Positions 1-33,246 of a stretch of 33,246 nt of DNA are shown here, one piece after another (positions within the stretch are counted from its first letter, which is position 1; every line of letters starts with the position of its first letter). The notes under the pieces were generated by a model, which was not told the origin of the DNA, ran no database searches, and saw only the letters and a list, made by a program, of their open reading frames with translations. Both the position numbers and the translations under genes were made by a program. This DNA is from a virus. Location: positions 1-33,246 of IMG/VR virus record IMGVR_UViG_3300032308_002870, one strand, 5' to 3'.

Positions 1-342
1 CAGTACATCAGCCATTTGGACGCCTCGGGCTCAAAGAGCTTTGCCGAAAACGTCCACTCCTGCATGTGTATCAACATGCGCGACATCTCCACGCTGGTGT
101 CGACGATCTACTGGTCCAAGATCCGTATGGGGCTTCCACCCTGCGGCACACCGCACGGCCTGATTCGAATGGACGAGCATCTCGTCGACGTCCACCTGGT
201 CAACGACGAGTACGTGGCCGACGCGGCCAGCCGCGCGATTCTCCGGCGCAGCGACGTTCGCGTCGCCACGCCGCCGGAAGGCCGCGAGGACAACACCCGC
301 CGCCGCGGCTGGGACACGGATCCTTACGCGGACGCACTATAG
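1..342 (+). CDS. Unknown phage protein, 3' end only
   Basis: Frame 1 is open from the first base and ends at TAG 340-342, giving the last 113 residues of a protein that begins outside the window. The visible part has WSKIRMG, a GTPHGLIR stretch and a charged C-terminal tail rich in Arg and Asp. It lies 11 bases before the primase gene, so a replication role such as a helicase is possible by position. I see no Walker or other diagnostic motif in the visible part, so no function is assigned. Confidence 0.7.
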   Translation, partial: QYISHLDASGSKSFAENVHSCMCINMRDISTLVSTIYWSKIRMGLPPCGTPHGLIRMDEHLVDVHLVNDEYVADAASRAILRRSDVRVATPPEGREDNTRRRGWDTDPYADAL

Positions 343-353
343 AAAGGACACCC

Positions 354-1379
354 ATGACAATGACCGCCCCCTTCATCGACCCGATGAATTCGGTGCTCTA
401 TGCGCTACTGGAGCAGCGTTTCGGCGATGTTCACATCGCCAACGAGGGCGTATCGGCCCACGTGCAACGCATGAGCGACCCCCTGCGCCCCGGCCGGTTT
501 GTCGAGCGCGCCGCGACCTGGGGAGAGTACTACTGCGTGAACTGCCCGTTCTGCAAGGACACCCGGCAGCGGCTGTGGATCAACCACCTCTACGGCGCGA
601 GCTATGAGCGCGGCCGCCGCACGCGCACGCACCTGGCGACCTGCTACAACGAGGATTGCCTTGCGACGCCCGGTCGGTACGAGCAGCTCGAAGATTTGAT
701 CTTCGGCCGCGGCCGCCCGGTGATCACGAAGATCGCCATCAAGGCGCCCTCGACGCAGGTCGTCCACAAGGCTGTTGAGCCGCCGGGCGAAATCTGTTCA
801 GTCGCTGGGCTGCCGGAGTTTCATCCAGCGGCCAGGTACGTCAGGTCTCGCAACTTTGATCCAGCCGTGCTCGACGCGGAGTTTCAAATTGGCGTCTGCA
901 CGTACGTCGAAGAGCCTCGTTACAAGATCATGCTCAACCGGCTGTACATCCCGATCACCTTCCACGGCGATCTGGTGAGCTGGCAGGGTCGGGCCGTGGG
1001 CGAGGCGACCAAACTGAAGTACTTCAACTGCCCGGGCACCTCGAAGAGTCGCGTTCTTTACAACTACGACCGCGCCAGCGAGCAGCCGTACGTGGTTGTC
1101 GTGGAGGGCGTGCCGAGCGTCTGGCGGATTGGCGATCCTGCAGTCTGCATCTTCGGCAAGACGATGAGCCTTTGGCAACAGATCACGCTTTCGACAACCT
1201 GGGCCGGAAAGCCCATCGTTCTGCTGCTCGACCAAGATGCGCGAGTTGAGATGGAGCAGGCGGCGAGTCTGCTCAAAGCGCGCAGCGCCGACGTGCGCAT
1301 GGTTTACCTTCCCGACGACCGCGATCCGGCCGACTACACCCGAGCTGAGATCCAGGGTTTGATATCTAATGTCCTCTGA
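354..1379 (+). CDS. DnaG-type primase with zinc-binding and TOPRIM domains
   Basis: This 341-residue protein probably makes RNA primers for phage DNA replication. The start chosen is ATG 354, 5 bases after AGAAAGGA; an upstream extension of the same frame overlaps the previous gene and reads as Arg/His-rich nonsense. A Cys cluster (C61, C64, C67, then C97 and C102) suits a primase zinc-binding domain. The C-terminal half matches a TOPRIM fold: E251 in VVVVEG, D293 and D295 in LLLDQDA, then DPADY near the end. It is short compared with bacterial DnaG and has no helicase-binding or helicase domain in the same chain. It sits upstream of the DNA polymerase, as expected in a phage replication module. 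Confidence 0.85.
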   Translation: MTMTAPFIDPMNSVLYALLEQRFGDVHIANEGVSAHVQRMSDPLRPGRFVERAATWGEYYCVNCPFCKDTRQRLWINHLYGASYERGRRTRTHLATCYNEDCLATPGRYEQLEDLIFGRGRPVITKIAIKAPSTQVVHKAVEPPGEICSVAGLPEFHPAARYVRSRNFDPAVLDAEFQIGVCTYVEEPRYKIMLNRLYIPITFHGDLVSWQGRAVGEATKLKYFNCPGTSKSRVLYNYDRASEQPYVVVVEGVPSVWRIGDPAVCIFGKTMSLWQQITLSTTWAGKPIVLLLDQDARVEMEQAASLLKARSADVRMVYLPDDRDPADYTRAEIQGLISNVL

Positions 1380-1387
1380 GGAGTTTC

Positions 1388-1753
1388 ATGGGCAACTTGA
1401 CCACGCTGACGATTTACAACGACGGCATTGATTTGATTCCCAAGCACGCCCAAGAGTTCGCCGACGCGCTTTACGAAGTCAGCTGCGGGTATTCCAACAA
1501 CGGGGCAACGATTGGCGTAGGCAACTTTTGCAACCTCGTGAAAGTCCAGCCCACGCGGCACGCCGACGCCCACACGGTCTACGTCCACATGGGCAACACG
1601 GTCTGCGAGATGAGCCCCTGGAGTCGCGAAACCCGGCGTATGATGCGGGAGGTTCCCCAGTTCTTCGAGAAGATGCTTGATTTCATGCGCGCCCAGGTGG
1701 AAGACCTGAGCGCCGAGTTCGAAAAGGTTCAGGAAGAAAAGATTTCGCCATGA
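1388..1753 (+). CDS. Unknown small phage protein between primase and polymerase
   Basis: This 121-residue protein starts at ATG 1388 behind GAGGAG and overlaps the polymerase start by 4 bases (ATGA), so the two are probably translationally coupled. The N-terminal half mixes beta-like stretches with Asn/Gly; the C-terminal third is a predicted charged helix (roughly residues 80-118). No known domain was recognised. A GATATCTAA motif lies 22 bases before its start codon. Confidence 0.75.
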   Translation: MGNLTTLTIYNDGIDLIPKHAQEFADALYEVSCGYSNNGATIGVGNFCNLVKVQPTRHADAHTVYVHMGNTVCEMSPWSRETRRMMREVPQFFEKMLDFMRAQVEDLSAEFEKVQEEKISP

Positions 1754-4700
1754 CGGCCACGCTGACGTTTCACCACCTTTTCTCCCAGGCCCTCGAGGGA
1801 GACGAAGAAAGCGCCGCCCTCATCGAGGCGCTCTACCCGTTCATCGACATGACCGCAGCGGGCATGCCGGTCGCAGGGCCGAACTTCATTGAGCACGCCA
1901 ACAAGCTGGGCGACTCAATCGACCCGTCGCAGGTCAAGAAGAAGAAGGAGAACCCGGTCGGTGACAATCTTCTGTATCTGTACCGCCGCGCGCTGTACGA
2001 CCCCACGTTCTCGATGCCGATCAAGGTCAAGAACGGCCAGGTCGTCAGCCAGTTCGTGCCCGGGCACATCTGGGGCAGCGCCGCGGAGGGCGAGTACGGC
2101 CCGAAGGCCGCCCGGATCATGGTTGTCTCCAAGATCCCCGGGCGGGACGAAATGGCCGAAAGCTGCGTGATGACCGGCCGGGTCGCCCAGCCGTTCATCG
2201 AGGTGCTCGAGGACCTGGGCGTTTCGGAGGAGGAGTATCAATCCTGGTACACAACCTTCGCCTGCAAGTTTGGCTCGCCCACGCCCGACAGCGCCACGGT
2301 TCCCGCCGTATGGCTCAAGGACTGCGCGCCGCTCTTGCACCAGGAGTTCCGGCTGGTTCGGCCTGATTACATCCTCTGCCTGGGCCAGGAAGCCGCCAAG
2401 GCCGTCCTGAACACGACTGGCAACGTCTCGAATCTCTCCGGGCGGGTCATGACCATCAAGGTCCCCGACCGCGGCGGCGAGCGCGAGATCAAGGTCATGA
2501 CGGCCATGAACCCGGCGTTCCTGCTGCGCAAGCCCGAGGCGTACGAGGACTTCCGCGGGCAGATTCGTCGCTTTGTGGACCTGATCAACGACCGGATGCA
2601 GGAGACGGAGACGGTCGACCACGCGGACATCTATACCGAAGATGCCCTGATCGAGATGGTCGACGAGATGCTTTCTGATCCGGACCCCAACGCGAACATC
2701 ATCGCCGTGGACTGCGAGTGGCACGGCGACTATCCGACGGAGGCTGGCGCTTATCTCAGGACGATCCAGGTCAGCAACCGCGATAAGTGGGCGCGGACCA
2801 TCGTGCTGCGCTACGACAACGGCGCGGAGGCGTTCCGACCCAATCTCGACGCAGCCCGCGTTCAGCTGAACCGGCTGCTCAAGAGCACCCCAGACCGCAA
2901 GGTCCGGGTGGGCGGGCACTTCCTCCGCGCCGACTTGCCGTGGCTGATCGATTTCGGCGTGGACTGTCGAGACGAGTACGCCCCGTCGCCAACTCCGGAT
3001 ATCCGAACGGAAGGCGGCTGGGACACGAGCCTCATGTATCACGCCGTGAACGAGACGGCGAAGTTCGGCCTGGACGAGTGCTCGATGCGTTTCACTTCGG
3101 CGCCGACGTACTGGGTTGAGCTGGACAAATGGAAGAAGCGCTATCAGAAGCGCAAGAAGATCAAGGCCAGCCAGATGGAGGGCTACGGCGTCATTCCGTG
3201 CTCGGTTCTCCACCCGTACGCCAGCTACGACGCCGACGTGACCCGGCGCGTCATGATGCGTTTTTACGGCACCAACGGCACCGACGGCCTGATCACCAAA
3301 GATATCTTTGGCAACGACTGCTGGCTCCCCTATTGGACTGCTCACCAGGCCAGCCTGGCGTTCCTCGAGATGGAGCAGACCGGCCTGGTTATCGACCGCG
3401 ACCGGGCCGACGAGCTGACAACGCTCTTCATGAACACTCAGGACCAGATTCTGGCGGACATTCGCCGGGACTTGAACTGGCCCGCGTTCAACCCAAAAAG
3501 CCAGCCGCAGCTCGCCGTGGCCCTGTTCGGCCGACAGTTCCTCAACCGTTACGCGGGGACTGTCAATCTTCCAGACGACGCGCAGCCGCTGGATCTCACC
3601 CCCGTGAAAACCACCGGCAAACGGCCAACGCTCTGGAAAGAGTTGAACTACAAGACGCGCCGCGAGTCGGCCGTACCCAGCACCGACAAGGAAAGCCTGG
3701 GCATTCTGGGACACCAGAACGCCACGGCCGCCAAGATCCGCGATTACAAGTTCATTTCGCAGGTCCTGGTTTCAGTCCTGCGCAAGCCCAACACCAACGA
3801 GGAAGGAGACTTCGAGACCAATGAGGAGGGTCATTACGAGTACGAAAAGGGCCTTATCGGCGCTATGCACGCTGACGGCAAAGTGCGTACGCACCTTTTC
3901 CAGACGAAGGAAACTGGCCGCGCCTCCAGCTCTCGACCTCCCCTCCAAAACCTCAGCTCCCGTCGTGAGGACGATTACGGACGGATCCTCGGCAACCGAT
4001 ACCGGCATCCCGTCCGCTCGATCCTTCGTGTACCCGAGGGCTGCGTTGGCATCGAAACGGACCTCACAGGTGCGGAACTGGCGGTCCTAGCCTGGCTTTC
4101 TCAGGACCAAAACTTCATCGAGCACGTCCGGCGGAATCTCCTGCCCGAGGAGCACCCCGACCACTACGACATCCACTCCCGCCAGGCCGTGAAAGCCTTC
4201 GCGCTAACCGGCATTGAGCCCACCAAAACCGGCATGAAAAACGCCGGGAAGAAGGGTTTGCGGGTTGCCGCCAAAAACGTGAACTTCGGCATCCCGTACG
4301 GTCGCGGTTCCGAGGCGATCGCCCGGCAGTGCAAGGAAGAGGGCGTCGAGGTCACGGCCGAAGAGTGCCAGCTCATGATCGACGCCTACTTCGACACCTA
4401 TCCCGGCACGAAGGATTTTCTGGCCGAGTGCCGCGAACGCAGCCAGATGCCCGGCTGGCTTGTGGGTCCCTACGGGCGTTACCGGCGGTTCATGCCCACG
4501 ACTGACCGCGCCGTAATCGGAGAGCAGCAGCGCCAGGCGCAGAACTTCCCGATTCAAGGCGGCGTGGCAGACGCGGTGTCGATTGCGCTGAACAATTTCT
4601 ACCAGTACCGCAAGCAGCATCCCGAGGTGAAGTATGACATCACGCTGCAGATCCATGACGCGATCATGCTCACCGTGCCAATCGAGCACGCCGAGCACGT

Positions 4701-4893
4701 CTACAACGTGGTCGTGCCCAAGTGCATGGTCGATGATGTGCCGTTCTGGCCGCGGCGGCTGGACGGGACGCTCATCCCGGTCAAGGAACCGTATCACTTC
4801 GGCGCCGACCGAGAGGTGTTCGTCAGCTGGGGAGAGAAGCTAAAGCCTGACGCCGCAAAGGCTTTGGGTTTGGGCTGGCTCTACGACAGATGA
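1750..4893 (+). CDS. Family A DNA polymerase with N-terminal uracil-DNA-glycosylase-like domain and 3'-5' exonuclease
   Basis: This is the replicative polymerase, 1047 residues. Residues about 118-280 align by eye with family 4 uracil-DNA glycosylases: VVSKIPGRDE in place of GEAPG, C172 and C192 at two of the usual iron-sulfur cysteines, LCLGQEAAKAVL, and MNPAFLLRKP in place of the HPAYLL motif. The exonuclease follows: D321 and E323 in VDCEWHG, D395 in GGHFLRAD, and YASYD at 490-494. Polymerase motifs are motif A D771 and E776, motif B R838, K842, F846 and Y850, and motif C QIHDAI with D970. The residue after the catalytic Asp, normally Glu, is Ala971. Phe at 846 predicts discrimination against dideoxynucleotides. 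A UDG-like N-terminus on a phage polymerase is known from SPO1. The first iron-sulfur cysteine pair and the motif 2 His are missing, so glycosylase activity is doubtful. Confidence 0.95.
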   Translation: MTATLTFHHLFSQALEGDEESAALIEALYPFIDMTAAGMPVAGPNFIEHANKLGDSIDPSQVKKKKENPVGDNLLYLYRRALYDPTFSMPIKVKNGQVVSQFVPGHIWGSAAEGEYGPKAARIMVVSKIPGRDEMAESCVMTGRVAQPFIEVLEDLGVSEEEYQSWYTTFACKFGSPTPDSATVPAVWLKDCAPLLHQEFRLVRPDYILCLGQEAAKAVLNTTGNVSNLSGRVMTIKVPDRGGEREIKVMTAMNPAFLLRKPEAYEDFRGQIRRFVDLINDRMQETETVDHADIYTEDALIEMVDEMLSDPDPNANIIAVDCEWHGDYPTEAGAYLRTIQVSNRDKWARTIVLRYDNGAEAFRPNLDAARVQLNRLLKSTPDRKVRVGGHFLRADLPWLIDFGVDCRDEYAPSPTPDIRTEGGWDTSLMYHAVNETAKFGLDECSMRFTSAPTYWVELDKWKKRYQKRKKIKASQMEGYGVIPCSVLHPYASYDADVTRRVMMRFYGTNGTDGLITKDIFGNDCWLPYWTAHQASLAFLEMEQTGLVIDRDRADELTTLFMNTQDQILADIRRDLNWPAFNPKSQPQLAVALFGRQFLNRYAGTVNLPDDAQPLDLTPVKTTGKRPTLWKELNYKTRRESAVPSTDKESLGILGHQNATAAKIRDYKFISQVLVSVLRKPNTNEEGDFETNEEGHYEYEKGLIGAMHADGKVRTHLFQTKETGRASSSRPPLQNLSSRREDDYGRILGNRYRHPVRSILRVPEGCVGIETDLTGAELAVLAWLSQDQNFIEHVRRNLLPEEHPDHYDIHSRQAVKAFALTGIEPTKTGMKNAGKKGLRVAAKNVNFGIPYGRGSEAIARQCKEEGVEVTAEECQLMIDAYFDTYPGTKDFLAECRERSQMPGWLVGPYGRYRRFMPTTDRAVIGEQQRQAQNFPIQGGVADAVSIALNNFYQYRKQHPEVKYDITLQIHDAIMLTVPIEHAEHVYNVVVPKCMVDDVPFWPRRLDGTLIPVKEPYHFGADREVFVSWGEKLKPDAAKALGLGWLYDR

Positions 4894-4996
4894 GCGACTG
4901 GACTTTCTCCAGCAACACGCTAGACTCGGCCTTACCAGTAAACCGCAATTTCACGCGGTCATTTGAAATCAGTTTTTCCCTAGAAGGAGTGCAAAT
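4894..4996 (+). promoter_or_regulatory. Intergenic leader before the 470-residue gene
   Basis: This 103-base gap is unusually long for this genome. ATTTCA at 4948-4953 can pair with TGAAAT at 4964-4969 and is followed three bases later by five T (4973-4977), a weak terminator-like arrangement. The strong ribosome site AGAAGGAG at about 4982-4989 sets the start at ATG 4997. A promoter is plausible here, but no clear -35/-10 pair was found. Confidence 0.3.
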
Positions 4997-6409
4997 ATGC
5001 CTCGTTACGCAGCTCAGAATCTCGCCGCTATTGACCCCGAGTACCGCAAGGCCAACGGGATTGGATCGGGAGGCGGCGGCGATCCAACCAAGCGCCGCTA
5101 CGCTTACGGCAAGCAGAACAACGTCCTGGTCGCTCAAGGCGCCGAGCTGTTCGCCAACGGCTTCACGATTCGGCTGTTGCCGATCTATGACGAGACGGCC
5201 AAGGACGACGCGGGCAACCGTCAGTTCGTCAATTTCCGCGAGGGCCGTGACAACGCGGCGTTCGGCGACTGGGGCCGCCTCTACACCTGCGCCAACTGGG
5301 TAGGCAACCCGGGCGTGTGCTTCATCATCCACGACGGCAACCCCGACGTGAACATGTATGACTCGCCCTACTATGTCCTCCGGAACGTGGCCTACAAGAA
5401 CCAGGAGACCCCGGGCATCGGGCGGCTCTACGCGGAGTTGCTCTCGAAGAATTTCGTTCCCAAGAGCCACGTCGGTTCGCTTCGCAAGCCGGAGAAGACG
5501 CTGTTCGTCTCGGCGTCCGGCGTCGGACTGGACGACATGGGGCGGCCGATGCTCTTGACGTTCGGCGACGACGAGAAGAAGAACGCCCGGATCATCGGCC
5601 TAAAGACTTCGGCCGCCCAGGCGCTCTATTCGGCGCTCGCGGTCCGTGACGAGTCCACCGGCGAATACCTTTCCGGCGATTTGCTCAGCTTTGGCCCGGC
5701 CAAGCTGATCACGTTCGTCAACGAAGGCTTCACCAACGGCCACAACGCCAAGAACACCACGGCGCTGTCTGTCCAGGGCACCACGGGCGTGCAGGTTCCC
5801 AAGTATGCCCAGCAGCAGGCGCCGGTGATCGTGGGCAGCGCGGCGCAGCCCAGCTCGATGACGCACCGCGTGGTGATTCACGACGCTTACAACGGTCACC
5901 CGCTCTCGCTCGAGCCCTACGCCGAGCAGCTCGTGGCCGAAACGCAGTCGTGGGACGAGTACATGTTCCTCCCGACCTACGAGGAGCAGGCCGAGATGCT
6001 GGTGCGTGCCTTCCCCAAGGAGGCGCTGCAGTTCGCCTGGCAGGAGCACCCGGAGTACCTCCGGACCCTGCCCCGCGGCACCACGACGGTCGAGGTGGGC
6101 GGCCGCGAGGTCGAAGACCTGGAGGAAGTGGAGCCTGCTCCTCGCGCCTCGCAGGGTCGTCCTTTCTCTCCGCCGGTGAACCAGACCAAAGCTACCGGCG
6201 TGGCGCACTCGGTCACCGCGGCGCACGACGTGCCGTTCGACGTTCCGGGCGAGCTTTCCGAGGACGAGGCAGCTGGCGTGGACAACATGTTCTCCGCCGC
6301 CACAGACGCGACGCCTCCCGCTGCTCCGGCGGCGTCCCCGCGTCCGACTGCGAATGTCGCTGACATCGTGGCCCGCGCGCGTCAGGCCGCCGCTGCTAAG
6401 CGGGGCTGA
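4997..6409 (+). CDS. Replication-region protein, possible single-strand DNA-binding protein
   Basis: This 470-residue protein lies between the polymerase and the recombinase, the usual place for a phage single-strand DNA-binding protein. Residues 1-350 look folded, with mixed beta-like segments and many aromatic and basic residues. Residues about 365-450 are a low-complexity Pro/Ala/Glu linker containing an acidic patch (FDVPGELSEDEA near 410-420), comparable in style to the acidic tails of single-strand binding proteins. The last 20 residues form an Ala/Arg-rich helix. I recognise no catalytic motif or zinc cluster. The function is inferred from position and tail chemistry only. The start is fixed by AGAAGGAG 7 bases upstream. 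Confidence 0.8.
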   Translation: MPRYAAQNLAAIDPEYRKANGIGSGGGGDPTKRRYAYGKQNNVLVAQGAELFANGFTIRLLPIYDETAKDDAGNRQFVNFREGRDNAAFGDWGRLYTCANWVGNPGVCFIIHDGNPDVNMYDSPYYVLRNVAYKNQETPGIGRLYAELLSKNFVPKSHVGSLRKPEKTLFVSASGVGLDDMGRPMLLTFGDDEKKNARIIGLKTSAAQALYSALAVRDESTGEYLSGDLLSFGPAKLITFVNEGFTNGHNAKNTTALSVQGTTGVQVPKYAQQQAPVIVGSAAQPSSMTHRVVIHDAYNGHPLSLEPYAEQLVAETQSWDEYMFLPTYEEQAEMLVRAFPKEALQFAWQEHPEYLRTLPRGTTTVEVGGREVEDLEEVEPAPRASQGRPFSPPVNQTKATGVAHSVTAAHDVPFDVPGELSEDEAAGVDNMFSAATDATPPAAPAASPRPTANVADIVARARQAAAAKRG

Positions 6410-6418
6410 GCCATCAGG

Positions 6419-6452
6419 TTGCACTAGGGGGTGTCCGAGCCCCCTCGTGCAA
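6419..6452 (+). terminator. Strong hairpin between the 470-residue gene and the recombinase
   Basis: TTGCAC-T-AGGGGG (6419-6431) pairs with CCCCCT-C-GTGCAA (6440-6452), giving 12 pairs with a single T/C mismatch and an 8-base loop. The following bases TCGCATTTCTAC lack a clean T-run, so this may be a weak intrinsic terminator, an RNA-processing site or a stability element. It lies 9 bases after a stop codon and 57 bases before the next start. Confidence 0.6.
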
Positions 6453-6509
6453 TCGCATTTCTACACCATTCCGCTGCCGCATTAACACGCGGCGATTTTT
6501 GAGGGAGTT

Positions 6510-7886
6510 ATGGCAAAGAAGAAGAAGGCGACGGAAGAGGATGGAATCACCAGCCTCCAGACGAGGAACGGGGAGCATCCCGTAATCACGGAAGTCCTCA
6601 AGGCTAATGCCGAGGACCAGGATCCGCTTATCGGCTTGCCGTTGCCGTCGTTGGCTGCGCGGTACCTGCTGCAGGCCAACATATTTCCGCTGTCGCGCTT
6701 TACGCAGCTTCGCGGCGAGTTTTCTGCGGGCAAGAGTGCCATGCTCATGGAGATCATGCGCTGGTTCAACGTGTATGGCGGCGGCGCGATCATGATCGAC
6801 ACGGAGAACAAGAACTCCGAGACGATGCTTGAGGGCATCATGGGTCACAACGCCGAGTACAAGAAACGCACGTTCTGCGTGAAAGCCCAAAGCGTCGAGG
6901 ACTGGCAAAAGAAGTTCACCGGCTTCTGCCAAAAGATTCACGCGCAGACGGAGAGCTCTGACCGGGCGTTTCCGGTGTGCATCGGCGTCGACTCGATCTC
7001 GGCCGTCGAGGTCGATCGGCGCGTGGACAAGGTGGCTGAGGAGGGCCACGCCGCCGCTGGGCATCCGTATCTGGCCCGCAACCTGTCCGATTTTATGCGA
7101 ACGGCGCTGGTGCCCAACCTGCGGCACTACCCGATCGCGTTCGTGGCGACCAACCACCTCAAGGAGGAGATCAACTCCATGGGGTTCGGTCCGCCCAAGA
7201 AGTACGCGCCCGGCGGCGCCAGCCTGGACTACTACCCCACGCTGATCCTGGACATGCAGCGCACTTCGCGCAACACGCTCCAGTTCGGCCGGGCGGAGGG
7301 CCAGGCGGTGCGGATCACGGCCACCAAGAACAACCTGGGCGCCCCGGGCCGCAAGGTGGTGGTCAACCTCATGTGGTACAACGAGATCGTCGCTTGCAAA
7401 GACAAGCACGGCGAAGACTCGTTCAAGAACCAGCAGTTCCATTACTGGGACTGGCACACCGCTACGATCCGCCTCCTCATGGAGCTGCAGGACGAGAACA
7501 ACAAGAAGCTCCCGGCGGGCATGGACCCCAAGCTTCCGGCTTTGCTGCGCCAAGTGTGCGACCTGGAGTACAAGCACGGCACCAAAAACGCCGATGTGCC
7601 GCTGGTCTTCTCGAAGGCCCTGGGCGTCTCCAAGCAGGAGGCGCTCAGCGAGATCGACATCGCCATGGTGCTCGAGAAGAACACCAAGGTTATGGGCGTG
7701 CTCCACGGCCTCTTGGGCGTGAACGACTACCTGGTGTGCGACCCCGCGGTGCGTTACCGCGAGCAGGTCATGGCCGAGCTGGCCAAGCAGAACATCGTCG
7801 ACGAACCCGAGCTGCGCGCGAGCGAATCTCGCGTGGCGGAGGACGTTATTCCGGCCGACTTTGATCCCTTGGGGCAGGTGAGCTGA
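6510..7886 (+). CDS. RecA/UvsX-family recombinase
   Basis: This 458-residue ATPase probably drives strand exchange and recombination-dependent replication or repair. The Walker A is GEFSAGKS at 69-76. The catalytic-type Glu is E99 in MIDTEN, the Walker B is VCIGVD ending at D161, ATNHLKEE (213-220) sits where RecA has its Gln switch, and PGGASLDYYPT (235-245) matches the loop 2 region GGxALKFY. The long C-terminal half after residue 330 has no clear motif and is larger than in RecA. Upstream lies a hairpin; downstream the stop overlaps the HNH gene by one base (TGATG). Confidence 0.9.
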   Translation: MAKKKKATEEDGITSLQTRNGEHPVITEVLKANAEDQDPLIGLPLPSLAARYLLQANIFPLSRFTQLRGEFSAGKSAMLMEIMRWFNVYGGGAIMIDTENKNSETMLEGIMGHNAEYKKRTFCVKAQSVEDWQKKFTGFCQKIHAQTESSDRAFPVCIGVDSISAVEVDRRVDKVAEEGHAAAGHPYLARNLSDFMRTALVPNLRHYPIAFVATNHLKEEINSMGFGPPKKYAPGGASLDYYPTLILDMQRTSRNTLQFGRAEGQAVRITATKNNLGAPGRKVVVNLMWYNEIVACKDKHGEDSFKNQQFHYWDWHTATIRLLMELQDENNKKLPAGMDPKLPALLRQVCDLEYKHGTKNADVPLVFSKALGVSKQEALSEIDIAMVLEKNTKVMGVLHGLLGVNDYLVCDPAVRYREQVMAELAKQNIVDEPELRASESRVAEDVIPADFDPLGQVS

Positions 7887-8191
7887 TGAGCGAGGCGTCT
7901 CACCCAATTCACGAATTTCGTGTAGCCGGGCGGCACAAGCCGCCAATTCCAGCCGTAACACGCGCGGCTGTTTTGACTCGCGCTAAGCGTCGTTGTGAGT
8001 GCTGCGGAGAACGATTGCCGTTAGAACTGCATCACGTTTGTTATGACAACGAAGGGCGAGAAACTCCAGACGATCTTGTTGCGCTTTGTCGCGCTTGTCA
8101 TCGCCAGCACCACGTGGCGCCAAACGGTGTTTTCTACGTTGACCCGCAAGAGTTAGAGGCCGAATGGGCGACATACGGCGAGGATACTTAA
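7886..8191 (+). CDS. Small HNH endonuclease
   Basis: A 101-residue HNH nuclease. C37-x2-C40 and C68-x2-C71 form the zinc site, LELHH at 46-50 gives the catalytic His, and CRACHRQHH (68-76) completes the fold. The usual Asn in the middle of the motif is replaced by Asp in PDDLVALC. It starts in the recombinase stop codon and its own stop overlaps the next start (TAATG), so it is fully embedded in the operon. Its second half is less GC-rich than its neighbours (about 50% by eye), which fits a mobile homing-type nuclease. An alternative is a housekeeping phage nuclease, for example one acting in packaging. Confidence 0.88.
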   Translation: MSEASHPIHEFRVAGRHKPPIPAVTRAAVLTRAKRRCECCGERLPLELHHVCYDNEGRETPDDLVALCRACHRQHHVAPNGVFYVDPQELEAEWATYGEDT

Positions 8192-8733
8192 TGGGCCGCG
8201 ACGACTTTTTCGAAAACCTCCGCCGCGAGGACACCGTGCAGGACGAGCTGCTTCGCGCCCAGCGGCAGCTCGGTTATGAAGAGCGCGTTATCAAGCGGGT
8301 CTTTGCGGAGTGCGGCATCAAGATCACCGGATGGGGGCTGCTGGCAAACCTCTGTCGCCACGAGACCGGAAAAGACAAGTTGAACTTTGCCTGGTTTAAC
8401 CAGATGTTCACCCGTTTCCCGGTTCGACTCTGCGGCCGCCGCATCCCCCGGCTGCACGAGTTGACGTTTCAGGACCTGTTCAAGCCCCTGGAGCGCAACC
8501 GGCTCGTGAAGGCGGTGGCGAAAGCTCTGGCGCGGGACGAAGTGGCAGGCGAAGATAACGCGTACGCTTTCGTGTTTCCCGTGGTTCGCACGTCGTTCTG
8601 CGCGCATAACCTTGACCGCGAGGTCACGGGTACGGCGATGCAGGTTCGTGACGACAACGGCAAACTGCTGCTCTCGGTCGGACCCTCGAAGCATCTCTTC
8701 CAAGCAATCGGCAAAGACTGGTTCCAGCTCTGA
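8191..8733 (+). CDS. Unknown phage protein, 180 residues
   Basis: The start is taken at ATG 8191, overlapping the HNH stop (TAATG); an extension to 8164 would overlap the HNH gene by 28 bases without a ribosome site. The N-terminal 30 residues are a charged amphipathic helix; the middle is rich in Arg, Leu and Phe. The end contains GTAMQVRDDNGKLLLSVG, a beta-hairpin-like stretch. No family recognised. It is followed after 11 bases by the next gene. Confidence 0.75.
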   Translation: MGRDDFFENLRREDTVQDELLRAQRQLGYEERVIKRVFAECGIKITGWGLLANLCRHETGKDKLNFAWFNQMFTRFPVRLCGRRIPRLHELTFQDLFKPLERNRLVKAVAKALARDEVAGEDNAYAFVFPVVRTSFCAHNLDREVTGTAMQVRDDNGKLLLSVGPSKHLFQAIGKDWFQL

Positions 8734-8744
8734 AGGCGGCACGG

Positions 8745-9902
8745 ATGCCTGGTGCAATTTCACGGAAACGTTCGATATTCGCGCCGGTAACTGCGCTGGC
8801 ATTCGGAGCCAACCAGTTCGACGACCTCAAGCAGTTCCTGGCCAAGCGCAGTGAGAACACCGAGGTCGTCCCCATCTCGGACGTGGAGCAGCTGCTCATG
8901 TCCGCTGACGGGCGGCTTTCGGAAAACGGCTACCGGTTCAACTACTTCGGTTTCCAGGCTCTCGCCAACGGACTGGCCTCCGGGCTCAGTTCCCTGGTCA
9001 TTGAGCTGTCAGGGGAAAGCGCTGCGACCTGGGCGGCCTCCGTTGAACCCAATCTGCCGGTGGCCGTGACCATCTACAACTCGGTGGTGCGGGCGCGGAT
9101 CGACGCCATTCGCGAGCGCTCGCTGCTGGTTGACAACCAGGAGCGCGTTGTGGAGGGCTTTCTGGGTTTGAACCACCGGATGCTCGACAACAGCGCGTTC
9201 CTGGAGATCGTCGCCAATGAGATGCAGGAAAAGCAGCCGCGTGCGCAGTTCTACCGGGCCGAGCTGGTCGGACGCGAGCTGCGGCTGTTCTACATCGACC
9301 CGGCAAGCCGGAGGAAAGATATCTATTCCGATTCCCGGCACGTGCTCATCAGCGGCTGGTCGTTTACCAACAGCGAGGACCGCGGCCGGGCTGTTTCTGC
9401 CGGGCTGTGCCTCTACACGCGCTTCGGCGCGGCACTGGAGCGCCCCAAGGGCAACCTGCGGCTCTCCCACGTCGGCGCAGACATTGCCGGGCGTGCCGCG
9501 ATCCTGGTAGCCCGCGCGGCTGCCCGGGAGCTGGACATGCCCGCCGTGGTTGCCCAGCTGGGTCGTTTGCAGACGACGCCGCTGGGTTTCGTCGAGGAGC
9601 AGGAAAAGTTCCAGGCGACGATCGACCAGTGGGTCGAGCAACTTGTCCGCCGCGGTCTGATCCGCGACGACGCTCGCTTGATCGTCAAGAACGCAGCCAT
9701 GATCGGCGCCGACGTTGATCCGCGCGATCCAATCGACGCCTACACAGACGCCGCGCTTGGCGCCCGGACGGCGTATGACCTGTTCTGCTCGCTCTTGCGC
9801 TTTGCCAGGAGCGAGCCAGCAAAAACCCGTGACCGCATGCAAATGGTGGCCATGGACATGGTGATGCCCCGAGCAAGAAAAAACAGGCGCAGAAGTTCAT
9901 GA
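8745..9902 (+). CDS. Unknown protein with faint DUF932-like features
   Basis: This 385-residue protein is of unknown function. The middle section has SGWSFTNSEDRGRAVSAGLC followed by NLRLSHVGADIAGR, which recalls the NSE...G...R..HVG pattern of DUF932 proteins found on phages and plasmids. The match is by eye and weak, and the N-terminal half does not obviously fit. The C-terminus ends in a strongly basic tail (RARKNRRR), suggesting nucleic-acid contact. A GATATCTAT motif lies inside the gene at 9318. Confidence 0.75.
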   Translation: MPGAISRKRSIFAPVTALAFGANQFDDLKQFLAKRSENTEVVPISDVEQLLMSADGRLSENGYRFNYFGFQALANGLASGLSSLVIELSGESAATWAASVEPNLPVAVTIYNSVVRARIDAIRERSLLVDNQERVVEGFLGLNHRMLDNSAFLEIVANEMQEKQPRAQFYRAELVGRELRLFYIDPASRRKDIYSDSRHVLISGWSFTNSEDRGRAVSAGLCLYTRFGAALERPKGNLRLSHVGADIAGRAAILVARAAARELDMPAVVAQLGRLQTTPLGFVEEQEKFQATIDQWVEQLVRRGLIRDDARLIVKNAAMIGADVDPRDPIDAYTDAALGARTAYDLFCSLLRFARSEPAKTRDRMQMVAMDMVMPRARKNRRRSS

Positions 9903-9918
9903 ACAAGCTGCGTCGATT

Positions 9919-9942
9919 GCCTTGACTCTATCTGGTCAAGGC
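9919..9942 (+). promoter_or_regulatory. Intergenic hairpin, or alternatively a sigma70-like promoter
   Basis: GCCTTGAC (9919-9926) and GTCAAGGC (9935-9942) form a perfect 8-base-pair inverted repeat with an 8-base loop in the 75-base gap before the 9978 gene. No T-run follows. The same bases can be read as a promoter: TTGACT 9922-9927, 16 bases, TACAAC 9944-9949. The inverted repeat could then be an operator over the -35. Both readings rest on sequence only. Confidence 0.4.
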
Positions 9943-9977
9943 GTACAACACGTACCCCTTAACAATTGGAGGATCCT

Positions 9978-10880
9978 ATGGCCCGACGTTCAAACGCCGC
10001 AGTCGCTATTCAAACGGCTGTTGTGCGAGATATCCAGGACGCGCCCGAACTCAATCCGCGCTTGCAATCGGTCGTTCAGGAAATCGATCAGCTGGTCACC
10101 AGCGTGCAAGAGGCCAGCCTGACGGCCTACTGGGAAATCGGCAAGCACATGCACGATGTGGACGAGAATCCCGACGAGTATCTGACCGACGCACAGAAGG
10201 CCGCTCACGTGACGCCGTCGTCGCTTTTGGTGGCTGCGTTTGCCGCGGTTTACTCGGCGGAACAGCTGCGCAGCGCCGAGGCGTTTTACGATAAGTACCC
10301 TTCGGCGCGGCAGCTTCAGCGGCTTCTGGACATGCGCTGCCCGGACCGGCCGCGGTGGCGAATGACCATGTCGCACGTGCAGCTTTTGACCCAGGTCGCC
10401 GATGACGAAAAGCGTGCGGCGCTGGAGGAGAAGTGCGCCGAGGAGGCGATCCCGGCCAAGACGCTCGCCAACGAGCTGCAGGAAATCCGCGGCAAGAAGC
10501 CCGGCGGCGGCCGTAAGCACCAGGCCCCGAAGGGTCTGAAGAACCAGGTCTACGACATGCTGCAGAACCTGCGAAAGTTCAACGGCCGGTCCGAAGCGCT
10601 GTGGCTCGGCGAGGACAACGTCTTCGACGCGCTGATGAATTCGTCACCCACGAAGCGCGACGGCGTCGTGATGGATTATTTCCGTGACGTTGTCGAGCAG
10701 CTGACAAAGCTCTCGGACGTCTGCGGCGATCTCATTTCTATGGCGAATAACGTCATGGAGTCGCTCGAAAGAGACGACACGGAAGAAGAACAGGAGGAAG
10801 ACGACAGCACGGCGGCTGACGCGCGACGGGCCGCGGCCGCTGCTGCAGCGGCGCGGCGTAAGAGCAACATCACCCGCTGA
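9978..10880 (+). CDS. Helical protein with YhcG/DUF1016-like features
   Basis: A 300-residue, mostly helical protein. ATG 9978 is preceded by GGAGG 5 bases upstream and is preferred over TTG 9966. YWEIGKHM at about residue 51 and SHVQLLTQVADDEKRAALEEK near 138 resemble the conserved helices of DUF1016 (YhcG N-terminal DNA-binding domain), which typically reads YWEIG and W-S-H-Y-x-x-L-L-x-V. The nuclease domain of YhcG is absent. The tail is strongly acidic (DDTEEEQEEDD) and then Ala/Arg-rich. A DNA-binding regulator or accessory protein is a reasonable guess; a ParB-like fold is an alternative. Confidence 0.78.
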   Translation: MARRSNAAVAIQTAVVRDIQDAPELNPRLQSVVQEIDQLVTSVQEASLTAYWEIGKHMHDVDENPDEYLTDAQKAAHVTPSSLLVAAFAAVYSAEQLRSAEAFYDKYPSARQLQRLLDMRCPDRPRWRMTMSHVQLLTQVADDEKRAALEEKCAEEAIPAKTLANELQEIRGKKPGGGRKHQAPKGLKNQVYDMLQNLRKFNGRSEALWLGEDNVFDALMNSSPTKRDGVVMDYFRDVVEQLTKLSDVCGDLISMANNVMESLERDDTEEEQEEDDSTAADARRAAAAAAAARRKSNITR

Positions 10881-10888
10881 GGTCGAAA

Positions 10889-11437
10889 ATGTTCCTAGTT
10901 CGTCAAATCCCCATCGTCATCGAACCCGGCGTAGGCGTGCTCGAAGCTGAAATGGTCGTCGCCGATTCGAAGGCGGGCGACCGGACGGTTTCGGCGCACT
11001 TTTACCGGGTGCCGCTGGACGAGAAAGTCGCCTCTAATTTGCCCCTAGTGCCGACGTCCGAGCACCCGCACGTATTCTCGCTGCACGAGGACATTAACCT
11101 GTCGCCCGTGCTGCTGGTCTACGACATGCTCGGGCGTCTTTCCTTGCTCTATCTGCGAGATAAGGGCAGGAAATCCTGGGAGCGTCATGCAGTCATCGAC
11201 GAGCATGCAGGCAAGACCGTAACCCAGTTTTCGGTCAGGTTTTGCTTCGGCACCATCAAAGACCGCTCGCGTTTTATGTCCCTCATGAACGACATGGTAA
11301 CGGCCGTGCGCGATGGTGGCGCGGTCTCAAAGTCGGACATGACGGAGGCGATTAAACTTCTTAATCGCTCTCGGGTTGCGCCTGTGGTGCTTCCCGTAGC
11401 AGTCGCTAAGAGCAACCTCCGCCGCCTGCGGATCTGA
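10889..11437 (+). CDS. Unknown phage protein, 182 residues
   Basis: Starts 9 bases after the previous stop, with GAGGTCG as a weak ribosome site. The first 100 residues look like beta strands (VIEPGVGVLEAEMVVAD; LLVYDMLGRLSLLYL); the rest alternates strands and a helix (SDMTEAIKLLNRS) and ends in a basic tail. No domain recognised. Confidence 0.72.
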   Translation: MFLVRQIPIVIEPGVGVLEAEMVVADSKAGDRTVSAHFYRVPLDEKVASNLPLVPTSEHPHVFSLHEDINLSPVLLVYDMLGRLSLLYLRDKGRKSWERHAVIDEHAGKTVTQFSVRFCFGTIKDRSRFMSLMNDMVTAVRDGGAVSKSDMTEAIKLLNRSRVAPVVLPVAVAKSNLRRLRI

Positions 11438-11468
11438 CTGCTGGTCGTAGTTCCAAGGATGGTTCACG

Positions 11469-12203
11469 ATGGCGTGCGCGGCCCGACCCGATCTTACGGT
11501 GTGTGTTCTCTTTTACGGAGAGGACGACGTCGCTTTGCCGCTGGCGCAGCGCGTGCTTAACGCGCCGATGCGGCAGCTGGCGACGCACAACGTGGAGTTT
11601 CGGTTTGGTTTCAACGCCGTCGGCGAGAAGACCAGGGCGTACGTGCGCGAGGCCGCGGAGACCGATTTTCACAGACACCTGTGGATCGAACCCGAAGGCA
11701 ACATTTTCAAGTACCCAATCATGCGGCGAATGCTGCACGCGCAGCCGTTAAACGCGCCTCTCACGATGTGGTTCGACGACGACTCTTGTCTCGCTCCGGA
11801 CTGCAACGTGGACGCGTGGCTGCCAAGGGTCACGAATTTGCTCGGCACGTACGCCATGGTCGGATCGCTTTACAGGCAGCGGCTTGTAGGCGGTCAGGCG
11901 CATTGGATTCGTAGTCAGTGGTGGTACGCCGGAAAGAACGTCCCGAACTACGTCAAGTTTTGCACGGGCGGTTGGTGGACGATTCGCTCGGAGATCCTGC
12001 TGCGCTACGACTGGCCGACGCCAGAACTTCAACATCGCGGTGGTGACGTGATGCTCGGCGCGCTATGCGACCAACAAAACTTGCCTATCGCGCATTTTCG
12101 CGACTCCGTTTGGATCAACGCCAATGCCGCAGGAATCGAAAGCAAAGCTCCTCGACGGGGCCACAACGAGCGTCCGATTGGCTTCTCCTTCAAACCGTCC
12201 TGA
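11469..12203 (+). CDS. GT-A type glycosyltransferase (family 2-like)
   Basis: A 244-residue sugar transferase. The N-terminus (LTVCVLFYGEDD) is a typical nucleotide-sugar-binding start; a metal-binding DxD is present as WFDDDS with D103-D105. Further on, GGWWTIRSEIL, WPTPEL and RGGDVMLGALC resemble the acceptor region of family 2-like enzymes, where the model inspects gate and catalytic Asp. The substrate is unknown: modified DNA bases, virion proteins or host surface sugars are all possible. The last 80 bases overlap a small Cys-rich ORF in another frame. Confidence 0.8.
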   Translation: MACAARPDLTVCVLFYGEDDVALPLAQRVLNAPMRQLATHNVEFRFGFNAVGEKTRAYVREAAETDFHRHLWIEPEGNIFKYPIMRRMLHAQPLNAPLTMWFDDDSCLAPDCNVDAWLPRVTNLLGTYAMVGSLYRQRLVGGQAHWIRSQWWYAGKNVPNYVKFCTGGWWTIRSEILLRYDWPTPELQHRGGDVMLGALCDQQNLPIAHFRDSVWINANAAGIESKAPRRGHNERPIGFSFKPS

Positions 12204-12315
12204 GCCGCTTTCGCGGGAGACGTTGCTCCTGCAGGCCAAATGCTGCGGACAAGGCTGCATTAATTGCCCCTATGACCCGCCTCACCAGCGCGGCGGTACA
12301 AAGGTAAAACCATGA
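12124..12315 (+). CDS. Tiny Cys-rich protein with CCGxGCxNCPYxPxH motif
   Basis: A 63-residue ORF whose second half contains KCCGQGCINCPYDPPH followed by RGGTK. This Cys4 motif recurs in small proteins of phages and bacteria (DUF5522-like and oxidoreductase-like families) and probably binds a metal. The first ATG lies inside the glycosyltransferase gene without a good ribosome site; an in-frame TTG at about 12223 after GCGGGAGA would give a shorter protein starting just before the motif. The ORF overlaps the next start by 4 bases (ATGA), which supports it being translated. Confidence 0.65.
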   Translation: MPQESKAKLLDGATTSVRLASPSNRPEPLSRETLLLQAKCCGQGCINCPYDPPHQRGGTKVKP

Positions 12316-12719
12316 AAATCAAGGTAGAGCAACTTGACCTCGAGCGAACGAAACAACACTGGCCGAAAGAGACGCCCTTTCAGCCTGCGTTGATCAGGTC
12401 GCGTAAAGAAGACAAGCGCAAATGGATCGTGCTCTCGGCGCCCCTCGTGCCCGGCGAGTCGCCGCGCTGGTCAAAAACAGAGCACGACGAGTACATTCGA
12501 ATTCCGCTGTTTCCGTACCGGCTCAGCCCGGAGGCGGATCTGGCGCTGGCGTTCATGATTCAGCTTGGTCTGTCGTGCGCGGCGCAGCTTCCTGCTCCGG
12601 TCACGGACTTGTTCATCGTTACCGGCCGCCCTGTGGAGCTGCTCTACGACTCGAACGAGGAAGACGCAAGCTGTGTCGGAATGCGGTACTGGGTCGGCTT
12701 CGGTATTCTCACGGAGTAA
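12312..12719 (+). CDS. Unknown phage protein, 135 residues
   Basis: Starts with ATG 12312 within the end of the Cys-rich ORF. The sequence is rich in Pro and Trp in the first half (HWPKETPFQPA; ESPRWSKTEHDEY) and hydrophobic in the middle (LALAFMIQLGLSCAAQ), but there is no clear membrane segment. No domain recognised. The following gene begins 3 bases after its stop. Confidence 0.72.
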   Translation: MKIKVEQLDLERTKQHWPKETPFQPALIRSRKEDKRKWIVLSAPLVPGESPRWSKTEHDEYIRIPLFPYRLSPEADLALAFMIQLGLSCAAQLPAPVTDLFIVTGRPVELLYDSNEEDASCVGMRYWVGFGILTE

Positions 12720-12722
12720 ATC

Positions 12723-13097
12723 ATGTCCAACTATGCTCACGATACGCTGGCAAACGCCGGTAACAAAATTGCCGCGATCTATGAGGCCTATGGCAACCTC
12801 CGTGCGTTGATTAGCCAGCTTCAAGGGCTGCCCGACAGCGCGCCCATCCCCGCCGCCGTCGAGATTAACAAGATCGTGATCTCGTACAGCGTGAACGGCG
12901 CAGGACACTCGGCAGAGGTGAAAACCGTAAAGCACGTAGGCGACATTGCCCGGCTTTTGCAGTTGGAAACCGACGCGCTGGTCAGTCAACTTCGCGACCA
13001 GGCCGTCCAGGCTCGGCAGTTCGTCGACGCCCTGGAAGCGATGTGTAACCAGGCAACTTACGCGGCTAATGTTCAGCGTAAAGGGCCGCCCGCATGA
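12723..13097 (+). CDS. Unknown helical phage protein, 124 residues
   Basis: Mostly helical: an N-terminal helix around residues 5-36 and a long C-terminal helix around 75-112 (LLQLETDALVSQLRDQAVQARQ, given in part) flank a short beta region (IVISYSVNGAG). The arrangement suits an oligomerising small structural or adaptor protein, but this is inference. The stop overlaps the next start by 4 bases. Confidence 0.72.
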   Translation: MSNYAHDTLANAGNKIAAIYEAYGNLRALISQLQGLPDSAPIPAAVEINKIVISYSVNGAGHSAEVKTVKHVGDIARLLQLETDALVSQLRDQAVQARQFVDALEAMCNQATYAANVQRKGPPA

Positions 13098-13930
13098 AAG
13101 TAAAAGGTTTCAGTTTCACACGCGTGCGAACGCGGCGCGACAACATTTTTTCGCATGCGCTGAGTCCGTATGTCGGCAGTCGGATTGTCGGCAACACCAT
13201 CAAGGACCTTTGCGAAGATCTGCTCAAGCAACTTCCGCAGAACGTTTCCCGAGATGCGCTGTTCGAGTCGATTCGGGTTCTGGCAGGCACGGCGCTGGGG
13301 CAGCGTGATGCGCGCGAGCTGGCCTGGCGGCTAGCGGGCAACGTGGATCTACTCATAGCCGGTGAGCGGGTGCTACCGTGGACGCGGCAAATCAAGAACG
13401 AGGTCGTCCCGGTGCGCGTTGAGCGAATCCAGCCCGACAAACGGCGCAACGTCTACGGCTTCACCATGCACGTGCGCGCGCTAGCCGGAACGCCGTGCCC
13501 GATGGTTTTTCCGCAGTTCTTCAGCAAGCAGAGCTGCCGGGCGATCTCGCGCTCGCTGGGCTTTTCGTCGACTTTCGGACTGCACCCGTTTCACGACCCG
13601 ATGCACTTCATGGGTCTGATGTTCTTCGCTCATCTGGAGGCCGACAAAAGCGGCGACACGCCCTATTTCAAGAAAGTAAGCGGCTCGAGCGGCTTGAAGG
13701 CGCTGAACAAACCCAAGATCGAGGTTCGCTGCCGTACTAAACCATGCCCGAGGGGTTACACGCATGCCTGCTCGAAATGCTGGTTGGGCCAGGAGGATTG
13801 CCCGGCCGGGATCTACCCGCGGACTCTGATTCAGCGGGAATGCGGAGAGTGCGTTAACATGGGGTTTTTCGAGCCGGACGACGAAGGCTCGATTTGTTTG
13901 AACTGCCGCGCCAAGCAGCATCCTCATTAA
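13094..13930 (+). CDS. Unknown protein with a C-terminal multi-cysteine zinc region
   Basis: This 278-residue protein has an uncharacterised N-terminal 200 residues and a C-terminal part holding nine cysteines: CRTKPC, CSKC, DC, ECGEC and CLNC between about residues 211 and 273. The spacing allows two or three zinc sites. The middle carries HPFHDPMHFMG, a His-rich stretch that may add metal ligands. A nucleic-acid-binding or primase/RNA-polymerase-like zinc role is conceivable, but no family was recognised. Confidence 0.75.
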   Translation: MKVKGFSFTRVRTRRDNIFSHALSPYVGSRIVGNTIKDLCEDLLKQLPQNVSRDALFESIRVLAGTALGQRDARELAWRLAGNVDLLIAGERVLPWTRQIKNEVVPVRVERIQPDKRRNVYGFTMHVRALAGTPCPMVFPQFFSKQSCRAISRSLGFSSTFGLHPFHDPMHFMGLMFFAHLEADKSGDTPYFKKVSGSSGLKALNKPKIEVRCRTKPCPRGYTHACSKCWLGQEDCPAGIYPRTLIQRECGECVNMGFFEPDDEGSICLNCRAKQHPH

Positions 13931-13945
13931 CACGTATGGTGCCGT

Positions 13946-14626
13946 ATGGGCCGAATCCATTACTGCACGGCGGTCTACAACCGGTGGGACACGTTTGCTG
14001 TCCTGTTGGAAAGCTTTCTGCGCCTCAACGCGCAGTCCGGCAACGCAGCCGACCGGCTCCAGGTTTACGACTGGGACGGCGGCGGATTAGATATCTATCC
14101 CGCCGCTCCTGACAACGTCCGTTTTCATGCGGGCCATGAACGGGGCCACATCAACCGGGCGCACGCCCGCAACCAGGCGATGCAGCTTGCGCAGCCCTTC
14201 AACGACGACCTGGTGTTTTTTCTGGACTGTGATATGGTGCTTCCGCTGGATTTCTCAGACCGCGTGCGGACACATGTTAAGACGGGCCAGGCTTACTTCC
14301 CCATCTGCTACTCGCTCTACGAGGGCGCGCCGATGGCGGTCACCACAAACGGGCCGCCCTACCGCCGTCCGGCGAGCTCCACGGCCAATGGCTGGTGGCG
14401 CGAGAGCGGCCGCGGCAACTGCGGTTTTGTTGCCGAGGACTTTTTCGAACTGGGCGGCTGGAACGGGGAGCGCTGGGGAACTCGTTACGGCCGCGAAGAC
14501 GACGATGTTTATTGGCGCGCGGTTCAAACGATGCAAGTCGTTCGGGAACGCGTGCCGGGCTTTTTTCATCAGTGGCACCCGAAGCCACGAGAAGCCCAAA
14601 ACCCCTCCACCAAGAGGAACCCATGA
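13946..14626 (+). CDS. GT-A glycosyltransferase (galactosyl/GalNAc-transferase C-terminal type)
   Basis: A 226-residue glycosyltransferase. The metal-binding DxD is FFLDCDMVLP (D94, D96). The second signature, RGNCGFVAEDFFELGGWN followed by GREDDDVYW at 182-190, matches the GGxxxDxFxxWGxEDDDL motif of the Glyco_transf_7C domain found in GalNAc and galactosyl transferases, where the EDDD acts near the catalytic base. FHQWHP at 208-212 is another typical ligand motif. It overlaps the next gene by 4 bases. A GATATCTAT motif lies at 14090. The substrate is unknown. Confidence 0.85.
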   Translation: MGRIHYCTAVYNRWDTFAVLLESFLRLNAQSGNAADRLQVYDWDGGGLDIYPAAPDNVRFHAGHERGHINRAHARNQAMQLAQPFNDDLVFFLDCDMVLPLDFSDRVRTHVKTGQAYFPICYSLYEGAPMAVTTNGPPYRRPASSTANGWWRESGRGNCGFVAEDFFELGGWNGERWGTRYGREDDDVYWRAVQTMQVVRERVPGFFHQWHPKPREAQNPSTKRNP

Positions 14627-15303
14627 CGATTGGCTTTAAGAAGAAAGACAGCAATGGCCCGCTGTACCATCCTGAACGAGACTTTGCTTACATCACGCCC
14701 ACGCTGATGAAGACCGCGATCGAGAACCTCGAGGCGCCGTCGGCAGAGTTCCGTCAGTGGAAAGAGAACAACGAGATCTCCGAGGCTGAGATTATCGCCG
14801 TGGCCGAGGCGCTCGCCGACGCCCAGCGTGATTTCGTGAACGGCGCCGACCCGGTCGAGTCACTGGAAAAAGCGCTCGCGCGCCGCGGCTGGTTTGACGC
14901 GCGCCTTACCGTGCGGCTTTACCTGCTGGCAACAATTGGAGAGGTCATGCTCGGCGCCTGGTTCAAGGCGGTTCGCGAGGTGACCGAGGTGAATGAGGAA
15001 TCTCCGGCGCAGAATGAAATGTGCCGTTTCGCCAGCGCTGTGCGAGAGTTCACCGCCCGAGCAGACGCTCCCGTGATCGATCCCAACGTCACCGCTGAGC
15101 ATCTACGCTTCCAGAACGACCTGCTGCGCGCGCGGCTCAGCGTCGTTCACGCCGAGCTTTTGCAGGCCCGCCGCGACAAGAACGACGCGGAGTGCAAGGC
15201 CACGCGGCTCGAAATCGAGCTGAACAGTCTTCCGCCCTGGGCGAAGCGGTTTGCGCACTGGTTGCGCAGCAGACAGACAACCGACTACACCGGCCCTAGG
15301 TAA
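14623..15303 (+). CDS. Unknown helical protein with probable coiled coil
   Basis: A 226-residue protein starting at ATG 14623, overlapping the glycosyltransferase stop (ATGA). The frame is open far upstream but that part lies inside the glycosyltransferase. Residues about 30-80 and 155-205 are charged helices; the second (FQNDLLRARLSVVHAELLQA, in part) looks like a coiled coil. No domain recognised. An internal AACAATTGGAGAGGTCATG at 14932-14949 resembles a ribosome site plus an in-frame ATG at about 14947. Confidence 0.75.
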   Translation: MTIGFKKKDSNGPLYHPERDFAYITPTLMKTAIENLEAPSAEFRQWKENNEISEAEIIAVAEALADAQRDFVNGADPVESLEKALARRGWFDARLTVRLYLLATIGEVMLGAWFKAVREVTEVNEESPAQNEMCRFASAVREFTARADAPVIDPNVTAEHLRFQNDLLRARLSVVHAELLQARRDKNDAECKATRLEIELNSLPPWAKRFAHWLRSRQTTDYTGPR

Positions 15304-15313
15304 GGAGGATTGC

Positions 15314-15955
15314 GTGCCCAAGTACAGGATGTACAAGGACCCGGAAGAGTTTGCCGGGAAACTTGGAAAGGCCCCTGACGATTCAATTCGGTGTCTCGGC
15401 CTCGACCTGGGGAGCAACTGCGGCGTGGCGATCTACGACTACGTTCCGGGGCAGAAACTGCTTCAGGACAAGCTCCAGCTCTTCCAGTGGGACCTCTCCA
15501 CGCAGGGCCTGGAAAGCGGCGCCGCCCGGTTCGTCCGGCTGCGCGCTTTTCTCAACGTTGTTCAGCCCGACGCAGTGGCCTACGAGGACGTGAAGTACTC
15601 CCCGCCCAAAGAGTTCTTCATGAACAAGAAGTTCGGCATTCCCGCCGTGCTGGCTCGCGTGGCCACAGCCAGCGAGGTTCTGGGCGGGCTCAAGGTGACC
15701 GTGGCGACTTGGGCGCAGGAGCACAACATCCTGTCGAACGGTTACGCGATCGCCACGATCAAGAAGTTCGCCACCGGCAACGGCCGAGCCAACAAGGAAG
15801 ACATGATCGCCGCGGCCAACAAGAAGCTGGGCACGGCCTTCGACCAGTCGAAGTACAAGGCGGACGGCCTAGACAACGTGGCCGACGCGGCATTCGTTCT
15901 GCTGATGTTGCTGCAAACGGTGCGAAACAGTGCGCCGCCGAGGGCGAAAGCATGA
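15314..15955 (+). CDS. RuvC-like Holliday junction resolvase
   Basis: A 213-residue RNase H-fold nuclease expected to resolve branched recombination or replication intermediates, possibly before packaging. GTG 15314 is chosen because AAGGAGG lies 5 bases upstream. The acidic active-site residues are D31 in LGLDLGSNCG, E91 in VAYEDV, and D187 and D191 in DNVADAAF. K162 in RANKEDM lies where RuvC has a conserved Lys. Length is slightly above RuvC (about 173). The stop overlaps the next start by 4 bases (ATGA). Confidence 0.88.
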   Translation: MPKYRMYKDPEEFAGKLGKAPDDSIRCLGLDLGSNCGVAIYDYVPGQKLLQDKLQLFQWDLSTQGLESGAARFVRLRAFLNVVQPDAVAYEDVKYSPPKEFFMNKKFGIPAVLARVATASEVLGGLKVTVATWAQEHNILSNGYAIATIKKFATGNGRANKEDMIAAANKKLGTAFDQSKYKADGLDNVADAAFVLLMLLQTVRNSAPPRAKA

Positions 15956-16590
15956 GCCGCCCGGACTCATTTCGAGAAGTCGATCCCGTCACCAATGCTG
16001 ATGATATTCCGCAGCTCTCCTGCTCCGATGCCTTACGGCACAGCGGCCGCGCGTTAACGCTGTTCACGCCTGCGCTGCTGGTAACACACGGGGGTTTCGA
16101 CCGCGATCCCGTGCAGGAGTTCGATGCGCGGTATAACCTGCCGCCGGATACGCGGCCGTTTTGCATCCAGCTCACCAAAGAGCGCGAGCAGTTTTTTACC
16201 GGTCTGGGCGTCGTTCCACTTTCTGGAAACAGGAAAATCAACTGGGACCAGCGAATTTACGCAATTTACAACGAATACGCTGAAGACTGCTTTTCGTTTC
16301 TGGGCGGCATTGCGTGGAGCGATCCCAAAACTGGCCTGTTTGCCAACACGATGAGCTACGACATGGTCATTCCGGACCCGACCTCGCGCCGCGGTGATAC
16401 GCTCAACGTGAAAATCTTCGGCGTGATGGCCAACAAGTTTGTCGCTTACATGGAAGAGCGGCCCGGACGATCGCCAGTAGCGCGCCGTGTTGCGCTGCAG
16501 GGCGGGCTTCTTCCCGCTTCTTTGCCGCGGACAAATCTGCTGGGCGCCATGCCGACCGAGGACCCACTCCAGATGCGCGAGGGCGACTGA
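15952..16590 (+). CDS. Unknown phage protein, 212 residues
   Basis: Starts at ATG 15952 inside the resolvase stop; the open frame upstream of this is antiphase with the resolvase and is not coding. The protein is rich in aromatic and Pro residues and has a central beta-like region (CFSFLGGIAWSDPKTGLF). No domain recognised. Its stop overlaps the next start by one base (TGATG). Confidence 0.74.
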   Translation: MSRPDSFREVDPVTNADDIPQLSCSDALRHSGRALTLFTPALLVTHGGFDRDPVQEFDARYNLPPDTRPFCIQLTKEREQFFTGLGVVPLSGNRKINWDQRIYAIYNEYAEDCFSFLGGIAWSDPKTGLFANTMSYDMVIPDPTSRRGDTLNVKIFGVMANKFVAYMEERPGRSPVARRVALQGGLLPASLPRTNLLGAMPTEDPLQMREGD

Positions 16591-17042
16591 TGGCTAAGGA
16601 AAAGAAAGAAACCGCCGCCAACGCGGCCGATGAATCCAGTGCGGCAAAGATATCTTTCCACGTCGCCATTCTGAGCTCGCAAGGGACTTATTTCACGGAA
16701 TCATTTGAAACGCAAGAAGAGCTGGTGGCGCGCCTCAAAACGCTGGTTAACCAGGATGTCTCAGTGTTTGCGTTTCGCGGAGAACGGCTGAAGATTTCTA
16801 AACCGCCGTTCAGGCATCTGCTGATTCCAGGCGCCGCGCCGGTAGCGCTCTTCGACGTTCCCGCAGAGCTGGAAGAAGACGAAACGGGCTACCTGGGCGT
16901 CGACCCGATCAACCAGGACGAGCCGCCGCAGCTCAAAGTTCCGCAGCCTGGGCGCGCCCCCGCTGCCGAACCGTTCTTTGGCGATGACGACGGCGACGCG
17001 ATGGGTGTTTTTGATAACGTTCTTCCCGATCCGGAAAGCTAA
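16590..17042 (+). CDS. Unknown protein with acidic tail, 150 residues
   Basis: The first 20 residues are Lys/Glu-rich; residues 25-95 appear folded (FHVAILSSQG; VFAFRGERLK). The last 55 residues are acidic and Pro-rich with FFGDDDGDAMGVFD close to the end, the kind of tail seen in proteins that displace partners from DNA. No family recognised. AAAGATATCTTT, a perfect 12-base palindrome, lies at 16646-16657 and uses the otherwise rare Ile codon ATA. Confidence 0.7.
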   Translation: MAKEKKETAANAADESSAAKISFHVAILSSQGTYFTESFETQEELVARLKTLVNQDVSVFAFRGERLKISKPPFRHLLIPGAAPVALFDVPAELEEDETGYLGVDPINQDEPPQLKVPQPGRAPAAEPFFGDDDGDAMGVFDNVLPDPES

Positions 17043-17044
17043 AT

Positions 17045-17127
17045 CTCGGGCATTTGGCGGGCATATTACGTGCTCCTGGGTTGCGTGGACTCAGCGAGCA
17101 CAACCATGTGCAGGGCATATGCCCGAG
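17045..17127 (+). promoter_or_regulatory. Nested and competing inverted repeats in a leader
   Basis: CTCGGGCAT (17045-17053) is the exact complement of ATGCCCGAG (17119-17127). GGGCATAT (17059-17066) can instead pair with ATATGCCC (17117-17124), so the two pairings exclude each other. An inner hairpin pairs GTGCTCCTG (17070-17078) with CAGCGAGCAC (17092-17101) with one bulge. The 3' arm runs into the GAGGAGGAG ribosome site of the next gene. This looks like a structured regulatory leader, though no known riboswitch was recognised. Confidence 0.4.
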
Positions 17128-17143
17128 GAGGAGCGCGCGTGAA

Positions 17144-17368
17144 TTGGCAAGGTTTCTGACGTTCAACGGAAAAGTGGTGGCAGAACAAACTGGCGCAAAC
17201 GACAGGGTGCTCGTCCGTTTTCACGGAGATCCACCCCAAAAGCACACGCCAGTTTCTGCTACGGAGTGGAATGCAAAAAAGCGCTTCGAGTATTTCGACA
17301 GCGCGGCAGTAGACCGCCAGACAGCCATTCGGCAGTACAAGGCGGCGCAGTCCAGGATTAGAAACTAA
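17144..17368 (+). CDS. Unknown small protein, start uncertain
   Basis: The frame is open from TTG 17054 but the part before 17144 covers the inverted repeats. TTG 17144 is preferred, 10 bases after GAGGAGGAG, giving 74 residues. It contains GKVVAEQTGANDRVLVRFHG, beta-like, and ends in a basic helix (RQYKAAQSRIRN). No domain recognised. If the earlier start is used the protein has 104 residues. Confidence 0.55.
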   Translation: MARFLTFNGKVVAEQTGANDRVLVRFHGDPPQKHTPVSATEWNAKKRFEYFDSAAVDRQTAIRQYKAAQSRIRN

Positions 17369-17389
17369 CCTTTTTCAAAGGGCATGAGA

Positions 17390-18559
17390 ATGCAGACTTC
17401 AACAGGTTCCGAGTTGGTGCAGCAGCAGGTCGCGCTGCTCGAGCAGTTCAGCAAGGTGGCGCACGTGCTGCGCGGCCTGGTGGCCATGATGTGGCTGCCC
17501 GGGCTCAAGCAGAAGTTCTCGGGTCTCCGGCCGATCGCCGGTCCCGAGAAGCGCCCCGTGGCGATCAAGATGGAGGTCACCGAGAGCGGCGGCTTGCGGT
17601 ACTCCGGGGCGATCGCGCGCCCCAAGGACGGGAAGATGCGGTACACGACCATCTTCCAGTACGAGTTCACGACGCCCATGCAGCCGGGCGCTCGTGGCGA
17701 GACGCTGAGCAGCAGCAACGAGGTGCTCGCTCGGCGAGCTCTCGGCTTGCTGCGGTCGCTCGTTCGCTTCGGCGAGCGGCGGCTGGCTCGGCCAGGGCTC
17801 GCGCAGCCGGAAGCCCCGCGGCATCCTCAGCTGCTCGTGCCGTTCGAGGCAGGTGGCGAGGCCTACGACGAGGCCAAGCTCACGGAGTTGTGCGAAGGCA
17901 TGACTCCCGAGCTGTTCGAGTCGTACCGCGAGCGCCTGCGCCATGACCTCACGGACCGCACGACGGTCCCGGGGCTGGCGTTGGTCCACGCGGCCGTGGT
18001 GGCCGACGCGGTGCTCTCGGAAGCCCTCTCCCGAGAGATCGGGTACGAGGACTTCTCTCCGGTTCTCGGTGCTCCGCACTGGAATCCAGCGGAGCGGCTG
18101 CGGCAGATGTCGAACCCGGCCGCGGCCCTGCTCGCCGAGCACGGCGTGACAGACCTCGACCAGGTCGACGAAGTGCTGGAGGAGCAGCTGCTCGCGGCGT
18201 TCCGTGAGTCCGTGCCCCTCGGGGAGCGGCTCACCGACGACGAGATCCGTCACGCCCTGTGCCATCCTCGGCAGCCAGTCCGTTGCGGGACCGGCATTGA
18301 AGGGATCGACGAGGGACGGATCGTCGAGGCCATGCGGAAGGCTGCGGCCGAAAGCCGCGCGGCCTGGGAAGCCACCGACGCGGACCTGCTCCGCGCGGCG
18401 GAAAACCCGGCCGGGCCGCTGTACCTCAGCCGCCTGAGCGCGACGCAGATCTGCAGCGTTGAAACGTTGCAGGAGCTTCCTGCTCCCTACTGCGGCGAAT
18501 TCCTCCCGCCGCTCGACTGGGAGCCGCCCCGCCGAAGGGCTGCCGCGCAGGCGGCCTGA
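17390..18559 (+). CDS. Unknown phage protein, 389 residues
   Basis: ATG 17390 is preferred over ATG 17384 because AAAGGG lies 8 bases upstream. The N-terminal 100 residues contain KRPVAIKMEVTESGGLRYSG and a Pro-rich stretch; the rest is helical and rich in Glu, Ala and Arg. GC is high and the codon pattern is strongly G/C-ending compared with the two genes before it. No domain recognised. It precedes a strong terminator by one small gene. Confidence 0.8.
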   Translation: MQTSTGSELVQQQVALLEQFSKVAHVLRGLVAMMWLPGLKQKFSGLRPIAGPEKRPVAIKMEVTESGGLRYSGAIARPKDGKMRYTTIFQYEFTTPMQPGARGETLSSSNEVLARRALGLLRSLVRFGERRLARPGLAQPEAPRHPQLLVPFEAGGEAYDEAKLTELCEGMTPELFESYRERLRHDLTDRTTVPGLALVHAAVVADAVLSEALSREIGYEDFSPVLGAPHWNPAERLRQMSNPAAALLAEHGVTDLDQVDEVLEEQLLAAFRESVPLGERLTDDEIRHALCHPRQPVRCGTGIEGIDEGRIVEAMRKAAAESRAAWEATDADLLRAAENPAGPLYLSRLSATQICSVETLQELPAPYCGEFLPPLDWEPPRRRAAAQAA

Positions 18560-18562
18560 TCA

Positions 18563-18847
18563 ATGCGGTACTTACTCAGACCTCCTGGAGACACGTTGCG
18601 GTGGCTGATCGCCCAAGACAGCCAGCCGCACGTGCTCCCCTTCTTCCCCGAAGAGACGGACAAGGGTCTGGTTTGTGCCCATTTGATCGGCGGCGAGGTG
18701 CTGGCAGAAGTCGTTCTCTCTGCTGCGCACCTCACAGAAGTCTGCGGCCGGGGATTTCCTCTGGGCCGTCTGTATTTCCAGATTGCGAGATCTGCGCTAT
18801 ACAGTACGTGTCCGGAGTTAACCCCGGCCGCCTTCGGGGAAAGCTAG
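18563..18847 (+). CDS. Unknown small protein, 94 residues
   Basis: Starts 3 bases after the previous stop. Mixed beta/helix with LVCAHLIGGEVLAEVV and a FPLGRLYFQIARSA stretch. No domain recognised. Its stop codon (18845-18847) lies inside the 5' arm region of the terminator that follows. Confidence 0.65.
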   Translation: MRYLLRPPGDTLRWLIAQDSQPHVLPFFPEETDKGLVCAHLIGGEVLAEVVLSAAHLTEVCGRGFPLGRLYFQIARSALYSTCPELTPAAFGES

Positions 18848-18883
18848 GTTCGGGGCGCCAGCCCCGAGCTGACGCTTTCCTTT
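18838..18883 (+). terminator. Intrinsic terminator
   Basis: Outer stem GGAAAGC (18838-18844) with GCTTTCC (18874-18880), inner stem CGGGGC (18851-18856) with GCCCCG (18861-18866) and a GCCA loop, followed by TTT. It separates the gene block ending at 18847 from the portal block starting at 18900. The short T-run makes it somewhat weak. Confidence 0.65.
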
Positions 18884-18899
18884 AGCTATCAGAGCCTTT

Positions 18900-19847
18900 A
18901 TGACTGCCACACACTACGGCGACCCGTCCCAGGAACGACTCAGTAACGGCCGATCGATGGCGGATTTAATGCGCCGCGGGCCGGGAGGACTTCGCGGCGT
19001 GGTAGTCGCCAAGGCAACACCTGGCGGCGCCCCGGCGGGTTACGACCCGCACGACAAAAGCAAGATCGAAATCCACGTTGAGCCTGACGGCGGCAACGCC
19101 ACGATGACGCTCGATCAGATTACCGCCGATGCCGTCGACCAGGCGCTGGCGTTCGCGCGGCAAACAGTACAGGGCAACGATATTGAAGATATTAGGGAGC
19201 GCGCTGCTGTGGCATTCGAAGAGCTAGCAAAGATATCTAAGGCAAGCGTCAAACGGGTGCCCGTCAAGCAGGCAGCTGTTCGCCCGCCGCCGCGCGAGGA
19301 AACTCGCGAACTGGACGACGAAATGGCTGTGATCGACGAATTAGAGGAAGAGGTTGAAGCACTGCGGAACTTCGAGGCGCCCCGGGGCACCACGCCTCCT
19401 CTGGAAAAGATTGACCGCTCCTACAGCCCGATGGCCGCTTTCGGTCTCAAGAAAGGCGCTATGGCCGCCAACACTGTTCCCGTGGTTGCGAAAAGCGCCG
19501 CCAGTGGTCCGCCCCAAAAGCTCGTTTATTTTGAGAAAGAAGGAATCGGCTGCGTTCCCGCTTTCTTTCACGATGTGCTGGTGCATGTCGCCCGACCGGA
19601 ACCCGACAGCCCCGAGGAATCCGGATTTATTGTGCTGGTGTACGACGTGCGTTTTGAACAGTCGGCCGCCCGCTGGTTTCCGCCCAGTAACGACCCGTAC
19701 GCGCGCCCCTGGGCCGCCAAGGTAAGCGACGACAATCGGCTGTATCTTGTTCATACCACAGGATTTCAGTACATTTACGATTCGCGGGAGTACTGTGTCC
19801 TGCGCGTGGAAAAAGCACTCTGGGCGCCGGAAGGATCCGACGAATGA
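18900..19847 (+). CDS. Unknown protein preceding the portal gene
   Basis: A 315-residue protein with an acidic coiled-coil-like stretch (DDEMAVIDELEEEVEALRN, about 141-160) between a flexible N-terminal part and a folded C-terminal part rich in Trp, Tyr and Phe. The ribosome site is weak. The stop overlaps the next small gene by 4 bases. Its position after a terminator and before the portal suggests a virion or assembly role, but no homology was recognised. AAAGATATCTAA lies at 19229-19240. Confidence 0.72.
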   Translation: MTATHYGDPSQERLSNGRSMADLMRRGPGGLRGVVVAKATPGGAPAGYDPHDKSKIEIHVEPDGGNATMTLDQITADAVDQALAFARQTVQGNDIEDIRERAAVAFEELAKISKASVKRVPVKQAAVRPPPREETRELDDEMAVIDELEEEVEALRNFEAPRGTTPPLEKIDRSYSPMAAFGLKKGAMAANTVPVVAKSAASGPPQKLVYFEKEGIGCVPAFFHDVLVHVARPEPDSPEESGFIVLVYDVRFEQSAARWFPPSNDPYARPWAAKVSDDNRLYLVHTTGFQYIYDSREYCVLRVEKALWAPEGSDE

Positions 19848-20029
19848 TGGAAAAGCAAGGAATTGTTGCGCCCCACGTCACTCCCCCCGAGGAAGGCGAT
19901 ACGGCGAAGAACGCGGCGCATATCAAGCGTTCGTGTGAAACGCCCGAAGCCGAAATCCAGGCCATCCGCGAGCTGGATGGCGATTTCCGCAAGGCTGCGG
20001 CCGAGGCGACCAAGAAGTCGCTTCGTTAA
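19844..20029 (+). CDS. Small unknown protein, 61 residues
   Basis: Begins in the previous stop codon (ATGA) and ends 21 bases before the portal start. It is a charged, probably helical peptide rich in Ala, Glu and Lys (EIQAIRELDGDFRKAAAEA). Its size and coupling fit a small accessory protein. No family recognised. Confidence 0.55.
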   Translation: MMEKQGIVAPHVTPPEEGDTAKNAAHIKRSCETPEAEIQAIRELDGDFRKAAAEATKKSLR

Positions 20030-20050
20030 CTTCAAGGACGAGGCGCTACT

Positions 20051-21997
20051 GTGATCACTCCCTCTGGCTCGGCCGGATTCGGCAATCTTGGTCGCGGCGC
20101 GCTTGCCGACGAGCGCTTTCCGGACCCGTTCTGCGATGTCGCCAGCCTGTCGATGCCCGAGAGCATCCAGGTCGCGTTACGGTGGTGCGAGTACATCATG
20201 AACGCCAACGGTGTCTACCGTCAGGCGATCGACCGGGTGATCTCGTACTTCATCACCGATGTTGAAGTAAGCGACCTCGGCGAAAACACGATCGGCCGGG
20301 AAGAGAAGGAAAAGTACCGGGTTTTCCTCGAGGAGACGCTGGGCGTCAAAACGGTCCTCAAGGCCGTGGCGATGGACATGCTCACCTACGGAAATAGCTT
20401 CACCAGTTTGCTTGTCCCGTTTCGCCGATATCTTTCCTGCAAGAAGTGCGGTTTCGAGGCGCCGCTCAAGAAGGTTCACGGCTCCTCGGCTTTTAACTTC
20501 AAGTGGGAAGAGTTCGACTTTCACGCCACCTGCCCGAACTGCAAGTACTCCGGCAAGTTCAACCACATCGACCGACGCGGCGGCAACGACGACCCAATAA
20601 AGGTCAAGCGTTGGAGCCCCCACGAAATCGACATTCTCTGGGACCCGTATAGCGAAGAGTGCACGTACATCTGGAAGATCCCGGAAGACTATCGCAACCT
20701 GATTCGGGCTGGAAATCTTCACCACCTAGAGCACGCCAGCTGGGAAGTGATTCAGGCGATTAAAGACGGCAAGAACCTGATGTTCGACAAGGACGTCGTG
20801 TTCCACCTCCACGAATACGCGCTGTCCGGTATGCGTAATCGCGGTTGGGGCATTTCACGGATTCTTGTGAATTTCCGGCAAGCCTGGTATTACCAAATTC
20901 TCCAGCGTTACAACGAGGCGATTGCCCTGGACTACGTGGTGCCGTTCCGCGTGATCACGCCTGCGCCCCGCGGCGGCGACCCGACCTCCGGCGACCCGGT
21001 CCACACGATCAACCTTTCGAGCTTCGCCTCGCGTGTCCAGGCAATGCTCCGCGCCCGACGCGTCGATCCGGCCCGCTGGAACGTGCTCCCGTTTCCGGTC
21101 GAGTACCAGGCCCTGGGCGGCGACGCCAGTCAGCTCGCGCCCAAGGATCTCATCCAGCAGGCGATGGATACGCTCATGCAGTGCATCGGTATGCCTGTTG
21201 AGCTCATGAACGGCTCGCTGAGCTTTCAGGCAGCCCCGGCGGCGCTGCGGCTGTTCGAAGCCAATTGGAGCCACCTGCCGCACAACTTGAACGTCTTTTT
21301 GCGCAACCTGAGCCAAACTCTTTCTCGCGTCATGTCGTGGGAGCCGGTCTCTATCAAGCTCCAGCGGGTCACGCACGCCGACGACCTCAACCGGCAGATG
21401 GCCAAGCTCCAGCTCATGCAGGGTCAGATGGTCTCCAAGACCACGGGCCTCAAGAGCGTTGGCCTGGACTACGAGGAAGAGATCAAGCAGCAGCTCGAGG
21501 AAGAGCGGATCTACGCCGAAGCGCAGGCCCGTATGCAGAAGGAGATGGAGCAGGCCCAGAGCATGCAAGACCTCGCCGTGCAGGCAGAGATGATGCAGGG
21601 CGCGGGCAACCCTGGCGCGAGCGCGACTGGCATGCCACCCGGCGCCGACCCAGCTGCGGCCGGTGCGCCTCCTGGCGCCGCGCCTGGAATGGCGCCCGGT
21701 GCCGCGCCCGGTATGGGCGGCAGCCCAGTCGACCAGTTCATGATGCAGCGGCAGAACAGCCCCAACGTGCCGCGCAGCCCCGAAGACATGCAGTCTCAGG
21801 CGCAGCTTCTTGCTCAGCAAATTCTCTCCCTACCGGAAGCTCAGAAGGACTCGGAGCTCATCAAGCTCAAGCGATCCGACCCGACAACGCACGCGCTGGT
21901 GTCGAGCATCATCGACGATATTCGCCAGCAGGCGAAAACCCAGGGCGGCGCCATGATGATGGCGCAGCAGTTTGGGCAGGGTCAACCTCCTGGGTAA
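20051..21997 (+). CDS. Portal protein with an inserted zinc ribbon
   Basis: This 648-residue protein probably forms the dodecameric portal ring at the capsid vertex. Supporting features are the helical N-terminus (SIQVALRWCEYIMNANGVYRQ region), the wing/clip-type central part (IVNFRQAWYYQILQRYNEAIA region), GMPVELMNGSLSFQAAPAALR and a helical C-terminus rich in Gln and Met. Two CxxC pairs at C130/C133 and C161/C164 form a zinc-ribbon-like insertion in the N-terminal third, which most portals lack. Residues about 517-560 are a Gly/Ala/Pro/Met repeat tract. GTG 20051 follows a weak AAGGACGAGG site. A GATATCTTT motif lies at 20427. Confidence 0.82.
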   Translation: MITPSGSAGFGNLGRGALADERFPDPFCDVASLSMPESIQVALRWCEYIMNANGVYRQAIDRVISYFITDVEVSDLGENTIGREEKEKYRVFLEETLGVKTVLKAVAMDMLTYGNSFTSLLVPFRRYLSCKKCGFEAPLKKVHGSSAFNFKWEEFDFHATCPNCKYSGKFNHIDRRGGNDDPIKVKRWSPHEIDILWDPYSEECTYIWKIPEDYRNLIRAGNLHHLEHASWEVIQAIKDGKNLMFDKDVVFHLHEYALSGMRNRGWGISRILVNFRQAWYYQILQRYNEAIALDYVVPFRVITPAPRGGDPTSGDPVHTINLSSFASRVQAMLRARRVDPARWNVLPFPVEYQALGGDASQLAPKDLIQQAMDTLMQCIGMPVELMNGSLSFQAAPAALRLFEANWSHLPHNLNVFLRNLSQTLSRVMSWEPVSIKLQRVTHADDLNRQMAKLQLMQGQMVSKTTGLKSVGLDYEEEIKQQLEEERIYAEAQARMQKEMEQAQSMQDLAVQAEMMQGAGNPGASATGMPPGADPAAAGAPPGAAPGMAPGAAPGMGGSPVDQFMMQRQNSPNVPRSPEDMQSQAQLLAQQILSLPEAQKDSELIKLKRSDPTTHALVSSIIDDIRQQAKTQGGAMMMAQQFGQGQPPG

Positions 21998-22003
21998 TCC
22001 ATA

Positions 22004-23044
22004 ATGTGTGTTGGGATTTACACCCATTACGCACACTGCGACCAGGCCTACTTCGCAGTGCGCCTGGTTGCCCTTCTGCGCGCGTTGGGCGCGCCATTTG
22101 ATATCTATTCGGACAATTCTCCGGGGAAGCTCAAGCTCCCGTATGACCGCTCGGTAAAACACCGCAGCGTCGTCAAATACACCGATTGGGTCAGACGGCG
22201 TTCCGTAGTCGTGTGGACGCACGTGCCGCGGGTCGAGCAGCTGGATTACGCAAACCGGCGCGGCATCAAAACGATCGTCGTGCCGATGTGGCAGGAATTT
22301 TTACCGCCCTACAAAAAAGCGCTGAAACGCGCGGACCGCGTGATTGCGTTGTCCAGCGAGTGCCGGGACTTGTTTGTGGACGTGTTCAAGCTGAATCGTG
22401 TTTCGCTGATTCCGTTTGACACCGGCTTGCCGATTACTCGCAAAAACAAGCCAGGGGATCCGCGCCGTTTGCAGCTCTTTTTGCCCTGGTTTGACCGCAA
22501 CGCGCGCTGCTCTTCAGGCCACTTTCTGGGCATGCTTGGGTACATCATGGAACGGATGGAAGAGCCGCACTTAACCGTGGCGGTCAATTCCAGCCGGTTT
22601 GGCCCTCCCGCGGCCAAGTTCTTTCAACAGCTCGGCGCGCGAACTGGCGGCCGCGTTACGCTGGTGCGAAACGTGTCGCTGGTAAAACGTTTCAGCTTGT
22701 ACACCAACGCCGATCTAACGATTTGGCCCGCCGAGTGCGACAACTACGGGCTGTGCGGCCTAACGAGCCTGGCGGCAGGTACGCCCTTGCTGAGCTTTGC
22801 GGTCGCGCCCCAGACCGATTTTCTGCACCAGGACATCAATGCGGCTCTAGTCAAAACCAGGGTCGATTACGATGATAATGGCGTTCCGCATGCCGTGCCG
22901 AACTACGAAAAGTTTGCGGCGGCCTTGCAGGAGCTGATTGCCGAGCCGCGGCATATTGCCCAAATGCAAAAGAAAGTGTCGTACAACCTGCCTTCGCGAA
23001 AGGAATCGTTTGAAGGCGGCTGGAAACAACTCTTAGATCTTTAA
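22004..23044 (+). CDS. GT-B glycosyltransferase (family 4/1-like)
   Basis: A 346-residue sugar transferase. The C-terminal half has the nucleotide-sugar site as WPAECDNYGLCGLTSLAAGTPL (from W241), comparable to PSxxEPFGLxxLEAMAxGxPV. E244 matches the first Glu, whereas the second Glu of the E-x7-E pair is replaced by small residues. The N-terminus (GIYTHYAHCDQAYFAVRLV) contains the usual Rossmann strand and loop. It starts 6 bases after the portal stop. A TTTGATATCTAT motif lies at 22097-22108. The substrate is unknown. Confidence 0.8.
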   Translation: MCVGIYTHYAHCDQAYFAVRLVALLRALGAPFDIYSDNSPGKLKLPYDRSVKHRSVVKYTDWVRRRSVVVWTHVPRVEQLDYANRRGIKTIVVPMWQEFLPPYKKALKRADRVIALSSECRDLFVDVFKLNRVSLIPFDTGLPITRKNKPGDPRRLQLFLPWFDRNARCSSGHFLGMLGYIMERMEEPHLTVAVNSSRFGPPAAKFFQQLGARTGGRVTLVRNVSLVKRFSLYTNADLTIWPAECDNYGLCGLTSLAAGTPLLSFAVAPQTDFLHQDINAALVKTRVDYDDNGVPHAVPNYEKFAAALQELIAEPRHIAQMQKKVSYNLPSRKESFEGGWKQLLDL

Positions 23045-23062
23045 CTGGCGCAGGGAGGTGCC

Positions 23063-23812
23063 ATGAATGTCGACCAACCTATCGCGGTGACCCTGGAGTT
23101 TGCCAAAGAACATTACGGCGCCCGACCATCTATTCACGGAAAAACTCTCGTTCAGCACGCGGTCTCCGTCGCCAAAACCGCCGAAACCATTGCGCACAAG
23201 GTTTATCAAGACGTACGAAAAGAGCTCGTCTCTGAAGAAACAAGAGAAAGCGTTGCGATCATCGTGCATAGCGCCCTGCTTCACGACGTGATTAACGTGA
23301 GTCGCTGCGCCTTCGAGCAGATCGCCGAACAAACCACGGTACAGATTGCGGCGACCGTGGCGGACTTGAGCCGTGATTTCCGCCTGGTTGAGACAAAGCG
23401 CGATATGGAGTTTCGCGGGCGGTTGAGCGCCAGCGGAGTTCGCACCCAGATCGTCGCCGTTGCCGACATTCTGTGCACGACCGCCGAGGTCATCGAAATG
23501 ATCAAGCACCTCGGTCTGGACTCGTCGGCGAAAGCGCGAAAAATGTTGATGCAGCTTGACGGGGACCTACTGGCGATTACCGCGGCGTCTCGCTACTATG
23601 CCCTACGGCTTTACACTCACGCCGCTCGCAACCTCTTGCATGACGCCAGCCAGCTGCTAAAAGAAGCAAAAGCGCAGGCGCGTTTGGCCCGTCAAGTCGC
23701 CCACGCTACTAGCGGATTGCGCACAAGAATAGCGGCAAAAATGCGCTCAGAAAAAAACCAGAAGAAGGAGCAGAGCAGTGGCAAAAAGCGAACTCGTCGA
23801 CGAGATCCGTGA
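23063..23812 (+). CDS. HD-domain protein, RelA/SpoT hydrolase-like
   Basis: A 249-residue protein with the HD phosphohydrolase signature: H32 in QHAVSVA, H74-D75 in ALLHDV and D135 in VAVADILCTT. The N-terminal LEFAKEHYGARPSIHGKTLVQH resembles the start of the (p)ppGpp hydrolase domain, and the order and spacing fit that family better than other HD groups. The ED pair that follows HD in true hydrolases (HDxxEDT) is missing here (HDVINVS), so the substrate is uncertain. The last 60 residues are Lys/Arg-rich, suggesting nucleic-acid or membrane contact. The start follows GGGAGG. Confidence 0.75.
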   Translation: MNVDQPIAVTLEFAKEHYGARPSIHGKTLVQHAVSVAKTAETIAHKVYQDVRKELVSEETRESVAIIVHSALLHDVINVSRCAFEQIAEQTTVQIAATVADLSRDFRLVETKRDMEFRGRLSASGVRTQIVAVADILCTTAEVIEMIKHLGLDSSAKARKMLMQLDGDLLAITAASRYYALRLYTHAARNLLHDASQLLKEAKAQARLARQVAHATSGLRTRIAAKMRSEKNQKKEQSSGKKRTRRRDP

Positions 23813-24092
23813 AGATTATCTCAAGGCGCACGGCGATGTGGCCGTCGGGCCAATTGATCATTTCTGTGCGTTCATGGCTGCCTGGCTGTCCAAGGCGGGC
23901 ATTCAGGGAATGGGCATGCAGGCTTCCGGCTTGGCACTGCGGCTCGCTGACGGGCGGCAGCTCGGGCTCATTGAGCCGGACCTCTCGCCGACCACGGCCG
24001 ACACGCCGTCGGTAGGCATCAACGCCGTCCACCGGGAAGATCCGCGCAGGATCCTGGGCGACTCGCCCAGCGTCAACATTACCGGGCGATAG
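23778..24092 (+). CDS. Unknown protein, 104 residues
   Basis: GTG 23778 lies 7 bases after AGAAGGAG and overlaps the HD gene by 35 bases. Residues 1-45 are helical and contain a hydrophobic stretch (PIDHFCAFMAAWLSKAG); the C-terminal half is Pro/Asp-rich and probably disordered. Its stop codon TAG coincides with the ATAGATATCTAA motif. No domain recognised. Confidence 0.62.
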   Translation: MAKSELVDEIREDYLKAHGDVAVGPIDHFCAFMAAWLSKAGIQGMGMQASGLALRLADGRQLGLIEPDLSPTTADTPSVGINAVHREDPRRILGDSPSVNITGR

Positions 24093-24121
24093 ATATCTAA
24101 CCTCACCAGCAAGGAGTGCTT

Positions 24122-24739
24122 GTGTTCGTCGTGTTCGAGGGGATCGACGGTGCCGGGAAAACCACCCAGGCCCGCATGCTGTACGAGCGCCTCAAGAATG
24201 AGGGCGCCAAGGTCGAGCAGGTGGCTGATCCGGGAACGACCAAGATCGGCACGGCCATCCGGCAGATCCTGCTCCATAACGACGCGCCAATTTCCAGCCA
24301 GGCGCAAATGCTGCTCTTCTCGGCAGCGCGGGCCGAGCTGGCTGCGTACATCCGCGAGCGGCTGGCCGACAATTTCACAGTGATCTGTGATCGGTGGCTC
24401 CTCTCGACGTTGGTCTACCAGGGGGTGATCAACGGGATTGACGAAGGTTTCATTCTGCGGGTCTTCCGCGAGACGTCGAACCTGATCCCGGACGTGTGCG
24501 TTCTGCTGGACATGCCGAGCGAGCTGTCCGTCGAGCGGACTGGTCCCGGCCGCGATCGCTATGAGCGCGTAACGCCCGAGACGCGTACCGCGATGCGTCG
24601 GGCGTACATCCAGCATTCCGGCAAGCGAGAGGTTGGAGCCCGCGTTTTTACGCTCGACGCGCTCCTGCCGCCGGAGGACGTTCATAAGCTCGTCTACAAG
24701 GACTATAAGTCTCGCAAAATTGCACTGGCGGCTGTCTAA
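24122..24739 (+). CDS. tmk: Thymidylate (dTMP) kinase
   Basis: A 205-residue kinase converting dTMP to dTDP for phage DNA synthesis. GTG 24122, 5 bases after AAGGAG, is preferred over the earlier GTG 24116 that overlaps the ribosome site. The P-loop is GIDGAGKT (residues 7-14), the DR motif is CDRWLLST (D90-R91), and LLDMPSEL (128-135) is the usual beta strand before the lid. ADPGTT replaces the REPGGT motif, so one conserved basic residue is lost. The lid region has Arg-rich GPGRDRYERV. It is close to the thymidine kinase gene. Confidence 0.9.
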   Translation: MFVVFEGIDGAGKTTQARMLYERLKNEGAKVEQVADPGTTKIGTAIRQILLHNDAPISSQAQMLLFSAARAELAAYIRERLADNFTVICDRWLLSTLVYQGVINGIDEGFILRVFRETSNLIPDVCVLLDMPSELSVERTGPGRDRYERVTPETRTAMRRAYIQHSGKREVGARVFTLDALLPPEDVHKLVYKDYKSRKIALAAV

Positions 24740-24765
24740 ACTCGAAGCTGAAAAGGAGTTCACCT

Positions 24766-25314
24766 ATGTTGGCAGTAACGGTTAGAAAGCCGATGAAGAA
24801 TCAGCTCTATTTCGCCTTTGCGCGAGACGAAAAGCATGAGAGAGCGCCTGCGGGAAACCGCCAGCCGCGAACCAGGAAAATCCCGACTCCGCGCCCCTTG
24901 AAGAAAAAGTGTGAGGAGCCAGAATTCGGAAACGACTTCCGCGACCTGTGTGTGCTGCTGCACGGAATTGCCAAGAAGCACGTAGCCGCCACAAACTTTC
25001 ACGACTTCAACCTGGTGGCGCGCTGCACGAAGCTGCTGCAGACGCTGGGCGCGCCGGTCGAAACCCCTGCAGCAATGCAGGCTGCCGTCTCCAGTCAGGA
25101 AGCGGCACTGGTCACCAGCGCGCCGGAATACCGGCTTTTGCGCAGCCGGGCAATCGCCGGGCTCGCCACGGTGGCCGACCTGGCGTCAAAGATGCCCGCG
25201 AAGGGCAGCGCCGAGTACCAGCGCGGAATGCGCGATGCCTACGAGCAGGCGAGTAACGTCGCCGCGCTTTTTCTCGATGATCTGGAAGAGATCAGTTTTC
25301 CAAAAAGGACTTGA
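24766..25314 (+). CDS. Unknown protein with basic N-terminus, 182 residues
   Basis: ATG 24766 follows AAAGGAG. Residues 8-45 are rich in Arg, Lys and Pro; residues about 50-182 are helical with DFRDLCVLLHGIAKKH and a second helix near MRDAYEQASNVAALFL. No domain recognised. The stop overlaps the frame of the next gene. Confidence 0.68.
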   Translation: MLAVTVRKPMKNQLYFAFARDEKHERAPAGNRQPRTRKIPTPRPLKKKCEEPEFGNDFRDLCVLLHGIAKKHVAATNFHDFNLVARCTKLLQTLGAPVETPAAMQAAVSSQEAALVTSAPEYRLLRSRAIAGLATVADLASKMPAKGSAEYQRGMRDAYEQASNVAALFLDDLEEISFPKRT

Positions 25315-25319
25315 GTGCC

Positions 25320-25622
25320 GTGTCGCCGATCGCCAACAACGACCCCAGTGTTTTTGAAGTCCGAAACGACATTCCCGTTAACGAGGGCGAGGATCCGCCA
25401 ACCCTGCTGGCGGAGGTCGGCACGTGGCGCACGCCGCGAGGCAACGTCAGCGGCATTGCCGTGACCACGTATGGCGAGGTGGCGACGCTGCTATCACCGA
25501 ACGAGGCGCGGAAGTTTTCCAAGTGGCTGCTCAAGGCGGCCGAAGAACTGGAAGGCGGCAATCACAAGGTTCGCCCCGGCTCGAAACCGTCCCATTACGA
25601 AACGGACGAAGACGAAGCTTGA
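25320..25622 (+). CDS. Unknown small protein, 100 residues
   Basis: GTG 25320, 10 bases after AAGGA, is preferred over TTG 25311, which lies within the previous stop. Beta-rich middle (WRTPRGNVSGIAVTTYG) and a helix (NEARKFSKWLLKAAEEL) with an acidic tail (ETDEDEA). The pattern of a small beta domain then a helix occurs in several small phage proteins; no specific family was recognised. Confidence 0.62.
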   Translation: MSPIANNDPSVFEVRNDIPVNEGEDPPTLLAEVGTWRTPRGNVSGIAVTTYGEVATLLSPNEARKFSKWLLKAAEELEGGNHKVRPGSKPSHYETDEDEA

Positions 25623-25634
25623 CGCGATTTAGCG

Positions 25635-25672
25635 CCCGGGGATAATGCGACACGTACCCCGGGAGTCTTTCT
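25635..25672 (+). terminator. Hairpin with partial T-run
   Basis: CCCGGGG (25635-25641) pairs perfectly with CCCCGGG (25657-25663); AGTCTTTCTT follows. The loop is 15 bases, long for an intrinsic terminator. The 3' arm also holds the GGGAG ribosome site of the next gene, so the hairpin might control its translation. Confidence 0.45.
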
Positions 25673-25673
25673 T

Positions 25674-25910
25674 GTGCTCACGCTTTCTTCTGCCGGACTT
25701 TTCTTGTCCGGCGTTTTCGTTGGTGTCCTGGCCTGCTGGCTGCGCGCGCGTTTTCGTTCTAGTTGGGCTTCTGTCTTTTTGCGCCGCAAGCATTCAATGC
25801 GCCACCGAAGGGACTATCTCATTCGCCTTTCCGGGCGCAGCAAGCGGCAGCTTCGCGGGCTGGGGCGTTACTACGGGCACCTTCCTCGTTTTGACCCTTC
25901 GCGCTTCTGA
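25674..25910 (+). CDS. Small membrane protein, 78 residues
   Basis: GTG 25674 lies 8 bases after GGGAG. Residues 5-23 are a clear hydrophobic segment (LSSAGLFLSGVFVGVLACWL); the rest is highly basic (20 or so Arg/Lys). The stop overlaps the thymidine kinase start by one base (TGATG), which supports translation. A competing frame from 25645 reads into the kinase gene and is not credible. Function unknown. Confidence 0.6.
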   Translation: MLTLSSAGLFLSGVFVGVLACWLRARFRSSWASVFLRRKHSMRHRRDYLIRLSGRSKRQLRGLGRYYGHLPRFDPSRF

Positions 25911-26491
25911 TGGCCAAGCTCTACTTCCGCTACGGCACCGTCAACTCGGCCAAGACGCTCAACCTCCTGGCCGTGGCGCACAATTACCGGCAGCAGGGCA
26001 AACGGCCGTTGCTGGTCAAACCCGCGCTTGACACACGCTGGGGTCAGGAGTTTATCACGGCCCGGGCAGGTCTGCGCGAGGCTGCCGACGTCGTGTGCGC
26101 AACCAACACCGTGATCACCAGCGACCAGCTCCATGACACGGCCTGCGTGCTCGTCGACGAGGCGCAATTTCTGTCGCTTTTCGTAATTGAGCAGCTGGCC
26201 TATATCGCGCATCGCAACCCGGGCACGCCAGTGATCTGCTACGGCTTGCGCACCGACTTCAAGACAAAGCTCTTTCCGGCCGCGGCTCGGTTGTTGGAGC
26301 TGGCCGACACGATCGAAGAGATTAAAACGACCTGCGCCTACTGCAACCGCAAGGCGATCTTCAACCTCAAATTCGTCGACGGGCGGCCGACCTGCGAAGG
26401 CCCGTCGGTGGAGCTTGGCGCTGAAGAGAAGTACCAGCCTGCGTGCGCGGTTTGCTACGCCAAAGCGCACGAGAAGGATCATGATAGTTGA
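25910..26491 (+). CDS. tdk: Type II thymidine kinase
   Basis: A 193-residue salvage enzyme phosphorylating thymidine. The P-loop GTVNSAKT (9-16) deviates slightly from GxMxSGKT. DEAQFL (83-88) gives the catalytic Glu84, CYGLRTDF (110-117) is the base-binding/lasso region, and the structural zinc is held by C142, C145, C179 and C182. It is tightly coupled to the small membrane protein upstream and overlaps the next gene by 11 bases. With the dTMP kinase it gives the phage a thymidine-to-dTDP route. Confidence 0.92.
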   Translation: MAKLYFRYGTVNSAKTLNLLAVAHNYRQQGKRPLLVKPALDTRWGQEFITARAGLREAADVVCATNTVITSDQLHDTACVLVDEAQFLSLFVIEQLAYIAHRNPGTPVICYGLRTDFKTKLFPAAARLLELADTIEEIKTTCAYCNRKAIFNLKFVDGRPTCEGPSVELGAEEKYQPACAVCYAKAHEKDHDS

Positions 26492-26840
26492 GCACGTCAT
26501 TGCCGGAGTGTGCGGCTTCACGATCGCCGCGGGGCTTCTGGTCTACTCATCTCAAGAGTTAATCATCGGCCACTTCGAGCGTCGCGAGCGCGAGCAAAAG
26601 CGCAAAAGCCGGGAACGCCGACGGCAGCAGCTTGAGGCGCAGTGGCGGCGCGCGGACGAAGAATTCGAACTTCGCTACGGGCGGCCTCCTTTGCACGTTC
26701 CGACTGAGGTGCAGCTCAGCGCCACGGCGGCAGTTGCTTGCGAACCGGGCATTCAAAACGCGCCCATTGCGCCGCCTCTCCCGCCGCCCCATAATCCGGG
26801 ACGTCGTCGAATTCTGCCACTTTACGAGCCCGAGCTATGA
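26481..26840 (+). CDS. Single-pass membrane protein with charged helix
   Basis: A 119-residue protein; ATG 26481 follows GAGAAGGA. Residues 6-24 are a hydrophobic helix (VIAGVCGFTIAAGLLVYSS), followed by a strongly charged coiled-coil-like region (RRERERRRQ type) and a Pro-rich tail. The layout recalls small membrane-anchored phage proteins such as inner-membrane spanins, but no lysis genes are nearby, so this is only a resemblance. It overlaps the next gene by 4 bases. Confidence 0.66.
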   Translation: MIVEHVIAGVCGFTIAAGLLVYSSQELIIGHFERREREQKRKSRERRRQQLEAQWRRADEEFELRYGRPPLHVPTEVQLSATAAVACEPGIQNAPIAPPLPPPHNPGRRRILPLYEPEL

Positions 26841-27247
26841 GCTGCGACAAGCACAACTGCCACAAAAAAAGCAATCTCCCGCGCGAAGAAATAGCGCTCG
26901 ATATCGGCGCTGTCGCGCAGGCGTTCACGCAGATGCTTCAGGTCGCCAAGACCGGTATCGACAACTTTGCCTGGACCTCCGCCGAGCTGGCGCATCTCGC
27001 TCAAATGATTGTCGCGCTCGTGCGAAAACCAGACCCCGCCGAGCCGCCGGACGTCAGCGCTAGCCGCGACCAGCTCACGCTGCGCTTTGGGCCACAGAAC
27101 GCCTACGCGCTGCACATGCCCGCAGGGAGCGAGAAGCAGCGCAACGCCCTAATTGCCCAGCTCGTCACGGCGACTGCGACGCTCGCCGCGCCGTCTAAGA
27201 TGTCCATGCAAAATCTAAATCAGTTGTCGTTGCCATTTTCGGAGTGA
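26837..27247 (+). CDS. Unknown phage protein, 136 residues
   Basis: Starts in the previous stop codon (ATGA). C3 and C8 form a short CxxxxC with nearby His (CDKHNCHKK), maybe metal binding; the remaining sequence is helical (ALDIGAVAQAFTQML; ALIAQLVTATATLA). No domain recognised. Confidence 0.68.
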   Translation: MSCDKHNCHKKSNLPREEIALDIGAVAQAFTQMLQVAKTGIDNFAWTSAELAHLAQMIVALVRKPDPAEPPDVSASRDQLTLRFGPQNAYALHMPAGSEKQRNALIAQLVTATATLAAPSKMSMQNLNQLSLPFSE

Positions 27248-27250
27248 CAC

Positions 27251-28399
27251 ATGCCTAAGCCAACGCTGCATCTAATTGGTCTTTTTCACACAATTCATAA
27301 TCTCGAGTTTTCGCATTGCGCGTTCACCGGAAAAGCGCTGCGTTTTGCGAAAATGGTGCAGCCGTATGGTTACAACGTTGTTGAGTACGCCAACGAAGGC
27401 AGTCAAAGTCTTGCTTCAGAAAAAGTAGTAATGTTAACCAGCCAGGAATATGAAGATCTTCTTGGCAGCAAGATGCGCTCAGCCGCGTTTCACGGCGACG
27501 TCGCGCAGATTCAAAGCCCGTGGCACACGCGATTTGAAGAAAAACTAATTCCAGCATTGCGTGAACGGCTTAAGCCGCGCGACATTATTTGTCATCCATT
27601 TGGTCACGCGCACGAACGCGTCGTCCGCGATTTCCCGACACATGTTCATTTAGAAACAGGTATTGGGTACGGCACGTTGCTTCAAGGCGCCCTTAAAATC
27701 TTTGAAAGTTACGCGTGGATGCACTGGCATCAAGGAAAAGAAAAACGAAACGGCATAAACTACGAGTGGGTCATTCCGAATTATTTTGAAATCGACGACT
27801 GGGAACCAAACTATGAGCCCGGCAAGTACATCGCGTTTTTTGGGCGCATTGGTGTTTCTAAGGGGATGAACACGGTGCTGGAAATCGCTAAGCGTGTAAA
27901 TATGCCCGTAAAGGTTGCGGGTCAGGGCGACATTTCTCCATGGAAGCACCCCAATATTGAGCACGTCGGCGCGTTGAAGGGAAAAGAACGAAGTGATTTT
28001 CTTCGCAACGCTTACTGCCAGCTTATGCCTACAGAGTTTGTAGAGCCTTTTGGTGGTTCCGGCGTCGAGGGCTTGCTTTGTGGTACGCCGCTGATTGCGC
28101 GCGATTTTGGCGCATTCACCGAGACAGTTCAGCCTGGTTTCAACGGTTACCGCTGTCATGTGCTCAAACAGTGGCTCGGCGCTATTCAAGCCGCGGGCAA
28201 ACTAGATCGCCGAAAAATCGCCGCCGCTGCTAGAGCACGGTATAGCCTGCAGCAATGCGGCGCCGAGTACGACGTTGTCTTTCGTCAAATCGATGAGCTG
28301 CATGAAGAAGGTTGGTACACCCTGCCTAAACCCGCGCCTGCTGCGGCGCCTCCGCCAGCCTTTTCTGCGCCTATGGGCCCGCACTCTGTCGTAGGCTAG
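27251..28399 (+). CDS. GT-B glycosyltransferase (family 4/1)
   Basis: A 382-residue glycosyltransferase with a complete group 1 signature: FFGRIGVSKGMNTVLE around residue 195, HVGALKGKERSDFLRNA, then E265 and E273 in VEPFGGSGVEGLLCGTPL, followed by PGFNGYRC. The E-x7-E pair is intact, so it is likely active. The substrate is unknown. By eye GC in the first part is about 50%, clearly below the surrounding genes, and AAA, GAA and ATT codons are frequent, which suggests recent acquisition. The C-terminal 30 residues are a Pro/Ala-rich tail absent from the core fold. Confidence 0.88.
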   Translation: MPKPTLHLIGLFHTIHNLEFSHCAFTGKALRFAKMVQPYGYNVVEYANEGSQSLASEKVVMLTSQEYEDLLGSKMRSAAFHGDVAQIQSPWHTRFEEKLIPALRERLKPRDIICHPFGHAHERVVRDFPTHVHLETGIGYGTLLQGALKIFESYAWMHWHQGKEKRNGINYEWVIPNYFEIDDWEPNYEPGKYIAFFGRIGVSKGMNTVLEIAKRVNMPVKVAGQGDISPWKHPNIEHVGALKGKERSDFLRNAYCQLMPTEFVEPFGGSGVEGLLCGTPLIARDFGAFTETVQPGFNGYRCHVLKQWLGAIQAAGKLDRRKIAAAARARYSLQQCGAEYDVVFRQIDELHEEGWYTLPKPAPAAAPPPAFSAPMGPHSVVG

Positions 28400-28427
28400 T
28401 CGCTTAGCTAAACTTGGCCGCTTTTCC

Positions 28428-28444
28428 GGGCATATTCTTTGCCC
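28428..28444 (+). promoter_or_regulatory. Small intergenic hairpin
   Basis: GGGCA (28428-28432) pairs with TGCCC (28440-28444) across a TATTCTT loop in the 70-base gap before the 28470 gene. The word GGGCATATT also occurs in the leader at 17059. No T-run follows, so a terminator is unlikely. Role unknown. Confidence 0.3.
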
Positions 28445-28469
28445 ACTGCGGCATTTTCTTGGAGGCCTC

Positions 28470-29012
28470 ATGATGAAGCCCTACAGCCTGAACAAGGCCA
28501 AGGAGATCGTGCGTCTCTATAACGAGACGTATCACTGCGAGACGGTTGCGGACCGACTCGTCTTGTCGTACCGCGATGTGCGTGACATCGTGCGCTGGCT
28601 TGCTCGGCACGATCCAGCGAACAAGCACGTGAACAACGGTGAGAAGTCGCCAAAGCTGGCGCTTCCGACCAGCCACATCTGGCTGCAGTTTCTCTACAGC
28701 CACAACGTCAGCCCGCAGACGGCCGCCGCCTGCGTGGCGTGGCCATATGCTCGCGTGCTGACCACGTGCGGCGGCGAACGGGAATGGATGAAGCCGGACA
28801 ACCGGCGCTGCGTGCTCAAAGTGAACAAAGAGAAGGCGCCCGAAGAGAAACCGGCCGCCGACCCGACGCCCGCAGAGATCCTGCTCCGGGCGAGAGAGCT
28901 GCGCCTGGCGCGAAAAAGCGACCCGCGCTTTCACAGCACGCAAGACGGCGGCGTGGAGACGCAGCAGTTCGCCTATGACGGTCGAATCGGACGATTCGAC
29001 GCTATCTCGTAA
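28470..29012 (+). CDS. Probable helix-turn-helix-like protein, 180 residues
   Basis: ATG 28470 (or ATG 28473) follows CTTGGAGG. Residues 8-45 (NKAKEIVRLYNETYHCETVADRL region) form a helix-turn-helix-like pattern; two further helices carry AACVAWPYARVL. The end is basic with a flexible tail. A DNA-binding regulator or terminase small subunit-like role is possible from the pattern, but no family was recognised. Confidence 0.68.
   Translation: MMKPYSLNKAKEIVRLYNETYHCETVADRLVLSYRDVRDIVRWLARHDPANKHVNNGEKSPKLALPTSHIWLQFLYSHNVSPQTAAACVAWPYARVLTTCGGEREWMKPDNRRCVLKVNKEKAPEEKPAADPTPAEILLRARELRLARKSDPRFHSTQDGGVETQQFAYDGRIGRFDAIS
28981..29000 (+). repeat. Near-perfect inverted repeat at the end of a gene
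   Basis: GTCGAATCG (28981-28989) and CGATTCGAC (28992-29000) are exact reverse complements separated by two bases. It lies inside the last codons of the 28470 gene, just before another hairpin. It could mark a protein site or arise by chance from GR-rich codons. Confidence 0.35.
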
Positions 29013-29014
29013 AC

Positions 29015-29039
29015 GGCGGCTGACTCGGCGTCAGTCGCC
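29015..29039 (+). terminator. Stem-loop after the 28470 gene
   Basis: GGCGGCTGAC (29015-29024) pairs with GTCAGTCGCC (29030-29039), ten pairs with one G-T wobble, loop TCGGC. No T-run follows, so it may be an RNA-stability element rather than a terminator. The TTAGATATCTTT motif starts 10 bases downstream. Confidence 0.45.
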
Positions 29040-29048
29040 GAGGAACGG

Positions 29049-29060
29049 TTAGATATCTTT
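29049..29060 (+). promoter_or_regulatory. Copy of the repeated GATATCTWW motif in an intergenic region
   Basis: TTAGATATCTTT sits between the stem-loop and the AAGGAGGG ribosome site of the 29078 gene. It is the only one of ten copies lying entirely outside coding sequence, and the clearest position for a regulatory site. The copies are listed in the findings. Confidence 0.5.
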
Positions 29061-29077
29061 CCAAGGAGGGAAGAACC

Positions 29078-29356
29078 ATGAACCTGGTTATCACGATTCT
29101 GTCGGTTTTGTCAGTCCTCGTGCCGATTGCCGATCGCGGCATTGCTCGTTACCGGCAGCTCAAGCAAAGCGGCCCTGTTCAAATCGTACAGTCGTCCGTC
29201 CAGGCCGCTGTCGCCCCGCAGCCGCCGGAAGCTGGTCAGCCCGGCGTCGTCTTCCATCAGGGCGAGTGGTGGAAGCTCGAAGGCGGGCAGTGGCTCGTCT
29301 GGAGGCCGACTGTCCAGATCGCGCAAGGAGGGGCACATGTCCGCTTTGCTCGCTAA
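29078..29356 (+). CDS. Small protein with N-terminal membrane segment
   Basis: A 92-residue protein behind a strong AAGGAGGG site. Residues 2-18 are hydrophobic (NLVITILSVLSVLVPIA), likely a signal-anchor; the rest has many Gln, Val and Pro and ends with a Trp-rich patch (EWWKLEGGQWLVW). Overlaps the next gene by 20 bases. Unknown function; an envelope-associated role is a guess. Confidence 0.62.
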   Translation: MNLVITILSVLSVLVPIADRGIARYRQLKQSGPVQIVQSSVQAAVAPQPPEAGQPGVVFHQGEWWKLEGGQWLVWRPTVQIAQGGAHVRFAR

Positions 29357-29534
29357 GCATGCGAAGCATGCGATTGTGTCGTCCGCCGGTTTCTTCGGCG
29401 GAATCCTGGGCTACGTGTCGGCCGAGACCGGCGCGTGGACCCTGTTCGCCGCTTTCGTCGGGATGTTCAGTGCCGCGCTCGTGGCGGACATCCTGACGCA
29501 ACCTATGGAGATGAACGAAGATGGCGATGATTGA
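29337..29534 (+). CDS. Small membrane protein, 65 residues
   Basis: ATG 29337 follows AAGGAGGGG. Two hydrophobic segments (HAIVSSAGFFGGILGYVS and WTLFAAFVGMFSAALVADIL) separated by ETGA suggest a two-pass membrane protein. The size and layout are holin-like, but there is no endolysin next to it, so this is only a possibility. It overlaps both neighbours. Confidence 0.6.
   Translation: MSALLAKHAKHAIVSSAGFFGGILGYVSAETGAWTLFAAFVGMFSAALVADILTQPMEMNEDGDD
29355..29372 (+). repeat. Tandem duplicate of a 9-base unit
   Basis: AAGCATGCG occurs twice in a row, encoding KHAKHA in the 29337 gene. Each unit contains the palindrome GCATGC. Probably a recent slippage event or a coding repeat; no function assigned. 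Confidence 0.5.
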
Positions 29535-29796
29535 TGACCAGTTTGAGCGCTGCAAGGCCGCTGTGATTCGGCTCGAGCAATCGTTGCCGAAGGTCTACAG
29601 CGGCGACTTCACAGTGCCGATCGCAGCGCACGAGATCGACGACCTCGACGTGTTTTTGCAGAATGCGGGCAACATGATGAGTGATGCCCGCAACCTGCAC
29701 GAGCTCCACGCTGAGGCGCTGGGGCGGCTCGACAAGGCGCTGGCCGTGCTGCAGCGCCACCCGGAGGCTCTGGCCGAGTATCAGGCGCAGAGTTGA
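29521..29796 (+). CDS. Unknown helical protein, 91 residues
   Basis: Starts at ATG 29521 (or ATG 29527) within the end of the previous gene. The protein is a long helix-rich chain (FERCKAAVIRLEQSL; LHAEALGRLDKALAVLQRH). No domain recognised. It is followed by a 124-base gap with hairpins. Confidence 0.62.
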   Translation: MAMIDDQFERCKAAVIRLEQSLPKVYSGDFTVPIAAHEIDDLDVFLQNAGNMMSDARNLHELHAEALGRLDKALAVLQRHPEALAEYQAQS

Positions 29797-29920
29797 TTCC
29801 ATGGGCAGCGCGCAATGCAGCGCCTGGCAGTACCCAACCTGCCAGCTCGGGTTCGTTCCCCGACTGCCCTCTGTGTCCCGTTCGGGGACTGGTTTGTTTC
29901 ACGGTTTCAAGGAGGATCCC
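29797..29920 (+). promoter_or_regulatory. Leader with two hairpins before the secreted-protein gene
   Basis: Two inverted repeats lie in this gap: CTGGCAG and CTGCCAG with an 8-base loop near 29823-29844, and TCCCCGA and TCGGGGA with a 19-base loop near 29856-29888. The ribosome site AAGGAGGATCCC follows at about 29909-29920. No T-run follows either hairpin. A regulatory leader or termination/antitermination region is possible; no known riboswitch fits. Confidence 0.4.
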
Positions 29921-30262
29921 ATGAGGAATGTTCGAGGTCTGGTTGTCGCGCTTTCGCTGCTCGGTTCGACCATCGAGGCAGCCCCGCGGCGGACGAATGT
30001 GACGTACAGTCATCCCACACCGAGCTACGTCGTGGACAGCGAGGGTAGCGACCAGGCTCGTTGCCAGCAGGAGGCCAACGTCATGGCTTCCCGCCGGTTT
30101 TGCGGCCACGTCGGCAGCTGCATCGGGCGGTTCGAAGGAGTTGGCGTTGGCCACTCCCCGAACTGCAACACGTGCACGCCGTCGAGTTCGATGCGCCTGA
30201 CCGGCGACGCCTCGGCCCAGGGTTCGGATGGTCGGTGGTACCGCGTCCGCAGCTGGCGGTAA
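29921..30262 (+). CDS. Small secreted Cys-containing protein
   Basis: A 113-residue protein; ATG 29921 is chosen behind AAGGAGG, as the upstream extension is the hairpin leader. Residues 1-20 look like a signal peptide (basic start, hydrophobic VVALSLLG, cleavage near TIEA/A). The mature part has CQQEA, FCGHVGS, RFEGVGVG, NCNTC and WYRVRSW, with five Cys. From memory, a motif of GHxG, FEGVG and a closing WYRVRSW occurs in small secreted proteins of Planctomycetes; I could not check this. The signal peptide implies export by the host during infection, unusual for a small phage gene. Confidence 0.72.
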   Translation: MRNVRGLVVALSLLGSTIEAAPRRTNVTYSHPTPSYVVDSEGSDQARCQQEANVMASRRFCGHVGSCIGRFEGVGVGHSPNCNTCTPSSSMRLTGDASAQGSDGRWYRVRSWR

Positions 30263-30281
30263 GGTAAACTGAGCGCAACAC

Positions 30282-30388
30282 ACCGGGCGCGCCTCTCGCC
30301 GCTACGCTGCGGCTGACGTGCATCAAGGCCCGGTTTCTCGGGGCGGGCGCTGGGAATTCACCCTTCCTGGCGCCCGCCCTTTCCTTTT
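30282..30388 (+). ncRNA. Possible structured RNA ending in a strong terminator
   Basis: ACCGGGC (30282-30288) pairs with GCCCGGT (30328-30334) and encloses GCCGC/GCGGC (30298-30302 with 30309-30313). Directly after comes a perfect 10-base-pair stem GGGCGGGCGC (30341-30350) with GCGCCCGCCC (30370-30379), followed by TTTCCTTTT. The terminator call is firm; the upstream part being a distinct small RNA is a hypothesis. It could equally be a 3' untranslated region of the secreted-protein gene. Confidence 0.45.
30341..30388 (+). terminator. Strong intrinsic terminator
   Basis: Perfect stem of ten GC pairs, loop of 19 bases and a TTTCCTTTT tract. It closes the block ending with the secreted protein; the next gene starts at GTG 30401 after TTGGAGG. 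Confidence 0.75.
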
Positions 30389-30400
30389 GTTGGAGGCCCC

Positions 30401-30739
30401 GTGGATCACAACAGTCAATTGTTCGTGACGGCGCTGCGCGACGCCTGCAATCGCGCGCTGGAAGATGGTCGAATCGGCGAGCAGGACGGCCACATCGAAA
30501 CCATCGAGGTGACCGAGCCTGGGCAGCGCGCCGAGCTTCGCCTGAACGAAGCCGGACAGGTTGAGCAAATCGGCAAGACTATTCCGATGAAGCTTCGCGT
30601 GACGTGCTTCGGCTCGTACTCGCCAACTGAAGCCCAGCGGGTCTACAGCGACCAGGGCGCCATTCAAGTCATGGACATGGTCGCGAGCTTTATCGCCGTG
30701 CGCGCGATCTACGACCTCAACCTCGAGGAGCTTAAATGA
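30401..30739 (+). CDS. Unknown phage protein, 112 residues
   Basis: GTG 30401 follows GGAGG, 12 bases after the terminator's T-tract. The protein has a helix (QLFVTALRDACNRAL), a beta region (QRAELRLNEAGQVEQIGK) and a hydrophobic end (VMDMVASFIAVRAIYDLNLEELK, quoted in part only as a description). No domain recognised. It overlaps the next gene by 4 bases. Confidence 0.68.
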   Translation: MDHNSQLFVTALRDACNRALEDGRIGEQDGHIETIEVTEPGQRAELRLNEAGQVEQIGKTIPMKLRVTCFGSYSPTEAQRVYSDQGAIQVMDMVASFIAVRAIYDLNLEELK

Positions 30740-31248
30740 AGCTTAAGTTCGAACACGACTGCGAGACCTGCACATTCCTCGGTCATTTCTATGACCACGA
30801 CGTGTACATCTGTGGTAACCAGAGCATCATCGCGCGCCACGGCAGCGGGGGCGGCGACTATTATTCGATGCCGCAGTCGATCTTCGCCGACCAGTTTGCC
30901 AACCAGAGCTGGGCCGAAGACCAGCACATGCGCGCCATGGTAGCGGGGCTGTGCTGCCACAAGACCGGCAAAATGCCGCGGGACATGCCGCGCTTTGAGT
31001 CGATTTACGACGTCAAGCGCGCCGTGGCTCAGATGCGCTGGGACATGCTGTTCAATCCGAGCAGTGACGTTGTCCCGGATCCGGCCTGGGGTTTGGAAGC
31101 GAATACAGCTTTCCAGCACTTCTACATCGCCCGGAGCCTGCTCGAGCAGGCTGAGCACCATCTGGAAATCGCGGCCGCCCACGACCGGGTGTGCTGGGAG
31201 AAGTTTCGCGAGAAACGAGAACCCGAAACCGTGAAAGGGGAAACCTGA
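30736..31248 (+). CDS. Zinc-finger-like protein, 170 residues
   Basis: Starts in the previous stop (ATGA). The beginning, HDCETCTFLGHF with C26 (YICG), looks like a short Cys3/His metal-binding knuckle (C9, C12, C26) of the kind seen at the N-terminus of small phage and plasmid proteins. CC at about 75 and later helices complete it. Function unknown. The next gene starts one base after its stop. Confidence 0.7.
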   Translation: MKLKFEHDCETCTFLGHFYDHDVYICGNQSIIARHGSGGGDYYSMPQSIFADQFANQSWAEDQHMRAMVAGLCCHKTGKMPRDMPRFESIYDVKRAVAQMRWDMLFNPSSDVVPDPAWGLEANTAFQHFYIARSLLEQAEHHLEIAAAHDRVCWEKFREKREPETVKGET

Positions 31249-31249
31249 T

Positions 31250-31621
31250 ATGGCGAAGATCGTGATCAACAAAACATTCGGCGGGTTTGACCTGTCGGAG
31301 GCCGGGCAGGCGCGCCTGTTCCAGCTCGGCTCGGAGCACGTGAAAAAGCTCCCGCCCGAGGTGCGCACTGAGTGGCACAGTGCGGGCGACTATCTTTTCC
31401 GGTCGTGGGATATCCCGCGGCACGACCCGCTGTTGATTCAGGTGGTCGAAGAGCTCGGCGAAGCAGCCAACGGCGACAACGCCGAGCTGGAGATCGTCGA
31501 AATCGTCGGAAACCTGTATCGGATTCGGGAAGAGGACGGGCGAGAGTTCGTCGAAACGCCGGATTTTGCGCGCTGGATCGACGCCAGCGCCCTAGCGGCA
31601 CCGGTGGCCTGGAGTTTCTAA
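31250..31621 (+). CDS. Conserved phage hypothetical with KIVINKTFGGFDLS start
   Basis: A 123-residue protein with the pattern VINKTFGGFDLS at the start, IPRHDPLLIQVVEELGEAA in the middle, and EIVEIVGNLYRIREEDGREF followed by W near the end. Proteins with KIVIN..GGF and DIPR..P.LVxVVEELG are widespread in phages and bacteria as an uncharacterised family, so this one is likely real and conserved. The function of the family is not known to me. It precedes the RNA locus. Confidence 0.8.
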   Translation: MAKIVINKTFGGFDLSEAGQARLFQLGSEHVKKLPPEVRTEWHSAGDYLFRSWDIPRHDPLLIQVVEELGEAANGDNAELEIVEIVGNLYRIREEDGREFVETPDFARWIDASALAAPVAWSF

Positions 31622-31668
31622 TAAAATGTCAATGCTCACGCTCTGCGAGCATAAGTGCAGGGCACCGC
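31622..31668 (+). promoter_or_regulatory. Short gap before the RNA locus with a small hairpin
   Basis: ATGCTC (31632-31637) can pair with GAGCAT (31647-31652). The 47-base gap separates the last protein gene from tRNA-Glu and might carry processing signals. No promoter was recognised. Confidence 0.25.
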
Positions 31669-31741
31669 GGCCCCATCGTCTAGAGGTTTAGGACATCGCC
31701 CTTTCACGGCGGTAACCGGGGTTCGAATCCCCGTGGGGTCA
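31669..31741 (+). tRNA. tRNA-Glu (anticodon TTC)
   Basis: The acceptor stem GGCCCCA (31669-31675) pairs with TGGGGTC (31734-31740), including one G-T pair at position 2; A31741 is the discriminator. TC at positions 8-9, the D-arm start GTCTAGAGG, the anticodon arm CGCC-CTTTCAC-GGCG with TTC at 31703-31705, and the T-arm CGGGG-TTCGAAT-CCCCG are all in place. The CCA end is not encoded. It resembles E. coli tRNA-Glu closely over the arms. It reads GAA/GAG codons; Glu codons are common in this genome. Confidence 0.95.
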
Positions 31742-31744
31742 ATC

Positions 31745-32085
31745 GGGGGCGTAACGGTATCGATCGGATGAAGACGCCCGTGTTTGCGTGTCGTGGTTGG
31801 TCGGCAGGCCACGTTAAAAGCCGCCCATGCCTTAACCGGCACTTCGGTTCTCTCCCTCGCGGCTTGACCGCGAGCAGACTGCGACTGCCTGCAGGAGGCG
31901 GTCAAAAGTCTGTCGCTAATTTCTGCTGCTGCTGTGAGCGATCGGTAAACAGCAAAAGATTACGATCACCAGCAAACGCGCGTTTGTCGTTGGAAACGCG
32001 TTTGCTTATCAAACAACGAACACACACGTAGACGACACGGGTAGAGAAGCATCACGACACAGGGGTTCGACTCCCCTCGCCTCCA
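31745..32085 (+). ncRNA. ssrA: tmRNA (transfer-messenger RNA)
   Basis: A one-piece tmRNA of about 341 bases. The 5' GGGGGCG (31745-31751) pairs with CGCCTCC (32078-32084), A32085 being the discriminator; the third pair is G-T, matching the alanine identity element. The T-arm is AGGGG-TTCGACT-CCCCT (32061-32077). CGTGG (about 31791-31795) with CCACG (31809-31813) forms the upstream pseudoknot stem. CTCGCGG/CCGCGAG (31856-31862 with 31868-31874) forms the stop-codon hairpin, with the tag stop in its loop. Further downstream CAAACGCG/CGCGTTTG and TCGTTG/CAACGA look like a pseudoknot. No CCA is encoded. It lies 3 bases after tRNA-Glu. Confidence 0.93.
31820..31867 (+). other. tmRNA tag reading frame, ending LAA
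   Basis: Reading from GCC 31820 gives A-A-H-A-L-T-G-T-S-V-L-S-L-A-A and TGA at 31865-31867. The C-terminal LAA matches the degradation signal of bacterial tags that direct products to ClpXP-type proteases. The exact resume codon (GCC 31820 or GCC 31823) is inferred from the preceding GTTAAAA. The stop lies in the loop of the perfect 7-base-pair hairpin typical of helix 5. Confidence 0.8.
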
Positions 32086-32089
32086 CTTG

Positions 32090-32138
32090 CCAAGGCCCGC
32101 CCGCGAAACGTATCGCAGGCGGGCCTTGGTGTTCTTGT
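32090..32138 (+). terminator. Strong intrinsic terminator after the tmRNA
   Basis: CCAAGGCCCGCC (32090-32101) pairs perfectly over 12 bases with GGCGGGCCTTGG (32118-32129); TGTTCTTGT follows. It begins 5 bases after the tmRNA end and separates it from the next gene (ATG 32162). Confidence 0.75.
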
Positions 32139-32161
32139 AACTACAAAGAAAGGAGCCTTAC

Positions 32162-32620
32162 ATGGCGTTCTGGCTCGACAAGCTCGGTCATTTGATCTTT
32201 GGTTCGGTGAAAACGCCGGGCGACGTTGACATCGAGCGCGCGGATTACAACGCGCTTTTCGACTTCGCGCCTGAGCATCGGCACGTGGCCCTGCCGATTC
32301 TCCGGAAGATGCCGGAGTACGACGAGGCCGCCGACGCGCACACCATGGCGGTGGTCGAGGAGGTCTCGGCGAGCGACGAGGCCGACAAGGCCCGCGCGGC
32401 GTACGAGGCCTTCAAAGTGGCGCACGCCGCCGCCGCGCAGATCGACCCCAACGCGCCCGAGGCGCCGAAGGTCGAGCTCGACGCCGCAAAGCATCTCGCC
32501 GTCGAGGCCGAGGCCAAGTACAAGGCGGCCTCCGAGGCGCAGGTGGCGGCGCGGGCTCGGCTCGATGAGCTGAAGGCGATCGTGGAGCAGATGCCGCCCC
32601 GGCGTTTCGCGGCGGTTTGA
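32162..32620 (+). CDS. Unknown helical protein with coiled coil, 152 residues
   Basis: ATG 32162 follows AAAGGAG. Residues 1-35 have a hydrophobic stretch with Trp and Phe; residues about 65-140 are a long Ala/Glu/Lys helix (AAKHLAVEAEAKYKAASEAQ) likely forming a coiled coil, as in tail or head-associated proteins. No domain recognised. First gene after the RNA-locus terminator, so it probably opens a new transcription unit. Confidence 0.72.
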   Translation: MAFWLDKLGHLIFGSVKTPGDVDIERADYNALFDFAPEHRHVALPILRKMPEYDEAADAHTMAVVEEVSASDEADKARAAYEAFKVAHAAAAQIDPNAPEAPKVELDAAKHLAVEAEAKYKAASEAQVAARARLDELKAIVEQMPPRRFAAV

Positions 32621-32646
32621 GTTTGAACCCGAAGGAGGTGCGTGCC

Positions 32647-33054
32647 ATGAGCACGATGACTCTCGATGAGGCGATCAAGGCCGATGCGGAGAACGGCTTC
32701 AGCGTTCTGCAGGTCAATATGCAAGACGACCCGCATATTCTGCGGGAGGACACCCAAAGCAACGCGATCACCTGGCTTTATCTTCTAGGCCGGGCGCTCG
32801 TGCAACGGGTGATCACAGCCGCGCCCGAGTTCGAGACCCGGTTGATCGCCGACATCACGCGGCACGCCGGGAACACGATTCTCGGCGTGGACAACGAGGA
32901 GCTGCGCCGTCAGCTTCTGCGGTGGTCGATCAACAAGGAAAGTCCGGTTGATCGCCACTACGCAGAAGACGTGGCGGTGAGTTTCTTCCAAGACCTCGTC
33001 ACGCACTGGTGGATGCACCAGGCGCTCGAGGCTTACTTGGCCGTCGCGGCCTAA
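32647..33054 (+). CDS. Unknown phage protein, 135 residues, frame stays open after its stop
   Basis: ATG 32647 is chosen behind AAGGAGGTG; an extension to TTG 32617 lacks a ribosome site. Mostly helical, ending with WWMHQALEAYLAVAA. TAA 33052-33054 is followed in the same frame by 64 open codons with a strong G/C third-base bias reaching the window edge. See the finding on this stop. No family recognised. Confidence 0.7.
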   Translation: MSTMTLDEAIKADAENGFSVLQVNMQDDPHILREDTQSNAITWLYLLGRALVQRVITAAPEFETRLIADITRHAGNTILGVDNEELRRQLLRWSINKESPVDRHYAEDVAVSFFQDLVTHWWMHQALEAYLAVAA

Positions 33055-33246
33055 GACGACCCGTGGCGGGAACGTCTCGAGACAGAGATCTACAATTTCG
33101 AGACGATTGCGTCGCAGTATCGCACTGGTTTATTGACCAGTGCAGAGGGCCTCCGGGCGATGACCTGGGCGGCCACCAAAACCCGCTACGTCGAGAACTT
33201 TCGGGCTATGTTGCCTGAGGGCGTGGAGGTGCCGTATTACCTGGAC
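33055..33246 (+). CDS. Continuing coding frame without a clear start (partial)
   Basis: From 33055 to the window edge, the frame of the preceding gene is open and looks coding: ERLETEIYNFETIASQYRTG and YVENFRAMLPEGVEVPYY have typical protein character. No ATG, GTG or TTG start with a good ribosome site occurs early; the first in-frame ATG is about 33160. It could be the distal part of a protein made by TAA readthrough, a split gene, or a separate gene starting with a rare codon. A competing frame (33009-33218) is less credible. Confidence 0.5.

Follow-up and report, generated by a model that had tools for sequence, protein, structure and literature searches.

The tRNA-Glu and tmRNA genes of the window

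The window, that is, the whole stretch of DNA that was analysed (33,246 nucleotides, an entire IMG/VR contig), carries on its plus strand a gene for tRNA-Glu with the anticodon TTC (UUC) at positions 31669-31741, which was called by ARAGORN and scored 59.7 bits with the Rfam model RF00005. It is followed, after three bases (31742-31744), by a one-piece, ssrA-like tmRNA gene of 341 nt on the same strand (31745-32085). The Rfam covariance model RF00023 matched positions 31745-32088 over its full length (model positions 1-374) with 111.1 bits and an E value of 7.9e-43, the gathering score being 47 bits, and single-strand folding gave a z of -3.8 for the tmRNA. The mature 3' end should lie at the discriminator A32085, and the next bases are CTT, so that CCA is not encoded. 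An earlier note, made from the letters of the sequence, had described a tRNA-Glu and a complete tmRNA three bases apart and without an encoded CCA, and had named the covariance-model score as a check; coordinates, spacing, 3' end and score all agree with that description, and the presence of a complete tmRNA beside the tRNA-Glu is confirmed.

ARAGORN, which does call most tmRNAs of the relatives described below, reported the tRNA-Glu(TTC) as the sole gene of the window; its call is a program heuristic and not a defining property of tmRNA. For the tmRNAs of two relatives (G004 and G007, loci L287 and L283) the program gave out-of-frame tags (ADYVSSW...), the proper frame being GAFAPALAA. With the window gene missed and some tags read out of frame, surveys of phage tmRNAs that rely on ARAGORN will be incomplete.

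The 5' strand of the acceptor stem, GGGGGCG (31745-31751), pairs with CGCCTCC (32078-32084) at seven of seven positions, the third pair being G-T (G3:U70), and the T-arm AGGGG-TTCGACT-CCCCT (32061-32077), placed with Rfam, is paired at five of five. An alanine acceptor with G3:U70, a TTC-type T-arm and no anticodon arm are features by which a tmRNA is recognized. Pseudoknot PK1 (31792-31825) consists of CGTGG/CCACG (31792-31796/31809-31813) and GTCGGC/GCCGCC (31800-31805/31820-31825); it covaries among related tmRNAs, and its second stem has one U.C mismatch in the window copy. According to the helix listing, the PK2 region (31874-31926) contains GCAGACT/AGTCTGT (31874-31880/31907-31913) and GACTGCCT/AGGCGGTC (31883-31890/31896-31903), the PK3 region (31930-31967) contains TGCTGT/ACAGCA (31930-31935/31949-31954), and PK4 (31971-32019) is formed by AGCAAACGCG/CGCGTTTGCT (31971-31980/31997-32006) and TCGTTG/CAACGA (31987-31992/32014-32019). 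The second stems of PK2, in which the loop pairs with TTCTGC just downstream, and of PK3, in which the loop GATCG pairs with a downstream CGATC, were read by eye only. All four pseudoknots typical of a tmRNA were thus located.

The tag frame (31838-31867) reads GGC ACT TCG GTT CTC TCC CTC GCG GCT TGA and encodes GTSVLSLAA followed by a stop. It is preceded by TTAACC, in which the A at -4 from the resume codon GGC is equivalent to A86 of E. coli tmRNA, a residue needed for function and frame (PMC2481249). Hairpin P5, with a 7-bp stem (CTCGCGG-CTTGA-CCGCGAG, 31856-31874), holds the stop codon in its loop. An internal tag frame with a hydrophobic end, a stop codon within a hairpin and an A86 equivalent upstream are again what is expected of a tmRNA. 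The acceptor and T-arm pairing, the pseudoknot-like pairs and the frame ending in LAA within a stop-codon hairpin had all been pointed out in the earlier note, and each of them stands.

Downstream of the tmRNA, a very stable hairpin at 32089-32130 on the plus strand (-36.2 kcal/mol, z -6.3) is a probable terminator. The suggestion that the two genes have their own terminator holds as far as this hairpin goes, but the T-run after it is poor (TGTTCTTG) and the hairpin is absent from the listing of the intrinsic-terminator scan. A sigma-70 promoter scan found no promoter, though the phages of this family encode RNA polymerase genes. Just beyond, on the same strand, lies a conserved gene of no assigned function (32162-32620) that is 71-73% identical in relatives where it adjoins a tmRNA. 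A search with this gene yielded two loci, both with an adjoining tmRNA (tags GAPLALAA and GASAPALAA), and no match in named phages.

Phage context and conservation among relatives

Judged by its genes, the window is part of the genome of a large phage. Thirty-eight of the 42 ORFs tested are colinear with a viral contig of 203,910 bases (G002), at 35-94% amino-acid identity, and the tmRNA of this contig is found at the same place, with the same neighbour genes. G002 encodes a virion structural protein (L248:2426-4135) and an RNA polymerase beta-type protein (L316:7104-11471). The latter, 1456 aa long, shares about 32% identity with its counterpart in Salmonella phage Arash; phages of this family may possess a multisubunit RNA polymerase of their own. 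A window protein of 648 aa (20051-21997) is similar to the portal protein of phage Arash (25.8%) and also to proteins from Vibrio phages D69, D148, and D181, and PHROG matches include phage DNA polymerase, UvsX-like, and RuvC-like proteins. Portal homology, colinearity with G002 and the RNA polymerase genes together point to a large tailed phage that has genes for RNA polymerase, in agreement with the proposal that the tmRNA is phage-encoded. A search of five family records for a tyrosine integrase found none. Glycosyltransferase-looking proteins are spread along the window (11469-12203, 13946-14626, 22004-23044, and 27251-28399), and the protein at 9966-10880 has a DUF1016 N-terminal domain (Pfam E 1.2e-10).

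A search with the portal protein yielded 29 viral loci. All contigs from this search that are longer than 100 kb (G002, G004, G026, and G029) contain a tmRNA above the cut-off, as do two shorter ones; its absence from other short fragments says little, given their length. In the tmRNA-bearing records the gene lies downstream of the portal gene on the same strand, that is, at a place in the phage genome that is conserved among relatives. In eight records (G004, G005, G006, G007, G009, G017, G019, and G026) the tmRNA is preceded on its own strand, at a distance of about 75 to 510 bases, by a tRNA-Glu(TTC) gene, which was not seen near the tmRNA of three others (G002, G003, and G029); the whole 204 kb of G002 contains only four tRNAs besides the tmRNA. 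The retention of the tmRNA, while other RNA genes of the family come and go, argues that trans-translation matters to the phage. Near the G026 tmRNA, a DUF3800-VIII RNA match stands at the threshold (L291:2081-2155, 40.5 versus 40.2 bits).

Ten family tmRNAs were aligned, and 23 pairs from the acceptor, PK1 and T-arm were tested, P2 being excluded because MAFFT misaligns the window there. In this alignment 97.4% of the cells were paired, with two-sided changes at 9 pairs, a level of pairing that was reached by none of 500 shuffles, and sliding the partners cut pairing to 40-52%. The alanine identity pair G3:U70 is invariant (G-U in 10/10). Loss of pairing in close relatives, which would have counted against a tmRNA, was therefore not what we saw: pairing is retained, with compensatory changes.

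The tags of the relatives from the portal search are GAFAPALAA, GAYAPALAA, GASAPALAA, GTFNSAPALAA, and GAPLALAA, and the LAA end is common to all family members. This is apparently a new, undescribed phage lineage that keeps a tmRNA, often with tRNA-Glu(UUC) upstream, and its tags, which have only the C-terminal LAA in common with host tags, are likewise new.

A second large viral group shares the PK1 motif and has tags of the pattern GxxQLALAA, such as GETQLALAA (L048, L143, and L149 are among its members); in those with a tRNA gene a short way upstream, this is most often tRNA-Ile(TAT). In this wider group, GGC and Q are invariant over 20 distinct tag sequences, and the L-A-L-A-A codons show 6 synonymous variants against 1 non-synonymous, counted as codon types and not as events. 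These variants support the view that the tag is translated and that its end is under selection.

Relation to planctomycete ssrA and to known phage tmRNAs

The PK1 pattern was found in 82 viral contigs and in 49 contigs of GTDB genomes, 46 of the latter named as Planctomycetota, which makes planctomycetes the probable hosts of the family. No portal homologue was found in 392 planctomycete genomes, so that it is the tmRNA alone that points to the host. A planctomycete-type tmRNA of this kind can serve as a host lead for large phages without a close cultured relative. The neighbouring tRNA-Glu was also considered as a host marker and was not informative, its best match being 92% in planctomycetes and 93% in a record labelled Acinetobacter phage. 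Two assemblies labelled Verrucomicrobia and Latescibacterota (L236 and L237) have tmRNAs with the PK1 motif, the resume codon GGC and the tag GDEPMLLAA; these are either true bacterial genes or phage contigs in bins.

Fifteen bacterial genomes with the PK1 motif each have one tmRNA above the cut-off. Planctomycete ssrA and the window gene have in common the one-piece form with a full-length RF00023 match, G3:U70, four pseudoknots, the stop-codon hairpin, the PK1 motif and the lack of an encoded CCA, which is usual in host and phage genes of the PK1-motif set. They differ in that the host genes have the resume codon GCC and mostly the tag AEAQFSLAA, whereas the phage-borne gene has GGC and GTSVLSLAA. 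The idea of a phage-specific tag is thus upheld against the planctomycete tags found, with the LAA end kept. In a phylogenetic tree, the viral tmRNAs did not form one clade apart from those of the hosts; the G002 tmRNA grouped with planctomycete genes (99/97 support), and the window tmRNA was on a long branch of unsure placement. An ancestor of the family probably acquired the tmRNA long ago from a planctomycete host, as far as the sequences tell, and perhaps such acquisition occurred more than once or was followed by later exchange.

The nearest named relatives are Salmonella phage Arash and Vibrio phages D69, D148, and D181 (portal 26-27%, RNA polymerase beta about 32%). Unlike the window family, Arash, D69, and D181 have no tmRNA above the cut-off, which is in line with a gain in the lineage of the window phage. 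Phage tmRNAs as a kind are already well documented: complete ssrA genes, as in the window, are present in mycobacteriophages (Bxz1, Catera, Wildcat, and others), Bacillus phage G, and methylophage Melnitz (PMC4131195, PMC9004378), and one survey found tmRNA in 2.3% of phage genomes (PMC9004378). The Melnitz tmRNA is two-piece and riboswitch-linked, in contrast to the one-piece gene described here. Huge phages, which are large and uncultivated, carry translation genes that include tmRNA and SmpB (Al-Shayeb et al. 2020, PMC7162821), whereas no SmpB was found in 16 viral records, some of them fragments. A DNA-level search of 50,697 phage records with three related tmRNAs returned only tRNA-Glu or scraps of the T-arm and 3' end. 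In the literature searched, whose coverage of journals is incomplete, no paper described a tmRNA from a planctomycete phage.

Proposed ribosome rescue and alternative readings

We consider the gene, with a probability of about 0.85, to be a true one-piece tmRNA that belongs to a large and probably virulent phage, was probably derived from planctomycetes, is retained by related phages of about 200 kb, and works in ribosome rescue. Points that speak against this reading are the U.C mismatch in PK1 of the window copy, the missing ARAGORN call, the unsure tree placement of the window tmRNA, the negative portal search in planctomycete genomes and the negative promoter scan. The complete set of tmRNA parts, conserved at the same genomic place, is seen in the sequence itself, and it is from these parts that we infer rescue and tagging, as the earlier note had also suggested for a phage copy acting on stalled ribosomes and incomplete proteins. 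Host alanyl-tRNA synthetase (AlaRS) would charge the phage tmRNA through G3:U70, and host SmpB would deliver the RNA, during infection, to ribosomes that have stalled because a message is truncated or a tRNA is lacking; with no SmpB gene seen in the 16 viral records, both factors presumably come from the host. Translation would resume at GGC and add A-GTSVLSLAA, the alanine coming from the charged RNA. The LAA end would then route the tagged product to host ClpXP, which reads the LAA end of ssrA tags. The phage would gain in that ribosomes are freed and incomplete proteins cleared when messages are cut or tRNAs lost, and with a tmRNA and a tRNA-Glu of its own it could supply translation without relying on the host once host RNA decays or tRNAs are cleaved.

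It has been proposed that phage tRNAs offset the cleavage of host tRNAs (PMC10264068), and we conjecture such a role for the tRNA-Glu beside the tmRNA. In a more far-reaching and rather doubtful version, this planctomycete phage lineage of about 200 kb would depend on the tRNA-Glu and tmRNA as a cassette for rescue and for counter-defence when the host cleaves tRNAs and RNA decays, and the tag would be tuned to avoid recognition by host adaptors. If that were true, the needs of the phage rather than those of the host would set which products are destroyed.

The N-terminal half of the tag is unlike host tags, and tmRNA is strongly inhibited by a molecule that consists of the tRNA-like domain and little else (PMC4131195). 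The phage RNA might accordingly be a decoy or inhibitor that occupies host SmpB or stalled ribosomes, or that adds a badly read tag, and so blunts trans-translation. Such an RNA would not need the retained tag frame, stop hairpin, A86 equivalent and full set of pseudoknots, and the LAA end is under selection at the amino-acid level in the wider viral group; we regard this alternative as unlikely. Somewhat less likely still is a functionless passenger copy of host ssrA, left by imprecise excision or kept as an attachment site, as might be thought from the role of tmRNA genes as classic integration sites and from the well-supported grouping (99/97) of the G002 gene with planctomycete ssrA. A passenger of this kind fits poorly with the lack of a tyrosine integrase in the five family records, with a complete gene in mid-genome whose place is conserved in distant relatives, with the compensatory changes and the purifying selection on intact relatives, and with a tag unlike those of hosts. 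That the contig is a fragment of a bacterial chromosome with its own ssrA, as the same PK1 motif in bacterial genomes might suggest, is hardly credible: it is colinear with a viral contig of 204 kb that bears genes for a virion protein and a phage-type RNA polymerase, its portal is homologous to those of Arash and the Vibrio phages and absent from the 392 planctomycete genomes, and it has PHROG matches to phage DNA polymerase, UvsX-like and RuvC-like proteins.

The natural tag variants of these phages could be used to find out what host proteases and adaptors require. Separately, a reduced viral tmRNA of only about 236 nt was observed at L129:4173-4411 (also in L167 and L185; Rfam 95.1 bits), in which the PK2-PK4 region is largely missing and the acceptor, PK1 and a tag, AKPQFAMAA, are retained.
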